Shown here: in pieces, positions 1 through 64,000 of the stretch
How the letters are laid out: the number at the start of each line of letters is the position of its first letter
Numbering within the stretch: the stretch's first letter is position 1
IMG/VR virus record: IMGVR_UViG_3300027336_000001
Location: 124,001-188,000 of that record
Source: a virus
Length of the DNA: 64,000 bases
Strand: one strand, 5' to 3'
Notes under the pieces: generated by a model
The model's input: the letters and a program-made list of their open reading frames with translations, nothing else
The model's database searches: none
What the model was told of the DNA's origin: nothing
Translations under genes and position numbers: made by a program

Positions 1-2081
1 TTGTTTTGTGTTTTAGGTGATCCATAAACAATAGCAAATAATTCAGAACTAAAGCCTGTATTATCTTTACCATAGTTTGTAAGAAGATCAGCTACTGATT
101 CATTACCTAAAACTTTAGTAGTACCATCAAGTAAACTTGCAAGATTTACACCTAAATCAATTTCATAATAATATTCAAGATTGACATCTGCACTATTAGA
201 AATTCTTTTAATTTGAAGATCAGCTAAGACTGTTGAAATACCTGTAACTTTTAAAGATGAGTGTACAAGACCACCAAAGATTTCTACTTTAGATGGATAA
301 CCTGCAAAAGTTGATAGTACAGGCAAAAGAGTTTTTTTGGTGAATGGATCGGTATATCCATTATCATTAATAAGATATAGCTTTAAATCTTCCTCTGATT
401 CAGTTAAGAAACGAACTGCTTTTTGATTATTCTTAAAACCTTTTCTTGCACCACTTTGACCATCAAGACCACCTAAGTTTAAGAAAATGACAGCACCACT
501 TGACCATGCTTGTTGATATGTACCACCACCAATATCTACACTAGGCATAAAACCTGTTGGTTTTAAATCTGCACTAATCGTCCAATTGTCTGTTAAGCCA
601 CTATCAAAATATCCAACAGTAGTACCATCATCATTTAAAGCTGTAGCTGGATCAATAATGATATTTACATTTTTCTCAACCACTGCACTATCTGACCATA
701 CTGTTCTAATACCATTTGGAGCATCTAAAATTTCAGTATATGGTCTTGTTGTATTAGGATTACCAATAACATCCACTTGAGCCAAAGTAATACCTTTACT
801 ATCACTGCCTGTAGCACTTGATTTCCAAGTTGTTCTTAAATTATTTGTGATCAAGTCATTTACTGCATTTTGCAATAGCTGTGAATAATCAAATCCTGTT
901 AAAGAAATGCTATTCATCAAATCTAAAATATCTTGTTCATGAATTTGATCTGCATATAAACCATCAGGTCTTGCATTATATAAACTCACTTGTGTAGATG
1001 CTAGATGAGATTTAGCTTGAGTACCTAATTGACCACGAACAATAACAATAGCACCTGTGCCTACATTCACACTAGAGATCAAAACAATCTCTTTATTAAT
1101 GCCTGTGTTTAAAACTAGATAATCACCTACAGAATTACCTTCATCTAAACCACTGCCTACAATAGAACTGCCTAAATTTAAAGTAGTAGCAGATGAAGTC
1201 AAACTTGCAGATAAAATAGCTTGTGTTAAGGTTTTAGGTGTAGATGATGATCTTACAGATGCACCATTATGTGTAGGTGATGAACCATTAAGAACAGCAA
1301 TATAAGAAGAAGTAGATCGTCTAAAGACAGCACAAATAGGAATAGCATAGGAATAATTATCTGTTGATTCAAAATCAACAGATGATGCTTTCCAGCAGGA
1401 TGGATCACCTTCGCTTGCCATATTAGTATATACTGCACTTGTCACAGGATTAATAGAATTACCTTGACCAAAAACAGATGGATCACCTAAGCCTTGTGGA
1501 TAAGTGTCAATATCAATATTAGTTTCTACTCTTAAACGATATTGAATTTGAACTCGTTTAGTGGTTTCAAATCCTATGTCATTATCAATAAGATCATCTG
1601 TAATATTAGTACCACCAAATTGAGTGTTGCCATATTTATAGAAAGTAATAGCACTAGGTTTATAATCAGTAGAAGGATTTGGACTAACTAAAGATCGCCA
1701 AACTTCTAAGAAAACAAAATCTACACGATTGCCTGTGGCAGGTGGTGCAGATAATTTAATGATGTTAGAGGTTTCACTATTCGTATTACAGCCACGAATA
1801 CGAATAGGCATACCATTAACAATAGCATCAATAGAATTTAATCTGAACTGATTGCTATCTAAAGGATTACATTCAAAATCAATCGCACTAATAGGATCAG
1901 CAAGAAAACCACTAGGTGTAGTTTGTTTAATTGCATCAATTAAAGAATCATTGGCAAGCTGTCCAACAAAGTTTAATTCAGAATCCAAAGGTGGTTTACC
2001 TGATTGCCAAATGAGATGTGTAAATTTAGTGTTTTGATTATTGAGAACTCTACTGACTTCTGTTCCAAAATTATCAGCCAT
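1..2081 (-). CDS. Tail/baseplate structural protein, partial (3' end outside window)
   Basis: The frame is open from an ATG at 2081 to the left edge (693 codons and no stop), so the C-terminus is missing. An AGGAG lies about 8 nt before the ATG. The N-terminus carries the motif SGKPPLDSELNFV near residue 25. The 964-residue product of the gene at 5734-8628 has TGKPLLDSELNLV at the same place, followed by the same pattern (DFVFLEVWRSLVSP against TFVFLEIWKALVSP, then KRxQxQYRxR). The two are therefore paralogues. The protein is beta-rich, has no signal peptide or membrane segment, and is the last visible gene of the minus-strand tail operon. This context points to a fibre-attachment or baseplate component. 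The structural role is an inference from operon position; the exact function is unknown. Confidence 0.8.
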   Translation of the reverse strand, partial: MADNFGTEVSRVLNNQNTKFTHLIWQSGKPPLDSELNFVGQLANDSLIDAIKQTTPSGFLADPISAIDFECNPLDSNQFRLNSIDAIVNGMPIRIRGCNTNSETSNIIKLSAPPATGNRVDFVFLEVWRSLVSPNPSTDYKPSAITFYKYGNTQFGGTNITDDLIDNDIGFETTKRVQIQYRLRVETNIDIDTYPQGLGDPSVFGQGNSINPVTSAVYTNMASEGDPSCWKASSVDFESTDNYSYAIPICAVFRRSTSSYIAVLNGSSPTHNGASVRSSSTPKTLTQAILSASLTSSATTLNLGSSIVGSGLDEGNSVGDYLVLNTGINKEIVLISSVNVGTGAIVIVRGQLGTQAKSHLASTQVSLYNARPDGLYADQIHEQDILDLMNSISLTGFDYSQLLQNAVNDLITNNLRTTWKSSATGSDSKGITLAQVDVIGNPNTTRPYTEILDAPNGIRTVWSDSAVVEKNVNIIIDPATALNDDGTTVGYFDSGLTDNWTISADLKPTGFMPSVDIGGGTYQQAWSSGAVIFLNLGGLDGQSGARKGFKNNQKAVRFLTESEEDLKLYLINDNGYTDPFTKKTLLPVLSTFAGYPSKVEIFGGLVHSSLKVTGISTVLADLQIKRISNSADVNLEYYYEIDLGVNLASLLDGTTKVLGNESVADLLTNYGKDNTGFSSELFAIVYGSPKTQN

Positions 2082-2093
2082 GTTAATTATCTC

Positions 2094-2729
2094 CTAGTAA
2101 AGTATTGCATATCCTAATAAGTGTATTTTATTTAATGAATTATTGATAAATGCTAGTCTTAGAGTAGTGGATGCACTCGGAAAACTCACAGGTGTCAAAT
2201 AATTCGCCTCTGTATAAGATACACCGTCATCATTAGAAATATACACTTGAATATCACTAGGTTCTAAAATTTCATATGTCATTGTGCTTGGTACATTTAC
2301 ATTTACTGATTGCTCTTGACCATAGCTAACAATAGCAACCTTCCAATAGACAAGGAATTTATCTTTACTTGTAGTAGTGATTGTATCTGTGATAAGCACA
2401 CCATAAGCATTAGTGTTTTCATTTTTAGGTAAAATAGCACAGGTATTATAATCACTACCTAACTGACATCTTGATGGATAAGTAGTATATAAAGCACTAG
2501 CATCAAAATCGGATTGCACAGGTAAAGATTTAAAGGTTATATCTGTGTAATCTGGATAAAGAGCAAGGAAGCTATCTTGAATATCGGATTGGATGGTAGG
2601 AATAGAATTAGCTAAAGAAACTTTAGTGGTTTCAGGTTCATCTAAAAGGTATTTGCCATTCATATCTGTGATTGTGATTTCACTAGACCTTTGGATGATT
2701 TTATCATCTTTTCTGTTTACGATTATCAT
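2094..2729 (-). CDS. Putative virion structural protein, 211 aa
   Basis: This gene sits in the minus-strand tail operon, 12 nt before the next gene and 16 nt after the 993-residue fibre-like protein. The composition is rich in Ser, Thr, Tyr and Asp with no hydrophobic segment, as expected of a beta-sheet phage surface protein. The start has only a weak GAAAG ribosome binding site. I do not recognise a domain. The middle has a WKVAIVSYGQEQ stretch, and the C-terminal third (IQVYISNDDGVSYTEA) resembles the small sandwich domains found in tail accessory proteins, but this is only an impression. Its place between two fibre-type proteins suggests a fibre connector or chaperone-like accessory protein; this is inferred from context alone. 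Confidence 0.65.
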   Translation of the reverse strand: MIIVNRKDDKIIQRSSEITITDMNGKYLLDEPETTKVSLANSIPTIQSDIQDSFLALYPDYTDITFKSLPVQSDFDASALYTTYPSRCQLGSDYNTCAILPKNENTNAYGVLITDTITTTSKDKFLVYWKVAIVSYGQEQSVNVNVPSTMTYEILEPSDIQVYISNDDGVSYTEANYLTPVSFPSASTTLRLAFINNSLNKIHLLGYAILY

Positions 2730-2745
2730 TTTATACTTTCATTTT

Positions 2746-5727
2746 TTAAGGGACTGTGGTTATGCCGACATTGCCATACATACTAGAAACCCACCAGCTA
2801 GTACCATAATAATATATACTTAAACCTTTTGCATCTGAATTGAAGGTGATTGTATTATGTGTACCTTCAATACCACTATTTGCAGTAGTGATTGTAGTGG
2901 TTTGATTAGATCTAGATCTAAATGTAAGTTGTGTACCATTAGGTGCAACACCTAAAGTTAAAGCAATAGTACCTGCAGGATTGCAGTGATAGGTCTTGCC
3001 ATTAAAAATAGTAATAGCACCACTAGCAGTGATATAATCTATCATATCTGAATTAGATATAGCTGTGACATACCAATCTTTAACACCACCTACAATATGA
3101 GATATTAATTGAACAGAACTATATCCACTTAAAATAAAAGCATCTGATGGTGAGTATATAGTACCACCATGTCTAATATTTTGTCCTGTACCACCTGTGT
3201 AAATCTCTGCATAGTTTGCATTTTTGACTGCAATATTAATAACTCTTCCACCTATTGTATCATCATTTAAATTAGGAAGATTCATTTGGAAAACAGCACT
3301 ACCTAAAGCACCATTTTCTATAACTACAAAAGACACATCTGAGGTGATATTAGTTGGTGTAGAGGATATTCTTTGTACTTTATAGAATAGACTATTATTT
3401 AAACTTAAAGGCTTATAGGTATAAATAAAAGAAGTATCTGTTAGTAAAGTAGTATTTGAAGATGAATCTAAAACTTTAAGATCATTGAATATTTCCCATC
3501 TGTCATTTGTTTCATCCCATTTAATATAGCTGTTAGTACTTGTACCCCTCTCTACTTCAATTTGTACACTTTTTGTAGGTGATCCTGTTTCATCACTATT
3601 TAATAAGATAGCAGTAGTAGATTGATTTTCTTTTTTAGAGTGTATTCTAAGAGGTATGGTATCAATATCATCTACTGTGGTTGCACCATTCATTGTACTA
3701 ATTTCTACTGTACCATTATCTACTCTACGAACTATATTATTGCCATTCCATTGAGCATTGGTAATTAGAGTATAAACAATATTTGCCGAAGTAGTAGTGC
3801 TTGAACTAAAACCACTCAATACAAGTGCATAAGAAGGTAATTCTCCTGATCCTAATTCTGTTGTACTTACATAAGCATAAAAATCAGGCACTAAAGATTC
3901 AATATCAGTACTGTCCATATTAAAATAATAAGTTTTATTTGGATCTAAATAAGCAATAGCATTTACAGTAGGTGTAGGTGTTGTGTTATTATATGTTGAA
4001 CCTGCACTTGCAATATAACGATAATAACCAGCACCTGTGTTTTCGGAAAGATGATCTAAATTAGATAAACGAACAACATCTCTTGTAATACCATTGTCAT
4101 CTGTACTAAAAATATAAAAATACTCACTATCACCTAAAGATAAAGAATTATACTTAACATAAATATAAACAGGGAAATGATTGTTTTCAATCTCAATTTG
4201 TTCTGTTGTAATGTTATTAGCATCTAACATATTTATTGTAGTAGTAGTAGCATCTAAAGTATCTGTTGCGAAAGATGTAGAAAAAGAACTTGGTTCTATA
4301 TCCCATCTTTGATTTTCTTCATTCCATTCAATATAACTATTAGTGCCTATCCCTCTCTCTACTTCGAGAGCAATGACATTTGAACCATCTACATTAGGAT
4401 TGCCTGTGTAATCACTATTTAATAAAATTGCATTTTTACCTTTTTGGATTTTTAAAGAAGTCTTAGCTTGAATATCACTCACAGAAGTAGGACTACTTAT
4501 ATCAGAAACATCTATAAATCCAAATCCACCTAAAATCCCTGCTTTGTAAACAACATCACTTTCTTTCCAAGTAGAACCTCTGACAAATGTATATGTTACG
4601 ATAGCAGTTGTAGTATTTACATCATATCCGTCAAATACTTTCCAATATGTTGGAGCATATCCTAAAATAGAATTACTTGCATAAATTTGAAAATCTAAAT
4701 TAGACAAGTCTATTGCATCACTCACCATATGAAAATAATAAGTTTTATTTGGATTAATATAGACAATACCATTGATAGTAGGTGGTGTGGTGTTATTATA
4801 TGTTGATGCTGAATATGCAATATAACGATTATATCCAGCACTTTGATTTAATTTTAGTTTTGGCGAACTAAAATTAACTTTTATCGGAATGACTTCTCTT
4901 GTAAGACCATTATCGTCTGTACTAAAGATATAAAAATACTCATTGTCTGTAAAGGATGTAGCATTATACTTAACATAAATATAGACAGGAATGAGATTAT
5001 TTGAGATAGTGGTTTCAGAAAGAATTGTTAAATCTTTTGTATCATCACTGCCTATTGTCAAATTTTCAGAAAAATAAACATTGGAATTAAAATCCCACCA
5101 ATCATTTGTTTCATCCCATTTAATTTTAGCATTTGTTAATGCACCTCTCTCTACTTCAAGAGCAATAATATCTGCTTGTTGTCCATTACCTGTTCTATCT
5201 GCATTTAATAAAATAGCAGGTGTAGTAGAAGTGTCTGTTGGTTTTTTAATTGAAACTTGACCATCTGTTGTTAAAGATAGACCATTTGAAGTAACTACAC
5301 CTGTAAAGGTAGCAGATGATCCACTAAAAATACCTGCTTTTAAAGTAGAATATGTTTTTGTAAGACTTGTGAAATTTGTTGTTGCACTCGTTGCACCTGC
5401 TACTGTTGCAAGTTCAAATTGATTTAAAGTTTCATTCCAAATAAAAACAGCAGGATTTTCTGTACTTCCTCTTTGTAAAAACAAGCCTGCATCTGTACTA
5501 GCAGTAGGATTAAGATTAGCATTTTTAGCTAATGTAATCACAGGATCTTCTATTGTCAAAGTAACACTATCTATTGTTGTAGTTGTACCATTAACAGTCA
5601 AATTTCCATCTATTGTTATATACCCATCAAATGTAGTATTGCCTTTATCTTGAACATAAATCACATTATTTACATTCTTATTTGTACCACTACCTGCATT
5701 GCCACCTGTAAATGAACTTGTAGGCAT
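2746..5727 (-). CDS. Tail fibre-like protein with three internal repeats, 993 aa
   Basis: The N-terminus has the signature IDGNLTVNGTTTTIDSVTL (about residues 38-56), a beta-helical motif common at the start of shaft regions in phage tail fibres. The body contains three copies of a module built from AILLNxDxTGxP, then EVERGxxTNxxIxWxExNxxWDI. Two copies of a second module contain PVYIYVKYN and EYFYIFSTDDNG. The C-terminal part (GTQLTFRSRSNQTTTITTANSGIEG) looks like a tip or trimerisation region. The start at 5727 has GGAGTAAAG upstream, inside the tail of the previous gene. It is probably a trimeric fibre for host recognition. The repeats suggest growth by internal duplication. The family is inferred from motif style, not from a search. 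Confidence 0.75.
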   Translation of the reverse strand: MPTSSFTGGNAGSGTNKNVNNVIYVQDKGNTTFDGYITIDGNLTVNGTTTTIDSVTLTIEDPVITLAKNANLNPTASTDAGLFLQRGSTENPAVFIWNETLNQFELATVAGATSATTNFTSLTKTYSTLKAGIFSGSSATFTGVVTSNGLSLTTDGQVSIKKPTDTSTTPAILLNADRTGNGQQADIIALEVERGALTNAKIKWDETNDWWDFNSNVYFSENLTIGSDDTKDLTILSETTISNNLIPVYIYVKYNATSFTDNEYFYIFSTDDNGLTREVIPIKVNFSSPKLKLNQSAGYNRYIAYSASTYNNTTPPTINGIVYINPNKTYYFHMVSDAIDLSNLDFQIYASNSILGYAPTYWKVFDGYDVNTTTAIVTYTFVRGSTWKESDVVYKAGILGGFGFIDVSDISSPTSVSDIQAKTSLKIQKGKNAILLNSDYTGNPNVDGSNVIALEVERGIGTNSYIEWNEENQRWDIEPSSFSTSFATDTLDATTTTINMLDANNITTEQIEIENNHFPVYIYVKYNSLSLGDSEYFYIFSTDDNGITRDVVRLSNLDHLSENTGAGYYRYIASAGSTYNNTTPTPTVNAIAYLDPNKTYYFNMDSTDIESLVPDFYAYVSTTELGSGELPSYALVLSGFSSSTTTSANIVYTLITNAQWNGNNIVRRVDNGTVEISTMNGATTVDDIDTIPLRIHSKKENQSTTAILLNSDETGSPTKSVQIEVERGTSTNSYIKWDETNDRWEIFNDLKVLDSSSNTTLLTDTSFIYTYKPLSLNNSLFYKVQRISSTPTNITSDVSFVVIENGALGSAVFQMNLPNLNDDTIGGRVINIAVKNANYAEIYTGGTGQNIRHGGTIYSPSDAFILSGYSSVQLISHIVGGVKDWYVTAISNSDMIDYITASGAITIFNGKTYHCNPAGTIALTLGVAPNGTQLTFRSRSNQTTTITTANSGIEGTHNTITFNSDAKGLSIYYYGTSWWVSSMYGNVGITTVP

Positions 5728-5733
5728 TTTTCT

Positions 5734-8628
5734 TTACTCCATCATCAATCTGTTTTTAGTGTTGTAGATACTTGCAATCGTGTAATTACTACCTAATGTA
5801 ATTTTATTCTCACTATCCAATTCTGCATATCTACTAATCAAAACCAAAAGCACTTCACCTTTTCTGAAATATAAAGTGTTTGATTTCGCTTTACATAATA
5901 AAGGTAATACATTTTTATGACTTACTTCACTAGAGAAAGGTGATGAATAAGTGACAGGTAAATATCCTGAACCACCTTCATAAATTGTATTGCCTTGTGA
6001 GTCTGTTGTCTTGCTTGTAAAAGTCAAATCCGTGTTAATATCAATAGGCATAAAGTTATTAAGACTTAACATACCAGCATCAATATTAAAATCACTAATA
6101 GAGATCTGTGCATTTGCTCTTAAATCCCATTCGTCTAAGTCAAAATCACTATGGATACCTACCATGTCACTTGCACTCGGATAAGGATAAGATACACTTA
6201 AACTGCCTTTGCTTGTTTGAATAGCATACATAGATTTAGAAATATAAATAGGCTCAACATCAATCGTTAATCCTGATGGGATTGTAGTTTGAGATGCTAG
6301 GTATCTATAATAGACCATCGTTCTAGCTTTGTTTGCTAGTAAAGGATAATATTTTAAGCTAACTAAAGTTTGACCTGCATTTGTTAAAGCATTTACCAAA
6401 ACACTCGCATCGGATTTATTGTAATCAGATGTATTAAGTACATCTGAATATCCAGCACCTACTTCTTGATCTTCATATTGCACAAAATAAGTAATGCCAT
6501 CACCATAGAATTTAAAAGGAGTTAAGATTTCTGTGGCAGACTTACTTACAAGTTCTATTGTCTGTATTTTCTTAACATACTCTAAAGCAATTTCTCTATT
6601 CGTATCATTAAAAGATGCTAAAACACCATCTTCAAATTCTGAAAAGAAAAGACTAGATTCGTTAATAACACTACCTTGTGGATAAACACTTGAATCAGGA
6701 TTTAATAAAATAGGTGTTGCACTTAAACCATTACCTTCAGGATAACATAAAGCAAGTTCAATAAAGATATTTCTAGGACTGCCTACATCACCATCTGTAG
6801 TATTGCCTGTCATTTGGTAATTACTTGTAGCAGATAGACCACCATTTACAGTGAAGTCATTTTTATCTAAGATTAAAGAAACCTTTGTTGCAGAGATAAA
6901 TTCTATTTTCTTAAATTGAATATTTTGACTAACTGCTGTAGTTGTGTGTCCATCATCATGCCATGCTCTTAAGACATCAATGATTTTTGTACTTGTTGGG
7001 AATGAATCAGTAACAGGATTAAAAAAGCCTGCATTATAATAGTTGCCAAAGTCTAAAATGATCTCATCATTTTCATACCAATTAAAAGTACCTACTACTT
7101 TATCTACATAAGCAAAAGCTGTCGGATCATCATCTGAAATTGTTATTGTTGCGATTACTTTCTCTACATTTGGATAGCCTGAAAATCTTCGTCTTAAACC
7201 ATCTGCATATCCGATTAAATTGCCATAGGTATTTGGTTGAGTAACACCATAATATTCAATCGCATCACAAACCAAAGGTTCTGTACTGCGATCACCATCT
7301 GTAATTTGATTGCCTATATAAAATCTATTTCTACCATCTCTTTGAACTGTCTTAATGTTATTGTCAAAAAGATAATGTGTTTGCTCTGTTAATAGCTTTT
7401 CACTGTCTAAAATATCAATCACTTTCTTTCTCATGTCTGTGATATCCACATCAGATATTAAATCAGCAAATAAACCATCAGGTCTGTCGCTTAATCCAGC
7501 AGGAATAATAATAGGATCAAGATCTAGCCAATTTTCTGTTGCACCTGTATGTGTAGATAATAAAGCACCATTAGGATTAACAGGATTAAAACCACCACTA
7601 TTTCTACGATTGACAAAACAAATAGGTAAAGCATATACATATCCATCTACAGTACCTAAATCAGTAGCAGATGCTTCATTACCTGAGCCTGCAATCCATA
7701 AGCCATTATCTGTTGAGCTTGCACTAAAAGAATAAGAAGTAGGTGATCCATTAGTACCTTGTGCTTTAACATTAGTAGTATCTGAAAAACCATCTTGATA
7801 TGTATCTACTGCAAAGTTATCTACTGTTCGGAAACGATATTGATATTGTATTCTCTTAGTGGACTCTGCATTTAAAGTAGTATCATAAATATCATCATCT
7901 AACCAAGCACCTGTTAAAGATTGCACATTGCCATAAATGTATATCTTATTATTCGCAGGAATATTTAAACCACTTGATTCACCTGTGGCAGGTGTTACAG
8001 TAATAGCAAGTGATGTTGTACTAATGGAAACAGTAGTATCTAAAGTTAAGAAAATAAAATCTGTACCTTTGCTATCTGAACTGACTACATTAGATAAGCT
8101 ACTTAAAGCAGTAGCAATATTTAAAGCAGTGACATATTTATCAGCACCTAAGACAAAATCCACACCACAAGTAATTGTATCTGTATCAATGGTAATCGTA
8201 TCACCATTGGCAACATTATCACCTATTCTTAATCTAGCATTAGGTAAAGTAGCAGGACTAACTAATGCTTTCCAAATTTCTAAAAAGACAAAGGTTGTAG
8301 ATTTTTGAGTAGCTGGTGGACTAGATAAAGAGATTTTATTTGAGCCTGTGTTATCATTTGCATAAGCAATTCTAATGACTTTATTTTTAACACGGACATC
8401 AAAAGCACTTAAAGTTAAGGTATTTGGAGTAGTGTTAAAAACATAATCAGAAAAGATGTCTTTTTTATTTGAAATGATGCCACTAGGTTTGGAATTGACT
8501 AGACTAATATCTTGAACTAAGTTTAATTCGCTATCAAGTAAAGGTTTGCCTGTTTGAAAGACAACACTCTCATAATTTGTTAAACTAGGATCAAGGTTTC
8601 TGGATGTAGTAGTAATATATTTTGCCAT
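5734..8628 (-). CDS. Tail/baseplate structural protein, 964 aa, paralogue of the left-edge gene
   Basis: A large soluble beta-rich protein with the N-terminal motif TGKPLLDSELNLVQD near residue 27, shared with the partial gene at 1-2081. Both continue with a module containing TFVFLEIWKALVSP and, further on, KRIQYQYRFRTVDN. The two proteins align over at least the first 300 residues, although this one has an inserted segment (GADKYVTALNIATAL region) that includes a repeated beta unit. AAAGGTAGATAAG precedes the ATG. The gene lies between the 207-residue tail protein (16 nt) and the fibre-like protein (6 nt), as in a translationally coupled late operon. The likely role is a baseplate-to-fibre adaptor or fibre protein. 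The duplication suggests two alternative fibre systems. Confidence 0.78.
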   Translation of the reverse strand: MAKYITTTSRNLDPSLTNYESVVFQTGKPLLDSELNLVQDISLVNSKPSGIISNKKDIFSDYVFNTTPNTLTLSAFDVRVKNKVIRIAYANDNTGSNKISLSSPPATQKSTTFVFLEIWKALVSPATLPNARLRIGDNVANGDTITIDTDTITCGVDFVLGADKYVTALNIATALSSLSNVVSSDSKGTDFIFLTLDTTVSISTTSLAITVTPATGESSGLNIPANNKIYIYGNVQSLTGAWLDDDIYDTTLNAESTKRIQYQYRFRTVDNFAVDTYQDGFSDTTNVKAQGTNGSPTSYSFSASSTDNGLWIAGSGNEASATDLGTVDGYVYALPICFVNRRNSGGFNPVNPNGALLSTHTGATENWLDLDPIIIPAGLSDRPDGLFADLISDVDITDMRKKVIDILDSEKLLTEQTHYLFDNNIKTVQRDGRNRFYIGNQITDGDRSTEPLVCDAIEYYGVTQPNTYGNLIGYADGLRRRFSGYPNVEKVIATITISDDDPTAFAYVDKVVGTFNWYENDEIILDFGNYYNAGFFNPVTDSFPTSTKIIDVLRAWHDDGHTTTAVSQNIQFKKIEFISATKVSLILDKNDFTVNGGLSATSNYQMTGNTTDGDVGSPRNIFIELALCYPEGNGLSATPILLNPDSSVYPQGSVINESSLFFSEFEDGVLASFNDTNREIALEYVKKIQTIELVSKSATEILTPFKFYGDGITYFVQYEDQEVGAGYSDVLNTSDYNKSDASVLVNALTNAGQTLVSLKYYPLLANKARTMVYYRYLASQTTIPSGLTIDVEPIYISKSMYAIQTSKGSLSVSYPYPSASDMVGIHSDFDLDEWDLRANAQISISDFNIDAGMLSLNNFMPIDINTDLTFTSKTTDSQGNTIYEGGSGYLPVTYSSPFSSEVSHKNVLPLLCKAKSNTLYFRKGEVLLVLISRYAELDSENKITLGSNYTIASIYNTKNRLMME

Positions 8629-8644
8629 TTTACTTATCTACCTT

Positions 8645-9268
8645 TTAAAAAGTCAATCGCCAAGTAATTGCTAAAACAGAATTAGATGGCTTATTGATCA
8701 CAGGGAAAGTCAAATAGTTAATCAGAATGTCATAATTCGTAACATCTAAAGTAGTATCATAATCAGGAAAACTAACAGGATCACCATTACCATCTAATAA
8801 AGGATAATTAGATAAAGGACTTGCATCATAAGGACTAACCAATCCCATTTCATTTAAAGCACCTACTGCTTCACCCTCATTATAAACAGTTGTGAAATCT
8901 ACAACATTCGTAGGAATTGTACTGACTGCAAATGTTGTAGGATTTCTAAATAAGACAGATGCAAATTCTTTACGAGCAATTTCAGTATTTAATCTTCTTT
9001 GTCTTTGATCTGCAACACTAGGTACTAAACTTGTACCTGTTGCACCTGTACCTACTGCTAACATTGTAATAGGTGATCGTGTTGGATATAATCCTGAAAA
9101 GAGAATAGATGCAAGCAAGCTACCATCTAAAGTGTAAACATTATTTACTTTAATCTCTTGATCATCCAGCTTAATAAACACTTCACCTTTTACACGGTAT
9201 GTAGTTTCATTAAATCCAAATCCAAAAGCTACTGAACTTTGTGGTCTTTTAATATTTTCACTAATCAT
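8645..9268 (-). CDS. Putative tail/baseplate protein, 207 aa
   Basis: A soluble beta-rich protein with a strong AAAGGA site before the ATG. The central segment MLAVGTGATGT...RRLNTEIARKEF (about residues 69-102) follows a pattern common in phage tail proteins, where a GTG turn is followed by a paired-strand LxTEIxR element. The C-terminus, ending in VLAITWRLTF, has the look of a terminal beta strand of a collar or baseplate component. It is third-last of the visible tail operon, between the 788-residue and 964-residue proteins. I infer a small tail-tip or fibre-assembly protein. No enzymatic motif is visible. Confidence 0.65.
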   Translation of the reverse strand: MISENIKRPQSSVAFGFGFNETTYRVKGEVFIKLDDQEIKVNNVYTLDGSLLASILFSGLYPTRSPITMLAVGTGATGTSLVPSVADQRQRRLNTEIARKEFASVLFRNPTTFAVSTIPTNVVDFTTVYNEGEAVGALNEMGLVSPYDASPLSNYPLLDGNGDPVSFPDYDTTLDVTNYDILINYLTFPVINKPSNSVLAITWRLTF

Positions 9269-9285
9269 TTTTTCTTATCTATCCT

Positions 9286-11652
9286 TTAAAGCGATATGAG
9301 TATTATTTCAACACTTGCAGTACCATCATATATAACTTGAGTGTTATTATTTAATACATATTGCTCAAGATTTAAGATGCCATTATTTAATAAGAAAGGT
9401 GCATTATTTACACCACTGCTCTTAAACACAGGACAAACATCCTCAAAAACAAAGGTTTGCTCTAAGCCTATCCACTCATCTTTAAAAAAACTAAACTCAC
9501 TAGCTAAACCACTATTGTCTGTTACTGTATCTTTAATTTTAGTTTGTCTAGGCTTTTCAGGTGGATTTGCATTGCCTAATGGATTTGCCATAAATTCATC
9601 CACATTAAAAGCAACCTGCTTAACAATATTCTTAAATGGTATCATGCCTTCATTTAAATCATCAGGTCTAAACCAATCACCACTTTGACTAACTGAACGA
9701 TTTGTTAAGCATACAACATCTATCACTATGCCATCTGCTATGCCATTAAAAGTAATTGCATTGCCATTTACTTTATATGCAGTGATATTTGTCAATCCTT
9801 GCTTAACAGATATCATTCGTTTCACATGAAAAGGTAAAATCACTTTACCATCTAAGACAGATACACTTGCACTAGCAGGTGCTAATACTCTATGCACAGC
9901 ATTAATAACATTGTGTCTGTTTAATTTATTTTTAGAATTTAAAAGCAAAGATGAGTTATTAAGAGTATCTGTATTACTATGTGCATAAAATGATCTTACC
10001 CATTCTTTTACTAATGGATATGTATTCTTATGGTGAAATAAGACCTGTGCATTTCTTTTTTCAATTCTATTCGCAGGCAAAAGATTTGTTGTTGGTCTTT
10101 GGTTTCTAGGTCTATATGAATTAAGCACAAAGCTAGTATCATTTAAAGCAGTGAAACATACTTGATCTGTTTCATCATAAGGATAAGTGATTTCAATTTC
10201 AGTAGTGGATGTACTTAAAGAAATAACACGAGTAAATGGATTGTATTCTGTAATTTCTACACTGCTAGTAAAATCACTTGGTAGGATAGGCATACCATAA
10301 ATTGTATATGGTGTAGAAAAAGGTAAAGTAAATTGACTTGTTAAGACAGGGAAAGTTTGACTATATGTTTTATATCTCAATGGTCTTGTCTTAAAAGAAG
10401 ATTGTAGATTTTCTAATAGATATAAGTTAGCTGTGGTAGCAGTCAAAGGTCTATCCAAAGTGAAAACCTGTGCAGATAATTTATATGTATAAGGATTTAC
10501 TTTTAAGATGAAATAAGCAGATGCACCTATTAAGACTAATTCACCTTCTTGCATAACTAACATAGATGCAATTAAGCAATGGTTTACAATAGAACCTGTG
10601 CCTGTTAAGTTAAGTCTTGGTACAGAATAAGAAACACTAGGTGCATCATCTGCCAAAACAGTATTAATGGCAACAATCTTTCTCTCTTGATTATTTACAC
10701 GGATACGATCATTTATCCTAAAACCACTATCATACACTCTTAGGAATTTAGAGTTTGTAAGAGTATATCCATAAACACTAGATAAATAAATGCCTTGATC
10801 TGTCTTTCTTAAATCCTCTTGAAACATTAAACCAGCAGTCAAAGAAAAATCAAAGGTAGGTTTATTAATAACTTCTTTAAATAAAGTACTTGGTCTATTA
10901 CCTATATTGACATGAGCAGGTTTAGTTTTTAAGAGTAGCTTATATAAATTATCCTGTAGTGTAATCACATCCTGTTGAAAACCATATAAGACTTCATGTG
11001 TATGTCCACTAGCAGTTTGAACGATGCCATCTAAAACATCATGTTGGTGTAGATCATCACCCCATTTATATCCTATAGGTGCAGATGTTTTACCTAAACC
11101 TAAAATAGGTGCATATACATAATGTTTATGTCCATTCACTTCTGTTGTCAAAGCATAAGATGAGATAAGACAGTCAATTAAAAAATCACCTATTTCTGAA
11201 ATCTCAACAAGACTATTCGCTTGAACTTTATTAAGAAGATATAAAATAGCTTTACCTGTGCTACCTTGTAATAATGCTTGGATAAGATTTAAAATCGTAT
11301 ATCTCAATTCTGTTTCATTATTAAAAGAAGGTCTATCTACAGATTTAGGAAAAAGTAGTCCATAAAGTCTATCATTAAAAAACTCAGGTCTAATTTGAGA
11401 GTAGTCCACTTCATTTACAAGGTCTAAGCAATCTAATAAAAGACTAGAAAGAGTTTTACCTAGACCTTCATATAAAATTCTATTATTGCTACCATATTCG
11501 GAAAGGTAGTTAGATGCTAAAGAACCTGAAAGAGCATTAGCATAAGCGACTACAAGTGAATCCTGTAATGCTTTTTTTTCTTCACTTTTACTGCCAATCG
11601 GATCTGTATTGGCAATTGGGAAATCAGGATAAAAAGGAATTTTATCACTCAT
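9286..11652 (-). CDS. Large baseplate/tail protein with His-rich HxH motifs, 788 aa
   Basis: The first 150 residues are helical (LSSLLLDCLDLVNEVDYSQI, LRYTILNLIQALLQG), unlike the neighbouring beta-rich proteins. They are followed by a histidine-rich section with HKHY, LHQHD and GHTHE at about residues 172-215. HxH motifs of this type bind metal in some phage fibre tips such as T4 gp37; the parallel is only by motif. The rest is beta-rich. The gene directly follows the J-like baseplate protein (4 nt gap), the position of tail protein I/gp7-like wedge components in contractile tails. I infer a baseplate wedge protein that carries fibres. The initiation site is weak and the gene is probably translationally coupled. 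Confidence 0.68.
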   Translation of the reverse strand: MSDKIPFYPDFPIANTDPIGSKSEEKKALQDSLVVAYANALSGSLASNYLSEYGSNNRILYEGLGKTLSSLLLDCLDLVNEVDYSQIRPEFFNDRLYGLLFPKSVDRPSFNNETELRYTILNLIQALLQGSTGKAILYLLNKVQANSLVEISEIGDFLIDCLISSYALTTEVNGHKHYVYAPILGLGKTSAPIGYKWGDDLHQHDVLDGIVQTASGHTHEVLYGFQQDVITLQDNLYKLLLKTKPAHVNIGNRPSTLFKEVINKPTFDFSLTAGLMFQEDLRKTDQGIYLSSVYGYTLTNSKFLRVYDSGFRINDRIRVNNQERKIVAINTVLADDAPSVSYSVPRLNLTGTGSIVNHCLIASMLVMQEGELVLIGASAYFILKVNPYTYKLSAQVFTLDRPLTATTANLYLLENLQSSFKTRPLRYKTYSQTFPVLTSQFTLPFSTPYTIYGMPILPSDFTSSVEITEYNPFTRVISLSTSTTEIEITYPYDETDQVCFTALNDTSFVLNSYRPRNQRPTTNLLPANRIEKRNAQVLFHHKNTYPLVKEWVRSFYAHSNTDTLNNSSLLLNSKNKLNRHNVINAVHRVLAPASASVSVLDGKVILPFHVKRMISVKQGLTNITAYKVNGNAITFNGIADGIVIDVVCLTNRSVSQSGDWFRPDDLNEGMIPFKNIVKQVAFNVDEFMANPLGNANPPEKPRQTKIKDTVTDNSGLASEFSFFKDEWIGLEQTFVFEDVCPVFKSSGVNNAPFLLNNGILNLEQYVLNNNTQVIYDGTASVEIILISL

Positions 11653-11656
11653 GTTT

Positions 11657-14600
11657 TTACTCTGCTCTGTAAGTGAAGTTTAAGTTGCCAACAGTGAAAT
11701 AAGAGAATGGATTTAAGGATAAGTTATTAACAAAGCCTGAGCCATCTGCTGTTTGGTAATTTACATGAAAGGTGTAATCACTTGGTGATTTACCAATAGG
11801 CAAAGCAACAAGGATTTTATTTTTACTGTTTGTAATAGGATTGCCACCTATTACAAGATCAGTATTGCCTATAATGCAAACACTATTTGGTTTATTCCCC
11901 AAAGTAGTGATCAGTGATTGGGAAACTAGATTAAATTCTAAACCATTGCCATAAACACGACCTATTTCACCACCATCTGTAGATGCAGGTTGTGCTAGGT
12001 TTACATCAATAAGCCATGCGACTGCAACACCTGTAGTTAAAGATACAATTTGAGTGTATGAGTTATTAGGTATGATTTCTTCTCTAATGACAAGAGTATT
12101 TACTGAAAAAGAAAGCTGTGTTAAAGGCAAGTCAATAAAAGCAACACCATCTGCATTATCCAGCACTCTTACAATATCACTCACTCTTAGGTTAGCACCT
12201 AGATTAAGATAAGAAATATAATTTTGTACATTGTTTCTAATAGCAAGATCGATTTGGCTAACTTGATAGCCTTTTCGGATAACAATATTTGCTTTTACAT
12301 CTATAGGACAGGGAATGCACTGTTTAACAAGTATATCAGCAGTCAAATGTTTTGAGTTATTAATTTGAGATTGAACATTTTGCAGTACTTGATTATATGA
12401 ATAAGTGACTTCAAGATTTAAGAGATAGCTATAATTGACTTTGACTGTGACATTTTCAGGGATGTCAGAATTAGATGTTCTAGTTAAAGTAGTATATCCT
12501 TCATCTGTAGTTTCAATAATGAAATCAGGATTAGCAACATAAGATGAATTATAGAAAGTATAGCCTGTTTCACCATCACCACTCGAATCAAGTCTAAGCT
12601 GGATGCTTAAAGCATCTACACCTTTTTTAGTCAATTGATATGGATAAAAACCAATAAAGCTAAACACTTCGCTTGTGGAATAGAAATCAGAAGTGATAGC
12701 ACCATTATTGATTAAGATATTATCTTTAGCTTTGGTGGAATATCCTTCAAGTAAAGGATCTTGTGTTTTCTTAAAAAGATAATCAGTACCTTGTGCATAT
12801 TCTACATTATTTTCATCTATTAAAGTAGAGATGCTTTCAACAGGCTGTCTAGTGAGATAAATGATTTCACTAATATTTTCTTGCCAATCACCTATGATAA
12901 CATCTGTGATATTGTAATCAGGCTGTGTTAAGCTAGTATCTAAAATAACAATATTGTCATTTGTTATAGTATGGTTAGTGAGATCAAACCATTCACCTGT
13001 TGTGGCATTTTTTAAACCATATCCTAATGTTTGGTTATCTATCATTTTATATAAAGACAAATTGAGATCACCTAATTTAAATTGATAGATGCCTTCAGCA
13101 ATAGGAATGAAAAGACTATCTTTATGTGTTTGGAAATTTGGAGCATATAAATCAGTAGCAGTAGCTAAAGACACACCACGAATCCACACATCAACTTTGC
13201 CATCACCTCTAAATTGATAAGGTGATTCAGCACCTGCGACAAAAACTTCAGTAACACCAGCAGTTGCACTAGCTATTCTTTCAATACCTGATTTAGTACC
13301 TGTATCTACACTAGCAAGAGTATTAATTGCTCTTGAACTTAAATCTAAATTTGATTCTACTTCTGATCCACCAAAGGTAGGATTTTCATTATTCACAGAA
13401 AGACCATTAATAGAAGAGTTTCTGATTTGGTTGCTAGTGACATTGCCTGCAATACCTATATTTAATGCTTGCACAGGTACATAAACTGCATATCTATCTT
13501 TAACAGGATCATAAAAAGAAGATAATGTATCTATTGAAATTCTAGCGAATTGTGTAGTTTGAAAAGGAATACTGCCTGCATAAATCGTAGTGTATGAAGG
13601 AATATTGATAGTTCTAGTAGGAGCAGTCTTAACAAAGAAAACTACTTCACCAATTGCACGACTACCTAATCTTCTTTTAATGCCAAAGTTATATGCAAGT
13701 TTATCAAAGGCTGAATCAATAACTGCTTGTACTCTATTTTGTTCACTAAAGAAAAGAGCTTGTCCAAGAGCAGTTTTATAATTTGAATTACTGACTGCAA
13801 TACTTTTACCTGTGTTTCTAGGATCATCAATAGTGAGTAAAGTAGTAAAAGACATAGCACGGTAGGTAAAGTCTAATAAGAATCTAGTTCTTTCCATTTC
13901 ATTAACAAAAGGATCAATAATGACATCTCTAGTAACAGAGCCCGGGTTCACTAAAGCATCAGGTTGTAATTTATGGATGGTAGTAATCATTTCTGTAGTT
14001 AAGGTTTGACGATTGACTACAGGTAAAGAAACATTAGATTGATTAATATTGACAGGCTTGCCTACTACTTCTAAAGAATATGCACTTTCAATTTCAGTAC
14101 CATTAACAACTTTAACAGCAGTGGCAACATAGTAAAGAACATTTTCATTAGAAAGAGAAGCGAAAGCACCAAATTGAATAGTAGGTGGTGTAGAATTTTG
14201 AGTAGCTTGTCTATTATGTTTAAAGACGATTTCAGTTTGGATATCAATAGCAGATAAAGTAGCAGTCAATCTCAATCGTTTAATAGCTTCACTGACTTCA
14301 CTATTAAAAATGACATCGCTGGCTAAATTAGTAGAACCATCAGTTTGGATGAAATTTAATTTAGCATATAAAGGATCAGCAGTTTGAGTATTTGCATTAA
14401 AGGTTTCATCTGCAATGGTAGTTAAAACTTCTTTACCTATGCCATAGCTAATAGGATCTAAAGGTTCAAAGTTAATTTTTTGATAACCATTGATGCCACC
14501 ACCTGAAGAAACACTAGCATACAAGTTATAATATTTGACTTCACTGTCTGTATGTTGGAATTTAATAAGAACATCTTGTGCAAGTCTTTCAATATAGATG

Positions 14601-14926
14601 CCTTGTGGTTGAGCAGGTGGTTGGTAGAGATTGACGATAGGTTGGATAACATTAAGATAAAAGGTTTCAGTAGTAGAAAGATTAAGAATAAGATTGTTAT
14701 TACCATTATAGAGAATAAGACCATCAGGACTAAGAGCAGGATTAGGAAAGGTAAAGTAATTACCATCAAAGAAAATATCCATGCCTGTATAGGTTTGGTT
14801 TTCAATAGTGATACTAAGATTGCTTGGATCATCAGTAATACCTTTAATAAAGATAGCTTTTTGAGTAGTGGAATAGTTAGCAGGACTATCTAGTAAAGAA
14901 CCACTAGGTGAAATAATTTGTATCAT
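11657..14926 (-). CDS. Baseplate J/gp6-like wedge protein, 1089 aa
   Basis: The C-terminal third has the classical baseplate J arrangement. Strand VKANIVIRKGYQVSQI is followed by a helix (DLAIRNNVQNYISYLN), then LGANLRVSDIVRVLDNADG, then VAFIDLPLTQLS. The central part contains SIAVSN...ALGQALFFSEQN and a GVTEVFVAGAESPYQFRGDG loop before a long beta-rich insertion. In contractile tails the J/gp6 protein forms the wedge ring that triggers sheath contraction. Known relatives range from about 300 (P2 gpJ) to 660 residues (T4 gp6), so this copy is much enlarged. An N-terminal beta domain with NLYQPPAQPQGIYIERL resembles an FN3-type strand pattern. It sits directly after the gp25-like gene, the expected order. 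Confidence 0.82.
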   Translation of the reverse strand: MIQIISPSGSLLDSPANYSTTQKAIFIKGITDDPSNLSITIENQTYTGMDIFFDGNYFTFPNPALSPDGLILYNGNNNLILNLSTTETFYLNVIQPIVNLYQPPAQPQGIYIERLAQDVLIKFQHTDSEVKYYNLYASVSSGGGINGYQKINFEPLDPISYGIGKEVLTTIADETFNANTQTADPLYAKLNFIQTDGSTNLASDVIFNSEVSEAIKRLRLTATLSAIDIQTEIVFKHNRQATQNSTPPTIQFGAFASLSNENVLYYVATAVKVVNGTEIESAYSLEVVGKPVNINQSNVSLPVVNRQTLTTEMITTIHKLQPDALVNPGSVTRDVIIDPFVNEMERTRFLLDFTYRAMSFTTLLTIDDPRNTGKSIAVSNSNYKTALGQALFFSEQNRVQAVIDSAFDKLAYNFGIKRRLGSRAIGEVVFFVKTAPTRTINIPSYTTIYAGSIPFQTTQFARISIDTLSSFYDPVKDRYAVYVPVQALNIGIAGNVTSNQIRNSSINGLSVNNENPTFGGSEVESNLDLSSRAINTLASVDTGTKSGIERIASATAGVTEVFVAGAESPYQFRGDGKVDVWIRGVSLATATDLYAPNFQTHKDSLFIPIAEGIYQFKLGDLNLSLYKMIDNQTLGYGLKNATTGEWFDLTNHTITNDNIVILDTSLTQPDYNITDVIIGDWQENISEIIYLTRQPVESISTLIDENNVEYAQGTDYLFKKTQDPLLEGYSTKAKDNILINNGAITSDFYSTSEVFSFIGFYPYQLTKKGVDALSIQLRLDSSGDGETGYTFYNSSYVANPDFIIETTDEGYTTLTRTSNSDIPENVTVKVNYSYLLNLEVTYSYNQVLQNVQSQINNSKHLTADILVKQCIPCPIDVKANIVIRKGYQVSQIDLAIRNNVQNYISYLNLGANLRVSDIVRVLDNADGVAFIDLPLTQLSFSVNTLVIREEIIPNNSYTQIVSLTTGVAVAWLIDVNLAQPASTDGGEIGRVYGNGLEFNLVSQSLITTLGNKPNSVCIIGNTDLVIGGNPITNSKNKILVALPIGKSPSDYTFHVNYQTADGSGFVNNLSLNPFSYFTVGNLNFTYRAE

Positions 14927-14939
14927 TTTATTTTATCTT

Positions 14940-15968
14940 TCAATTTGTTAAGTCAATAGAGCCGGGGACTGCAAACACAATGTTAAGATTAACAGGTGTA
15001 TTTGCTCTGCTAACAAGACCAATATCAACAAGGTAGGCATTATTAGTATTAGGAACTTGTTGCACATCAATTTTCCGAACAGATGCAATTTGTTCTTCTA
15101 AAGATAGCTTTTGTATTTTACCAACTTGATTTTGAATATTGATATGCTGATTGAGTGCTTGTCTTACAGATTCTTGAATGCTAAGTTTAGCTAGGTTGCC
15201 TTGTTTAGCACCTACAAAATCAAAAGCATTAGTACCATACCAAGAGTGTTGAGGATTAGTATTAATTTTAGTAAGGCAAACTTTGGCAACCTGCTGATAA
15301 AGTAGATCGTGTTTTTCCACTTGTTTAATTTCACCATACTCATTAAATCTTAAATCATTTTCAATGCCTGTGCTTGCACATCGATTACAATAATTCTTTT
15401 CTGTAGTGTATGAAATAAGATAATTACCTTTTACATTTTCATTAAAGCGAATGAAATAGCCTAAGCCATCATCTCTTTTAAAAAGTTTCCAGCCTGTATG
15501 CACTTGTTTACCTTGTGCTTTAAATTTCTCATAAGTAAATCCAAACTTATTTAAATCACCTTGTATTTCTAGTCTTGAAGATAGACCTGTGGATTTATCT
15601 TTTATCTGAATAGATTGGTTTACAAGATTGACTTCTACTTTATTCATAGGCAGGTATTTAATAAGAGTGTTTTGGATTTGAGATGCAGATAAAAGACCTG
15701 TATCAAATTTCACAGGATAAGATACATTTTGATAAACAAAAGTGTAGTTAGGATTTAGGATTTTATATGGAGCATTAGCAGGGAAGATAATTTCAGCAGG
15801 TGAGTAAAGACCTTCTTGGTTTATGGTAATATTATTTTTAGTGATGGTAAAAAGACTAGAACCATTGATAGGTGATCTAGTGACAACATCAGTGATATTA
15901 TCTAAAGTATAGGATTCAAACCTAATGTAATGTGGACATTGGTGTGAAACATGAATGTCTTTACTCAT
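14940..15968 (-). CDS. Putative gp25-like baseplate wedge protein with Cys pair, 342 aa
   Basis: The start is the ATG at 15968, with AAAGG 8 nt upstream; a GTG 15 nt earlier would put that site inside the gene. The C-terminal 140 residues (AKVCLTKINTNPQHSWYGT...LSLEEQIASVRKIDVQQV) resemble the gp25 lysozyme-like baseplate fold: LTxxxxxxxxxYGT, a helix, a regular strand pair, then a final VPG. The middle holds NYCNRCAST, a CxxC pair that may bind zinc, with a further CPHY near residue 12. It is first in the tail operon and precedes the J/gp6-like gene, matching the usual gp25-gp6 order. The class B core lies about 37 nt upstream. Assignment to gp25 is tentative. Confidence 0.6.
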   Translation of the reverse strand: MSKDIHVSHQCPHYIRFESYTLDNITDVVTRSPINGSSLFTITKNNITINQEGLYSPAEIIFPANAPYKILNPNYTFVYQNVSYPVKFDTGLLSASQIQNTLIKYLPMNKVEVNLVNQSIQIKDKSTGLSSRLEIQGDLNKFGFTYEKFKAQGKQVHTGWKLFKRDDGLGYFIRFNENVKGNYLISYTTEKNYCNRCASTGIENDLRFNEYGEIKQVEKHDLLYQQVAKVCLTKINTNPQHSWYGTNAFDFVGAKQGNLAKLSIQESVRQALNQHINIQNQVGKIQKLSLEEQIASVRKIDVQQVPNTNNAYLVDIGLVSRANTPVNLNIVFAVPGSIDLTN

Positions 15969-16004
15969 CTGTATGCCTTTCACATAATAAGTTTAGCTAC
16001 AAAG

Positions 16005-16023
16005 AACATTTATATTTAAAATA
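16005..16023 (-). promoter_or_regulatory. Class B (putative late) promoter of the tail operon
   Basis: AACATTTATATTTAAAATA lies about 37 nt upstream of the ATG at 15968, on the minus strand. It matches the position and the AACAT-TATA core of the near-identical elements before 40343 and 41218. Promoter activity is inferred. Confidence 0.45.
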
Positions 16024-16033
16024 AAAAATTTAA

Positions 16034-16074
16034 TGAACTTGCAATAAGTTTTAATCTTAAGTGTTTATCTATTA
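16034..16074 (+). promoter_or_regulatory. Class A promoter
   Basis: TGAACTTGCAAT holds a -35-like TTGCAA (16039-16044), then exactly 17 bp to TGTTTA (16062-16067), followed by TCTATTA. The ATG of 16101 is 33 nt further on. One of 13 related sites in the window. Confidence 0.72.
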
Positions 16075-16100
16075 CAACAACAAACCAAAGGATAAAAAAA

Positions 16101-16394
16101 ATGATCCACTTTTCTACACTAAACCAAATCATCTCTACTAAATACAGCAACCTCGAAATCACATCCGTGTGTAGTTTCGATGGTTATATCTTTACTTGTG
16201 AGTACACAGGTAAACACAAAGACCAAACAAGAGTAAATCTTATTTACAGAACACCTGTAAATAAAGCAATCTGCACCTTTACTTTATCTATCTATGATAA
16301 AGATGGCATTCAAATCGAAGATAGATTTGAGTCCTGCAAATCAGAAGATAGTCAAAAAGTCATCACCAAACTTTTACCAAAAAACATCAAATAA
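16101..16394 (+). CDS. Small protein of unknown function, 97 aa; duplicated at 57659-57955
   Basis: First gene of a class A promoter unit, with AAAGGATAAAAAAA before the ATG. It is clearly paralogous to the 98-residue protein on the opposite strand at 57659-57955: identical blocks KYSNLEITSVCSFDGYIFTC and YRTPVNKAIC, then GxQIEDRFESC near the C-terminus. Conserved cysteines at about residues 24, 33, 55 and 79 could matter for folding or metal binding. It is soluble with an alpha/beta pattern. The next gene downstream is also duplicated there, so the pair moves as a unit. Function unknown. Promoter type and size suggest an early host-takeover gene, which is an inference. Confidence 0.75.
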   Translation: MIHFSTLNQIISTKYSNLEITSVCSFDGYIFTCEYTGKHKDQTRVNLIYRTPVNKAICTFTLSIYDKDGIQIEDRFESCKSEDSQKVITKLLPKNIK

Positions 16395-16405
16395 GGAGTA
16401 TTACT

Positions 16406-16696
16406 ATGTTAACTCAAATTTTAAATCAATCCATCATCTCTACTCTTTCTTCTGTCTATGCAGATATCAAATCTGATATTTTGCAGAATGGCAGTATTGA
16501 CATTCACTTGGATGTTAATACCAAAATCCACATACATGGGATGAAACAAATCCAAAAAGGTAAAACCTATATCCTTGTGCAAGTCATTCAAATAAATGGT
16601 GACTTTACAAAGTCTAGGACTTTCTACATTGACCAGACTGATCCTGATTCAGTAAAACCAAAACTCAAATTTTTGTTGAGCAAGAAGGGATGGTAA
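16406..16696 (+). CDS. Small protein of unknown function, 96 aa; duplicated at 57366-57644
   Basis: It follows the previous gene after 11 nt with AAGGAG before the ATG. It is strongly similar to the 92-residue product at 57366-57644 on the minus strand: QNGSIDIHLD, TKIHIHGxKQIQxGKTYILV and FTKSRxFYID are shared, with a matching end (PKLKFLLxKKxW). The C-terminus diverges little. This copy has a four-residue longer N-terminus. The IHLD/HIHG segments look like paired beta strands. No known domain is recognised. Together with its upstream neighbour it forms an inverted duplicate gene pair separated by about 41 kb. Confidence 0.75.
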   Translation: MLTQILNQSIISTLSSVYADIKSDILQNGSIDIHLDVNTKIHIHGMKQIQKGKTYILVQVIQINGDFTKSRTFYIDQTDPDSVKPKLKFLLSKKGW

Positions 16697-16836
16697 TGTT
16701 AAACGAAGTATATCGTTTGTTATATACTTGTAAAAATTCTCAAATCCGAATGGAAGTTGAATTGGTTCTAGTTAAAAACAAACTCAGCATAAAAACCTTG
16801 ACTGCTTTAAAGACAAAACTTTTAAAGCACCAATAA
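16696..16836 (+). CDS. Very short protein, 46 aa
   Basis: The ATG overlaps the stop of the previous gene (TAATG at 16694-16698), typical of translational coupling. The product begins MLNEVYRLLYTCKNSQ and ends in a basic run (LKTKLLKHQ). It is predicted largely helical and positively charged. No counterpart follows the duplicated pair at 57 kb, where a DUF3846-like gene occupies the same place. It may be a genuine small protein or the remnant of a longer one; the coupling is the main support. Confidence 0.45.
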   Translation: MLNEVYRLLYTCKNSQIRMEVELVLVKNKLSIKTLTALKTKLLKHQ

Positions 16837-16843
16837 ATATAAG

Positions 16844-16884
16844 TGAACTTGCAATAAACCTTTAGAGCAAGTGTTTAGGTAGTA
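16844..16884 (+). promoter_or_regulatory. Class A promoter
   Basis: TTGCAA (16849-16854), 17 bp, TGTTTA (16872-16877), within the extended TGAACTTGCAATAA and CAAGTGTTTA context. It drives the tandem duplicate genes at 16913 and 17352. Confidence 0.7.
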
Positions 16885-16912
16885 TCAACAAACCAACCAT
16901 AGGAGTAAAAAA

Positions 16913-17350
16913 ATGGCAGACCAAGCCTTTTTAAACAATGCAAAAGCATTAATCATGATCACCACAGATGAATGGACTAAAGGTTTCGTAAGTTCTCTTA
17001 TTGAGCAAGTGAACTCAGGTAGAACATTATCTGAAAAACAAATGACTATTTTTAATGCAAAATTAGATGCAGTCTTAAATCCACCTGCACCTGTAGAGAT
17101 TGATCCTGAATTTGTTACTAAACTTGAAACTTTAAGAAAAAAGACCAAATCCGAATGGTTATTAGGTTTCTTAGAAAGTTTAGAAAAACAAATGAAAGCA
17201 GGCAAAGCATTAACAGAAAAACAAAAAGATTGTTTTCAAAGCAAATATGACAGATTAGTTTTGAAAATTAAACCTAAAAAAGTAGAACAGGATGAAGATG
17301 TTGAAGGTATTGATTTTGAATCTTGGGTTTCTTTGGATGATATAAATTAA
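16913..17350 (+). CDS. Helical protein with an internal duplicated motif, 145 aa
   Basis: The start has AGGAGTAAAAAA upstream. The protein contains two copies of a roughly 35-residue helical unit. Residues about 19-52 read TDEWTKGFVSSLIEQVNSG then RTLSEKQ, and residues about 78-112 read KSEWLLGFLESLEKQMKAG then KALTEKQ. Such WxxGFxxSLxxQxxxGxxLTxKQ units occur in assorted phage and plasmid replication-associated proteins, but I cannot assign a family with certainty. The C-terminus is acidic (VEQDEDVEGIDFES). The following gene is a diverged paralogue of its first unit, so the duplication occurred at two scales. Probably an early protein; function unknown. Confidence 0.72.
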   Translation: MADQAFLNNAKALIMITTDEWTKGFVSSLIEQVNSGRTLSEKQMTIFNAKLDAVLNPPAPVEIDPEFVTKLETLRKKTKSEWLLGFLESLEKQMKAGKALTEKQKDCFQSKYDRLVLKIKPKKVEQDEDVEGIDFESWVSLDDIN

Positions 17351-17351
17351 T

Positions 17352-17777
17352 ATGGATATACAGTCCTTTATCAATAATGCAAAATCTATTTTGATATGCA
17401 GTACTTCTATATGGACTAAAAATAAAGTTGAGCATTTATTAAATCGTGTTCTAGCAGGCAAGTTTTTAGATCAAACTGAAATTCATTTATTTGAATACCT
17501 TTTAAATCGTGTCTTTCATCCACCACAGATCACAATAGAACTTAACTTTTATACAATAACAGATTTGATGCAGTCAAATCTTGATACACCTAGTACATTT
17601 CAATCATGGTGTTTTATTTTTCTATCTGAATTAAGAAAAAACTTATTAGGAAAACAAGACATCTCTTACAATAAACACTACATCTTTGATGTCTTATATA
17701 GACAGCTTGTCTTAAAACAAAAAACCTTAGAAGATGGTCTTGCAGATCAAATCTTATTTGAGATGGCTAACGAATAA
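17352..17777 (+). CDS. Helical protein, 141 aa, tandem paralogue of the preceding gene
   Basis: It starts 1 nt after the upstream stop with no strong ribosome binding site, so coupling is likely. The N-terminal 55 residues (FINNAKSILICSTSIWTKNK...AGKFLDQTEI...HPP) align with the start of the 145-residue protein upstream (FLNNAKALIMITTDEWTKGF...SGRTLSEKQM...NPP). The second half has a degenerate copy of the repeat (FQSWCFIFLSELRKNLLGKQ). This is a diverged tandem duplicate. Function unknown. Confidence 0.68.
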   Translation: MDIQSFINNAKSILICSTSIWTKNKVEHLLNRVLAGKFLDQTEIHLFEYLLNRVFHPPQITIELNFYTITDLMQSNLDTPSTFQSWCFIFLSELRKNLLGKQDISYNKHYIFDVLYRQLVLKQKTLEDGLADQILFEMANE

Positions 17778-17792
17778 AATATTTATATCTAA

Positions 17793-17821
17793 ATCCTTTA
17801 TATATGCTCTAAATAAAGGAT
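17793..17821 (+). promoter_or_regulatory. Hairpin covering the ribosome binding site of 17829
   Basis: ATCCTTTAT (17793-17801) and ATAAAGGAT (17813-17821) form a perfect 9 bp stem with an 11 nt loop. The right arm contains the AAAGGA Shine-Dalgarno sequence of the gene starting at 17829. A TTTATATCTAAA element just upstream could place the transcript start near the left arm. The same design occurs at 21271 and 29050. Confidence 0.55.
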
Positions 17822-17828
17822 ACATATC

Positions 17829-19196
17829 ATGCCAGCAGGTTGGGAATATTCAAGATCACCTTATCCTATGCCACCTAGAAACACATCAGCTAATTCACCT
17901 TTTCTTAAAGGTGCAATAGATTTAAGATGGGATAGTCCTTCTTTCATTCATGAAAATGAAGGCTGGATCATTCGTGGTGTTAATATATATAGATCAAATA
18001 CATCAGATCGGGGACCTTACCAAAGAATAAATCAACAGCCTATATCTGCTACCTTTTATAGAGATACAAATATCACAGAAATGATCTATGATGAAGTGAT
18101 TACAAATTGGATAAGCAAAGGCAGTAATGCAGATGGTTCATATCGTTTTAGAACAGCTAGACCAATAGCTAGAATAGGCAGTGCGATTGAGCCTTCTACT
18201 TCATATAGAGATGTGGTTGTTAAAATAGATGGACAAGTAGCATATCCTGCTAGTGTCTTTGGTCAAACAGGTGATATTGTATTAAGACAAGGTGCAACCA
18301 CAAATGTTATTACTTTAATGAATGACATCCAGCTTGCCTTTGATCCGAATACAAGTGTTGTTACTTGTTCTTATTTATCTTATTTACCTGAAGGCATAAT
18401 TAGTTCTATTATAGATAAAAAGACATATTATAGAGTAACAACAGTGGCAGAAGATCCATTAACAAGTGCATTGCATGAAAGTCCATTAGATTATACACAG
18501 CCATTTAGTGATATTGAGATTGAGAAAGTAGATTGGATGTGGAGGGAAGGTGTGAGAAGAAATCAATGGGCATTAGAGCAAGGTGGTGAACGAGTAAGAT
18601 TATTCTTAAAGAAAGTAGTAGGACAGCCATGCGAGTGTGGAGCATTTAATAGGTTTACATTAGAATATGGAAAGCAACCTGATTCAAGATGTATTAGGTG
18701 CTTTGGCACAGGATTAATAGGTGGATATGATGGACCCTATGATATTATTGTTGCACCTGATGATGCAGAAAGAAGAATAAGTCAAGCAACTCAAGGTAGG
18801 AAAAAAGAGCATTCATATGAAGTGTATATTGGACCCTCACCTATTGTATCTCAAAGGGATTTTATAGTTAAGCAAAATAATGACAGGTATTCAATAGGAC
18901 CGGTAAGAAGACCAAATGCAAGAGGAAATGTATTACAACAGCATTTTAATTTGGGATATTTTGAGCCAGCAGATATTAGATATTCAGTACCTATGGATGG
19001 TGTGCCTGTGTTATGGCATAAGACAAAATACACATATCAAACAATTAGAGATACATATTCAGCTAGAAATGATGCACCATATTCAACACAGCCTGATTCA
19101 GCGATACCAATGATGAGTGAGAAAGATAGTGTATCTGCAAATCATGAATTAAGAGGCAGGACAGCAGTATGGGAAAATCACAATCATGGAGGATGA
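17829..19196 (+). CDS. Zinc-binding virion structural protein, 455 aa
   Basis: The N-terminus is Pro-rich (SRSPYPMPPRNTSANSP), followed by an FN3-like strand pattern (AIDLRWDSP...IIRGVNIYRSNTSDRGPYQRIN, residues about 32-75). A CxC...CxxC cluster (C268, C270, C288, C291) likely binds one zinc ion. The C-terminal region (RDFIVKQNNDRYSIGPVRRPNARG) recalls neck or head-completion proteins of large myoviruses, and the end is His-rich (WENHNHGG). The gene opens the plus-strand head-tail region and has its Shine-Dalgarno inside a 9 bp hairpin. I infer a neck or tail structural protein; the exact homologue is uncertain. Confidence 0.7.
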   Translation: MPAGWEYSRSPYPMPPRNTSANSPFLKGAIDLRWDSPSFIHENEGWIIRGVNIYRSNTSDRGPYQRINQQPISATFYRDTNITEMIYDEVITNWISKGSNADGSYRFRTARPIARIGSAIEPSTSYRDVVVKIDGQVAYPASVFGQTGDIVLRQGATTNVITLMNDIQLAFDPNTSVVTCSYLSYLPEGIISSIIDKKTYYRVTTVAEDPLTSALHESPLDYTQPFSDIEIEKVDWMWREGVRRNQWALEQGGERVRLFLKKVVGQPCECGAFNRFTLEYGKQPDSRCIRCFGTGLIGGYDGPYDIIVAPDDAERRISQATQGRKKEHSYEVYIGPSPIVSQRDFIVKQNNDRYSIGPVRRPNARGNVLQQHFNLGYFEPADIRYSVPMDGVPVLWHKTKYTYQTIRDTYSARNDAPYSTQPDSAIPMMSEKDSVSANHELRGRTAVWENHNHGG

Positions 19197-19198
19197 GA

Positions 19199-19693
19199 TT
19201 AATCTTCATGCACAGTCAAATGAAATTGATGTAGCCAATGATCAAGTGTATATTCTACAAAATGTTCTATACTTTCATGAATAGCAATTTGGATGGGACC
19301 TTCTGATTCTCTAACAACATCATCAGCTTCTAAACTATCGTCAAAATTGAATTGACCATCATCAATATAAGCAGAGTACTGAATTAAAATTTCATCTTCT
19401 TCTTTTTGGGAAAGATGGAATTTTACTGTTACTAATTCTTTGTTGTGTTCACCTGTGTGTTCATCATATACAATAACATCAAATGTACCTGAAGGATATG
19501 CTCTATGATAACGATATCGATCATGAGCATATCTTTCTACAAAATGTTCAAGGTGTTTATGGATCATTTCAAGATGTGGCATAATAAAAAAAGCACCAAC
19601 ATCATCATCATCATCATCACCCCAATATGCTTTTTTGGTATTTAAACTAGCCAAGCGAACTTTAAGAGATGCAAGTTTATTTCTTCTTAACAT
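19199..19693 (-). CDS. Probable virion-associated protein with basic leader, 164 aa
   Basis: Minus-strand gene convergent with the 455-residue protein (2 nt between stops). AAAGGATTATATATC precedes the ATG. The first 22 residues are basic and amphipathic (MLRRNKLASLKVRLASLNTK), followed by a DDDDDD run and a His-rich acidic body (two HFVExxxDxx segments). Five other minus-strand genes in the window start with similar basic leaders (20990, 36620, 37185, 40343, 41218). I infer a capsid-targeting or processed propeptide, but there is no direct proof. A hairpin and a class B-like element lie upstream. No known domain. Confidence 0.6.
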   Translation of the reverse strand: MLRRNKLASLKVRLASLNTKKAYWGDDDDDDVGAFFIMPHLEMIHKHLEHFVERYAHDRYRYHRAYPSGTFDVIVYDEHTGEHNKELVTVKFHLSQKEEDEILIQYSAYIDDGQFNFDDSLEADDVVRESEGPIQIAIHESIEHFVEYTLDHWLHQFHLTVHED

Positions 19694-19717
19694 GATATAT
19701 AATCCTTTGTGTTTAAG

Positions 19718-19739
19718 AATGTTTTTCTATTAAAACATT
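19718..19739 (-). other. Short inverted repeat in the leader of the 19693 gene
   Basis: AATGTTTT (19718-19725) and AAAACATT (19732-19739) form an 8 bp AT-only stem with a 6 nt loop, 25-46 nt upstream of the minus-strand start. It could be a leader hairpin or part of the class B promoter (AAACAT core). Low stability, so weakly supported. Confidence 0.3.
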
Positions 19740-19754
19740 TTTATAAATAGCTTA

Positions 19755-19796
19755 TTGAACTTGCAATGAAAGCTAATAGACAAGTGTTATATATAT
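19755..19796 (+). promoter_or_regulatory. Class A promoter
   Basis: TTGCAA (19761-19766), 18 bp, TGTTAT (19785-19790), with the TGAACTTGCAAT and CAAGTGTTAT context. It serves the gene starting at 19844. Confidence 0.65.
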
Positions 19797-19843
19797 GTAA
19801 GAAATGATTGATTACAAAACACTTTAAAAAAAGGAAAAAGCAA

Positions 19844-20164
19844 ATGAGTAGCGAACTTATTAAAGCAATGGAATGGTTATCATGGCAACTTGGCATGATG
19901 TATTCTCTATCAGAACATAACTCAACATCATTTGATGTTGATGGTAGTCAAAGTCACTGTTCTGTAGAATATAACAGACATGAAGAAACTGTCTATGTGG
20001 AAATCACAAACACAGTTGAAGATTGGGATGATGATGCAGATGATTATATTGAAACAACAACACAACAAGTTGAAAAATGGGATATTCGCAGTGATGAAGA
20101 AAATGAAGATTTATTGATGAGTGAAATGGAAAGCATCTTAAGATGGATCAGAAGAGAAATGTAA
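19844..20164 (+). CDS. Small acidic protein of unknown function, 106 aa
   Basis: I choose the ATG at 19844 because AAGGAAAAAGCAA lies just before it; an earlier in-frame ATG at 19808 would put that site inside the coding region. The product is acidic (WDDDADDYIETTT, DEENEDLLMSEM) with an aromatic helical start (AMEWLSWQLGMMYS) and a basic C-terminal end (WIRREM). A class A promoter lies about 55 nt upstream, so I infer early expression. It ends 7 nt from the convergent gene at 20172. Its high negative charge could mimic DNA, as in some phage anti-defence proteins, but that is speculative. Confidence 0.65.
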   Translation: MSSELIKAMEWLSWQLGMMYSLSEHNSTSFDVDGSQSHCSVEYNRHEETVYVEITNTVEDWDDDADDYIETTTQQVEKWDIRSDEENEDLLMSEMESILRWIRREM

Positions 20165-20171
20165 ATTTAGT

Positions 20172-20990
20172 TTAGGAAAGGTATGGTCTAACCAAGAACT
20201 CAACATCTCTAATATTTGGATATCTATTTTTGTATTCTCTTACAAGCATAAAGAAATTTCTAGTTTTCTTAGAAATATTTTTAGGTGGATTTCTTTTAAA
20301 ATCTTCCAACACAGCATCAAACTCTTTATCGCTTAACAATTGTAATTCTCTAACATTTAACTGTTTTTCATCATCTGATGCAGGTGTGAAAGATTCTCTA
20401 ATTCCTGAAAAATCAGCCACAATGTCCATTGTAATTTTCATGGCAACACCAACCATATGAAAATTAGGATCTTCAACTACTTCAAAAGTAGCATCTCTAT
20501 AATTAGTAATGGTGCAAGTAGGTATTTGAGAGGAATTTTTTCTAGGCATAAAAACAAGCTCTTTAAAGTATTTTAAAAAGAAATTTTTTAAGTGTGCAGT
20601 AATTTTAGGTTTGCCATCAATCCAAACACATTTACTTGGTGGACAGTTATATGTTACTCGCTCAAAACCTCTTAATCTTCTACCCTCTTCTGTAGGTGAA
20701 ACATATAAACCTAATTCAGCTGAGATAGAAAATTTTCTTAAATCACCTGTCTGAGTTGGATCAAATTCCACTACTTCAACATTACGAATATTCTTAGCTT
20801 CAAGTAGATCTTCCAAAGTCCAAAAAAGATTACCCCATGTTGTACCTAAAGGTACAGATGGCAAAAGACTTCTTGAATCATCTCTATAGGATCTACCAAA
20901 AGAGTTATCAATAAAAAATGGTCTAATCGTATTTGCTTTCTTTAAATTAGCAAGACGAGAACGAATGAATGATAGTTTATAATTAAACAT
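20172..20990 (-). CDS. Probable virion-associated protein with basic leader, 272 aa
   Basis: The start is the ATG at 20990, preceded by AAAGGATAAACATT; an upstream extension would encode an unlikely hydrophobic stretch. The N-terminus MFNYKLSFIRSRLANLKKAN is a basic leader like those of the other minus-strand island genes. The body contains YNCPPSKC (two cysteines) and an alternating strand pattern, and the last 70 residues are helical (LLSDKEFDAVLEDFKRNPPK). AAACATATAAAA sits 35 nt upstream, the class B core. I infer a late virion protein, possibly internal to the head. No recognised domain. Confidence 0.62.
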   Translation of the reverse strand: MFNYKLSFIRSRLANLKKANTIRPFFIDNSFGRSYRDDSRSLLPSVPLGTTWGNLFWTLEDLLEAKNIRNVEVVEFDPTQTGDLRKFSISAELGLYVSPTEEGRRLRGFERVTYNCPPSKCVWIDGKPKITAHLKNFFLKYFKELVFMPRKNSSQIPTCTITNYRDATFEVVEDPNFHMVGVAMKITMDIVADFSGIRESFTPASDDEKQLNVRELQLLSDKEFDAVLEDFKRNPPKNISKKTRNFFMLVREYKNRYPNIRDVEFLVRPYLS

Positions 20991-21024
20991 AATGTTTATC
21001 CTTTTGTTTATAATCAAAATAAAA

Positions 21025-21036
21025 AAACATATAAAA
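21025..21036 (-). promoter_or_regulatory. Class B promoter core
   Basis: Plus-strand AAACATATAAAA, that is TTTTATATGTTT on the coding strand, 35 nt upstream of the ATG at 20990. It has the same core at the same distance as the nearly identical elements before 40343 and 41218. Confidence 0.45.
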
Positions 21037-21111
21037 AGATTATCAATATGCAATAAATTTATATGGTTTTGGTTTACATATATACAACAACAACAAAAAG
21101 GATTTTTTAAT

Positions 21112-21264
21112 ATGGAAAAGCATATTCAAACCTACCAAAATGAAACCACTTGGACAGCAATCGTAACCTTTTCAGAAGATGGACACATCATCTATGAAAT
21201 TGAACTTGAAGGTTATGGTACAGAAGATGAAGCATATTGGGATGCAGAGTCTTTTGAACCATAA
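21112..21264 (+). CDS. Very small acidic protein, 50 aa
   Basis: The ATG at 21112 has AAAAAGGATTTTTTAAT upstream. Sequence upstream in the same frame is intergenic in character (poly-A and CAA runs). The product is acidic and aromatic (TWTAIVTFSEDGHIIYEIEL, then TEDEAYWDAESFEP), probably a single beta hairpin. No known family. It precedes the hairpin-controlled operon at 21313. Confidence 0.5.
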   Translation: MEKHIQTYQNETTWTAIVTFSEDGHIIYEIELEGYGTEDEAYWDAESFEP

Positions 21265-21270
21265 GGTCAT

Positions 21271-21306
21271 AATCCTTTTATATCGGATTGCTTATATAAA
21301 AGGATT
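21271..21306 (+). promoter_or_regulatory. 13 bp perfect hairpin covering the ribosome binding site of 21313
   Basis: AATCCTTTTATAT (21271-21283) pairs perfectly with ATATAAAAGGATT (21294-21306) around a 10 nt loop. The right arm contains the AAAAGGA Shine-Dalgarno used by the ATG at 21313. There is no U-run after the stem, so a simple intrinsic terminator is less likely than translational control or RNA processing. The same architecture occurs at 17793 and 29050. Confidence 0.65.
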
Positions 21307-21312
21307 GAGAAA

Positions 21313-21897
21313 ATGGATAGATTAAAAAAGCAATTTGTCTTTAGACAGCCTTTAAAAGACAAGACTAAAAAAGAAATAAAATTTATTGCAGAAATGATCT
21401 TAAATGAAGTAAGGGAAGAGGCAAAAAGAGCAGGTCAAATATTTGATGCAGTACCTAAAACACAAGAATTTATTTACTCATTCGGTACAACAATAAAAGA
21501 GAATGGTGATATAGTTTTATATTCTACATGGCAACATATCAAATACCATTTAAAAAATAAGCCTGCATATCCAATGACATGGTTAAAGACAGATAGAAAT
21601 AGACCAAGACAAGCAATACCTGTAAAAAATAAACAAGGTGAAATAGAATTTAGAACACTACCATTAGTAACAGATAAGTCATGGATTCATCCAGCGATTG
21701 TAAAATACTCTTGGATAGAAAAAGCAATAGATCGTGCAGTCATGCAAGCTACTGCTATTCTAGCTTATGAGAAAATGACAGGTCAAGAAATGCTTGATCG
21801 TAAAAAGATAATGCTACAAGCTAAAAGAAAACAAGCTAGATTTAAAGCAATGACTACAAGGAGTAATAATAAAAATGGTAGACAAGATAATAGATGA
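21313..21897 (+). CDS. Putative tail-completion / head-tail joining protein, 194 aa
   Basis: A basic helical N-terminus (DKTKKEIKFIAEMILNEVREEAKRAG) is followed by a strand region and then by FRTLPLVTDKSWIHPAIVKYSWIEKAIDRA (about residues 114-143). The pattern FRTxxxxxxxWxHPxIxxxxxxxxA is characteristic of HK97 gp10-type tail-completion proteins. The C-terminus is a lysine/arginine-rich helix. The gene leads an operon that reaches the tail sheath (21935, 23090, 23528). The start is fixed by AAAAGGATTGAGAAA, whose Shine-Dalgarno lies inside the 13 bp hairpin just upstream. The family call rests on this motif alone. Confidence 0.62.
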   Translation: MDRLKKQFVFRQPLKDKTKKEIKFIAEMILNEVREEAKRAGQIFDAVPKTQEFIYSFGTTIKENGDIVLYSTWQHIKYHLKNKPAYPMTWLKTDRNRPRQAIPVKNKQGEIEFRTLPLVTDKSWIHPAIVKYSWIEKAIDRAVMQATAILAYEKMTGQEMLDRKKIMLQAKRKQARFKAMTTRSNNKNGRQDNR

Positions 21898-21934
21898 AGT
21901 TATTAAAAGTATCTTTAAAAGGAGCAAATAAGAA

Positions 21935-23044
21935 ATGTTTCATTACTTAACATTAGAAGTTCGCAATCTCATGATAGAAGAACTAAGAAAATATTGGTCA
22001 GATCATCCTAGATATCCTGAATTGGCAAATAATATACAAGGTAAATATAGCTTTGACCAAAGACCACAATTTGGCATGGTGATTAAGACAGGTGGAGCAA
22101 ATAATGTAGTGATGAGTGCAGATAATTACTTAACAACAGTAAGAGGATATGTTTATCTAGCTAAAACAAAAAAGCTACAATATGGATCTATTGAGTGGGT
22201 CAAAGAAAATCCAAAATTCCGTGCAGATGAAGGTATTTATATTTTAGATATTACTCAAATAGAAGATCAATATGAAACTTATCGTATAGACATCACTAAA
22301 TATAAAAGAGTAAAAGAAACAGAACCTGTGTTTATTAGTCCAACAGAAATCCAATTGTTAGGTACACCTGTGGAAAATAGTTTAAGGATTATTGAGAAAC
22401 CATCATATATGCGATATGTAGAAGGTGTAGACTATACTTTAAATGGTGATGTGATAGAATTAGCTAATGAATTATTAAATGGTTTAAATATAGAGATCAC
22501 ATATACAGAATTGCAGGTAGGTGTGATTGAGCCAAAATATGTAAGACCTGATCAAGTCTATCATAAGATTATCCCCGGGGTTTTAATTTATTTTGGTCGC
22601 AGGTTAAGAGGTGGTGATCAGCAAGCGATTGTTGTTTTAGATGAACCTGATGATATTTATAAAGAGTATGGTGGCAGATGGGATGTTTCTGTAGAAATAG
22701 AAATTATAGCAAGAGATGTCCATTCGCAAGCAGATTTGGCTGATAGAACAACAGTGTGGATGTGGGCAGTATTAAAAGATCAGCTGGCTACAAGAGGCAT
22801 CAATATGAATGAAGTGAGTTTAGGTGGTGAATCAGAAGAGGTGTATGATGAAAATGGTGATGATTATTTTTACACAGCGAGTGTATCTACAACCTTGCAG
22901 GTGGATTGGTTTATGCACATTCCATTGATAGAACCATTAATGTCTTATGGGAAATCATTAAGTTTAGAAAAGGAATTGCCTGATGCAGAAAATCAAGTAG
23001 GCTACACAGGTTTGGTGAAATATAAAATCCAAGATCTTAAATAA
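21935..23044 (+). CDS. Putative neck or tail-terminator protein, 369 aa
   Basis: AAAAGGAGCAAATAAGAA precedes the ATG. The first 40 residues form a helix (LEVRNLMIEELRKYWSDHPR), as in proteins that dock at the tail end. The body includes a strand-rich domain with SPTEIQLLGTPVENSLRI and VEGVDYTLNGDVIELA. The C-terminal half has GGRWDVSVEIEIIARDVHSQADLADRT..., a pattern typical of phage tail terminator or neck proteins (a ferredoxin-like domain with long helices). It lies between the tail-completion-like gene and the sheath, the expected position. Inferred from pattern and context only. Confidence 0.6.
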   Translation: MFHYLTLEVRNLMIEELRKYWSDHPRYPELANNIQGKYSFDQRPQFGMVIKTGGANNVVMSADNYLTTVRGYVYLAKTKKLQYGSIEWVKENPKFRADEGIYILDITQIEDQYETYRIDITKYKRVKETEPVFISPTEIQLLGTPVENSLRIIEKPSYMRYVEGVDYTLNGDVIELANELLNGLNIEITYTELQVGVIEPKYVRPDQVYHKIIPGVLIYFGRRLRGGDQQAIVVLDEPDDIYKEYGGRWDVSVEIEIIARDVHSQADLADRTTVWMWAVLKDQLATRGINMNEVSLGGESEEVYDENGDDYFYTASVSTTLQVDWFMHIPLIEPLMSYGKSLSLEKELPDAENQVGYTGLVKYKIQDLK

Positions 23045-23089
23045 TTTATTTATTAAATCAATGTTATTAGACAAAGAGGAGTAATCTTA

Positions 23090-23515
23090 ATGCCTATCTT
23101 AAAATTCCAATGTAGATCATGTGGTTTATCTTTTAGTAAAAGAGTAGCTACTGATGTCAATTCTCAATCTTGTACATCCTGTGGAAAAGAAGCCTTTTCT
23201 GCATTACAAGGTACAAAGAGTATTGGATATAATGCAATTCAAGTAGAAGAAGTAAAACCACAATCAACAGGTGTTGAGAGTTTGGATACGAACTTTGAAA
23301 GAGTATTGATGCAAGATTCTATTAGAAAATGGGAAATTGCAAAGATGAGATATAAAGACAAAGTAAAGCTACTTGAAGAAACAAAAGGCAATCCATTAGA
23401 TATTGTTGTTGGATATGACAATGAATATGTAATGGATAAGCATTATCATGAAACTCAAAGAGATATAAAAAACCAAGTCAGAAAAGAAATTGGATGTAAT
23501 TTCCAACAAAAATAG
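23090..23515 (+). CDS. Zinc ribbon protein, 141 aa
   Basis: The N-terminal 35 residues form a four-cysteine ribbon (C8, C11, C28, C31; CxxCGxxF...CxxCG), likely binding one zinc. The remainder is helical and charged (RKWEIAKMRYKDKVKLLEET) with a C-terminal KHYHETQRDIKNQVRKE. It lies directly before the sheath gene in the same operon, with GAGGAGTAATCTTA before the ATG. Small zinc-ribbon proteins in this position could be head-tail connectors or late transcription accessory factors. I favour a structural or assembly role, with moderate doubt. Confidence 0.65.
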   Translation: MPILKFQCRSCGLSFSKRVATDVNSQSCTSCGKEAFSALQGTKSIGYNAIQVEEVKPQSTGVESLDTNFERVLMQDSIRKWEIAKMRYKDKVKLLEETKGNPLDIVVGYDNEYVMDKHYHETQRDIKNQVRKEIGCNFQQK

Positions 23516-23527
23516 GAGCAAAAGATT

Positions 23528-26500
23528 ATGGCTATTCAAGGTGGCTATGCACCGCCCGGTGTATATACTCAAACAGTTTTTGATTCACCTTTACCATCTA
23601 GCAATTTCACAGGTCAAATACCTTTATTGCTAGGTGCAGGTAAAGAAACTATTCAATCTGTTGGAGTTCAAATGATTCGTGGATCTTCTTCATCTGTAGA
23701 TCAACGAATTGTAAATGAAAATATGAGTGGTCGTGCAGTATTAGGATTTAATCCTGATGGTACACCAATTTTAGGTAATTTCAATGGAACTGCAACTAAA
23801 GTGCAAGTTCAAAAATTTCCTATGGTTGATGGTACGGGTGGTGGTGTAGTCGCTACTGATAGTTCTAGTGTCACTGCTTATGTCAATGGTCAAGTTACTG
23901 TTGTTTTAAGTGTAGATGGTGCTAAAGGTATTGTTGAACTTGCATCTACACCAGCTATCACAGATACTGTTTTAGTTTCTTATTTTTTTAAGAGAACAGA
24001 TACTTTAATTGAGAATGAAGATATTTCATCTCAAATCACTACTACTCAAGCTGAAATCATTGGCTCAAATGGTAGCTTTGATTTTGATGCTTTAAGTAAT
24101 GTTTTTGTTTTCTTAGTAGATGGTGTTCAATATTCTATTTCTTTGCCAACAGTTTCAACAGGCAATAGAGAAGATGATCTTAATAGAGTAGTTGCTATTA
24201 TTAATTCAGGATCTTATGGTTCTTTAGAGGCATCTACATACACAGATAACTTTAATCAAGAAAACTTACAATTAAATGCTAATGGCTCTATTGTTATTGG
24301 TAGTGGATCTGCTAATGCTAAACTTGGTCTTGTCGTTAATCAAGCTACTTCAAGAAACAAGACTTTCTTTACAAGTCATTATCCTATTGTCGATGGTACT
24401 AATGGTGGTATTACTACTACTGATATTACTGATGTTGTAGTTAAACTTAATGGCAGTACAATTTCACCTGCAAGTGTAGATGGTACTAATGGTAGCATTA
24501 CTTTGAAAGATGCTCCAGCTACTGATGCTACTTTAACAGTAACTTATTACTTTAATAGCTTTAGAGATCAATTTGATTACATTCCAAGCACAGGTGTTGT
24601 TAGTGTTGAATCTGTTTCTCTTGTTGCTGATGGATCAGGTGGTGCATCTTCTAATTTTATCGAAGGTGTTTCATGGGTTCTTAAAGATGATAAGATTGTT
24701 TGGGGTACTTCTGTTCTTGTTGAAGCAGGTGAAACCTCAACAGGTGCAACAGCATTTAATGACAGCCAAATCACAGCATCTTTAAAAGATGATAAGGTTT
24801 ATCTTGTTAAATGTGAAAGAGTAATTGACACAAGTGTTGTACCACCTAGACCTTTACCAAGCACATTTAAATTGCCATACCAACCTGTCGATGGTACAGG
24901 TTCAGGCACACCTACTTCAAGAGCAGATTTAGTTCAAGTCAAAGTAGGATATAATTTTACCGATGCGATTGAGAAAGCTGATTCAGTAGTCGTTCGTGTT
25001 AATCCTGTTGATTCCACAATCGTCTTATCTGAAGAAGTAGAAGAAGGCAAAGAAGTATTTGCTACTTTCTATTATAACACTTTGACTGATTCTACTATTG
25101 GTGGAAATAATCAATATCAATTTGTTTGTATTTCAGATGGTGCAAGTGGATCAGGTAAATATCAAGTTTTAAAGCAAGGTAGTGCTTTATATGATGTTAC
25201 TTTAGGTACAAAAGGATCATCTTTAAATGGTGTAGATTTGTCTTTCCCAAGTGGCAGTGAATTACTACCTGATGCTCGTATCACAACAGGCACACCTATT
25301 AATGAAACAGTGACTGTTAAATTTGCATCTAGCAATCCTACAAGTGCTTTATATATTAGTGGTGGAGCAAGTCCATATTTCACCATTAAAGATACAAGCG
25401 ATCAAATCAATTTAGCTATTGATGAAGCAACTATCACAGGTGGTGTAAGTTTATCAGCACCAACAGGTGCAGGTCGTTTTGGAGCGATTGCACATATCGT
25501 AGGTGATGTGTTGCCATATACAGTAGAAAGTGGATTGGAAGATTTAGGTACAATTAGTGCAGGTAATGACAGCATTCAATTAAAGCTGGATAATCAAGAT
25601 GTAGTAGTGAACATTGGCACAGTCGCAAATTGTACTGCTACAGATATTGCAAATGCTATTAATATTGCTTGTAATTCTGTATCTGCTCAATACCAAACCA
25701 TGACTACCTTAAATGGTGGTGTAGAGATTATTGCAAACAGCCATGATACTTTATCTTTCCAATTTGTAGGTAATGTAAATGGAACAGTAGGCGAAATTTC
25801 AATCACTTTAAATGATGCTGTTTATTCTACTGCTACTGCTTTGGCAACAGAACTTGAAACACAAATCAATAGTGCATTAGTAGATGCTTTACTTCAATAT
25901 GAAGTAGATGGTGTTACTGAAGGTGTGATTATTTCTGTTACTGCAAATTCACAAGGGCGTTTGATTTTTAGCTTAGATCAATTAGGCAAGAAATTTGAAA
26001 TTGTAGATGCTCAAGATATTGTAGATGGTGATACCTATGTTATTTTAACAGTAGGTGGTACAGACTATACAATGGTAGGTAGTGCAGATAATAATATTGG
26101 TACTGTCTTTACTGCTAACAATAATGGATTTTTCTTAGGTGGTACAGGCACAGTAGTCCACATTCTAGCTGATGAAGATACCTATGGTTACCTTGAATTT
26201 ATTAGCCAAGCTGATCCTGAAGATGATTTTGCTATCATTGCAGGTATTGATACAGATGATGCAGATGGTACACAAACTAAATTTGGTCTTTTACCTGTTG
26301 CACAAGTTGCTACTACTTCACTAGGTGGTGGTGCTTTAAAAGAAAGATTGATTTTGAGAAATCGTTTCTTTCAAGGCAATACATATTTCTTACCAAGTGG
26401 TGAGTTAGGTATCCGTGTAGTAGCAGGTAGCTTATTAACAAAGGCAGGATTAAAAGCAAGTTTTGCATCTGCTCTTAAAGGTGCAGTCGTTCAACAACCT

Positions 26501-28576
26501 ACATTAAAGTTATTAACAGGTTGGACAGAACAAAAGACAGCAGACAGTCAACCAGCTGTGAAATTCTATAATGGTACTAATAACTCATATCCAGCTAATA
26601 ATACTTTATTGCTTGATGTGAATGGAACTATTGTAAGTGTAGAATTTACATCTAGTGGCACAGGCACTTTAACTTGTGTAGGTGAGAGTATTGTAGATGG
26701 TTTGATCTTGATCTCTAATTCTATTGTAGATCAAATCAATAATGCTTTTGCTGATGCTGGTGTAGATGCTATTGTAGTAGCTACTCAAGAAGGTGCAGGC
26801 ATTCGTATTGTAGGTGGTGGATCTTTTGTAAATAGTTATCTTAAAGTTTTAAATGGTAGTGCAAATGAAACTTTAGGTTTAACTGCAAATCAAACCTCTA
26901 CATCATCTAGTGTAAATGCAAGTCAAATTGTAAGTGCATTAATGAGCCATCAATCAAATACATTAACAGATTTGCTTTTTGGTGAAACTCTTGCAAATGA
27001 CTATTTCAAATCAAAGGCTGTTGCTTTTGTACATATTAGTGCAACTAACAAGCAATATCTAGCGATTGAAAGTTTAAGCACAGGTGTAGGATCTATTGTA
27101 GATTTCACAGGTGGCAATGCGATTACAACCAAAGGCACAGGATTAAAGATTACAAATTTAGATGGTGCAGTTGGTGAAGATGCTAAACAAGGTTTCTATG
27201 TAAAATCAAGTGTATCTAATGGATCAGGTTCAGCTAATACTTCTATTTTCAATAGTGGTCTTGGTCAAGATGGTTATATTGGTCAAACCTATGTAGATGC
27301 TGTAACAGGATTAACATTCACTATTTTGCCAAGAGATGGTGGTGTAGATTATCCCCAAGATGCAAATGCTTTCTTTAAATGGAATGTAAGTCAAAACATC
27401 ACTTGTAATGCAAATATTCCAAAGAACTTTGTTAATGGTGTATCTGTAATCGTATCAAATACAACAGGTGTTTCAGTAGGTGATACAGCTAATCTTGAAA
27501 CCTTTGACAAAGGTGGCAGTGAACCTGATATTGGTCAAGTTTATTATATCTCTTATACACAAGAGAAAGTAGACTATACAACAAAGGTATTTAATAGCAT
27601 TGCAGATGTTGTATCTGAATATGGTGAAGTATCTACACAAAATCCTATGTCATTAGGTGCTTATCTTGCAATCTTGAATGGTGCAGGTACAATTGCTTGT
27701 AAACAAATTAAGAGATTAGCAGGTAGTGCTGAAATCACAGAAACACAAATGATTGAAGCGATTGATTCTATTGAAGGTGGCATTACAGCAGTTTTGACAC
27801 CATCAGTAATTTTGCCATTGATCCCTGCAAGTGAAAGTTTGTTAAGTCATATTAGCAAGCATTGTGATTTACAAAGTTCATTAAGATTTAGATCTGAAAG
27901 AACAGCGATTTTAGGTTTTGCAAGTGGTACTATTCCAAAAGAAGCAGGTCGTTTGGCAAATCTTACAGGTTCAAGTCGTGTTCGTGTTATTTATCCAGAT
28001 ATTGCAAGTTTAACTATCACAAATGCAACAGGTAATCCTGTTACTTATATTGTAGATGGTCGCTATTTAGCTTGTGCAGTAGCTGGTACAACAACATCTA
28101 TTAATATTGATGTTGCTACCCCATGGGAATCAAGACAAGTAAATGGCTTTAATGGTGTATTGAGAAATCTAACACCTGTTGAGGCAAATGCAACAGCAGT
28201 TAAAGGTGTTTCTATTCTTGAGAATGCAGGCACAACCATTAAGATTAGACATGGTTTAACAACCAATATGTCATCTGTATTGACAAAGACACCTACAATC
28301 ATTCAAATTGCAGATCAAGTTCAAAGAACAATGAGAGGTGTTTTGGATGGATTTATTGGTGTTAAGAATTTACCTGTGATTCAAACACAGGTTTTATTAG
28401 CAGTCAATAATGAATTTCAAAGACTTGTTTTGAGTGGCATCATTGAATCATATACAGGTTTGGCAGTGGTACAAGATCCTGAAGATGCGACAGGATTATT
28501 GATCAATGCTTTCTACAAGCCAGTATTCCCATTATTGTATATTCAATTTACATTTAATGTTCGTTCAAATGGATAA
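23528..28576 (+). CDS. Tail sheath protein, greatly enlarged (1682 aa)
   Basis: The N-terminus (GGYAPPGVYTQTVFDSPL) matches the usual start of contractile tail sheath proteins. The last 350 residues have the sheath core pattern (VVSEYGEVSTQNPMSLGAYLA; then RSERTAILGFASG; IYPDIASLTI; GVLRNLTPVEANA; and a C-terminal VLLAVNNEFQRLVLSG...LLYIQFTFNV). T4 gp18 has 659 residues, so this copy is about 2.5 times larger. The extra sequence is a beta-rich insertion with three repeats that start with VDGTxxG (near residues 99, 289 and 455) and end in VxYxFxxxxD. These domains probably decorate the sheath surface. Shine-Dalgarno AGGAGCAAAAGATT. Confidence 0.88.
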   Translation: MAIQGGYAPPGVYTQTVFDSPLPSSNFTGQIPLLLGAGKETIQSVGVQMIRGSSSSVDQRIVNENMSGRAVLGFNPDGTPILGNFNGTATKVQVQKFPMVDGTGGGVVATDSSSVTAYVNGQVTVVLSVDGAKGIVELASTPAITDTVLVSYFFKRTDTLIENEDISSQITTTQAEIIGSNGSFDFDALSNVFVFLVDGVQYSISLPTVSTGNREDDLNRVVAIINSGSYGSLEASTYTDNFNQENLQLNANGSIVIGSGSANAKLGLVVNQATSRNKTFFTSHYPIVDGTNGGITTTDITDVVVKLNGSTISPASVDGTNGSITLKDAPATDATLTVTYYFNSFRDQFDYIPSTGVVSVESVSLVADGSGGASSNFIEGVSWVLKDDKIVWGTSVLVEAGETSTGATAFNDSQITASLKDDKVYLVKCERVIDTSVVPPRPLPSTFKLPYQPVDGTGSGTPTSRADLVQVKVGYNFTDAIEKADSVVVRVNPVDSTIVLSEEVEEGKEVFATFYYNTLTDSTIGGNNQYQFVCISDGASGSGKYQVLKQGSALYDVTLGTKGSSLNGVDLSFPSGSELLPDARITTGTPINETVTVKFASSNPTSALYISGGASPYFTIKDTSDQINLAIDEATITGGVSLSAPTGAGRFGAIAHIVGDVLPYTVESGLEDLGTISAGNDSIQLKLDNQDVVVNIGTVANCTATDIANAINIACNSVSAQYQTMTTLNGGVEIIANSHDTLSFQFVGNVNGTVGEISITLNDAVYSTATALATELETQINSALVDALLQYEVDGVTEGVIISVTANSQGRLIFSLDQLGKKFEIVDAQDIVDGDTYVILTVGGTDYTMVGSADNNIGTVFTANNNGFFLGGTGTVVHILADEDTYGYLEFISQADPEDDFAIIAGIDTDDADGTQTKFGLLPVAQVATTSLGGGALKERLILRNRFFQGNTYFLPSGELGIRVVAGSLLTKAGLKASFASALKGAVVQQPTLKLLTGWTEQKTADSQPAVKFYNGTNNSYPANNTLLLDVNGTIVSVEFTSSGTGTLTCVGESIVDGLILISNSIVDQINNAFADAGVDAIVVATQEGAGIRIVGGGSFVNSYLKVLNGSANETLGLTANQTSTSSSVNASQIVSALMSHQSNTLTDLLFGETLANDYFKSKAVAFVHISATNKQYLAIESLSTGVGSIVDFTGGNAITTKGTGLKITNLDGAVGEDAKQGFYVKSSVSNGSGSANTSIFNSGLGQDGYIGQTYVDAVTGLTFTILPRDGGVDYPQDANAFFKWNVSQNITCNANIPKNFVNGVSVIVSNTTGVSVGDTANLETFDKGGSEPDIGQVYYISYTQEKVDYTTKVFNSIADVVSEYGEVSTQNPMSLGAYLAILNGAGTIACKQIKRLAGSAEITETQMIEAIDSIEGGITAVLTPSVILPLIPASESLLSHISKHCDLQSSLRFRSERTAILGFASGTIPKEAGRLANLTGSSRVRVIYPDIASLTITNATGNPVTYIVDGRYLACAVAGTTTSINIDVATPWESRQVNGFNGVLRNLTPVEANATAVKGVSILENAGTTIKIRHGLTTNMSSVLTKTPTIIQIADQVQRTMRGVLDGFIGVKNLPVIQTQVLLAVNNEFQRLVLSGIIESYTGLAVVQDPEDATGLLINAFYKPVFPLLYIQFTFNVRSNG

Positions 28577-28591
28577 AATATTTTAATAAAG

Positions 28592-28627
28592 TTGCAATCT
28601 TTTTAAGTGTCTTAGTGTTTATCTAAT
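28592..28627 (+). promoter_or_regulatory. Class A promoter
   Basis: TTGCAA (28592-28597), 18 bp, TGTTTA (28616-28621), then TCTAATATC. The GAAC before TTGCAA is replaced by AAAG, the least conserved member on this side. It drives 28661. Confidence 0.55.
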
Positions 28628-28660
28628 ATCATTAACACAACCTTAAAAAGGAAAAGTCAA

Positions 28661-29017
28661 ATGGACTTAAATCAAAAAATTCAAGACCTTAATAACATCG
28701 ATTGGGAAATTGAAGGCAATGAAGATTATTGTATCGAGGGTGCACAAATTCTTTGTGATGTTCTTAACTCTTTTGATGATCTTCAAGTGAAATATAAACT
28801 TAAAGCAAAGAGTTTCATTTGTGAAGACAATAGAATTTATTTCGGTAGAAATTTTAAACTTCAAATTGTGATCACTGAAGAAAAAATAGCAGATGTTGGA
28901 AGAAATGATGGTACTTATTCATATAGTGAATTTTCAAGTCATTCATTTAAATGGTATAACTTAGTATCCAAACCTGAATTTTTAAAGAAAGTGATTTTGC
29001 ATTATATCAATCAATAA
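28661..29017 (+). CDS. Small protein of unknown function, 118 aa
   Basis: A single-gene unit behind a class A promoter, with AAAAAGGAAAAGTCAA before the ATG. The N-terminal half is acidic and helical (LNNIDWEIEGNEDYCIEGAQ); the second half is strand-rich with a SYSEFSSHSFKWYNL segment. Two cysteines lie close to one another (DYCIEGAQILC). No known domain is visible. It separates the sheath gene from the acidic 243-residue protein. Probably early expressed, judging by the promoter class. Confidence 0.65.
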   Translation: MDLNQKIQDLNNIDWEIEGNEDYCIEGAQILCDVLNSFDDLQVKYKLKAKSFICEDNRIYFGRNFKLQIVITEEKIADVGRNDGTYSYSEFSSHSFKWYNLVSKPEFLKKVILHYINQ

Positions 29018-29049
29018 AGGTGTGTTTTTTATAATTATTCTATAGTATG

Positions 29050-29078
29050 ATCCTTTGTATTGATAAAACACAAAGGAT
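29050..29078 (+). promoter_or_regulatory. Hairpin covering the ribosome binding site of 29084
   Basis: ATCCTTTGT (29050-29058) and ACAAAGGAT (29070-29078) form a perfect 9 bp stem with an 11 nt loop. The right arm holds the AAAGGA of the gene at 29084. CTATAGTATG just upstream could be a -10 region, placing the RNA 5' end near the stem. Confidence 0.55.
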
Positions 29079-29083
29079 TTAAA

Positions 29084-29815
29084 ATGAAGTATTCATATAT
29101 CAGTAAGTATGCTAGTCCAACATCTATTGTCAAATTAGCTTTTAGCAATCTCTTTAATTTAATTCCAATCGATAAAGAAAAGATTGTAGCAGATGCTTTA
29201 ATCACAGCTTTGGCAGATGCGATTATGAATTTAAAAGTATATGCTACTAAATCACTAACACCATTAGAATATTTAAAAGGTATGGTAACTTTAACAAGAC
29301 CAAGTTTATTACACAGTGGTGAATATGAACTTGAAGGTGTTATTGGTGCAAGAATGTTCTTTCAAGGAAATATCTTGCATACAGACATGGCAAAAAAGTT
29401 ATTAAAGGCTGTTAAGAATTATGGTAATCAAGCTGATCTTTTGACTGCTCTTAAATCAGATCTTTCTACTGATGCAGGTAAAAATGAACTGATGAAAGAA
29501 ATTCAAAATCAAATCATTGGTTTTGAAGAAGAAGATGAAGATGACAGTTGGGATGAAAGTGAAGAAGGATTTTTTGATGATGAAAAGATTGAAGATTTTA
29601 TAGATGAAGTTTTTCAATCAAATATTGATTTAAGAAAAGAAAACATAGATAATATCCCCGGGGAAGGTCAATTAGTTATTGATGAACAAAAAATTGATCA
29701 AACACATTTAGAAAAGATTGTCATGTCTTTTGAAGTCAATCGTTTAAATGTAGGTATTGAGATGTGCTGTCAATATAATCTTAAAGCACATAGATACACG
29801 GATGAAAATACTTAG
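29084..29815 (+). CDS. Acidic probable virion/assembly protein, 243 aa
   Basis: I choose the ATG at 29084 (ACAAAGGATTTAAA upstream) rather than one 24 nt earlier. The start MKYSYISKYASPTSIVKLAF is mildly basic. A helical middle with two MNLKVYATKSLTPL-like segments is followed by a strongly acidic stretch (EEEDEDDSWDESEEGFFDDE, residues about 150-170). Acidic low-complexity regions of this kind are common in phage scaffold or core proteins. It immediately precedes the DNA polymerase but has its own hairpin-type leader. I cannot assign a function. Confidence 0.6.
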   Translation: MKYSYISKYASPTSIVKLAFSNLFNLIPIDKEKIVADALITALADAIMNLKVYATKSLTPLEYLKGMVTLTRPSLLHSGEYELEGVIGARMFFQGNILHTDMAKKLLKAVKNYGNQADLLTALKSDLSTDAGKNELMKEIQNQIIGFEEEDEDDSWDESEEGFFDDEKIEDFIDEVFQSNIDLRKENIDNIPGEGQLVIDEQKIDQTHLEKIVMSFEVNRLNVGIEMCCQYNLKAHRYTDENT

Positions 29816-29871
29816 AAAAAAGATTTAATATAATATAATATGATTGAACTCTTTTTATTAAAAGGACAATC

Positions 29872-32472
29872 ATGTTTTCAGATTTCTTTGAATCACTACA
29901 AAGACCAGATGTTAAACCTAAAAAATGGATGAAAGAAGTTGATCTCATTTTAGGTACTAAAGATAATATTAAACAAGCTATTGATGAATGTTTGGCATCT
30001 AGTCATTATGGCATAGATTTAGAAACAACAGGTTTAGATAATCGTGTTTTTCATGGTAGAACAAGAGCATCTATTGTAGGTATCTCTATTGCTCCGAATG
30101 AAAAGAAAGCATATTACTTTCCTATTAGACACAGTGCAGGTACAGAACATAATGTTTCATGGTCAATCATAGATAGAGAATTTAGTCGCTTGCTTAATGT
30201 AAATGCTACTGCTATTCCTATATTCCATAATGGTGCTTTTGATCAAGAGTTTTTAGAATATAATGGCGAAACTCTTTTAGGTAAAGAAAGATTTGAAAAT
30301 CCAAAGCTATGGGAAGATAACTATATTATGGCTTGTCTTATGAACAGTCGTGATAAAGGTGGTCGTGGTCTTAAAGATATGTCTAAAGATAAATTAGGTT
30401 GGGAAATGATTGAACTTGATGAACTCATTCCTAAATCTAAAATTAAAGATTATTCTACTCTTGATCCGTCTTGGGATGCTTGTGTATGGTATGCAGGTGC
30501 TGATGCTTTATGTACTCTTAAACTTTATAATATCTTAAAAGACATCTTTCCTAAAGAAATGATTAGTCTTTATATGATAGAAAAGAAATGCAATACATCA
30601 GTTAGGTGGATGCACAGAAACAGAGTTTATATTGATCAAAAGAAAACACAAGAGTTTATTAAGATTGGTCAAAAGGAATGGATGGACAGCCTTATTGAAG
30701 TATATGAAGGAGCAAATGAATTACTTGGTAGAGATGTTATGCCAGCATACATTAAAATCATGAAAGGCGATTTAAAAGGTGTTAATAAGTTTAATACAGA
30801 TAATACAGATAGCTTTAAAGATTGCATAGACGAGGCAAGAAAAGAAGCTGATCGTATGTATCCACATTTAGATATGGCAGGTGAAGATTTTGTAGCTAGA
30901 AAAATGGTAGCATCTTTAACTAATCCTAAACAAAAAGAAGAAGTAGTCTTTGAATATAAATATGATATTTTATCTTCTCAACAATTAGGCATGATGTTTA
31001 GAGAATTAGAAGTACCTAATTTACAAACTACTGCAAGTGGTCAAGTGGCAACAGGTGCTGATGTTTTAGATGAAGTAATTGAAGAGGCATCCGATACTTT
31101 TCCATTTGTGAGAAAGATTAAAAGATTAAGAGAACTAGCTAAAGCATTAGGTCAATATCTCATACCTATGAAAGAAGATATTGCAGATGATGGTACATTA
31201 AAACCAAAGTTTAATCAGTTCGGAGCAGATACAGGTCGTTTTAGTTGTGGTACTACAAGTAGACCATGGGAGACAAAAGATGGTGGTTGTAGAGTACCTT
31301 TTCAAGGTATTCCATCAGGATATGATCCGAAAAGACCAATGATTACTTCAAGATTAAGAGAGTGTATTGCAGTAAGAAATCCTGATCATTATTTAGTAGC
31401 AATTGACTATGCAGGTGTTGAGTTAAGAATTGTAACAAACATTAGTCAAGAGCCTTTATGGATTGAAGAATTTTTTAGATGTTCATCATGCAATCGTAAA
31501 TATACTAAAGAACGAGGCGAAGATGGATTTCCTATTATACCACCAGCTATCTGTATATGTGGATCAGATAAAATAGGTGATTTGCATACATTGACAGCAG
31601 TTGCTTTTTATGGTGAAGAGGCAAAGAAAAGACCTGATTGGAAAGCATTAAGAGGCAATGCGAAAGGTGTTAATTTTGCTTTATGTTATGGTGGTACAGG
31701 TAAAGCAGTAGTTAGAACTATTAGTTGTACTCAAGAAGAAGGTGATGAGAAATATCAAACCTTTACAAAGACATATAAAGGTTTAACAAAGTGGTGGAAA
31801 AAGGAAGTGGATTTTGCCAAAGAAAATGGATATGTATTAACAGCTTTTGGTCGAAGAATGTTAATGCCTGATATTAAATCTAAAGAGTTTTCTTTGAGAT
31901 CAAAGGATGAGAGAAAGGCAGTAAATTCACCTGTGCAAGGTACGAGTGCAGATATTACTAAGATTGCAATGAGTTTAATTTATGAGAATGTTAAAAAGAG
32001 AAATTGGTTTGATAAGCTAATGATGATTTTAACAGTGCATGATGAAATTGTGTTTGAAATCCATAAAGACATTATAGGTGAAGCGATACCTTTGTTATGT
32101 GATATTATGGTTAGGAATAAAGCATTGCAAAATAAGAATTGGATTGTACCATTAACAGTGGATGTTGAGATAGGAAAAGATTGGTCTGTGCCTTATGACT
32201 TGAAAGAGTTAAGGGAAGGCAAAGGTGAAGATGAGTTTTTAGTAAATGCTTTTAAAGTAGATCATAGTGGACAGCCAAAGCCAAAGGTATTAAATGAAAC
32301 AACCTTAAGCACGGAGCAAGAGGAAAAAGCAAAGCATTATGAGATTTATGAGTTGAGTGAGTTATCTCATAGTGAAACAGACAGGTTAAGCGAATGGATT
32401 AAGAATAATGCAGGTAAAGACATTAAGATTATGTATCAAGGTAGAGATGTATCTATCTTATTAAAGGAATAA
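29872..32472 (+). CDS. polA-like: DNA polymerase I (family A) with 3'-5' exonuclease domain, 866 aa
   Basis: A replicative-type family A polymerase. The exonuclease domain has DLETTGLD (D49, E51), NGAFDQEF and YAGADALCTLKLY as Exo I, II and III. Polymerase motif A is DYAGVELRI (D512), motif B RGNAKGVNFALCYGG (R594, K598) and motif C VHDEIVF (H723, D724, E725); all key residues are present. Between motifs A and B there is an extra zinc-ribbon-like insertion (C537, C540, C561, C563). No 5'-3' exonuclease domain is present. Shine-Dalgarno AAAAGGACAATC. As the only visible replication enzyme it probably copies the phage genome. The C-terminal 80 residues (KVLNETTLSTEQEEKA onwards) extend beyond the usual core. 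Confidence 0.93.
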   Translation: MFSDFFESLQRPDVKPKKWMKEVDLILGTKDNIKQAIDECLASSHYGIDLETTGLDNRVFHGRTRASIVGISIAPNEKKAYYFPIRHSAGTEHNVSWSIIDREFSRLLNVNATAIPIFHNGAFDQEFLEYNGETLLGKERFENPKLWEDNYIMACLMNSRDKGGRGLKDMSKDKLGWEMIELDELIPKSKIKDYSTLDPSWDACVWYAGADALCTLKLYNILKDIFPKEMISLYMIEKKCNTSVRWMHRNRVYIDQKKTQEFIKIGQKEWMDSLIEVYEGANELLGRDVMPAYIKIMKGDLKGVNKFNTDNTDSFKDCIDEARKEADRMYPHLDMAGEDFVARKMVASLTNPKQKEEVVFEYKYDILSSQQLGMMFRELEVPNLQTTASGQVATGADVLDEVIEEASDTFPFVRKIKRLRELAKALGQYLIPMKEDIADDGTLKPKFNQFGADTGRFSCGTTSRPWETKDGGCRVPFQGIPSGYDPKRPMITSRLRECIAVRNPDHYLVAIDYAGVELRIVTNISQEPLWIEEFFRCSSCNRKYTKERGEDGFPIIPPAICICGSDKIGDLHTLTAVAFYGEEAKKRPDWKALRGNAKGVNFALCYGGTGKAVVRTISCTQEEGDEKYQTFTKTYKGLTKWWKKEVDFAKENGYVLTAFGRRMLMPDIKSKEFSLRSKDERKAVNSPVQGTSADITKIAMSLIYENVKKRNWFDKLMMILTVHDEIVFEIHKDIIGEAIPLLCDIMVRNKALQNKNWIVPLTVDVEIGKDWSVPYDLKELREGKGEDEFLVNAFKVDHSGQPKPKVLNETTLSTEQEEKAKHYEIYELSELSHSETDRLSEWIKNNAGKDIKIMYQGRDVSILLKE

Positions 32473-32478
32473 ATTAAA

Positions 32479-32712
32479 ATGATCTGTTATTTTAATAATC
32501 GTGGTGGTTGTGTATGTCATAATCATTGGCAAGTAGCATTATTTAGTAGTGCATATCACAATCAACATGGTTTCTATATAAGAAAAGATAATTTTAGGAA
32601 GTCAATTTCTTTATATATAGGAAGGTCTTTACCTAAACATACTTGGATGAATGATCCTGATGTGTATTTGGCATTATCAGTGGAAAGAACAAAAAATGAT
32701 CTGTTGGTTTAA
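32479..32712 (+). CDS. Tandem-array small protein 1, 77 aa
   Basis: First of seven adjacent paralogous genes. The N-terminus MICYFNNRGGCVCHNHWQVA corresponds to the family MICWFxNxGN pattern, the centre has DNFRKSISLYIGRSL, and TWMNDPDVYLA follows. Unlike its relatives, the ending does not stop at the usual APxK motif but runs on (LSVERTKNDLLV), overlapping the next gene by 17 nt. It starts 6 nt after the polymerase stop and uses AAAGGAATAAATTAAA inside the polymerase 3' end. Two cysteines in CVCH are private to this copy. Confidence 0.68.
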   Translation: MICYFNNRGGCVCHNHWQVALFSSAYHNQHGFYIRKDNFRKSISLYIGRSLPKHTWMNDPDVYLALSVERTKNDLLV

Positions 32713-32917
32713 TAATAATGGCAATAATGTGCAGTTCAATCCTTTACTTGTATGTTTTATTTCATCTAAATTATCATCTAATGTTAGTGGAATGTATCCT
32801 AGAAATAAAGAATCGTTTAGAAATACAATAGGTTTATTTATAGCTAGGACTTTACCTGAAAATACATGGATGAACGATCCTGATGTATATTTAGCACCAT
32901 GTAAGAAAGATAAGTAA
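32696..32917 (+). CDS. Tandem-array small protein 2, 73 aa
   Basis: The start is the ATG at 32696, inside the preceding gene. It aligns with the start of all other array members (MICWFNNNGNNVQFNPLLVC), whereas a longer in-frame extension does not. The family blocks ESFRNTIGLFIARTLP and TWMNDPDVYLAPCKKDK are present. It shares an identical TWMNDPDVYLA with copy 1, so these two are recent relatives over that part. Function unknown. Confidence 0.72.
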   Translation: MICWFNNNGNNVQFNPLLVCFISSKLSSNVSGMYPRNKESFRNTIGLFIARTLPENTWMNDPDVYLAPCKKDK

Positions 32918-32918
32918 A

Positions 32919-33140
32919 ATGATCTGTTGGTTTCACTCACATGGAAATTTAGTAAGATACAATAAAGAGTTAGTATTCTTAGTAAATAACTATCAAGGTG
33001 CAGGATTTCATATAAGGGAGGGAAACTCATTTAGGAAGAGTATAGCTTTCTTTAATGTTAGAGCATTAGTCCAGCCTAATGGTAGAAATTGGTATCAAGA
33101 TTGTGATGTGCATTTAGCACCATGTAAGAGAGATAAGTAA
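32919..33140 (+). CDS. Tandem-array small protein 3, 73 aa
   Basis: It begins MICWFHSHGNLVRYNKELVF, then has NNYQGAGFHI, which is shared only with copy 7 (NNYEGAGLVI). This is followed by NSFRKSIAFFNVRAL and CDVHLAPCKRDK. The closest relative is therefore not an immediate neighbour, which suggests unequal crossing-over or gene conversion rather than simple serial duplication. The ATG is 1 nt after the previous stop (GATAAGTAAAATG junction). Confidence 0.72.
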   Translation: MICWFHSHGNLVRYNKELVFLVNNYQGAGFHIREGNSFRKSIAFFNVRALVQPNGRNWYQDCDVHLAPCKRDK

Positions 33141-33141
33141 A

Positions 33142-33369
33142 ATGATTTTTAGTTTTGAGATGTCAGCGAATGAAGTGAAAAGAAATACTCGATTTGTGTT
33201 AATCACTTCAAGTTCTTTTGGAAACACAGGATTACCTATAAAAGAAACTAATTTTAGAGATGCTTTAGCTTTCTATATTGTGAGAACAGGTTATCTTATG
33301 GATTCTAGGAAATATGAGAATTGGCATCGTGCTAATGATATGTATTTTAAACCTACTATAGAAAGATAA
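33142..33369 (+). CDS. Tandem-array small protein 4, 75 aa
   Basis: The most diverged member. It starts MIFSFEMSANEVKRNTRFVL, keeps TNFRDALAFYIVRTG and NDMYFKP in place of the usual NFRxSIALxIAR and DVYLAP blocks, and has lost the first-line Trp. The junction to the next gene has 5 nt. Its divergence shows that the array is old enough for members to specialise or decay. Confidence 0.68.
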   Translation: MIFSFEMSANEVKRNTRFVLITSSSFGNTGLPIKETNFRDALAFYIVRTGYLMDSRKYENWHRANDMYFKPTIER

Positions 33370-33374
33370 GTAAA

Positions 33375-33602
33375 ATGATTTGTTGGTTTGAAAATTCAAA
33401 TAATGACATCACATCTATTGATTCTCATGTCTTCTTTTTATCAAGTGTATCTAGTAGACATTCAGGATATTACATAGATCAGAAAAACTTTAGATTAAAT
33501 ATGTCTATCTATGTAGCAAGAGGAAGAGATGTTATAAATAGAACTTGGATAAATAATTGTGATAGATATTATGCTCCTATTATTAAGGATGAAGAGAAAT
33601 GA
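33375..33602 (+). CDS. Tandem-array small protein 5, 75 aa
   Basis: It begins MICWFENSNNDITSIDSHVF, followed by KNFRLNMSIYVARGRD, TWINNCDRYYAPIIKDEEK. It keeps the MICWF start and the NFR/AR/DxYYAP positions. It ends with an ATGA overlap with copy 6, indicating translational coupling. Function unknown. Confidence 0.7.
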   Translation: MICWFENSNNDITSIDSHVFFLSSVSSRHSGYYIDQKNFRLNMSIYVARGRDVINRTWINNCDRYYAPIIKDEEK

Positions 33603-33835
33603 TTTGTTGGTTAGAATTATCATCAAATGATGTAATGCACTCATCACAATATAAGTATTTTATTAGTTCTATTACTTCAAAAGCTAGTAGAGATGATTGT
33701 GGCAAACAAGGTTTCTTTTTACAGCCTTATTATTTTAGAGATAGCATAGCATTAAGTGTATCTAAATCTTTAATAAAACATACTTGGATAAATCAAGCAG
33801 ATGTGTATTTAGCACCTAAGAAAGAATGTAGATAA
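33599..33835 (+). CDS. Tandem-array small protein 6, 78 aa
   Basis: The longest member: MICWLELSSNDVMHSSQYKY, a slightly longer central loop (SKASRDDCGKQGFFL), then YYFRDSIALSVSKSLI and TWINQADVYLAPKKECR. It overlaps copy 5 by ATGA. The central loop is the most variable part between members, and the flanking NFR and DVYLAP blocks are the most constant. Confidence 0.7.
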   Translation: MICWLELSSNDVMHSSQYKYFISSITSKASRDDCGKQGFFLQPYYFRDSIALSVSKSLIKHTWINQADVYLAPKKECR

Positions 33836-33836
33836 A

Positions 33837-34055
33837 ATGTTATATTGGTTTCATCATGGTGGCAATAGGTTTCAATATAATGAAAAGCTATGTCATTATA
33901 TAAACAATTATGAAGGAGCTGGACTTGTGATTACAAAAGATAATTTTAGAAGGTGTATGGCATTATCGATTGCAAGAGCAAGAGAAATCGTAGGCAGAAA
34001 TAATTGGATTGTAGATTCTGATTTATATATCTCACCAAAGAAAGAAGATAAATAA
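33837..34055 (+). CDS. Tandem-array small protein 7, 72 aa
   Basis: It begins MLYWFHHGGNRFQYNEKLCH, then NNYEGAGLVITKDNFRRC, MALSIARAREIVG and DLYISPKKEDK. It is most similar to copy 3. It ends 1 nt before the CxxC protein at 34057. Across the array the constant core is [MI-C-W-F]...[NFRxSxAxxxAR]...[W...D-x-Y-x-A-P-x-K] with about 215-240 bp per unit. Confidence 0.7.
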   Translation: MLYWFHHGGNRFQYNEKLCHYINNYEGAGLVITKDNFRRCMALSIARAREIVGRNNWIVDSDLYISPKKEDK

Positions 34056-34056
34056 A

Positions 34057-34542
34057 ATGAAAGATTTATTATTTGAATGTAATAATCAAGGCATGACAGA
34101 AAAAGACTTTACTGAAATGTTTTGCAAGGTTTGTAAAAATAGAAAATGTGAAAGAGCAAGCTGGGCATTTTCTACTTGGGATGAAAGAATTATTACTCAA
34201 GTCGATAGGTTTTTTAATACACCTACAATAAAGCAATCTGAAGCATCTCAATATAAAGGCATCAGTGATTTTGAAGAATACCATATCAATCCAGCTATTG
34301 ATGTATGGACACCAGCTAGTTTAGATTTTAATAAAACACAGCCTAAACATTATAAGATAGGACAGATTGAAAAACCTGTTGTCATATCTCAAAATGATGA
34401 GATAAACACACCTGTGCAAAATCTATATTTTGTAGGTAATCCACAAGACCTTAAACCACAACAACCTGTCATTCAACAAGACGAATGGTCTTTGCCACCT
34501 AAAACTTTAAAAGTAGGTGGCAAATTTCAAATGGGAAAATAA
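34057..34542 (+). CDS. Small Cys-cluster protein, 161 aa
   Basis: A CxxCxxxxC cluster (C23, C26, C31, in MFCKVCKNRKCERASWAF) and a SxWDERIxxQxDRFF helix resemble a zinc-binding motif seen in several large phages, where CxxCxNxxCxxA precedes an Arg-rich helix. The remainder is Pro/Gln-rich (PQDLKPQQPVIQQDE), probably unstructured, ending KVGGKFQMGK. It follows the seven-gene array after 1 nt with no strong ribosome binding site. Possibly a small virion or DNA-binding protein; function unknown. Confidence 0.6.
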   Translation: MKDLLFECNNQGMTEKDFTEMFCKVCKNRKCERASWAFSTWDERIITQVDRFFNTPTIKQSEASQYKGISDFEEYHINPAIDVWTPASLDFNKTQPKHYKIGQIEKPVVISQNDEINTPVQNLYFVGNPQDLKPQQPVIQQDEWSLPPKTLKVGGKFQMGK

Positions 34543-34544
34543 AA

Positions 34545-34757
34545 ATGTTAAACTCAACAATCATCCAAGCCATTAGTGATGGCTATCAAGTCGTATTGCC
34601 ATTGGCAGTAAAAAAAGATTTAAAGATCGAGTTAAAGTTTTATAACTTGATCATCACTACCAAAGAAGAAGTAATCAACAAAGAAAAGTTAATTTTCTTG
34701 AAATGGGAAGATGCGAATGAACTTGAAAGATTATCTTGGAAACAATTTTTACTTTAA
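34545..34757 (+). CDS. Small protein, 70 aa
   Basis: It begins MLNSTIIQAISDGYQVVLPL, followed by a strand pattern (LKIELKFYNLIITTKEEV) and an acidic helix ending WEDANELERLSWKQFLL. The N-terminus is faintly like the duplicated 92-residue protein at 57366 (MLNQAIISTLSSVY), but the similarity is too short to count as homology. GGGAAAATAAAA precedes the ATG. It overlaps the next gene by 41 nt in another frame. Confidence 0.5.
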   Translation: MLNSTIIQAISDGYQVVLPLAVKKDLKIELKFYNLIITTKEEVINKEKLIFLKWEDANELERLSWKQFLL

Positions 34758-35085
34758 GAGGTGGATTGATCCTGTGTTGGTTTTGCCACCTGATCTTATA
34801 CCTAAAGTAAATAAGAAACAAAAAAGAGCAATGAGAGAAGCAGAAGCATGGGTTTTAAAATATGGCAGTACTATCTTATATCTTAAAGGACTAATCCGAA
34901 AAGATGAGTTTGTATATATGGAAGAAAATCATGTTTTTGTAAACACGATTATTAAACCTACGATGCAGGAATTGATAGACATAGCAAAGATCTGTGGTGA
35001 AGAGCAATTTCAGACAGTGATAAAAATGACATCACATAAAAAAATTGTGGAATACCTTAGACCTTTTTATTGTATTATAAAATAA
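34717..35085 (+). CDS. Small basic protein, 122 aa
   Basis: The likely start is the ATG at 34717, with GGGAAG 6 nt upstream, inside the previous gene; an ATG 6 nt earlier lacks spacing. The product is basic at the centre (NKKQKRAMREAEAWVLKYG) and ends helical (ICGEEQFQTVIKMTSHKKIVEYL). It belongs to the plus-strand run 32479-35630. No domain recognised. The overlapping start is the weakest point. Confidence 0.5.
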   Translation: MNLKDYLGNNFYFKRWIDPVLVLPPDLIPKVNKKQKRAMREAEAWVLKYGSTILYLKGLIRKDEFVYMEENHVFVNTIIKPTMQELIDIAKICGEEQFQTVIKMTSHKKIVEYLRPFYCIIK

Positions 35086-35112
35086 ACCAATCAAAACAAA
35101 GGAAATGTTCAA

Positions 35113-35370
35113 ATGACATTATCATTAAAGTTATCCGAAGCGATTGCACAATTACAAGCAGTTGTAGCTGATGTAGAATCAGCAGAAAAAGGCAAACTCA
35201 AGCCAAGTGTGCGAGCAAGAAAAGAACTTCTAACAATTTCTAAATCTTTAAATGGTTTAAGAAAAGAATTGTTAGAAATCTCTAAAGCAGAAAAAGCAAA
35301 GAGAAAAGCAGAAAAAGAAGCAAATCCAAAAAAGAAGTATGCAACAGGCTTTGCCATTAAGAAAGCCTAA
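35113..35370 (+). CDS. Histone H1-like basic protein, 85 aa
   Basis: A helical, Lys/Ala/Glu-rich protein: LKLSEAIAQLQAVVADVESA, then SVRARKELLTISKSLNGLRK and a C-terminal KAKRKAEKEANPKKK. The VRARKxLxxISKxLxxLRKE pattern resembles bacterial and phage histone H1-like proteins, which have a VRKxxxELxKLxKEFRK helix with a lysine-rich tail. The likely role is packaging or masking phage DNA, or a nucleoid-like function. AAAGGAAATGTTCAA precedes the ATG. The family call is tentative, based on composition and helix pattern. Confidence 0.45.
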   Translation: MTLSLKLSEAIAQLQAVVADVESAEKGKLKPSVRARKELLTISKSLNGLRKELLEISKAEKAKRKAEKEANPKKKYATGFAIKKA

Positions 35371-35417
35371 ACATTAAATATATCTTATCTTGATAAAGTC
35401 TCTTGATAAGGTATTTG

Positions 35418-35630
35418 ATGTTAATAATATGGTTAGCTTTATGGTTTCTATGTTATATAAAAGTAAGCATCATATTATTTAAAAGCGAATTGGCAGTACA
35501 AGAGAAGGTAGTTTGGTATGTAAAAATATCAGGCTACCTTTTTTTATTTTGGTCTTTAGAGATATTAGATTATATGGTAGATAAAGACCTGTGGACAATC
35601 AAATGGTATTTAAGATTTAGGACTATATAG
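35418..35630 (+). CDS. Small integral membrane protein, 70 aa
   Basis: Two strongly hydrophobic segments (about residues 1-22, MLIIWLALWFLCYIKVSIIL, and about 36-52, WYVKISGYLFLFWSLEI) linked by a short charged loop. The C-terminus is basic (IKWYLRFRTI), suggesting both ends may be cytoplasmic. AAGG lies 7 nt before the ATG at 35418, preferred over an upstream TTG. It ends within the 3' end of the convergent gene at 35610 (21 nt overlap). It could be a lysis-linked holin-type or membrane-modifying protein; nothing specific supports either. Confidence 0.5.
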   Translation: MLIIWLALWFLCYIKVSIILFKSELAVQEKVVWYVKISGYLFLFWSLEILDYMVDKDLWTIKWYLRFRTI

Positions 35631-36620
35631 CATATAGCTTGCTACATCCATAATGTTTTGATGTGCATGAGCAAGTTTACTTTCAACCCAATCTTCTAAT
35701 GGTGTATCTGAATTAATCATATCAGCAAGAGTAGAAAGTTGAGTAATCATTTGTTCGATATGAGAAACAGACATATAAGAACCATCTGAATCAGCTTGAA
35801 TATCCATAATAGCATTAGCTTTCTTACCTAGCTTTCTAGCTTCTTTTCTTTTCTTTTTTGCAGTAGCTTTAAGAGTTCTCACAGCTTTCTTAACAAGTTC
35901 TTCAGCACTTTTAATAATATCAAAAGACGATGCTAGTTTATCATGTAGATCAGCTGGAATAACATTTGATTTCTTAAGGTATGTCAAATCATGTTTAGAC
36001 CATGCAGTTTTATATTCTTTAGCTTTTTCATCAGCTTTATCAGCATCAGCTAAAAGATCATTCATTTCAGATTCAATAGATGCTACTAGCATTCTAGCAG
36101 TTCTATTAAGAAACTTATTTTGAGTATTGTTAGCATTAATAAACTTATTAGCTACTCTTGATGCTAGTTTAACATTCAATTCTTTTTCGCAGGACTCTTG
36201 AGATTTAGGTGCTTGACCTGTAATAGTACCACCATACATACAGGTGTTTACTTTCCATTCATCTTCAAAGTCTTGTTCTTTAATCCATTTGCTCCATTCT
36301 TTTTTACCTTTGGGTCCTGAATGAAATCTTGACTGTCTTTCCAAATCAGCTTTTTTAAACTGATCTTTATATTTATCAGTGTTTTCTTTCCATTCATCTT
36401 GAAAATCTTCAGGTTGATCTTCAAACCATTCTTTAAATTCTTTCTTGCCTTGGGGACCTTCATGAAATCTAGATTCTTTATCAAAATCAGCAAACATATC
36501 ATTTGCTTCAATGCTACCATAATCTCTTCTCATCATTAAAGGTTGAGATAATTCTTGTTGAGAATCATCACCATTACAGCCACAGGCAGTAAAACGATTA
36601 AATCTATTTCTTTTTAACAT
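35610..36620 (-). CDS. Virion-type protein with basic leader and duplicated FHxGPxGKKE motif, 336 aa
   Basis: Second gene of a minus-strand pair; it follows the cysteine protease gene by 4 nt. It starts MLKRNRFNRFTACGCNGDD, a basic leader followed by a CGC. Two copies of a unit with SRFHxGPxGKKExxxW then ExxxFxDEWKxNT lie at about residues 50-85 and 97-128. A coiled, lysine-rich helix follows (KKAVRTLKATAKKKRKEARK). The C-terminal 30 residues (LEDWVESKLAHAHQNIMDVASYML) match a helical motif (xDWVxxKIxxAxDYI) seen at the ends of many phage virion and head proteins. I infer an internal or head-associated virion protein. Confidence 0.65.
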   Translation of the reverse strand: MLKRNRFNRFTACGCNGDDSQQELSQPLMMRRDYGSIEANDMFADFDKESRFHEGPQGKKEFKEWFEDQPEDFQDEWKENTDKYKDQFKKADLERQSRFHSGPKGKKEWSKWIKEQDFEDEWKVNTCMYGGTITGQAPKSQESCEKELNVKLASRVANKFINANNTQNKFLNRTARMLVASIESEMNDLLADADKADEKAKEYKTAWSKHDLTYLKKSNVIPADLHDKLASSFDIIKSAEELVKKAVRTLKATAKKKRKEARKLGKKANAIMDIQADSDGSYMSVSHIEQMITQLSTLADMINSDTPLEDWVESKLAHAHQNIMDVASYMLYSPKS

Positions 36621-36624
36621 TTTA

Positions 36625-37185
36625 TTAAAATCCTTTTCTTTTTCTTAGAGATGCCATCACTTGACGACCTTCTGAGTTTACTTCACGATCAACCATAAGA
36701 GCAGGTCTACGAACCATGTAATTGGGCCATTTCTCTGCCCATTTAGAATAGAAAGTACTTGAATCTACAATCCTAACAGTTTGATCAGGATCAGGGATAT
36801 TTGGATCAGCAACATAAACATCCATAGTACCATCAGGTTTTTCTACTACATCAAAAATTAAACTTGCATGACTCCATTCTCTACCTTCAGGATTCCAAGA
36901 GATGAGAACAGGCTTGCCTAGATCTGTCCAGCCTTTAACTTGCTTTAAAGTAGAAGGTACAACTAAAGTACCTCTACAGCCATAATGTTGCAGGCAGGCT
37001 AAAACTTCTTCCCATCTAGCACCTTGCATAGGTTTAGCACCAATTACTTTTTGAACTTCATCTTCTGATGTGTCAAAACCTAAAGCATTTAATGCCATAG
37101 CAGTAGATGCAGATACACAAGAGTATTGTGTTCTTTGCCTAACAGGATTTACATTAGCTTTGGCAATACGATTTTTAAAAAACAT
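36625..37185 (-). CDS. Papain/C39-like cysteine peptidase, 186 aa
   Basis: I choose the ATG at 37185 (AAAGG 10 nt upstream). It gives the same type of basic leader as its neighbours (MFFKNRIAKANVNPVRQRTQ). Q17/Q20, C23 (QYSCVSASTAMALNALG), H106 (WSHASLIFDV) and D127 (VADPN) form the usual Gln-Cys-His-Asp set of C39-type papain-fold peptidases, which act on peptides or as deubiquitinase-like and bacteriocin-processing enzymes. The length is usual for the single domain. The leader and the following gene suggest a virion-packaged protease or a maturation enzyme. The leader's QRTQ is shared with the gene at 40454. Confidence 0.7.
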   Translation of the reverse strand: MFFKNRIAKANVNPVRQRTQYSCVSASTAMALNALGFDTSEDEVQKVIGAKPMQGARWEEVLACLQHYGCRGTLVVPSTLKQVKGWTDLGKPVLISWNPEGREWSHASLIFDVVEKPDGTMDVYVADPNIPDPDQTVRIVDSSTFYSKWAEKWPNYMVRRPALMVDREVNSEGRQVMASLRKRKGF

Positions 37186-37256
37186 AGGATTAAAACCTTT
37201 CATCTTTATATGTATGAAAGATAGATAGAATATAAAAAGAATATGAAAAAACTTAA

Positions 37257-37297
37257 ATGAACTTGCAATTTAAATTGAGCATAAGTGTTTATATGAT
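37257..37297 (+). promoter_or_regulatory. Class A promoter
   Basis: TTGCAA (37263-37268), 17 bp, TGTTTA (37286-37291). It has an unusually long leader of about 100 nt before the ATG at 37391, within which I see no clear structure. Confidence 0.68.
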
Positions 37298-37390
37298 ACG
37301 AAATGAAAAAATCGTAAGCTCTTTGAAAACTCTAGTTCTTTTTACTCTGTGCTACTTTACTTGTAGGTGGCAGAAAGAAGTGTTGCTATT

Positions 37391-37777
37391 ATGGCTACAT
37401 TTACAAATTCCGAAGTGATTTCATCCTTCCTCTCTAATCAGGTATCATTATGGTTGAATGATGGTATCCGTAGTAAATCTTTGGTGGCATTCCAAAGAAC
37501 ACTTTGGTTTATTGATAGCGATGGTAAAGAAATTATCATGGCAAAGGTCAAATCCGAAGATCACAAAGGTATTAACTATACGATAGTGATTAATAAAATC
37601 GAGCATCTGAGTCCTAGTTTCAATAAACTAAGAAATGAAATGGTCTTTGAATTTTTAACTAAATTCCATGATCCGACAGCAGAAGATTGGTCTGAAAAAA
37701 TAAGAAATTTTAAACTTGTTGAGTTCAGACCACTACATGAAAACGATGGATTACAATCGTATATCCTAGTTGAATAA
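37391..37777 (+). CDS. Protein of unknown function, 128 aa
   Basis: I prefer the ATG at 37391 (AGAAAGAAG about 10 nt upstream) over a GTG at 37367; the choice is uncertain. Short alpha/beta protein with TLWFIDSDGKEIIMAKVKSE near residue 35 and FEFLTKFHDPTAEDWSEKIR later. No known domain. It lies alone between two class A promoters, so it is probably an early single-gene unit. Confidence 0.6.
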   Translation: MATFTNSEVISSFLSNQVSLWLNDGIRSKSLVAFQRTLWFIDSDGKEIIMAKVKSEDHKGINYTIVINKIEHLSPSFNKLRNEMVFEFLTKFHDPTAEDWSEKIRNFKLVEFRPLHENDGLQSYILVE

Positions 37778-37788
37778 AAAAACTTAAA

Positions 37789-37828
37789 TGAACTTGCAAT
37801 AAGTTCTGATCTTAAGTGTTTACCTATT
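37789..37828 (+). promoter_or_regulatory. Class A promoter
   Basis: TTGCAA (37794-37799), 17 bp, TGTTTA (37817-37822), extended by CTTAAG before TGTTTA. It is nearly identical in its flanks to the 16034 site, including the following ACAAACC. Confidence 0.72.
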
Positions 37829-37861
37829 ACCAAACAAACCAACCACTCAAAAGGATCAAAA

Positions 37862-38413
37862 TTGAAGAAGTCATCTTTAATCCTAAATATTTTCAAAGGT
37901 CTTCAAGACCTACACAGTAAACATGACAATGACTTTGCAGGTCTTGAGGCAGATTTCAAGGCATTCGTTGTCAAAGCAGTAGCAGTTAACTATACAGATA
38001 GTACATTGTCTAAACAGCATGATCTCTATCAAGCGAATGATGAGATTGAAGAAGTGATTTGTAGCATCATGAGAGATGCAGAAGATGCAAGTGAAGTCTA
38101 TGCAAACTTTAAGATTTGTGAAAAGACAGTTAGCAAGTTAAGAGGTTTACTTGAAGAAGTGGCAACAGAAACTGAATTTCACAGTCTTGAAAAGACAATG
38201 AGATCAAAGATATTCAATACACTTGGTACTTTGACAGAACCATTTGAACTCATAGTAGAACATAACGAATATTCCGATATGTCAGATTTGACAGGTGAAC
38301 TTTTCGGTATCTATGAAAGTTATGAAGAGCAAAAAGAAAAAGGTTTTGAAGATACAGGCAGTCATAGAACATTAAGTGATTTAAGAGAAGTCTTAGAAAA
38401 GATAATGTTCTAA
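37862..38413 (+). CDS. Helical protein with TTG start, 183 aa
   Basis: The most likely start is TTG at 37862, because AAAAGGATCAAAA lies just upstream and the first in-frame ATG is far inside the protein. It is predicted almost fully helical, with mixed charge: LQDLHSKHDNDFAGLEADFK, then VCEKTVSKLRGLLEEVATET-like segments and an acidic C-terminal part. No known domain. It is driven by the class A promoter at 37789. A short hairpin follows at 38422. Confidence 0.62.
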   Translation: MKKSSLILNIFKGLQDLHSKHDNDFAGLEADFKAFVVKAVAVNYTDSTLSKQHDLYQANDEIEEVICSIMRDAEDASEVYANFKICEKTVSKLRGLLEEVATETEFHSLEKTMRSKIFNTLGTLTEPFELIVEHNEYSDMSDLTGELFGIYESYEEQKEKGFEDTGSHRTLSDLREVLEKIMF

Positions 38414-38421
38414 ATGCAGGT

Positions 38422-38440
38422 GATCACAAAAAAAGTGATC
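38422..38440 (+). terminator. Weak hairpin after 38413
   Basis: GATCAC (38422-38427), 7 A, GTGATC (38435-38440). No U-run follows, so it is only a possible terminator or RNA end-stabiliser. Confidence 0.25.
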
Positions 38441-38510
38441 TAAAAATGTAAAATTTAATTTTAAATACTTTAAGAATAAAAACCAAACAGTCAACAAAGG
38501 AAAACTTTAA

Positions 38511-39845
38511 ATGACAACAAGCATACCATTACCAACAGATGGCAAAAAAATTAAAGCATTATTTGATAATCCAAATAGCTTTCAAATCACTAATGACAAT
38601 CTCAATTTTCCATTTCAATGCTACTTTGTAGGTGGCAGGTTGGAAAACATTAAAGATGTGATTTTACCTGCATTGAGAAAAGAACTAGGCATGAATTTTA
38701 TGTTTGGTGGACATAAAGATCCAACCAAAAAGTCTTTTCCAATCATTCCATTTACTACAATGCTTGTCTTTCATTTAAAAGATATGTCAGGACATCCTAT
38801 AAGAGAATGGGCAAAAAAAGAAGCAGATGATTTAGGCATACCATTTATTGAGATTGTGCAAAAAATCAAACCTACGATTGAAACCATTCAAAAACACTAT
38901 CCAAACTTTTGGGAAATATCACAAAGGTTTAAAATGTTAAGATCTCTATTACCAGCAGAGGACTGCAAACAAGAAAGTGACTTTTTTGTGTTCACAGTTG
39001 AAAATTTTATTAAAACAATCATTCAAAAAGAAGATTGGTTAGTGATTGAAAAAAACTGTATGGATAAACCATATCGTTTACTACCTGTGAATGTGCATAA
39101 TGAAAATCCTGTAGATTTTTACAGAAAATGTATCAGAGAAAACATTAACAATTTCTTAAATGGTCTTGAAAATCCTTTGGATATGACTACAAGCACACCT
39201 TTACCACCAAGAGTAGAATCTTGGTATGAACAAGGTGCGATCTTATTAACAGATCATGTTTTATCTGTAATACAAGGTAAATCAGAACGATACAGCAAAG
39301 AACAGTATCTTGAAATCAAAAGACAATGGCTGATTGATATGGTTACTGATCCTGTTCTTGATAAAGAATGGACTAAAAACTTCCATAAGATTGATCAAGC
39401 ATTTAAAGGCATTTTTGGTTGTGGCATTCCATCTGTACTTAAAACAGAAGTAAAAGACATGATGGAAATGAAATACCAAGATGATTTTAAACATCTTTTA
39501 GATAACCAACCTACCATTGTAGAGCAACCTGCAACCATTGTAGAACAACCAACCATTATAGAACAACCAACCATTATAGAACAACCAACCATTATAGAGC
39601 AACCTATAGTAGAGCAACCACCTATAGAAAAGGATATACCTGTTATGAAAACAGATACTATTAAAACAGAAACCAAAGTGTTTAAGAGTGCAGGCATCAA
39701 TGGAATGAAATTCCAAATGACAGAAGGTGCAACCTTAATCATTGAAAATATCCAAATCAATGATTTAGATTTAAAGGAATGCAGTCAAGTAGTCATTAAA
39801 AATGTAAATGGAAATCAAGTAGGTGAAATGAAGATTACCTTTTAA
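38511..39845 (+). CDS. DUF2325-like N-terminal domain with hexapeptide repeat linker, 444 aa
   Basis: The N-terminal 110 residues (QCYFVGGRLENIKDVILPAL; then GMNFMFGGHKD; FPIIPFTTMLVF; then HPIREWAKKEADDLGIPFIE) follow the layout of DUF2325-type nucleotide-fold domains: a GGRLEN turn, a GxxxH/D loop, and a helix preceding GIPF. The middle is helical. A low-complexity linker of PTIxEQ hexapeptides (residues about 333-370) leads to a C-terminal beta domain (AGINGMKFQMTEGATLIIEN). AAAGGAAAACTTTAA precedes the ATG. The stop abuts the convergent gene at 39846. Function unknown. Confidence 0.65.
   Translation: MTTSIPLPTDGKKIKALFDNPNSFQITNDNLNFPFQCYFVGGRLENIKDVILPALRKELGMNFMFGGHKDPTKKSFPIIPFTTMLVFHLKDMSGHPIREWAKKEADDLGIPFIEIVQKIKPTIETIQKHYPNFWEISQRFKMLRSLLPAEDCKQESDFFVFTVENFIKTIIQKEDWLVIEKNCMDKPYRLLPVNVHNENPVDFYRKCIRENINNFLNGLENPLDMTTSTPLPPRVESWYEQGAILLTDHVLSVIQGKSERYSKEQYLEIKRQWLIDMVTDPVLDKEWTKNFHKIDQAFKGIFGCGIPSVLKTEVKDMMEMKYQDDFKHLLDNQPTIVEQPATIVEQPTIIEQPTIIEQPTIIEQPIVEQPPIEKDIPVMKTDTIKTETKVFKSAGINGMKFQMTEGATLIIENIQINDLDLKECSQVVIKNVNGNQVGEMKITF
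39508..39618 (+). repeat. Short tandem repeat (18 bp unit) coding for PTIIEQ
   Basis: About six imperfect copies of an 18 bp unit (ACCATTATAGAACAACCA) inside the gene at 38511. Three central copies are almost identical, so copy number could vary by slippage. The peptide is a Glu/Gln/Pro/Ile linker. Confidence 0.75.
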
Positions 39846-40343
39846 TTAAAATGGAACTTCTTGTGTTTCAAATTGAACTTTATTAAAAAACTTACCAATC
39901 AAAAATTTATTAACACCTTTTGAAAATAATAGCTTTTCAATCTGCATTTCTGTTCTAGGATTAAAAGAACTCATTACATATTCCTGTGTAAGATCAAATA
40001 AAACATCATCATCTAGTAAATCAAGTTTAGTGATTTGTTCAAGATATTTAATGCTTTCATCAATAGCATCCATAAGCATTTCTTTTACAGCACCTGCATA
40101 TTTGAAACTTGCTGTTTTACCTGTAAAATATTCACTTGGATCTTTTGTGCAATGTGCTTTATCGTTGGGATTTTTATATTTACAATAAATGCTCCAAGCT
40201 GTACTAAAAGCATATCCTGTATCATATCCTTTTTCTTTTTCAAAAAACTCTGCTTTGTCTTGTACATATTTTGGAATATCTCTTTGATTATCAGCAGATA
40301 ATCTTTGTAGCATTGCTTTTTTAATAGCATTGTGCTTATTCAT
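39846..40343 (-). CDS. Probable virion protein with basic leader and Cys/Tyr-rich core, 165 aa
   Basis: The start is at 40343 (AAAGGAAGTGATGCT); residues encoded further upstream are hydrophobic and lie in a promoter-like stretch. The leader is MNKHNAIKKAMLQRLSADNQ. The core GYDTGYAFSTAWSIYCKYKNPN (about residues 38-60) followed by AHC recalls a recurrent phage virion motif, xYAxxxAWSxYCxYKxPxxxHC, which I know from other large phage proteins; the role is unclear. The C-terminus is helical (LLDDDVLFDLTQEYVM). A class B promoter lies at 40380. Confidence 0.62.
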   Translation of the reverse strand: MNKHNAIKKAMLQRLSADNQRDIPKYVQDKAEFFEKEKGYDTGYAFSTAWSIYCKYKNPNDKAHCTKDPSEYFTGKTASFKYAGAVKEMLMDAIDESIKYLEQITKLDLLDDDVLFDLTQEYVMSSFNPRTEMQIEKLLFSKGVNKFLIGKFFNKVQFETQEVPF

Positions 40344-40379
40344 AGCATCACTTCCTTTTTGATCTTTATAGTTTAAATA

Positions 40380-40409
40380 AAACATATAAAATAAATACAT
40401 TATTAAAAA
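40380..40409 (-). promoter_or_regulatory. Class B promoter (reference copy)
   Basis: A 30 bp block 29/30 identical to 41257-41286; on the coding strand it runs TTTTTAATAATG then ATTTATTTTATATGTTT. It sits 37 nt before the ATG at 40343. Conserved sequence and position indicate a promoter. Confidence 0.6.
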
Positions 40410-40453
40410 AGAAGTGATCTAATATGTTAGGTAGTTTTTATTAAAAAAAGTAA

Positions 40454-41218
40454 TTAGGAAACAATTTTACCTGTCCTCGGGTCAAATTTATAATCATTAT
40501 CTTCTGCTCGGTCTTTAAAATATTCAAAACTTTCAATATTTTCAAATTCGTTACGAATGATCTGTGTAATTTCATGTAAGAAATCTGTTACATATTCTCT
40601 AACCTCATCTACAAAATCTTCAACCAAATTCTTTAAACCAGCAAATCCCTTTTTAGGATCAGAGCCATAATATTGACCAATTTCGTCTTGAATGCGATAT
40701 AATAAGAAACTTGTTGTGCCTTCAGCATAGTCTTGATTTCCTTTCAACTTGTAGCCACCATGAAATCCTGTACTGACTGTGGTACTAGAATCATCAAAAT
40801 CTGAGATAATGCTTCTTAGGAATTTACCAAGACTTTTATACTTTGCAAATCGTGGTGTCATCAAAAGATCGGTAAAATCGATTCTAGCAATTTCAACAGA
40901 AAATTCACCATGATAGTAATCATATTCTAAACCGTATTTTTCCATAGTAATTTCTGGAAATACAGTAGAATTTAATAGATTGATCTCATCATGAATAATA
41001 TCTTGTGCGATCTCATATTCGGGATTGTCACCACCAAGCCATAATGAGTGTGCTGTATCTTGCATTTGTGGTGAAAGTTCGCTAAGGCTCACACCTTGAT
41101 CTTCCATAGCGAAACGAGAACGAGATGCAAAACGACTACGAGTAGCTGGAATACTAGATTGTGTTCTTTGAGATGCTACTGCTATTTTTTTAGCTAAAGA
41201 GTTTAATCTTCTAAACAT
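40454..41218 (-). CDS. Probable virion-associated protein with basic leader, 254 aa
   Basis: AAAGGACAAAAA precedes the ATG. It begins with the strongest basic leader in the set: MFRRLNSLAKKIAVASQRTQ, then repeated RSRFA units (RSRFASRSRFA). The body is acidic (DDSSTTVST, FVDEVREYVTDFLHEITQI) with helical C-terminal regions. The QRTQ in the leader is shared with the C39-like protease at 36625. I infer that this group carries a capsid-targeting or packaging signal. No domain recognised. Confidence 0.62.
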   Translation of the reverse strand: MFRRLNSLAKKIAVASQRTQSSIPATRSRFASRSRFAMEDQGVSLSELSPQMQDTAHSLWLGGDNPEYEIAQDIIHDEINLLNSTVFPEITMEKYGLEYDYYHGEFSVEIARIDFTDLLMTPRFAKYKSLGKFLRSIISDFDDSSTTVSTGFHGGYKLKGNQDYAEGTTSFLLYRIQDEIGQYYGSDPKKGFAGLKNLVEDFVDEVREYVTDFLHEITQIIRNEFENIESFEYFKDRAEDNDYKFDPRTGKIVS

Positions 41219-41256
41219 TTTTTGTCCTTTTTGAAAAAGTAAATGAACATTCTTAA

Positions 41257-41286
41257 AAACATATAAAATAAATTCATTATTAAAAA
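41257..41286 (-). promoter_or_regulatory. Class B promoter (second copy)
   Basis: A 30 bp block matching 40380-40409 at 29 of 30 positions, 39 nt before the ATG at 41218. Such identity between two non-coding stretches in an AT-rich genome implies function. Confidence 0.6.
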
Positions 41287-41315
41287 CAGAAATCCTCTAC
41301 ACTTTATTATAAGTC

Positions 41316-41350
41316 TGTTTACCATCCACATCTAAATAAAAAGGTAAACA
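41316..41350 (+). promoter_or_regulatory. Candidate leader hairpin before 41353
   Basis: TGTTTACC (41316-41323) and GGTAAACA (41343-41350) form a perfect 8 bp stem with a 19 nt loop. It lies 2 nt from the ATG and covers part of the AAAAGG ribosome binding site. Weaker than the three main hairpins. Confidence 0.4.
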
Positions 41351-41352
41351 CT

Positions 41353-42096
41353 ATGTCTAACCTACTGTTTCAAAAATTTGAACAAATCGTCTTAAAACGA
41401 ATTGAAGAAAATGATCAAGATGTTAAAGACTTCCTACAGGCTCTTGATCCTAATTTTTACTCTCAATCCGAATTATGGTTAAATGTTTTACAACACCATA
41501 CTTGTTTTGAACTTAACACTAATGAAAATATCTCTTTGTATGCTTTCATGCTTTATCAAGCAGATGCCACCACTTTAACAGATACTCGTCAAGCTGGTAA
41601 AGATACTACTACCATCTTAGGTAAAGAAATTGGATCAGTGCCTTTGGCTGAAGATAGTGTCTATTCTTTTAAAGATCAAGATGGTATTTTGTGTCCAACT
41701 ACTTTGCATACTCGCATTAAAGATAAAACTACTTTCTCTACTCTTGATTACTGTATTTCTAAATACCTTGAATCACATGATCCTTATTACTTCACTTTCT
41801 ATTACCTTTCTCTTGGTGATGTTCTTTTAAGTACTCTTCAAAATGTCTTATTAGATCATCCTGCACAGCAATGGATTTTTCAACAATTATCTGTTGCTCT
41901 GCAAGTAGAGGCTGATCTTGCTTCTTTAAAACATATCCCTGATCTTGATGATTTACATGATCTCATGGTCAATAAATATGGATCAAAACTTAGAGATTTG
42001 AATGAGATGTATCCTTTCCAAGAGCAATATGGATTGCATTACCAATATAAGAGAAAGCCATTACATTATTTTATGAAAAAATATTTTTCTTATTGA
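41353..42096 (+). CDS. Protein of unknown function, 247 aa
   Basis: AAAAAGGTAAACACT precedes the ATG. Aromatic-rich, predicted mixed alpha/beta, with no hydrophobic segment. The C-terminal 50 residues (PDLDDLHDLMVNKYGSKLRD, then MYPFQEQYGLHYQYKRKPLHYF) are distinctive but match nothing I know. It overlaps the -35 region of the next class A promoter only at its very end. It is preceded by an 8 bp hairpin rather than a class A promoter, so it may be a late gene. Confidence 0.6.
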   Translation: MSNLLFQKFEQIVLKRIEENDQDVKDFLQALDPNFYSQSELWLNVLQHHTCFELNTNENISLYAFMLYQADATTLTDTRQAGKDTTTILGKEIGSVPLAEDSVYSFKDQDGILCPTTLHTRIKDKTTFSTLDYCISKYLESHDPYYFTFYYLSLGDVLLSTLQNVLLDHPAQQWIFQQLSVALQVEADLASLKHIPDLDDLHDLMVNKYGSKLRDLNEMYPFQEQYGLHYQYKRKPLHYFMKKYFSY

Positions 42097-42134
42097 ACTT
42101 GCAATAAATCTTAATCCTAAGTGTTTATGTAGTA
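42093..42134 (+). promoter_or_regulatory. Class A promoter
   Basis: TTGCAA (42099-42104), 17 bp, TGTTTA (42122-42127). It overlaps the last codons of 41353 and precedes the unit 42166-45753, which includes the restriction-modification gene. Confidence 0.7.
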
Positions 42135-42165
42135 TCAATAACAAAAACACAAAGGATTAGTCAAA

Positions 42166-42447
42166 ATGACAAATCAAAAAACATGGTCTACTAACCAACC
42201 TAAATTCAATTGGACTAACATTTCTGAACATCCTGCACCACCTGCATGGGGTCAAATGAGTACCTTACCTAAATCCACTGATGAATGGTCTTTAGCAGAT
42301 ATTGATCCAAGTGAATGGTGTGATCCTGTTGAAAAACAAGATGAATATCCTATGGAAGAAGACACCACTGACTATAACAGTCAAGAATGGAAAGATGGTC
42401 AAGCAAGATTTAAAGAAATCTGTGAAGCATATAGAAAGTCTAAGTAA
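42166..42447 (+). CDS. Small acidic Trp-rich protein, 93 aa
   Basis: AAAGGATTAGTCAAA precedes the ATG. Seven Trp residues in 93 and a low-hydrophobicity acidic sequence (WSLADIDPSEWCDPVEKQDE, then MEEDTTDYNSQEWKDGQARF) suggest an extended protein that binds a partner. It is first in the class A unit that leads to the restriction-modification gene. It could be an inhibitor or adaptor of that enzyme, but proximity is the only support. Confidence 0.55.
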   Translation: MTNQKTWSTNQPKFNWTNISEHPAPPAWGQMSTLPKSTDEWSLADIDPSEWCDPVEKQDEYPMEEDTTDYNSQEWKDGQARFKEICEAYRKSK

Positions 42448-42456
42448 TCCACAAAA

Positions 42457-42738
42457 ATGTTAAAAGAAGAAGATTTATACCTTAAAGTACAAAGTGGAAC
42501 TTTAAATGAATTTCTTTGCACAAAGTTCTATGATCATTTCTTTTTTCTCTCTCTTAAAAGTCTTGATGTTAATAGTTTTCTTTTGGTTACAAACACCAAC
42601 ACAATCCATCATGTTTACCATGATGGAAAAGAATGGCTGTACTCATACAAAGATACTTATCTCTTTGCACAACCTAAATATCTAAAGATTGACTCAGATC
42701 TTTACTCTTTTGTTCTCAAAAAAAGACATGAAATATAA
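42457..42738 (+). CDS. Small protein of unknown function, 93 aa
   Basis: The product (MLKEEDLYLKVQSGTLNEFL..., HVYHDGKEWLYSYKDTYLFA) is similar in its first 45 residues to the 78-residue protein at 62106-62342 (YQHLQSGTLNHYVLDSHLCS). This includes the exact QSGTLN block and a following FFxxSLK segment. No clear ribosome binding site, so possibly coupled. It ends directly before the restriction-modification gene. The wide separation of the two copies fits dispersed duplication. Confidence 0.58.
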   Translation: MLKEEDLYLKVQSGTLNEFLCTKFYDHFFFLSLKSLDVNSFLLVTNTNTIHHVYHDGKEWLYSYKDTYLFAQPKYLKIDSDLYSFVLKKRHEI

Positions 42739-45700
42739 ATGCTTACTACATACCTAAACCAACTTAAAGATATCGAATCTCGTAATGGTTCTGAATACTC
42801 TTATCGTCCTGCTCTTAAATCTATTCTTAAAGGTCTTGTCTTTACTGATGAACCAACAGGCAAAGGTAAAAATAAAATTGATATGGAAGTCTATACTCAA
42901 AACTCTTTGGTAGCTTTCTATATTGAAACTAAAAACCTTAATGAAGATTTATCTCATAAAAAACATCAAGACCAATTCAATAGATATAAGCAGGCATTTC
43001 CTAAATTGCTTATCACTAACTTTATTGACTTTGAATTTTACCAAGATGGCATCCTATTAGATAAATGCAAACTAGATGAAACCAATCCTGCCAGCTTTGA
43101 TAAGTTTAATACCTTGCTAGATAACTTCATGGCAAGCACTATCCATTTTAATAATCCTTTGGCATTAGCTAAAAAACTTGCAGATAAAACTAAGCTACTT
43201 AAAGCAGACATCTTATCTACTTTAAATACTGATGATCTTGAAATTGAGCAAAAGATTAAAACCAAAAAGAAATACAAGCTGGTGGCATATAGAAATGAAT
43301 TTAAAAAGATGCTTATTGAAGATATTGATAACAGTCAATTTGCAGACCTTTATGCACAAACTTTAAGTTATGGTTTATTTGCATCAAGGTATTATGCTTT
43401 CCAAAAAGATCCAAATGCTATCTTTACTAGATCAGATGCTTCAAATCTTATCCCAAATACCAATCCTTTATTAAAGCAATTCTTTGATACCATTAGCAAT
43501 GATAAGAATGAGTTATCCCAAAGCATCAATAATTTGATAGATGCAATCACAACCATTTTAGCTAACACGGATATGAGTAAAATCATTTCATCTTTAAAGC
43601 TGGCTAACAATGATATAGTTATTCACTTTTATGAGAATTTTTTAGAGCAATATGATCCTGAATTAAGAAAGCAAATGGGTGTTTGGTACACACCTGTAGA
43701 AGTAGTGGACTATATTGTAAAAGGTGTAGATGAAATCTTAAAGACTAAGTTTGCTATTAAAGATGGTATTTCATCTAGTGAAAAGCAATCCTATACCTAC
43801 AATAAAAAAGTAAAGGTAGGTGAAAACTCATATAAAACAGAAATGGTAAATAAAGAAAATGTGCATAAGGTACAGATTTTAGATCCTGCGACAGGCACAG
43901 GCAATTTTTTAAATTCAGTAGTTTCATATATCAAGAGTAATTACAAGTATCCTTCTTTATGGAATGATTATGTGAATAAAGATTTGATACCTAGATTAAA
44001 TGGTTTTGAATTGATGATGCCTTCTTATGTGATGGCACACATGAAGATGTATGAGTTATTAAAAGACAGTTTAAGTGAAGATACAGAAAGATTTAACATT
44101 TACTTAACAAACACCTTAAATGGTGCAGTGGATGTAGAAGAGCATTTATTGAGTGTGAGTGATTTGGTTTATCAATTAAATGAAGAGGCAATAGGAGCAA
44201 ATAGAGTAAGACAAGAACAGCCTGTGATGGTAGTTCTTGGCAATCCACCTTATAATGGTAGGAGTAAGAATAATGGCAAGTTTATTAATGATCTCATGGG
44301 TGATTATGCTATGAAAGGTAGCAGTGGTGCTTTAAATGATGACTACATTAAGTTTATTAGGTATGCACAGAATCTTATTGATCAAAATGGCAGTGGTGTA
44401 GTAGCTTATATTTCCAACAGTAGTTTCTTATCTTCTATTGGTATGACAAATATGAGAAAGTCTTTATTAGAAAGTTTTGATGAGATTTACATTCTTAATT
44501 TTAAAGATGAAAATGTTTTTAACATCAAGACACCTGTGTGCATCTCATTCTTCGTTAAGACTAATAAGAAAGTAGTAGGTAATTTGGCTAGTGTACACTA
44601 TCATGAAATTAAAGGCTCAAAGGAAGGTAAATTTAAATATTTGGAAACAAATTCAATTTCGGAAAATAATTTTATAAAAATAGAGATATTCAAGCCTGAA
44701 TATTACTTATATTATCAAGAAAGTTCTATTAAAAGTGAATACGACCAAAATAGTTTTTCTTTAGAACATTGCTTTAAAGAAAGCAGTATTGGTATCACAA
44801 CAGGTTGTGATAATTTACTTTTAGATACTAATTCAGATAGACTTTCTATGAAAATAGAAAATTATTTAAAAAATAGTATCTTACCTTTAGACTGTTCAGA
44901 AACAGTAAACACTAGGAAAATTCAGCAGTCTATAAATAAGAAAGAGGATGGTATTTTCTCTACCTTAACATATAGAGTTTTTGACACTAGACATTACTTT
45001 GATAGTAAATTGACAGCTCGTAGAAGAGAAGAAATCAAAAAACATGAGCAAGCGAAAGAGCAAATATTTTTAATTTATTCTCGAACCTGTTTTGAAGATA
45101 ATTTTGCACATATACAATACACAAAAACAATTCCTGATATTAAATTCTTTAAAGGTGACAGAGGTGTTCACTCTACACCTTTATTTCTCTATAATGAAGG
45201 CAGTAGCATTATGCCTGCATCTCAATCATCTAACTTCACAACTGACTTTCTAAACGAATTTGGGAAAGCAATCTCTAAATCTCACCAAGATGAACCCACA
45301 CTAGCTACAGACCAAACCTTCTCTTCTCTCGATACTATGGATTATATCTATGGTGTCCTTAACGATAAAGCATACACTACTAAATATAACCAATTCCTTA
45401 AATCAAATTATCCAAGAGTACCTTATCCACAATCTATTGCTACTTTCATCCAATATAAAGATGCAGGTAGTAAGTTAAGAGTCATCCACCTAGATGATAC
45501 TACTCAAGATACTACATCTACATACAATGCCACAACCAATAATAAGATTGAGAAAATCTTCTTTGATACAGATAAAGTGTATTTCAATAAGACTAGCTAT
45601 TTTGATAATATCTCTCAAGCCATGTTCGACTTTAAAATAGGTGCTTCACAGCCACTTAAAAATTGGTTGGAAAGTAGAAAAGATGATACCTTTGACCAAA

Positions 45701-45753
45701 CCATGATTGAACAATATTTAAATGTCATTTATAAAGTTAGACATTCTTGCTAA
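42739..45753 (+). CDS. Single-chain restriction-modification enzyme (type IIG-like), 1004 aa
   Basis: The N-terminal region has a PD-(D/E)xK-type nuclease pattern (D48...E63-T-K65 in VAFYIETK). A helical connector follows, then an N6-adenine methyltransferase with DPATGTGNF (382-390) and NPPY (502-505). The C-terminal 400 residues should be the target recognition domain. No helicase (DEAD/Walker) segment lies between nuclease and methylase, so this is closer to type IIG than to type ISP or type I. The ATG directly follows the upstream stop. In a phage it could degrade host or rival phage DNA or modify its own genome. Catalytic residues look intact. Modification specificity is unknown. Confidence 0.85.
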   Translation: MLTTYLNQLKDIESRNGSEYSYRPALKSILKGLVFTDEPTGKGKNKIDMEVYTQNSLVAFYIETKNLNEDLSHKKHQDQFNRYKQAFPKLLITNFIDFEFYQDGILLDKCKLDETNPASFDKFNTLLDNFMASTIHFNNPLALAKKLADKTKLLKADILSTLNTDDLEIEQKIKTKKKYKLVAYRNEFKKMLIEDIDNSQFADLYAQTLSYGLFASRYYAFQKDPNAIFTRSDASNLIPNTNPLLKQFFDTISNDKNELSQSINNLIDAITTILANTDMSKIISSLKLANNDIVIHFYENFLEQYDPELRKQMGVWYTPVEVVDYIVKGVDEILKTKFAIKDGISSSEKQSYTYNKKVKVGENSYKTEMVNKENVHKVQILDPATGTGNFLNSVVSYIKSNYKYPSLWNDYVNKDLIPRLNGFELMMPSYVMAHMKMYELLKDSLSEDTERFNIYLTNTLNGAVDVEEHLLSVSDLVYQLNEEAIGANRVRQEQPVMVVLGNPPYNGRSKNNGKFINDLMGDYAMKGSSGALNDDYIKFIRYAQNLIDQNGSGVVAYISNSSFLSSIGMTNMRKSLLESFDEIYILNFKDENVFNIKTPVCISFFVKTNKKVVGNLASVHYHEIKGSKEGKFKYLETNSISENNFIKIEIFKPEYYLYYQESSIKSEYDQNSFSLEHCFKESSIGITTGCDNLLLDTNSDRLSMKIENYLKNSILPLDCSETVNTRKIQQSINKKEDGIFSTLTYRVFDTRHYFDSKLTARRREEIKKHEQAKEQIFLIYSRTCFEDNFAHIQYTKTIPDIKFFKGDRGVHSTPLFLYNEGSSIMPASQSSNFTTDFLNEFGKAISKSHQDEPTLATDQTFSSLDTMDYIYGVLNDKAYTTKYNQFLKSNYPRVPYPQSIATFIQYKDAGSKLRVIHLDDTTQDTTSTYNATTNNKIEKIFFDTDKVYFNKTSYFDNISQAMFDFKIGASQPLKNWLESRKDDTFDQTMIEQYLNVIYKVRHSC

Positions 45754-45812
45754 AACTATTATTTCTTATCTAAAACAATTACAATTTAAACATTCTTATC
45801 TAAATCTATTAT
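45742..45812. repeat. Three imperfect 21-22 bp direct repeats at a convergent junction
   Basis: Copies at 45742-45762, 45761-45782 and 45791-45812 share TTCTT, CTAAA and ATTA blocks. The first encodes the end of the restriction-modification protein (its stop is TAA at 45751); the third covers the stop of the gene at 45809. They may be a scar of insertion or a binding array. Confidence 0.5.
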
Positions 45813-47083
45813 TCTTCATCGCCAAAGAAATCATCATCATCCATATCTTCACTAATGCCATCATCATATTCTTCTGATGCAAATTCATCCTGCTCTACAT
45901 CATCCTCACTTGGCTCTGTATTCCAAAGGTTTTCTAATTCTTCATCTTCGGATGATGTTCTTAATGGACTAGAATTATTTGCATATCCTTTATTATCAGG
46001 GATGACTTTAGCTGATCCACCACTTTGCACAACTTCAGTAATGTTATTTAATGCTACTGCTGGTGTTCTACCATGACTATCTGATCTATCTAAATTCAAA
46101 GTCTTATTTACAGGTGAATCAGGTGCTGTACTGCCTATGTCATCTGAATATCCTTTAGGTAAACTTTCTTTGCCTTTAAAATTATCTACACCACGATTTG
46201 TCTGCACACCTGTGGAAAAGCTATCTCTATTAGGTGGAATTACATCTCTTTGAAAATCTGCATTCTTTGTATTTAAAAATCCTGATGCTTGAATCATTTC
46301 ACTAACAAAAGCATTTCGTTCATTTTGACTACTTAAATTTGATTTAATATTTTGCCATGTTGCTGATTTCTGTAATGCTACATTAATCGTATTCATATTG
46401 CCTGCTTTGACAAATGGTTTCATCTCTTTAATAATAGATGCCATCACCATGTTCTTTTGTGCTTTGGCTAACTTTTGCTTTCTAGCCTCAACCATTTCTA
46501 ATTGCTTTTGCTCTTCTGCTTGCTTTAATAAATCCTGCTTTTGTTTTAATAATGCTTGTTTTTTTAATTGAGCCTGCTCTTGTGCAAACTTTTGATCTAA
46601 CCTGTCTTGAATAAGTTCATTTACAGATGATACCACAGATTTAATAGAATTACTATCTACACTGTCTTTAATCTCATTCCAAGTACTTGAATGCTTAAAT
46701 AATACTCTTAAATCATAATCCTCATCTTTTACTTTAGGCAAAATCTCATTACCTATTCTTACTGCAAATGACTTAATCTTATCATCTGTTAAACTTGCTT
46801 TTCTAATTACTTCAGGTCTTTGATTATTAGCTGGCATTGTGCTTTGTTGCCTATTTCCACTTCTTAATGATGCAATTCTTTCTGCCATTGATACTGTTTT
46901 TTGTGTTGGATTAATAGGCATCGCTTCTACCTTTTTCGCTGTTCGTTGTGGTTTTTCTTCTTCCTCTAATTTTTCCTCTTCACCTTCAATTTCATTTAAT
47001 TTCATCAATGCCATTGATGCTGTTCTTACTACTTCCCATAATGCCTTTTGGATTTGTGCTTTTTCATCACTTGCAAATTTCAT
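45809..47083 (-). CDS. Coiled-coil scaffold-like protein, 424 aa
   Basis: The start is at 47083 (AAAGGTGGAAAAAA), not at the ATG 81 nt upstream. The N-terminal third is acidic and helical, the middle (residues about 165-205) is a Lys/Gln coiled coil (KQALLKQKQDLLKQAEEQKQ), and the C-terminus ends in a very acidic tail (EEYDDGISEDMDDDDFFGDE). Two copies of a motif flank the coil: SSTWNEIKDSVDSNSIKSVV and SATWQNIKSNLSSQNERNAF. Coiled coil plus acidic tail is typical of phage scaffolding or core proteins, but capsid genes are not in view. It is divergent from 47163 with a class B-like element between them. Confidence 0.6.
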   Translation of the reverse strand: MKFASDEKAQIQKALWEVVRTASMALMKLNEIEGEEEKLEEEEKPQRTAKKVEAMPINPTQKTVSMAERIASLRSGNRQQSTMPANNQRPEVIRKASLTDDKIKSFAVRIGNEILPKVKDEDYDLRVLFKHSSTWNEIKDSVDSNSIKSVVSSVNELIQDRLDQKFAQEQAQLKKQALLKQKQDLLKQAEEQKQLEMVEARKQKLAKAQKNMVMASIIKEMKPFVKAGNMNTINVALQKSATWQNIKSNLSSQNERNAFVSEMIQASGFLNTKNADFQRDVIPPNRDSFSTGVQTNRGVDNFKGKESLPKGYSDDIGSTAPDSPVNKTLNLDRSDSHGRTPAVALNNITEVVQSGGSAKVIPDNKGYANNSSPLRTSSEDEELENLWNTEPSEDDVEQDEFASEEYDDGISEDMDDDDFFGDEE

Positions 47084-47121
47084 TTTTTTCCACCTTTGTT
47101 TGTGTATGCTTTCTATACAAT

Positions 47122-47140
47122 ACATATAATATATAAATAT
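47122..47140 (-). promoter_or_regulatory. Class B promoter, divergent region
   Basis: ACATATAATATATAAATAT lies about 39 nt upstream of the 47083 start on the minus strand. The same 79 bp must also hold the plus-strand promoter for 47163 (TATAAATATAAT). Confidence 0.4.
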
Positions 47141-47162
47141 AATACAAAGGATTTTTACACTC

Positions 47163-47723
47163 ATGGCAATTTCACCACCTTTAATTGCATCTACATTACT
47201 TGCAAGTAATCCTGCTCTTAAAGGTCAAAGCTGGATCTTATCCACTAATGCTCTTGGTCTAGGTATCTTTAATTGGATTAATTCTTCTGTTTTCGCTAAT
47301 GCCACTTGCACAGGTACTTTAGGTGTAGGCACTGCTAATGGTAAAGTTATTATCATTCCTAATACACCATTAGCATTAACAGGTTTTATTGCTAATGGTC
47401 TTGTTAGCTCCAACACCACTGCTATGGCTCAAGCGATTGCTACTTGCTTAAGCACTCTACCTATGCAATTTACAGGTATTAGTCCTATTGTGGGCACAGG
47501 TGCTTGTGCTATTGTTAATATCATTGCACCTTATCCAACTCTACTAGCAAGTTTACAATCTGCTTTCCCTGCTAGTGGAATACCTAATCCAAATCCTTTG
47601 CTTTTAAATGCCTTTGCTCTTAGTATAAGCAACTTATTTCTCACAGGTACAGGTATTGGTGCAGTCATCGGATCTGCTAGTGTAGTACCTTCTGTTTCAC
47701 CAATCATCTGTAAAATAGGATAA
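47163..47723 (+). CDS. Small hydrophobic virion protein, 186 aa
   Basis: AAAGGATTTTTACACTC precedes the ATG. Gly/Ala/Ser/Ile-rich with no charged clusters (few Lys, Asp or Glu) and a repetitive layout: PLIASTLLASNPALKGQ, then VGTANGKVIIIPNTPLAL and IGAVIGSASVVPSVSPIICK at the end. Such low-charge, Gly/Ala-rich sequences occur in tube or baseplate hub components. It lies 7 nt before the giant 2859-residue structural protein and forms a divergent unit with 45809. I infer a virion role, but the family is unknown. Confidence 0.6.
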   Translation: MAISPPLIASTLLASNPALKGQSWILSTNALGLGIFNWINSSVFANATCTGTLGVGTANGKVIIIPNTPLALTGFIANGLVSSNTTAMAQAIATCLSTLPMQFTGISPIVGTGACAIVNIIAPYPTLLASLQSAFPASGIPNPNPLLLNAFALSISNLFLTGTGIGAVIGSASVVPSVSPIICKIG

Positions 47724-47730
47724 TCAAAAT

Positions 47731-50700
47731 ATGTCTAGTAAAATCATTTTAGATACAAAAAATGCTAACACTAACCAATCTACTACAAGCCTTGCGACTA
47801 GATTTATTGGTAATCGTGATGCCTATCGTCAAGGTACTTTATGCTTTGATCAAGGTCAAGTTGAATATCTTCTCATCTCAACTAATAACTCTAAAATCGC
47901 ATGGTCTTTAAATCCTGTTCGCAATTACTCTATCACTGCAACAGGTAATATGGATGGCAACTATTATGAATACAAAATCCAAACCTATGATGCTATTAAA
48001 AGTCCTGTTGCCACTTCCACCAAATTCCTTAAACCTAATCTTTTCTACTCTCTTGTTAATAATCTCACTGATGCAAATTTCTATCTCGAAGAACCTTTAT
48101 TTCACTGGACTAGAAATGATACATCTAAACAAAGATTTGAATGGGATGGTCAAAATTGGAAACTCTTAAAAGGTGGGTCACCTGTTAGCTTAGGTATCTT
48201 AACACCAGACACATCTGAATACACTTTACCTAAAGGTATTATTGATGAAGATAATGTCTTTGTTAGTCTTATTTATGTTGGTCAAGACCTTATCCAAACT
48301 GAAACTAAAAAGTTCTCTGTTAAACCTGATCCTTTTACTTTCGATGGTACTTTTGATGCTGTTATCTTTGTTGATCAAAATAAAGTTCAATTTAAAGATA
48401 GCTTTATCCAAGCGAATGCAGGTAAAGAGATTTGGTTTTTTAATGAATCACTAGATATGTCAGATGGTATCGTCCATCCTGTATATGATGCTTATTACCT
48501 TTCACCTAAACCACAAGGATTTGAAACACCTTTATTAAGATTAGGCAATAGAGAATATCTTTCAGTTCAATATTATGATGATGAAAATCTTTTTCCCTTA
48601 TCTTTAGAAAAAGGGATTGCATATATCAGTAAACAAACAAGCAAGGTTTCTTTACTCAATCCTAATAACTACACTCTTTATTATGATGGTCTTGTCTTAA
48701 GTTCTAAACCTATTTCTTTTGTTGAACCTGTCTTAATTGAGAATGGCAAAGTTAATCCTAAAACAAACTTCACAGCAGGCTTTGATGTTATTGCAGATGG
48801 TACAGGTATTTTACCAACAGGTGATGATCCTACAAGTTCAAGACCTGATGGCAGTGGTTTAAAGATTGCAGTCTTAAATAAATATAATTATGTTGCCAAT
48901 AATGTGGGTGATATGATTGATGTCAATATTTATCCTACCTATGAAGATGTACCAAATGAACTTAAATGGTCTAAAGCATATTTGACACTTGTTAAAAATG
49001 CTATCGACTTCACTATCAATATTGAATTTAAATCTACATTCTTATCCTTTCAACAGGGTAGATATCTTTATTTTGTGCAAAGTGCTATTCCTCTTAAATC
49101 CTACACCAAATATAATGAAGGTAGTGATTTCAGAATTTACTCAGCTAAACAAGACAAATACACAATCACAGGTGGTGTACTTAGATTAGTTATCAATGGT
49201 ATCACTAGAAATCTTAATTTTAGTGGTTTAGCTGGCAGTAAACAAGCATGGGAAATTCAAGACCATTTTGACAATCTATTAGGATCTTCTAATAATCCTA
49301 TTAAATCCGAAAATAGATACCTTGTGCTTAAAGCTAGTTCATCTATTCAAATCTTAAACACTTCTGATTTAGAAATCCTACAGGCATTAGGTTTTGTTGC
49401 ACATCAAATTCTTACTGATTGGTATTTAACCACAGGTCTTTATTTAGATCTACAAAAAAGAAATAATGACAATGCAGATTATGATTTCACTAGCAACATT
49501 CTCTATAATGATATTCAAGTCAGTAAAGAAATCATTCAATCCACTTATGCCTTTTTAGATTTTATCCCAAGAGAAGATTATGATGGCTATGATGCGAATA
49601 CTTTCTTTAAAGTAGGTAAGAATACTTTAACAGCTGATGTAGAAATCCAACACCTTTTTAATGAAAGCAAATTTGCTTGGATTAGGAATATTACACGAAC
49701 TAGAAGAATAGATACACCTACTACCATTCTTGATCTTGAGCCCGGTGTTGTTGATCAATCCACTTCTATCACTTTAACCAAAGATAAATACACAGCTAAT
49801 CTTATTGAGAATGAAACCTTTGATACAAATATTTCAGGTTTTGCTAGATACTTCACTAGATACTCTAAACAAATTGAACAAGGCTATAATGCCATTATCA
49901 ATGATAACCTATATGTCTTAGATAACACCTATGATATTAATCCGAATGATTGGATTCAAACGAACTCAAACTTCTTTAAAGTAAATGAAGTAGATGGTGT
50001 TACACTCACTTTATCTAGTATGCCTTCCGATACTACTTGGAAAGCATATAAAGGATATTCAGAACCTGATCCAACACTCTTAACTTCCGAATGTTTTATT
50101 TCTCTTAATAATGTAAGATCATTCTTAAAGGTTAAGAAAGTTCATGCGACTACAACAAACACTCTTAAACAAATCATCACTGCTAAATGCTCTACTCTAG
50201 ATAATCTGATTGCTAGATATAATGACAATACAGAACAGCCTATTACTGTCCTTAAAGATATTGCTTTAGGTTTATCTACCGACCAATGCTTTGTTGATAT
50301 TACTGATCCAAGAGTTTTAGCTTTAGAATTTAAAATCCGTGTAGGTAGTGATGCTACTTTATACACACCTGTCTTTGACACACCATCATCTGATGTTTCT
50401 ATTGACAGTATCACAGGTGAAATCACTTTATCTAATATCCTATCTTCTATTACAGGTGATGTTGTCTTTATTCCATTAGCATATCAAAATATTGAAGTAT
50501 TGATCTCATCTGAAACAACAAGTGAATTTTATGGTCTTAATAAACCTGCATACATCATTGAAGAAATCTCTACTGATGATTATGTTGTAGAAACCACAGG
50601 TGGCAATATTTCTTTCTTAAGTCCTTTGGATGCAGGTGTTGGTATTGAAGTTGAATATTACACGGATGAAAACACTCAAATTGTTGAGCCTATTCTTTTC

Positions 50701-53700
50701 ACTATTCAAAATGAAACGACCACTAAAATCACTTCATCTAAATACAGCTTTAATCCTAATGCCTACACAATAGAACAGACAGTTAGTCCACAAGTTTATG
50801 TAGGTGCTGAAATTGTAGGTATCTTTGATAACACTAAAATTCCTACTTTCGACTACACAACAAATATCTTAACCTTACCTAGTGAAAACACAGAAGACTA
50901 CACAGTCAAAATTTCTTATTCTGTTAAACAAGCAATAGGTGGTGAATACACAATTAAAGTTGTTAATCCTATTTGGTTGCCTTTAATGCAAATCACTAAA
51001 GGCAGTACAGGATTTGATATTTATGGCGACTACACAAATATCATTAAAGCAAACTCTGTAATCAAATCCACTACTGAATTTTTTGTTGTAGATACTGCTA
51101 CCTATGCGAATGGTAAAACTAATGTCACTTTTGATACACCAGCTAAATTTGATAGTGGTGCTAGATCACCTAGTGATGATCCTAAAATCTTTGTCTTATC
51201 TAATGAAAATATCTTTATTGCTTTAAGTTCTCTCACAGGCAATAATAACCATGTGATTAATGCCAAACCTTTATCCAGCAATCTTACCATTAGTGAAGAT
51301 ATTACTGCATATATTCAAGTAAACACTTTGATGTTTTTAGATACAGATTGCTACCAAGTAAAATCCATTCGCTTATCTGATGATCTAACAAAAACGATTA
51401 TCACTTTCACAAGTGTTTTAAGCATTAATGTTAGCAGTGAACCTGTGATCACAGTTAGTGCAAGACCTGTATATAACCAAAACGATACTAAAATCTATGC
51501 GAAATCTTTCTTATCTGATCAAGACTACAAACTTATTAAATATGATATGGAATATGGCATAGGCAGTGAATTGGTAGTGAACTATGACTATTCTATTAAT
51601 GATGCCACAGGTGAAATCCAATTAAATCTTAATCACTCTGTCCAACCTAATGTTGCTTACTATTTCTTTCACACTAGACCTCAAAGTTTAAGTCCTTTTC
51701 TTTCTAATGGCAGATTGATTTATCCTACATATAAAGCAAACTTCAATCAATATATCGAATCACCATATACAGGTAAAAAACTTTTTGCCAAATGTGTGGT
51801 CAATGCACAAGACCAATTCTATTTAAGAGTAGTAGAACAATCTGAATATGAAACTGAAATCAATTTTAACAGTCCACAAACTAATGGTAGATCAAAGTCC
51901 TTTGGCGATACACCAAAAGGTGTAGGTTTAGGTATTTATGATGATCTAGCTAAAGATGTGATTGCTCGTAAAAATTTATCTGATTATAATCAAGTAATCA
52001 CTAATCTTGAAACTCTTGACCTTGATCGCTCTGTTGGTGATCAAGATGGTGCTTTTAAATTTGAAATCATTCAAGCAACTTCTGATTATTTTGGCACAGG
52101 TTTAGAAGATCCTCTCACTAGACAATTAAATCCTAGATATGTTGCTTTGGAAATCCTTAATACAGAAAATCCTAGCACCTATCTTTTACCTACTGATCCT
52201 ATTAAAATAGGTGCATCTTTTTCTTCTTTGACAGGTGGTTTAACAGGTGGATCTACACCTAGTGCATCTCAAATCGATACGATTATCAATAAACAAAAAT
52301 CTATGATCTATAATGATATTGATGATATTGTTTTAACAGACACTAAATCTGTTTCTACTTATTATTTCTTAGGTATCAATTCCACTCTGTATTTCATTTG
52401 GAAAGCCATGTGCAAAGATAGTGTCTTTTCAAGACTTTATCCTGAAAAAATGCAATCTGCTTATTTCTTAGGTGATGGTGATTTTAACTTTCTTGATACC
52501 TATGGCAAGCGAATAGGTTCTATTTCTAATCCTCTTCTTAATCCTATCACTAATATCTCTTCTGTCACTCTTAGAAAAAGAGCAGGTGCTTATTTTGTTT
52601 ATGACTACTCTAAAACAGGCTATGCAAGTATCTCTACCAATCCTACTTTTATCTTATCTTCCGTGCCTTTAAGTGAATTTCCTATTGATCCAGATACAGG
52701 TCTGCCAAATACCAATGAACTTATTCCTAATGGTTCTACATATTCTGTCCAATCAGGTAATCCTGATCTTGTTATTCCACCTTTATCTATAGGCAACCTG
52801 CTTGCTCTTAGCAATGACAATAACACTTTCACTTCTATTAAAGATAGAAATAATCCTGTGGTTGTTGATTTTACTTTTGACTATCGTAATGCGACTGTCA
52901 GCGATATTAAACAAGGTTGCTATGTTGTCTTAAATACTACTAATCCTATTATTGATAATATTCCTTTATCTGCTACCTTTGGTCAAACCATCATCCAAAA
53001 TTTATCTGGTGGTGATATCGATAACCAAACACCTACTCTCTTTGAATATCGTATCGGATTTGATGTTAAAGTAAATTATAAAACAGGTAGCATCATTGAT
53101 AATAGCTATCCTTCTCTAAATGATCCAAACTTGCCTATTAAAGAATTTGTTAATCAAAATCCACCTAGTCCTAATGAATGTCTTGAAGGTGATGTTTTCT
53201 TTAACTACACAGATACTAAACCTTTTGAAGATTTGCCTGCTCTTAATGGTCTTAATAAAAATGATTCAGGTCTTATGACTATCCCTTACAATAATCTCAA
53301 TGGCAAAGAAAGAGAACTCCTTAATAGACTTACTAGAGATATTAAAGACATCCTCTATAAAACCTACTCGTCAAATCCTGTCTACCCAGATGAAATTCGC
53401 TTTGATTTAAATATCGACACGACTACAGGTACTCTTATTGATAATATTAATCCAACAGATAAAAACGACCTTACCATCATTAAAGAACAAGGCTACTTCC
53501 AATCTTCTAGCGAATCAGAACTCATTATTCCTAGAATGAATATCTACTCTAATAACAATAATGTAGAATACAAAATCTCTAACTTCATCACAGGCAATGA
53601 ATTTATTGTCTACTCGCCTGTCCAGATTTCTGCTTTCCCATTTATAGTTTATCAATACAGATTAAAATTTGTACCATCTGCATCTAATTACGATTTCACT

Positions 53701-56310
53701 TCTCTTTTTAATACTCAACAAACTCCTATCATCTTTAAATTTATCCAATCTCAATCATTCACAGACACTTGCATCCAATTCACATATAATGCTGGTACAT
53801 CGCAATGGTCTGTCATCACATCCATCTCATCCCCCACAAGCTATAATATCTCTAATCTCGACCTATCCACTATTAATGAAATTAAATTTCAAACTGTTGG
53901 CATCTTATCTTCTATTTATGGTCTTACTCCTGATATTCCTCTTAATACCATGATCCCTTTCACCTGCTCTCTTAATAACCATTCCAATAATGCCTTCCAT
54001 AATGATAATAACCTTTCTATTAATGAAGATCGTTGCTCTATCTCACACCAATATCTAAACTTCTCTTATTTTGCACCTCATAATTCAACCATTGACTCTG
54101 TTAATGTTCAAACTGAACTCATTATCGGTATCACTGATATTTCTTATTATGACTTAAATACTTCTTCTACATCTATCCAATCTATTGCATCTAATTCTTC
54201 TTTTTCTGCTAATGCTACTCAACCATACACTTTCTATTCCCAACCTTCCACACACACTCTTAAAATCCCTTCTTTCTTTGGCAAAGGCAACACCACTCTA
54301 CCATACAGTAATATTAAAGGTAATCTCTTTACCTCTGCTAAAGTAGACACTTCATCCAACCTACCTACTAATTACACAGCCTATTTTCATCACTCATCTA
54401 ATCCTGCTTATTATCTCACTCTCTTTAATATCTCATCCACCATCACTAATGTCCTGCCTAATGATCTTGTTTTCTTTAAAGGTATTTCTCTTATAGGTAT
54501 CGTTCAAGAAACTGCATTAACACCTACTATTTCCATCAATCTCAATCCATCCTTTCCTAAATTCTCTTCTGCTAATAATACTCAAATCCAAATGACAGAT
54601 GATTTCGATACTTCTACTTTCACTAACACAACTATCTTTATCCAAATCGATTCAGATCAAACTATCTATAAATGCACAGGCACTAGCTACAATCCAACCA
54701 CTAAAATTATCTCTATTGGTACTATTGTTCAATATGACTATGCTACAAACACCACTACTCCTATCTTAACACCCATCAACCTAACATCAGGATATGTCAC
54801 AGGTCAAACCATCGTAGACTTTGATAACTTTTCTTCTACCTTCCCTTTTAATGCCAATGCCACTGTTAACAACCATACCAAATTCTTTAATACAAACACT
54901 ACATCTAATAACAAAATCACTTTCTCATCTCCTACTCTCTTCTTAAGAGCATATATAACCACTGCTACACTTACATACTCAATAACAACACCTGCCATTA
55001 AACTAAACTCTACTGCACCTAGCTTGCTTAATGCTAATCTTGCTAATCCAAACACCACCTACAGCACTTATTTAAATGACATCAATACATACCTTTTCCC
55101 AAATCCTTTACCTAATAACAATCCTTTACCTAATGACCTTACTCTACCTGTCACTTTCTCTATTAGACGAACTAGACGATTTGATAAAAAATTCTCTTCC
55201 TTTCAAGCTGACTACATTAAAAACTTCTACCTAAGAATCCAAACCAAAGCTACATCCATCACTACTCTCAATCCATACTTAAAAACCTTTAATTATCCTA
55301 CTAATATCACTGCTCTTTCTATTGGTGATATTCTTTACCAATCCTCTACTCCTTTCGCTCGTATCACTAATATTAATTATCCATCTAATTTTACCTGTCT
55401 TATTTTCGACCAATCTGTAGTTCCTACTAGCAACACTCTTTACTATGCCTATAAACAATCCTCTCGACCTATAGAACAATCTCTTATCCAGCTTATCAAT
55501 AATGATCTCATCACTCAAAATCTTATCCTATCTTCTAACACTACTGTATCTATAACAAATACTAACCAATTCCCTTTCCCTTTATCCGAAGATATTTCTA
55601 TTCTAAAGACAGGTCAATACCTTTTCATTTATCCTAATCCACAAGCAGAAGCTAGATCTAATTCTTATCATCCTACTCTTGATGATAATCGTGGTCTTTA
55701 TCACATTGTTGAAATAGATACGAACACTAGAATTTTAACTCTTGATCCTGTAATAGGTACTGATTATCTTTCTTATGATAATCCTTACCCTACTGATTAT
55801 CCTTTTAGTCTTATTCCTACTGTTGATATTCCTATTGCTCAATGGTCTATTGTAGAACTAAGTTCTCAATCTAATGATCTTCCTTTGCCTTGCATTGCAT
55901 ACCTGCTTTATGAAAGATTATTATCTTATGTCTATAATCTTTCTTCTTTATATGCCTCTCAACCTTATTTATCTACATGGCAAGATTTCTTCTATGCTGG
56001 TTATGCCACTTCATCTGATCTTGATATTTTAGGTTTAGATGATACTACTACTATTACTAATCCTCAATTCATAGACATTATAGGCAATGTAGATATATAT
56101 CCTTATACACCTACTAATCAAAGACTCAGCATCCTTGATCGAAGATATTATATTGAAGATCCTTTCTTAATTTTAGATGGCTATCTCAATTCTCTACCTA
56201 GTGCTTTAAAGTCTTTCCTTGAAGATACTATTGATAGTTTTGATTTACGATCTAGTAGATACTATTGGTTAAATATCCGTGCAAATAAAGTTAATGGCAC
56301 TTTAAAGTAG
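47731..56310 (+). CDS. Giant virion structural protein, 2859 aa
   Basis: The largest gene in the window. It starts 7 nt after 47723, with AGGATAATCAAAAT upstream. The product is beta-rich, Asn/Thr/Ser/Tyr-rich, without long coiled coils, so it is not a typical tape-measure protein. It is not clearly similar to the other large tail proteins here. The second part (from about nt 53400) uses noticeably more C-ending codons (ATC, CTC, ACC, TCC) than the first, as if it had a different origin. The C-terminus (LPSALKSFLEDTIDSFDLRS) is helical. It is probably a baseplate, fibre or tail-surface protein. I cannot place it in a family. Confidence 0.7.
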   Translation: MSSKIILDTKNANTNQSTTSLATRFIGNRDAYRQGTLCFDQGQVEYLLISTNNSKIAWSLNPVRNYSITATGNMDGNYYEYKIQTYDAIKSPVATSTKFLKPNLFYSLVNNLTDANFYLEEPLFHWTRNDTSKQRFEWDGQNWKLLKGGSPVSLGILTPDTSEYTLPKGIIDEDNVFVSLIYVGQDLIQTETKKFSVKPDPFTFDGTFDAVIFVDQNKVQFKDSFIQANAGKEIWFFNESLDMSDGIVHPVYDAYYLSPKPQGFETPLLRLGNREYLSVQYYDDENLFPLSLEKGIAYISKQTSKVSLLNPNNYTLYYDGLVLSSKPISFVEPVLIENGKVNPKTNFTAGFDVIADGTGILPTGDDPTSSRPDGSGLKIAVLNKYNYVANNVGDMIDVNIYPTYEDVPNELKWSKAYLTLVKNAIDFTINIEFKSTFLSFQQGRYLYFVQSAIPLKSYTKYNEGSDFRIYSAKQDKYTITGGVLRLVINGITRNLNFSGLAGSKQAWEIQDHFDNLLGSSNNPIKSENRYLVLKASSSIQILNTSDLEILQALGFVAHQILTDWYLTTGLYLDLQKRNNDNADYDFTSNILYNDIQVSKEIIQSTYAFLDFIPREDYDGYDANTFFKVGKNTLTADVEIQHLFNESKFAWIRNITRTRRIDTPTTILDLEPGVVDQSTSITLTKDKYTANLIENETFDTNISGFARYFTRYSKQIEQGYNAIINDNLYVLDNTYDINPNDWIQTNSNFFKVNEVDGVTLTLSSMPSDTTWKAYKGYSEPDPTLLTSECFISLNNVRSFLKVKKVHATTTNTLKQIITAKCSTLDNLIARYNDNTEQPITVLKDIALGLSTDQCFVDITDPRVLALEFKIRVGSDATLYTPVFDTPSSDVSIDSITGEITLSNILSSITGDVVFIPLAYQNIEVLISSETTSEFYGLNKPAYIIEEISTDDYVVETTGGNISFLSPLDAGVGIEVEYYTDENTQIVEPILFTIQNETTTKITSSKYSFNPNAYTIEQTVSPQVYVGAEIVGIFDNTKIPTFDYTTNILTLPSENTEDYTVKISYSVKQAIGGEYTIKVVNPIWLPLMQITKGSTGFDIYGDYTNIIKANSVIKSTTEFFVVDTATYANGKTNVTFDTPAKFDSGARSPSDDPKIFVLSNENIFIALSSLTGNNNHVINAKPLSSNLTISEDITAYIQVNTLMFLDTDCYQVKSIRLSDDLTKTIITFTSVLSINVSSEPVITVSARPVYNQNDTKIYAKSFLSDQDYKLIKYDMEYGIGSELVVNYDYSINDATGEIQLNLNHSVQPNVAYYFFHTRPQSLSPFLSNGRLIYPTYKANFNQYIESPYTGKKLFAKCVVNAQDQFYLRVVEQSEYETEINFNSPQTNGRSKSFGDTPKGVGLGIYDDLAKDVIARKNLSDYNQVITNLETLDLDRSVGDQDGAFKFEIIQATSDYFGTGLEDPLTRQLNPRYVALEILNTENPSTYLLPTDPIKIGASFSSLTGGLTGGSTPSASQIDTIINKQKSMIYNDIDDIVLTDTKSVSTYYFLGINSTLYFIWKAMCKDSVFSRLYPEKMQSAYFLGDGDFNFLDTYGKRIGSISNPLLNPITNISSVTLRKRAGAYFVYDYSKTGYASISTNPTFILSSVPLSEFPIDPDTGLPNTNELIPNGSTYSVQSGNPDLVIPPLSIGNLLALSNDNNTFTSIKDRNNPVVVDFTFDYRNATVSDIKQGCYVVLNTTNPIIDNIPLSATFGQTIIQNLSGGDIDNQTPTLFEYRIGFDVKVNYKTGSIIDNSYPSLNDPNLPIKEFVNQNPPSPNECLEGDVFFNYTDTKPFEDLPALNGLNKNDSGLMTIPYNNLNGKERELLNRLTRDIKDILYKTYSSNPVYPDEIRFDLNIDTTTGTLIDNINPTDKNDLTIIKEQGYFQSSSESELIIPRMNIYSNNNNVEYKISNFITGNEFIVYSPVQISAFPFIVYQYRLKFVPSASNYDFTSLFNTQQTPIIFKFIQSQSFTDTCIQFTYNAGTSQWSVITSISSPTSYNISNLDLSTINEIKFQTVGILSSIYGLTPDIPLNTMIPFTCSLNNHSNNAFHNDNNLSINEDRCSISHQYLNFSYFAPHNSTIDSVNVQTELIIGITDISYYDLNTSSTSIQSIASNSSFSANATQPYTFYSQPSTHTLKIPSFFGKGNTTLPYSNIKGNLFTSAKVDTSSNLPTNYTAYFHHSSNPAYYLTLFNISSTITNVLPNDLVFFKGISLIGIVQETALTPTISINLNPSFPKFSSANNTQIQMTDDFDTSTFTNTTIFIQIDSDQTIYKCTGTSYNPTTKIISIGTIVQYDYATNTTTPILTPINLTSGYVTGQTIVDFDNFSSTFPFNANATVNNHTKFFNTNTTSNNKITFSSPTLFLRAYITTATLTYSITTPAIKLNSTAPSLLNANLANPNTTYSTYLNDINTYLFPNPLPNNNPLPNDLTLPVTFSIRRTRRFDKKFSSFQADYIKNFYLRIQTKATSITTLNPYLKTFNYPTNITALSIGDILYQSSTPFARITNINYPSNFTCLIFDQSVVPTSNTLYYAYKQSSRPIEQSLIQLINNDLITQNLILSSNTTVSITNTNQFPFPLSEDISILKTGQYLFIYPNPQAEARSNSYHPTLDDNRGLYHIVEIDTNTRILTLDPVIGTDYLSYDNPYPTDYPFSLIPTVDIPIAQWSIVELSSQSNDLPLPCIAYLLYERLLSYVYNLSSLYASQPYLSTWQDFFYAGYATSSDLDILGLDDTTTITNPQFIDIIGNVDIYPYTPTNQRLSILDRRYYIEDPFLILDGYLNSLPSALKSFLEDTIDSFDLRSSRYYWLNIRANKVNGTLK

Positions 56311-56349
56311 TTTCCATATTCTTTTATTTCTCAGCTAAAACTCTTTTTA

Positions 56350-56412
56350 AGTTCCTTTAAGGACGATAAAAGACACACACAAAACACTTTCAAGTGTGTG
56401 TGTAGGTGTCCT
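56350..56412. ncRNA. Candidate structured RNA or bidirectional terminator
   Basis: In 298 bp between convergent genes (56310 and 56609), AGGAC (56360-56364) pairs with GTCCT (56408-56412). Inside, ACACACAC (56373-56380) pairs with GTGTGTGT (56396-56403), 8 bp. A competing hairpin uses ACACTT (56384-56389) and AAGTGT (56392-56397). The AGGA can alternatively pair with the upstream TCCT (56353-56356). Mutually exclusive stems suggest a switch or attenuator. No other feature is visible in the rest of the interval. Confidence 0.4.
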
Positions 56413-56608
56413 GTATGCAGAAAAGACTAAACCCGCATTGAAAAATAAAAATAAAAAATCCAAACGGAAAATAGTTTTGGGAAAATAAAGTATATAAATA
56501 GGTTATTCGATTTTTCAAAAATATATCTATATGGGAAAAATTTTATCTAAGTAGTTGAAAAGATTGAAATGGGATTTTTTAAGATAACTAAAGTAAATAA
56601 AAAGGCAA

Positions 56609-57061
56609 TCAGATTTTATAGAGTCTGACAAAAGGTAAATAGAGCTGGATATTAGGAAGGATGTGCATAAAAAGAGAATTGGTAGTAGACATTTTATGTA
56701 GGAGACCATCATCTGAGTGTTCTTCAGATGAGATAAGACCAAGCACATGAAGGTTTTGATCATGATCAGAGAACAGAGAAAGAGAGTGAGTAGGTTGTAG
56801 AGAGTTAAGAGTAGAAATGTAGAACTGATATTTGAGAGTGATGGCATGAGATAAAGCATGAACAGCTTTATGTGCATCATCAAAAGAAAAGTTTTCATTT
56901 CTAAAGAAAGGATAAAGGAGTGCTTTAGCAGGAGTATCTAAAAATTCAGAAAGAAGAGAAAGATCTTGTTGATAAAGCTGGTTGAGAGTTTGGATAGAGA
57001 TAGGCAAGATTTCAATAATGCCATAAGAATTAAGAAAAGGTTTGTGTAGAGTTCTAAACAT
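56609..57061 (-). CDS. Small protein, 150 aa, paralogue of 58586
   Basis: Last gene of a minus-strand run (57955 to 56609). It overlaps the previous gene by TAATG at 57061. It aligns with the 151-residue product at 58586-59041 over most of the length. Shared are EFLDxPxKxLLxPFxxxxxFSF, the pattern DxDQNLxVLGxxSxE, LHKMSxxNSLF and the identical final LYKI. The copies are on opposite strands, about 1.5 kb apart. The predicted structure is mixed alpha/beta. No known domain. Confidence 0.65.
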   Translation of the reverse strand: MFRTLHKPFLNSYGIIEILPISIQTLNQLYQQDLSLLSEFLDTPAKALLYPFFRNENFSFDDAHKAVHALSHAITLKYQFYISTLNSLQPTHSLSLFSDHDQNLHVLGLISSEEHSDDGLLHKMSTTNSLFMHILPNIQLYLPFVRLYKI

Positions 57062-57303
57062 TAGTCTTTATAAGGAATGTTGTTAAAGAGTTTGGTATTG
57101 ACAACAAGGATATTGCCTTTAAGGTTAGGAAAGAAAGGATTAGAAGGTAGTTCTAATCCCAAACCTTCTTCATTAACAAGGATGAGATCATTCTTCATAG
57201 GAATGATTTCAACAAGACCATCAACAATAGATTGTGCATGAGAAAAAGAAGTGAGTTCGATTTCTGATTTAGTACCATTGGTAGAGAAAAGAGTAGCTTT
57301 CAT
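57061..57303 (-). CDS. DUF3846-like small protein, 80 aa
   Basis: It starts at 57303 with AAAGGATATGCTCT upstream. The pattern is that of DUF3846: a short strand, then QSIVDGLVEIIPM, then LILVNEEGLGLELPSNPFFP, ending in a GNILVVN strand. In known members this is a small phage or plasmid protein of unknown function. It occupies the place of the 46-residue gene in the duplicated pair at 16 kb. The TAATG overlap with 57061 suggests coupling. Confidence 0.6.
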   Translation of the reverse strand: MKATLFSTNGTKSEIELTSFSHAQSIVDGLVEIIPMKNDLILVNEEGLGLELPSNPFFPNLKGNILVVNTKLFNNIPYKD

Positions 57304-57335
57304 AGAGCATATCCTTTTTTTTGAGAAAGAGTGTT

Positions 57336-57364
57336 ATTGTAATAAGGATGGTGTTTCATTGCAA
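57336..57364 (-). promoter_or_regulatory. Variant class A promoter
   Basis: AACTTGCAAT with TTGCAA (57359-57364), 17 bp, then TACAAT (57336-57341), a sigma-70-like -10, instead of the AAGTGTTTA of the others. It lies upstream of 57303, mostly in the gap but starting inside the end of 57366. Confidence 0.5.
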
Positions 57365-57365
57365 G

Positions 57366-57644
57366 TTACCATTCTTTTTTGTTCAATAAGAATTTAAGTT
57401 TAGGAATGATAGATGCAGGTTTAGTTTCATCGATATAGAAAGACCTAGACTTTGTAAACTCACCTGTGCATTTAAGGACTTGAACTAAGATATAGGTTTT
57501 ACCTTGTTGGATTTGTTTTAAACCATGTATGTGGATTTTAGTAATGCCATCCAAATGGATATCAATACTGCCATTTTGCCAAATATCAGTATTGAGATTT
57601 GCATATACAGAAGAAAGAGTAGAGATGATAGCTTGATTTAACAT
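57366..57644 (-). CDS. Small protein, 92 aa, duplicate of 16406
   Basis: AAAGGACTTCATT precedes the start. It is near-identical in key segments to the 96-residue protein at 16406 (QNGSIDIHLD, HIHGLKQIQQGKTYILVQ, FTKSRSFYID, PKLKFLLNKKEW). It lacks the first four residues of that copy. The conserved body with divergent linkers argues for selection on both copies. Its partner upstream, 57659, is also duplicated. Function unknown. Confidence 0.72.
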   Translation of the reverse strand: MLNQAIISTLSSVYANLNTDIWQNGSIDIHLDGITKIHIHGLKQIQQGKTYILVQVLKCTGEFTKSRSFYIDETKPASIIPKLKFLLNKKEW

Positions 57645-57658
57645 AATGAAGTCCTTTA

Positions 57659-57955
57659 TTATTTAATGGATTTTGGTAAGAAGGTTTTGACTACCTTTTG
57701 GCAGTCTTGTGAAGAACAGGATTCAAATCTATCTTCGATTTGAACACCATTTTTGTCTTGTATAGACAAAAGGAAAGAACAGATTGCTTTATTGACAGGT
57801 GTTCTATAAACAAGAGTAAATCTTGTTTGTTTTTTGAGGTCTTTACCTGTGTACTGACAGGTAAAGATATAACCATCGAAACTACACACGGATGTGATTT
57901 CGAGGTTGCTGTATTTAGAAATTAAGGTTTCTAGTAGGTCTTGAAAGTGGATCAT
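57659..57955 (-). CDS. Small protein, 98 aa, duplicate of 16101
   Basis: AAAGGATAAAAAAA precedes the ATG, the same leader as for 16101. It shares LEITSVCSFDGYIFTC, YRTPVNKAIC and the RFESC region; the rest is diverged at roughly one third of positions. Promoter (57987-58015) and gene order (98 aa then 92 aa) repeat those at 16 kb, so the copied unit included its promoter. Function unknown. Confidence 0.73.
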   Translation of the reverse strand: MIHFQDLLETLISKYSNLEITSVCSFDGYIFTCQYTGKDLKKQTRFTLVYRTPVNKAICSFLLSIQDKNGVQIEDRFESCSSQDCQKVVKTFLPKSIK

Positions 57956-57979
57956 TTTTTTATCCTTTATGGTTTAGTT

Positions 57980-58020
57980 ATATGTAGAAACACTTGCGAT
58001 TAAGAATTATTGCAAGTTCA
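57980..58020 (-). promoter_or_regulatory. Class A promoter
   Basis: On the minus strand: TTGCAA (58010-58015), 17 bp, TGTTTC (57987-57992), with TGAACTTGCAATAA and CAAGTGTTT contexts. Upstream of 57955. Confidence 0.68.
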
Positions 58021-58073
58021 TTTAATCTTTTATTTTTTTCTTATTCTTAAACATCTCAAAAAAAAGGAGTCTT

Positions 58074-58523
58074 ATGATCGAACAGCATGATGAAAAAACT
58101 AAAGGCTGGTGGTTTTCTGTTTTATTCATGGTCTTAATTCTAGGTCTTATTGTTTTCCTCTCTTTCTTTCAAATCGTAGACAGCAATAGAGAATTATTGA
58201 TAGGTGCTTTAGGTATCTTAACAGGTCAAATTCCTAGTATGCTTACGATTGCTTCAGGAAGATCACCTGAAGAGATAAACGAACTTAAAGATAAGCTATC
58301 TCAAGCGAATGCGGATCGTGTTGCTTTAATAAGCAGGTTAAGAGATGCACAGATACATTTACAGATGAAATCAGATCAGCTATTTGAGATACAGAATGCT
58401 TTAATAGAAAAGTTAAGTGTTTTTGCTAATGGTGAGCCTCTGGTTAAAACCAAAGATGATAAAAATGTTGTCCTTGATAAGAATATTGAAAATTGGATGC
58501 CTAAACCTGATCAAGATAAATAA
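58074..58523 (+). CDS. Membrane protein with coiled coil, 149 aa
   Basis: AAAGGAGTCTT is a strong ribosome binding site. A hydrophobic segment at about residues 12-33 (WWFSVLFMVLILGLIVFLSF) and a second, weaker one at about 40-62 are followed by a coiled-coil region (EEINELKDKLSQANADRVAL, residues about 66-112) and a polar tail. One or two membrane passes plus an extended coil resembles inner-membrane spanin-like or holin-associated proteins. No enzymatic motif. Lysis or membrane association is inferred only from topology. Confidence 0.6.
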   Translation: MIEQHDEKTKGWWFSVLFMVLILGLIVFLSFFQIVDSNRELLIGALGILTGQIPSMLTIASGRSPEEINELKDKLSQANADRVALISRLRDAQIHLQMKSDQLFEIQNALIEKLSVFANGEPLVKTKDDKNVVLDKNIENWMPKPDQDK

Positions 58524-58557
58524 GAACTTGCAATTTTTCTTTTTTATAAGTGTTATC
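58523..58557 (+). promoter_or_regulatory. Class A promoter
   Basis: TTGCAA (58528-58533), 17 bp, TGTTAT (58551-58556), starting right at the stop of 58074. Upstream of 58586. Confidence 0.66.
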
Positions 58558-58585
58558 CTTTTGACTCTAACAAAGGATAACACTT

Positions 58586-59041
58586 ATGCTTTACAATATC
58601 CATTTTGCACTCGATAACTCTTCTGCACAGGTTGACATCCAACCTGTCTCTGATCTTCATGTTCTTCTTGATCATGATTTACAAACCATTCAAGAATTTC
58701 TTGATTCACCACATAAACTTCTTCTTAAACCTTTCTTGCAAAGAAAATACTCTTTCTCTTTTCAACAAGCAGAACAAGTTGCACATCTTTTTCTTTCTCT
58801 TATCCATCAGAAATTTGAATACTATCAAGTTATCTTAAATTCTTTCACACCACATCCTTCACTACCTGCACATTTTTTTGATAAAGATCAAAATCTTTAT
58901 GTTCTTGGTATTCTTTCCGATGAAATTATTGTTTCCGATAATCTTATGTTACATAAAATGTCATCCTTAAATTCTCTTTTTAATTCTGCACTTGCATCTA
59001 CAGACTTGTTACTACCTTTTCTTAGACTTTATAAAATTTAA
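58586..59041 (+). CDS. Small protein, 151 aa, paralogue of 56609
   Basis: AAAGGATAACACTT lies before the ATG. It shares the EFLDSPHKLLLKPF and LHKMSSLNSLF blocks and the C-terminal LLPFLRLYKI with the minus-strand gene at 56609. Phe/Leu-rich, predicted mixed alpha/beta. It is followed immediately by the next class A promoter. Function unknown. The pair may be an early protein family with two specialised copies. Confidence 0.65.
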   Translation: MLYNIHFALDNSSAQVDIQPVSDLHVLLDHDLQTIQEFLDSPHKLLLKPFLQRKYSFSFQQAEQVAHLFLSLIHQKFEYYQVILNSFTPHPSLPAHFFDKDQNLYVLGILSDEIIVSDNLMLHKMSSLNSLFNSALASTDLLLPFLRLYKI

Positions 59042-59042
59042 A

Positions 59043-59083
59043 TGAACTTGCAATAAAAATTTATCTTTAGTGTTTATCTATTA
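59043..59083 (+). promoter_or_regulatory. Class A promoter
   Basis: TTGCAA (59048-59053), 17 bp, TGTTTA (59071-59076), then TCTATTA. Upstream of the three-gene unit 59108-59820. Confidence 0.72.
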
Positions 59084-59107
59084 AGTAAATCAGAAAGGAA
59101 AAAAGAA

Positions 59108-59344
59108 ATGATTGAAGAAAAAGACTTAATCCCAATGTTAGGTAGATTGTTTGATGTAGTAGGAAAAAGATATTCCTTTGCAGTGATTCCTAAAAAGGAT
59201 TGCATTGAGTATTTATTTTCACATGACAATAAACAAATCAAAGGCAGAGGTAGAGTAGAGAAGACCATAACTAATATTGAGTTATGTAATCATATACTCA
59301 CAGACATCAAAAGAGAAGAAAAAAGAATAGCAGAAATCTATTAA
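59108..59344 (+). CDS. Small protein, 78 aa
   Basis: AAAGGAAAAAAGAA precedes the ATG. Short alpha/beta protein with KRYSFAVIPKKDCIEYLFSH and a basic KGRGRVEKTIT segment; the C-terminus is an acid/base helix (LTDIKREEKRIAEIY). No known family. First of three compact genes under one class A promoter. Confidence 0.55.
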   Translation: MIEEKDLIPMLGRLFDVVGKRYSFAVIPKKDCIEYLFSHDNKQIKGRGRVEKTITNIELCNHILTDIKREEKRIAEIY

Positions 59345-59359
59345 AGAAAAGGAAATGAA

Positions 59360-59599
59360 ATGAGAAATCTCATACATAAAGTATCGCATGAACTACATAC
59401 TTTAGAAGGATATGCGAGTTATAACACAGTTATAGAAAATCCATCTGATCTAAACAATCCATATTTTTATCCACATGGCAGTGAAAAACCATATGGATGG
59501 AATCAATATAATGATATTGAGATATATGTAGAAGTAGAAGATGAAACAGATGCAGATTTTTTTTCAATGGCACACCAAGTCTATGTGAGGCAGTTATGA
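59360..59599 (+). CDS. Small protein, 79 aa
   Basis: AAAAGGAAATGAA precedes the ATG. The sequence is aromatic-rich and ends in an acidic stretch (NDIEIYVEVEDETDADFFSM). It overlaps the next gene by ATGA. Unknown function; possibly an acidic DNA mimic, which would be speculative. Confidence 0.5.
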   Translation: MRNLIHKVSHELHTLEGYASYNTVIENPSDLNNPYFYPHGSEKPYGWNQYNDIEIYVEVEDETDADFFSMAHQVYVRQL

Positions 59600-59820
59600 A
59601 TAAACTTGAAAAAGCAAATGAGTTATTAGCAGGTGGCAATTTTACATATAAGACAGTCTTATATGAAATTGTACCTGATATACTTGATTTAGACATCAAT
59701 GAATTAAGTGATGTAGAACTTGTAGGACATAACTATATGTTATATCTTAATATTAAAGACCTACCATTAGAACATTTAATCGCAGGTTTAAAGTTATCCA
59801 TACCATCAAACCAATATTGA
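59596..59820 (+). CDS. Small protein, 74 aa
   Basis: It overlaps the previous gene by ATGA, so translation is coupled. It begins MNKLEKANELLAGGNFTYKT and has an acidic helical middle (DILDLDINELSDVELVGHNY). It ends just before a pair of tandem hairpins (59821-59895) and is convergent with the cyclase gene. Function unknown. Confidence 0.5.
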   Translation: MNKLEKANELLAGGNFTYKTVLYEIVPDILDLDINELSDVELVGHNYMLYLNIKDLPLEHLIAGLKLSIPSNQY

Positions 59821-59895
59821 GTGTTCAAAAAGTAGATATTTTGAACAGTTACCTGTGCTATGTGTTCAAAAAATGGGTATTCTGAACAGTTACTT
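59821..59895. repeat. Two tandem 41 bp hairpin repeats
   Basis: GTTCAAAA (59823-59830), 8 nt, TTTTGAAC (59839-59846) is a perfect 8 bp inverted repeat. It recurs 41 bp later as GTTCAAAA (59864-59871) and TTCTGAAC (59880-59887), with one mismatch. The pair lies between convergent genes; the second also covers the stop of the cyclase gene. It could be a bidirectional terminator or an operator. Confidence 0.6.
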
Positions 59896-60675
59896 TTGAT
59901 AAATGATACCTAAACTTAATAAAATCTGTTCTCTAAGCACAGGATCAAAGAATAAATAAAAGAGCAATAGGAAAATCACAGTAAAGCTAAGGATAAATAT
60001 CCAGCCAAGTATCTGAATGATGTAATTATAGAAAGCAACATCTTTTTCATTCATAGATAAGACATTTAAGCCACCCATTCGTTTAGCTTTTTCACTATCA
60101 GCAGGTATTCGCAAGCTGTCTTTATCTAAACCAAGTGCATAGATGCCTATATATTGTTTCAATCCTTTAAATTTATATGCACCTACAAAGGTTTGTTTAG
60201 TGGATTTTGGAGTAAAGCTATTAATGCCTTGTTTTTTAAATTCATCCATAGCATCTTTAGTGAGCAGGACTTGACCTTTGCCACATATAGACATAGTTCT
60301 AGCTGTGATGTTTTTACCAACACCTTCAAGTTCCATTCGTTTAGCACCACCTTGTACATATTTGGCATCTTGATGCACAATAATAATATTAGACCAATGG
60401 ATACCAATCCTGCAGGCAAGTTTAGTTTTATCAGGCACATTCATTTGGTAATACAGACCAAAGTTGACAGCATCCTGAATGGTTTCAAAATAAATAAGAA
60501 AGCCATCTGATCTGTCAATTTCTTGACCACTGAACCTAATGATTAAATCTCTAACCATTTTGTCATGAACTTGAAATAGCATAGTGGCTTTGAGATCACC
60601 TGCGATTTGAACGAATTTAGTGCTACCTATAATATCAAGTAATACGATTGCTAGTGTTTTCTCTTCAAATCTCAT
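59890..60675 (-). CDS. Class III nucleotide cyclase with C-terminal membrane anchor, 261 aa
   Basis: The catalytic domain (residues about 5-180) has D14 in LLDIIGST and D57 in DRSDGFLIYF as metal ligands, the RIGIHW strand, and N122/R126 in the GKNITAR loop. The usual base-specifying Lys and Asp are not in their standard places (EIDR and MELE instead), so the nucleotide may not be ATP. A single hydrophobic segment lies at about residues 215-245. It overlaps the upstream membrane-protein gene by ATGA. The parallel to Pycsar immunity cyclases is only at family level. In a phage it might make a cyclic nucleotide signal or antagonise host signalling. Confidence 0.8.
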   Translation of the reverse strand: MRFEEKTLAIVLLDIIGSTKFVQIAGDLKATMLFQVHDKMVRDLIIRFSGQEIDRSDGFLIYFETIQDAVNFGLYYQMNVPDKTKLACRIGIHWSNIIIVHQDAKYVQGGAKRMELEGVGKNITARTMSICGKGQVLLTKDAMDEFKKQGINSFTPKSTKQTFVGAYKFKGLKQYIGIYALGLDKDSLRIPADSEKAKRMGGLNVLSMNEKDVAFYNYIIQILGWIFILSFTVIFLLLFYLFFDPVLREQILLSLGIIYQK

Positions 60676-60965
60676 TTTTTTATTTCCATTAAGATAGCAT
60701 CTAGTTTGGATAATATCACATTATTAGGTTTGTGGAATAGGTCTATAATAAGATTACTAAAGAAACCTGTAATACCTGCCAATAACCATTCGTTTGTGGT
60801 TGGTATTATAGGATCATATATAAGCCATAATACAAATAAAGCAATGCAGGAAGAAAAGAGTTTAGGATAATAGAATTGGTAATGCTGTGCGATATGAGTA
60901 GCTATATAGCCTGCACCTGCACAGATAGATATAATTTCATTATGGTCTATTTGTTTTTCTATCAT
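60672..60965 (-). CDS. Small holin-like membrane protein, 97 aa
   Basis: The start at 60965 has AAAGGAAAATGAAACC upstream; an earlier TTG would put that site inside the gene. Two or three hydrophobic segments (ISICAGAGYIATHIAQH weak; LFSSCIALFVLWLIYD; then EWLLAGITGFFSNLIID) and a basic end (LSKLDAILMEIKK) fit a small holin-type topology. The ATGA overlap with the cyclase suggests joint expression. It could be the effector of that cyclase or a lysis protein; it lacks any visible nucleotide-binding domain. Confidence 0.6.
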   Translation of the reverse strand: MIEKQIDHNEIISICAGAGYIATHIAQHYQFYYPKLFSSCIALFVLWLIYDPIIPTTNEWLLAGITGFFSNLIIDLFHKPNNVILSKLDAILMEIKK

Positions 60966-61158
60966 GGTTTCATTTTCCTTTTTATGCAAATATATAGAAA
61001 ATATAGATAGAAAAATGATCTTTAAAATTGGTCTAGCAGTTTATTTACTTGAATAAAAACGATTTTTGATGAAATGAATAAAATCAAACACTTAGATTGT
61101 ATCTGCCTATGGACTGCACCTCACTTGGAAAAACAGATAAGGTGATAAATTAGTTTAT

Positions 61159-61704
61159 TTATTGAGTGAGGATACCGAATTTGTTACGAATATTAGAAAT
61201 CTTTTTCCAAAGAGAAGGTTTAACTGTTGCAGGTGCATTTTCATAAATATCGATCATAAACTCAACATATCTTTGGATATTGGGATCAATAACACCTTTG
61301 TCAAAATCGATGATAACAGAATCCAAATCGCTGGTAGTGATTTGAACTTGTTGGTTATCTTTTTTCCAAGAGATAGAAAAAGATTTAAAGGAATCGGAAA
61401 GAGTAATTTTACCTGTAGGACTGTTAAGGTAAATGAAATCGGATTGACTATCATCTTCTTTATTGTGAATGGTCTTATGTTGGGAAATACGACCTTCAGA
61501 GATAGAGATAGAAAACTTATCGCTGTGTTTATATCTTAAACCAAAGGAGTTGAGATAAATGACAGGAGTGTTATCTTCAGTGAGTGCAAGATTGACATAT
61601 GAAGTGAGACAAAAATCTTTTTCATAATCAACATCGTGGTCAAAGTCACAGGATGCACTATTGAAAGAAGGTGCATTTTCTTTATCATTGATAAACTTAA
61701 ACAT
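61159..61704 (-). CDS. Beta-rich protein, 181 aa, paralogue of 62763
   Basis: AAAGGTAGTTCTTT precedes the ATG. It is similar to the 194-residue protein at 62763-63347: FGLRYKHSDKFSISIS, the ITxxDxFKSxxxxW segment, and VIDxPNIxxxxxF near the end are shared. It is predicted to be a beta-sandwich. Driven by the class A promoter at 61741. The two paralogues are the first genes of two consecutive class A units. Function unknown. Confidence 0.63.
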   Translation of the reverse strand: MFKFINDKENAPSFNSASCDFDHDVDYEKDFCLTSYVNLALTEDNTPVIYLNSFGLRYKHSDKFSISISEGRISQHKTIHNKEDDSQSDFIYLNSPTGKITLSDSFKSFSISWKKDNQQVQITTSDLDSVIIDFDKGVIDPNIQRYVEFMIDIYENAPATVKPSLWKKISNIRNKFGILTQ

Positions 61705-61740
61705 AAAGAACTACCTTTATATTGGAGTGGAGTGGATTTG

Positions 61741-61781
61741 TAATAGATAAACACTTAAGAAAGAAAAAAATTGCAAGTAGA
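61741..61781 (-). promoter_or_regulatory. Class A promoter
   Basis: On the minus strand: TTGCAA (61771-61776), 17 bp, TGTTTA (61748-61753), with TCTATTA after it; ACTTGC is kept but the GA before it is not. Upstream of 61704. Confidence 0.68.
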
Positions 61782-61789
61782 GAAAAAAA

Positions 61790-62116
61790 TTAAATTTGAT
61801 AAAGTTCAGTGATTTTATTGAGATTATCAAGAGCAGTAGGCAATTGAGAAAGATCACCTGTATTTAAAGCAAGGGAAATGATTTGTGCATTTTGTCTATC
61901 GAGTTCATAGATGATCTCAACTTCATCTCTTGAGAGGAAACCAAAATCATAAATATAGAAATGGGGACCTGAACTTGCATAACAGATGTTTTCAAAACTG
62001 TCATATCCTTGATCAATAATCCACCATTGTTGAATGGATTGGACATCATTATTTAAGAGATGTTGCTTGCAGGTAGAGATGCTGTTTTTCACAGCATTAA
62101 AAATATCAAGATCCAT
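61790..62116 (-). CDS. Small protein of unknown function, 108 aa
   Basis: I choose the ATG at 62116 (CAGGACTTACTC upstream), which gives an 11 nt overlap with the previous gene. Mixed alpha/beta with GPHFYIYDFGFLSRDEVEII near residue 50 and a Leu-rich helical C-terminus (LPTALDNLNKITELY). It is the last gene of the class A unit starting at 63347. No similarity recognised. Confidence 0.55.
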   Translation of the reverse strand: MDLDIFNAVKNSISTCKQHLLNNDVQSIQQWWIIDQGYDSFENICYASSGPHFYIYDFGFLSRDEVEIIYELDRQNAQIISLALNTGDLSQLPTALDNLNKITELYQI

Positions 62117-62342
62117 GAGTAAGTCCTGAAAGAAAAGAGTGGATGTTTCGGATTTTTTTAGCTTTGTTAAAGCCATTGGTAAAAAACCATTGACCATTAG
62201 GTAAACGAAAGCAAAAAATAAAGAAAGAGTTATTTTTAAGAGAAAAAGAAAAAAGGTTATGGCTACAAAGATGGCTGTCTAAAACATAGTGGTTAAGAGT
62301 ACCACTTTGTAGGTGTTGGTAGAAAGAGTATTGATCTAACAT
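62106..62342 (-). CDS. Small protein, 78 aa, diverged paralogue of 42457
   Basis: The start at 62342 gives an N-terminus (MLDQYSFYQHLQSGTLNHYV) that matches 42457 (MLKEEDLYLKVQSGTLNEFL); a longer upstream frame does not match. The rest, with FSFSLKNNSFFIFCFRLPNG, agrees in layout (LSLKSLDVNSFLLV in the other). The ribosome binding site is weak. Function unknown. Confidence 0.5.
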   Translation of the reverse strand: MLDQYSFYQHLQSGTLNHYVLDSHLCSHNLFSFSLKNNSFFIFCFRLPNGQWFFTNGFNKAKKIRNIHSFLSGLTHGS

Positions 62343-62343
62343 T

Positions 62344-62751
62344 TTACTGTATTTTGTTTTCATCTGTAGAGAAAAGAAAGACAAGGTAGTCAATAAGATC
62401 TTTAGAACAGCCAAAACCATTAACAGAAGAAGAGATGCAACACTCATCATTTAAGAGAACAGGATCTTTATCTTCATAAGACAGGTGTTGAGTAATGAGA
62501 ATACGATTAGTATTTTGAAGTACTTCAACTGCATAAAAGTTACCTAATCTAAGTTCAGTAGAGTTTTTAGAGATAAAGAACTTATATGTGTAGTCTTTAG
62601 GTGCAGATTTTTCAATATCAAGGTCTAATTGACCATTGGTATCTTTAGTTTTAATGAAGTCAGGTAAAGGTGCTAAAGTAAAAAACTCATTTTTGGTTAA
62701 GAGTTTTAAAGCAAAAGCTAATCGCATAGTGTTTAAGATTTGAGTTTTCAA
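62344..62751 (-). CDS. Protein of unknown function with TTG start, 135 aa
   Basis: The most plausible start is TTG at 62751, because AAAGGAACTCG lies at normal spacing from it; the first ATG is 24 nt further in. Mixed sequence with TRLAFALKLLTKNEFF-like helix and a later LNDECCISSSVNGFGC region rich in cysteine (three Cys within 14 residues). It is the second gene of the class A unit. Unknown. Confidence 0.55.
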   Translation of the reverse strand: MKTQILNTMRLAFALKLLTKNEFFTLAPLPDFIKTKDTNGQLDLDIEKSAPKDYTYKFFISKNSTELRLGNFYAVEVLQNTNRILITQHLSYEDKDPVLLNDECCISSSVNGFGCSKDLIDYLVFLFSTDENKIQ

Positions 62752-62762
62752 AACGAGTTCCT

Positions 62763-63347
62763 TTATTGTAGGTTTGTATTCTTATAATATTTATCAATCA
62801 TTTTTTCTAAAAACTTGTCATTTTCTGCATCATTGCTTTTTTCTTTACATTGAAGAAAGAAATCTAACATCATTTGATTTTCAGTGATGTTAGGAATATC
62901 AATAACACCATGTACATAATTGATTGCTACTTGGAAGTCTTTGCATTTTAAACTGACATGATCATCTTTTTCTTCCCAAGTTAAGACATATGATTTAAAA
63001 GTATCAGTGACAGTAATACTGCCTGTGTTACTTGTAGGATATAGATTAAATTGTAGAAATTTTTCACTGCCAAAGGACATACCTACAGGTAGTTTAAACT
63101 TTTCAATTTCTGCACTACCATTAGAGATAGAGATAGAGAATTTATCCATATGTTTGTATCTTAAACCAAAACAGTTAAAAGAGATAACAGAATGGTTATC
63201 ATTTTGAACTGCCAATTTAGGATATACACCTAAGAAAGAATGGTTTCTTTCTAGAGAAACACCTTCCATAAATTCCATCTTGACTGTCCAAGATGGTGCA
63301 TTTTGTTTATCTGTTTGGAATTTGATGTCAGTATTTTTAGATGACAT
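62763..63347 (-). CDS. Beta-rich protein, 194 aa, paralogue of 61159
   Basis: AAAGGTTAAAATCTT precedes the ATG. The N-terminus is acidic/polar (NTDIKFQTDKQNAPSWTVKM), the middle has FGLRYKHMDKFSISISNGSA and a strand-rich segment (ITVTDTFKSYVLTWEEKDD), and the C-terminal end is a charged helix. The similarity with 61159 covers most of the length. First gene of the four-gene class A unit 63347-61790. Confidence 0.63.
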   Translation of the reverse strand: MSSKNTDIKFQTDKQNAPSWTVKMEFMEGVSLERNHSFLGVYPKLAVQNDNHSVISFNCFGLRYKHMDKFSISISNGSAEIEKFKLPVGMSFGSEKFLQFNLYPTSNTGSITVTDTFKSYVLTWEEKDDHVSLKCKDFQVAINYVHGVIDIPNITENQMMLDFFLQCKEKSNDAENDKFLEKMIDKYYKNTNLQ

Positions 63348-63374
63348 AAGATTTTAACCTTTCAGTTTGTATAT

Positions 63375-63415
63375 GTAAGACATAAACACTTAAGATTTAA
63401 AATTCTTGCAAGTTG
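63375..63415 (-). promoter_or_regulatory. Class A promoter
   Basis: On the minus strand: TTGCAA (63406-63411), 17 bp, TGTTTA (63383-63388), with AACTTGCAAG and CTTAAGTGTTTATGTCTTA. Upstream of 63347. Confidence 0.7.
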
Positions 63416-63427
63416 AGTAAAAAAAAG

Positions 63428-63751
63428 ATGATTACCTTAAAAGATTTATTTGATTACCTTTTGGTAGATAAAAGAGTAGCTTATTATGATCCAAATTTTA
63501 TATGGATTGAGAGTTTAGGCATTATAGTAGAAGTTTTAATCAGTACAGGTAGTAATAGAGAAGTGCATTATGCTTTATTAGTACCTGTAGGCATTCATCA
63601 CAGGAAAGTATTAGGCAATATGCTTATTAAAACAATAGGTGTTTGTTTTGACCAGAAGTATATAAAGCACACGGATGTTTTAGAGTTAAGCAGTGAAGAA
63701 CTAGATATATTAAAAGAAGAATTTAATACTTTATTTATTTTAAGAACATAG
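63428..63751 (+). CDS. Small protein of unknown function, 107 aa
   Basis: The ATG at 63428 is preferred; no convincing ribosome binding site is present, and a TTG 15 nt earlier would start inside the minus-strand promoter. The product has LKDLFDYLLVDKRVAYYDPN and a strand pattern (FIWIESLGIIVEVLISTGSN) followed by a helical end. Divergent from 63347. Moderately convincing as a real gene. Confidence 0.5.
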   Translation: MITLKDLFDYLLVDKRVAYYDPNFIWIESLGIIVEVLISTGSNREVHYALLVPVGIHHRKVLGNMLIKTIGVCFDQKYIKHTDVLELSSEELDILKEEFNTLFILRT

Positions 63752-63788
63752 GAAACATCTGATTAAAGGATTACAGGAGTATAAGAAA

Positions 63789-64000
63789 ATGAGATTAAGA
63801 AAAAGAGCATTTAGACTGAAGGATTTAAATCCACCTTATGGTAGTGTAGGCAGAGGAGCAGGCTGGTGTTTAACACATAAGAGAGTTTTGGACTTCAATC
63901 AAGCTAAGTTTAAAGAATTTCAAGATGAGATGGCAAATCAGAATAACAAACTTGAAGATGCTTTAGCAAATTTACCAAAGATAAATACTGATAAAGGTTG
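63789..64000 (+). CDS. Partial gene at right edge, N-terminal 70 residues
   Basis: AGGAGTATAAGAAA precedes the ATG, and the frame stays open to the window end. It starts basic (MRLRKRAFRLKDLNPPYGSV), has a GRGAGWCLTH segment and then a helical, charged stretch. No assignment is possible from the fragment. Confidence 0.55.
   Translation, partial: MRLRKRAFRLKDLNPPYGSVGRGAGWCLTHKRVLDFNQAKFKEFQDEMANQNNKLEDALANLPKINTDKG

Follow-up and report, generated by a model that had tools for sequence, protein, structure and literature searches.

Small genes behind a large phage's DNA polymerase gene as possible detached specificity modules of an N6-adenine methyltransferase

The small-gene array and its counterparts in related phages

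The window analysed here is a stretch of 64,000 nucleotides, positions 124001–188000 of a 195,689-base IMG/VR virus record. Seven homologous genes lie in tandem on its plus strand at 32479–34055, and the first of them begins 6 nt past the stop codon of a family A DNA polymerase gene. The genes are tightly packed. Copy 2 is taken to start at 32696, which gives a 17-nt overlap with the end of copy 1, rather than at a longer ATG at 32651; copies 5 and 6 share 4 nt, and the remaining intergenic gaps measure 1–5 nt. The features are as follows (L014 is the closest relative, described below).

29872..32472, + strand: family A DNA polymerase (DNA_pol_A, E 9e-70), upstream flank, outside the module system
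32479..32712, + strand: module copy 1, 77 aa; leave-one-out score 70.7 bits; without a close counterpart in L014
32696..32917, + strand: module copy 2, 73 aa; leave-one-out score 84.3 bits; 54% identical to copy 1
32919..33140, + strand: module copy 3, 73 aa; orthologue of L014 copy 4 (83%)
33142..33369, + strand: module copy 4, 75 aa, the most diverged; orthologue of L014 copy 2 (89%)
33375..33602, + strand: module copy 5, 75 aa; orthologue of L014 copy 3 (85%); used as AlphaFold query
33599..33835, + strand: module copy 6, 78 aa; without a close counterpart in L014 (highest identity 49%)
33837..34055, + strand: module copy 7, 72 aa; orthologue of L014 copy 8 (94%)
34057..34542, + strand: conserved FCxxCxNxxC protein, 161 aa, downstream flank

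Profiles built from six copies recovered the left-out copy in all seven cases with 43–84 bits, compared to 8.7–12.7 bits for the best of 2000 shuffled sequences per copy, confirming the preliminary description of a seven-gene array of homologues. Its view that copy 4 is strongly diverged also holds (43 bits; highest identity within the window 33%). It had further placed copies 3 and 7 nearer to each other than to the adjacent copies; the two do share the motif NNYxGAG, but copy 3 is slightly nearer to copy 2 (44% identity) than to copy 7 (42%). Mean entropy in an alignment of 20 copies from the window and the related loci L014 and L015 was 0.5 at positions 1–5, 2.2 at 6–20, 2.1 at 21–36, 1.6 at 37–50 and 1.9 at 51–68, so that the variation is concentrated mid-protein, between the MICWF start and the helix, as had been proposed. 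The stand-alone modules known to us range from 69 to 98 aa and are basic (pI 6.7–10.0, median 9.1, n = 43). Ocr is strongly acidic, and the charge of the modules rules out an acidic DNA mimic of the Ocr type. The longer direct repeats in the window represent the homology of the module genes itself; short pairs and inverted repeats are also listed.

Searches of profile libraries gave little. None of the seven copies matched a PHROG or Pfam family below E = 0.01. HsdS models did not appear either: the seven copies have no Pfam match at E ≤ 1 except Longin (E 0.17, one copy), and 34 family members compared with Pfam at E ≤ 0.1 returned PF18867 and PF20085 only, in one member each. When the 34 members were compared with PHROGs, Pfam and PDB sequences, the weak family matches were PF18867 ("HEPN-like integron", E 0.0063), PF20085 (E 0.027) and phrog_34072 (E 0.0076), each in one member, and phrog_19860 (E 0.01) and phrog_17585 (E 0.022), each in two. 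We consider these PHROG and Pfam matches to be chance because each is shown by at most two of the 34 members.

The number and order of copies change rapidly among relatives. The window's own 195,689-base record shows seven module copies, all in the polymerase array. Three other IMG/VR records (L012, L013 and L016) are 99.98–99.99% identical to the window over 18 kb and are thus the same phage. Compared with the seven copies of the window, L014, whose polymerase is 98% identical, carries 11 copies at the same site, and L015 (polymerase 91% identical) carries two behind the polymerase gene. Window copies 3, 4, 5 and 7 pair with L014 copies 4, 2, 3 and 8, respectively, so the order within the array has changed, and nothing in L014 comes closer than 43–51% identity to copies 1, 2 and 6. 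The dN/dS values of the four orthologue pairs are 0.08, 0.14, 0.12 and 0.06, indicating that purifying selection acts on all four, with the single values being rough because dS at the orthologous modules (0.46–1.41) exceeds that of the neighbouring genes (0.28–0.38). The elevated dS would fit exchange of modules between phages, with the modules kept afterwards. In the more distant L025, the FCxxC gene lies 33 nt past the polymerase gene, a site without the array, and one module copy is present about 2 kb further on.

Further copies lie elsewhere in these genomes. Another record of the window's phage, G001, is 99.99% identical and reaches further; its locus L304 overlaps the window's record by 4,275 bases at 100% identity. 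A scan with an enlarged alignment found on G001 a second array (L023) of 12 diverged copies, in two groups.

L023:6368–8225 (record G001): eight second-array module copies
L023:10203–11147 (record G001): four second-array module copies, about 2 kb further on

G004, the 316-kb record that contains L015, has 12 module genes at three loci: two behind the polymerase gene, seven at L056 and three at L057. The profile gives 13 matches because two copies are fused in one L056 gene of 98 aa. The profile that found the G004 arrays away from the polymerase gene (A7) held none of their sequences. L057 sits between genes for a DnaB-like helicase and a CHC2 primase, and a single copy in L020 lies between genes for an SbcC/Rad50-like ATPase (AAA_23) and an Mre11-like phosphoesterase (Metallophos). 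The association with replication genes noted earlier covers only part of the family; the L023 and L056 arrays stand behind a methyltransferase gene. A homing or mobile element was considered for the copies between replication genes and set aside; Pfam showed no nuclease family. Within the genomes searched, free-standing copies appear as a trait of this phage lineage (G000–G008: the window's phage, L014, G004, L020, L024 and L025).

The same domain inside full-length adenine methyltransferases

The profile was applied to 79 loci, comprising 75 polymerase relatives together with L008, L020, L024 and L025, and to 17 whole records of polymerase relatives, of which three gave a match (one stand-alone, two within a methyltransferase) and 14 gave none. 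Two long viral proteins were matched internally, one of 872 aa encoded just upstream of the polymerase gene (L072) and one of 837 aa (L137), and both bear the N6-adenine methyltransferase signatures VWD..AGTGNL and NPPY. Homologues occur in 14 plasmid records, in 11 of them over 80% or more of the query. The six plasmid proteins examined are 795–895 aa long, every one annotated as "hypothetical protein", and near their N-terminus these enzymes carry an ExK-like motif in a region that looks like a nuclease. The matched domain covers about 65 residues at one fixed place (aa ~577–723) of the full-length enzymes (795–895 aa). A profile made from the seven window copies alone detected all eight full-length methyltransferases (two viral, six plasmid) at 17.5–45.5 bits, the weakest score being not far above the best of 2000 shuffles (13.1 bits); with a 43-row profile (A10) the eight scored 24–65 bits, compared to 8.8 bits for shuffles. 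Two phage cores without the domain, described below, scored 1.2 and 0.7 bits with the window-only profile. Judged by this homology, the array consists of free-standing copies of an N6-adenine methyltransferase module and is not an orphan phage family. The preliminary description knew of no family with this plan, which is correct for the PHROG and Pfam libraries, but the profile search it suggested places the same plan inside widespread N6-adenine methyltransferases.

Of 106 viral methyltransferase loci, 80 were kept. In 55 of these a single ORF contains the domain once; in 20 the enzyme is divided between two ORFs (mostly ~500 + ~300 aa), the C-terminal one carrying the domain; three are partial, one (L208) has the domain twice in tandem in one chain, and one (L193, from the window's phage) is a core without the domain. 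Near-identical records are counted here (among the split loci, L198–L204 and L222), as is L151, perhaps a broken frame. Among 80 genome loci kept of 208, the module occurs once in a single ORF in 71 (A10, E < 0.05); four of the others are partial and five are without a profile match, and four of these five, on inspection, retain 64–69 residues at this place. The bacterial carriers span many phyla, and two of the 80 genome loci come from archaeal assemblies.

No stand-alone module was found at E ≤ 0.001, a threshold that would miss strongly diverged copies, among 37 matches in 35 other virus records or among 26 matches in 26 bacterial genomes; every one of these matches falls in an open frame of at least 276 aa. 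The virus records scanned, which do not include the window's phage, account for 36 of the 80 viral loci and the genomes for 26 of the 80 genome loci, and a Campylobacter genome (L287) was the one of 26 without a match at that threshold. The profile also found no module across the 485,034 bases of LR745208.1. Pfam and NCBIfam hardly see the full enzyme family (weak matches, in one or two of 10 members each), and the PADLOC Type II methyltransferase models match two of 10 members (best E 2e-7).

The recognition region and a phage core that lacks the module

The location of the module within the enzyme was addressed on a 607-aa family member, L164, whose AlphaFold model (47 sequences) reached a pLDDT of 90.5 and a pTM of 0.88, with pLDDT 92–98 over the domain. 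The best structural matches of the model are the gamma-class adenine methyltransferases CamA, BseCI, M.TaqI, MmeI, DrdV and LlaBIII (Foldseek E down to 7e-7, with low TM-scores of 0.23–0.32; best VIA Z 15.6–18.7). In a viral structure library the best match was a siphovirus N-6 DNA methylase (A0A8S5SDC8, E 3e-21, TM 0.61). Model residues 12–603 align with CamA residues 2–575 (370 aligned, rmsd 5.3 Å), and the target recognition domain (TRD) of CamA comprises residues 320–577 in the excerpted text of PMC8187626. The alignments are given by their first and last aligned residues, and those with DrdV and LlaBIII stop at L164 residues 354–358. The order of the chain relative to the CamA TRD assigns the module (residues 345–410) to the target-recognition half of the enzyme, which suggests, by chain order rather than by residue superposition, that it sits in the C-terminal target-recognition region. 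The low-confidence model of a single module (copy 5, pLDDT 64.5) has strands at 3–6, 20–22 and 32–34 and a helix at 36–49, and this order of elements agrees with L164 residues 346–394, where an extra short helix (355–360) is present.

Sequence variation divides the module into two halves. Entropy across the enzyme family peaks at residues 271–390. Identity was compared among 129 non-identical ORFs spanning the recognition region (6,435 of 8,256 pairs, with at least 60% coverage of every segment). In the 72 pairs with 70–80% identity in the catalytic part, median identity fell to 43% at 300–344 and 37% at 345–379, and was 73% both at 380–410 and in the C-terminus. The dip is gone in the 40 pairs above 80% catalytic identity (medians 0.89–0.91 at 300–344) because those pairs are mostly near-identical rumen enzymes. 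The enzymes of L159 and L154 are 93–100% identical from residue 395 on and 7–47% identical at 305–379, which points to a natural exchange of a cassette whose right edge is the start of the module's conserved helix. Variability is not peculiar to the module, since this pair has a second dip (47–60%) at 155–199, in the catalytic part beside the catalytic motif. A specificity-determining location is thus indicated indirectly, for the first half of the module and not for the second. The stand-alone copies mirror this division, with a more variable first half (apart from the first five residues, which are conserved) and a better conserved second half.

Two phages of the lineage encode a methyltransferase from which this piece is missing.

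G001:24854–26413 (= L023:4809–6371): methyltransferase core, 520 aa, of the window's phage, directly before the second array
L056:7757–9316: methyltransferase core, 519 aa, of G004, directly before the L056 modules; 82% identical to that of the window's phage

Both cores align with full-length enzymes over the catalytic domain and the C-terminus, and both are without the N-terminal ~310 aa and without exactly the ~65-residue module, in whose place they have 34–35 unrelated residues, compared to 64–69 in the other enzymes inspected. The first module overlaps the methyltransferase stop codon by ATGA in both phages. The motif order (DCCSGSGNL before NPPY), together with the fold predicted on L164 (41% identical), identifies the core as a gamma-class N6-adenine methyltransferase. 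It is probably not of Type IIG, since the N-terminal part with the ExK-like motif is missing from both cores; this loss would fit a purely protective enzyme. The core gene starts 3.7 kb past the end of the window's own 195.7-kb record, about 41 kb downstream of the window array. Taken together with the second array, the gene content of the window's phage amounts to one core and at least 19 modules, of which seven are distant from the core gene, as are five of the 12 modules in G004.

The core was present in two of eight records searched (G001 and G004), the other six being fragments or ending before the region, and the G004 core, likewise without the domain, was the only other one in the scan for cores. 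Another methyltransferase gene within the window (42739–45753) was rejected as a partner; it is of the Type ISP type and has no module. INPHARED (50,697 phage records) contained no match to window copy 2 or a second-array copy, nor to the G004 core or the L164 enzyme.

Possible functions of the detached modules

The arrangement probably represents a multispecific phage methyltransferase in split form, with a specificity module that has become detached and multiplied into trans-acting subunits. Its fullest form, for which we see the balance tipped only slightly in favour, is a combinatorial enzyme with one gapped core and at least 19 separately encoded, swappable recognition modules of ~75 residues, distributed over two or three operons. 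Beyond the observed homology, the place of the module within the enzyme and its loss from the core, the copy number and turnover, and the purifying selection on orthologues, we infer assembly in trans and site specificity along the following lines. Each small protein would most likely use its better conserved half (the helix and tail ...NFRxSIALxxARxL...WxNxxDxYLAP) to dock in the core's gap, and the variable first half may help to read DNA. Each module would then confer another methylation pattern on the same core, and methylation of several motifs would shield the replicating genome from several host restriction systems. Because the core retains the leading portion of the exchanged cassette (residues ~300–344), the specificity may depend only in part on the module. 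The 20 split loci and the two-module chain of L208 could represent intermediates. Interchangeable subunits and anti-defence proteins, the two roles suggested in the preliminary description, are both partly supported, as both fit detached methyltransferase specificity modules that protect phage DNA.

The modules could also act independently of the core: as small proteins that bind specific DNA sequences, they would mask sites or regulate genes of the phage. Their basic character (median pI 9.1), their origin in the DNA-reading part of the enzyme and the many copies whose operons are distant from the core gene (window, L057, L020) are consistent with this, but two cores lacking exactly this piece are translationally coupled to modules, and intact enzymes and stand-alone copies agree in which half is better conserved (380–410 in the intact enzymes); we consider such a role unlikely. 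Somewhat less probable still is a decoy function, in which the modules would interfere in a dominant-negative manner with restriction-modification enzymes of this family in the host. Suitable targets exist, as family enzymes occur in bacteria of many phyla (80 genome loci kept of 208) and the N-terminal ExK region of the plasmid enzymes looks nuclease-like. However, in the host enzymes seen the module is an integral part of one chain, from which a free copy would need to displace it, the phage retains its own gapped core, and no free module was found in the 35 other enzyme-bearing virus records.

Two readings give the small proteins no role of their own, and both are very improbable. A functionless selfish or neutral amplification of a coding fragment would agree with the high turnover of copies and their scatter among unrelated genes, but it is at odds with the purifying selection in four of four orthologue pairs and with the seven intact frames of the window array. 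We give marginally less weight again to a store of cassettes that recombine into the methyltransferase gene, as in phase-variable HsdS loci, with expression of the small proteins being incidental. Near relatives do differ in the order, number and content of the copies, and L056 has a fused double copy, yet the core has no module to swap and carries other residues at that place, and each copy is a complete, closely spaced gene with its own start codon, with dN/dS values of 0.06–0.14 in the orthologue pairs.

The split multispecific methyltransferase that we favour has partial precedents. The C5-DNA methyltransferases of the Bacillus phages SPR, phi3T, rho11 and H2 recognise several sites through tandem target-recognising domains (excerpt of PMC8936443). 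The likeness would lie in one phage methyltransferase serving several sites, and L208 has two modules in one chain; but the C5 enzymes hold all recognition domains in one polypeptide, whereas here the core is an N6-adenine enzyme (NPPY) and the modules are separate genes at several loci. CamA, M.TaqI, BseCI, MmeI and DrdV (gamma-class; Type IIG, IIL or orphan) share the core fold, the order of motif I and NPPY and a C-terminal TRD, although the identity in the listed alignments is only 8–17%; we know of no detached module in these enzymes. Natural split methyltransferases such as M.AquI and M.EcoHK31I reassemble from separate polypeptides into active enzymes, and fragments of M.SssI, M.HhaI, M.BspRI and M.BsuRI complement each other to active enzyme (both from excerpts of PMC3404938). 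These systems consist of two fixed pieces of a C5 enzyme, in contrast to a core served by many small modules.

Solitary HsdS subunits, of which 77 were reported on Lactococcus plasmids (excerpt of PMC6458302), likewise encode specificity apart from the catalytic subunit and in variable repertoires. The modules described here are 69–98 aa long, and no HsdS model in Pfam matched them. HsdS itself is larger and contains two TRDs with spacers. By analogy, the function would resemble that of the multispecific C5 enzymes, and the layout in trans that of solitary HsdS and of split or complementing methyltransferases. In the literature searched, with subscription papers and preprints outside it, we found no report of stand-alone recognition modules of a phage adenine methyltransferase, and none of a core methyltransferase with a library of separate recognition modules.

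If this reading is true, the phage could gain, lose and shuffle modules so that its multi-site methylation follows the restriction systems its hosts possess. Nature would then provide a DNA methyltransferase whose specificity can be plugged in, and a form of counter-restriction that scales by genes of 220 bp, raising the question of whether a small module in trans can reprogram an adenine methyltransferase. It would also account for one class of "unknown" tandem small genes in a huge phage, supply a parts list toward programmable methylation, and point to a widespread prokaryotic enzyme family that is hardly visible in Pfam and NCBIfam.

Variants and surroundings of the module arrays

Among the arrays of stand-alone recognition modules, the one in the locus L056, on the 316-kb record of a relative sharing the polymerase, holds a fused copy, and the second array of the window's phage (L023) is divided by genes of the opposite strand:

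L056:7045-7341, -, fused double module copy of 98 aa with two FR..ARxR-like helices
L023:8719-10204, -, genes that split the second array into two halves, among them one for a GroES-like chaperonin (Cpn10, E 6e-26)

The fused copy looks like a product of unequal crossing-over of adjacent copies. The reverse-strand segment of L023 also encodes a protein made of many HTH repeats.

Other genes of the window and the polymerase of a relative

Further genes were annotated in the window:

16101-16696, +, small-gene pair, first occurrence
57366-57955, -, small-gene pair, second occurrence
38511-39845, +, protein of 444 aa in which a VEQPTIIEQP-like stretch is repeated; reverse frames overlap the gene
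36625-37203, -, C39-like cysteine peptidase (Peptidase_C39_2, E 2.6e-8)

The small-gene pairs lie in opposite orientation, their similarity is clear by eye, and their members (MIHF... and ML.Q...) are of 97/96 and 98/92 aa. The polymerase of the 485-kb relative LR745208.1 is a single 1758-aa frame (L008:9962-15238) with two insertions that, judged by eye, look like inteins.

Modification enzymes and the arrangement of the methyltransferase family

A second modification enzyme of this phage is a Type ISP-like adenine methyltransferase; its Pfam matches include no helicase family, and the recognition module was not found inside it. Within the N6-adenine methyltransferase family, one viral locus (L208) carries two tandem modules in a single chain, a candidate natural case of double specificity.

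window 42739-45753, +, Type ISP-like adenine methyltransferase, 1004 aa (Type_ISP_C, E 5e-47; N6_Mtase, E 9e-16)
L208:5926-7941, methyltransferase ORF in which recognition modules lie in tandem at aa 352-417 and 448-510

Elsewhere in viral records, the family occurs as two ORFs of ~500 and ~300 aa (loci L182, L192, L198-L204, L206, L207 and L209, and further L211, L213, L216, L217, L219, L222 and L223), and these two-ORF enzymes represent a natural split between catalysis and specificity.
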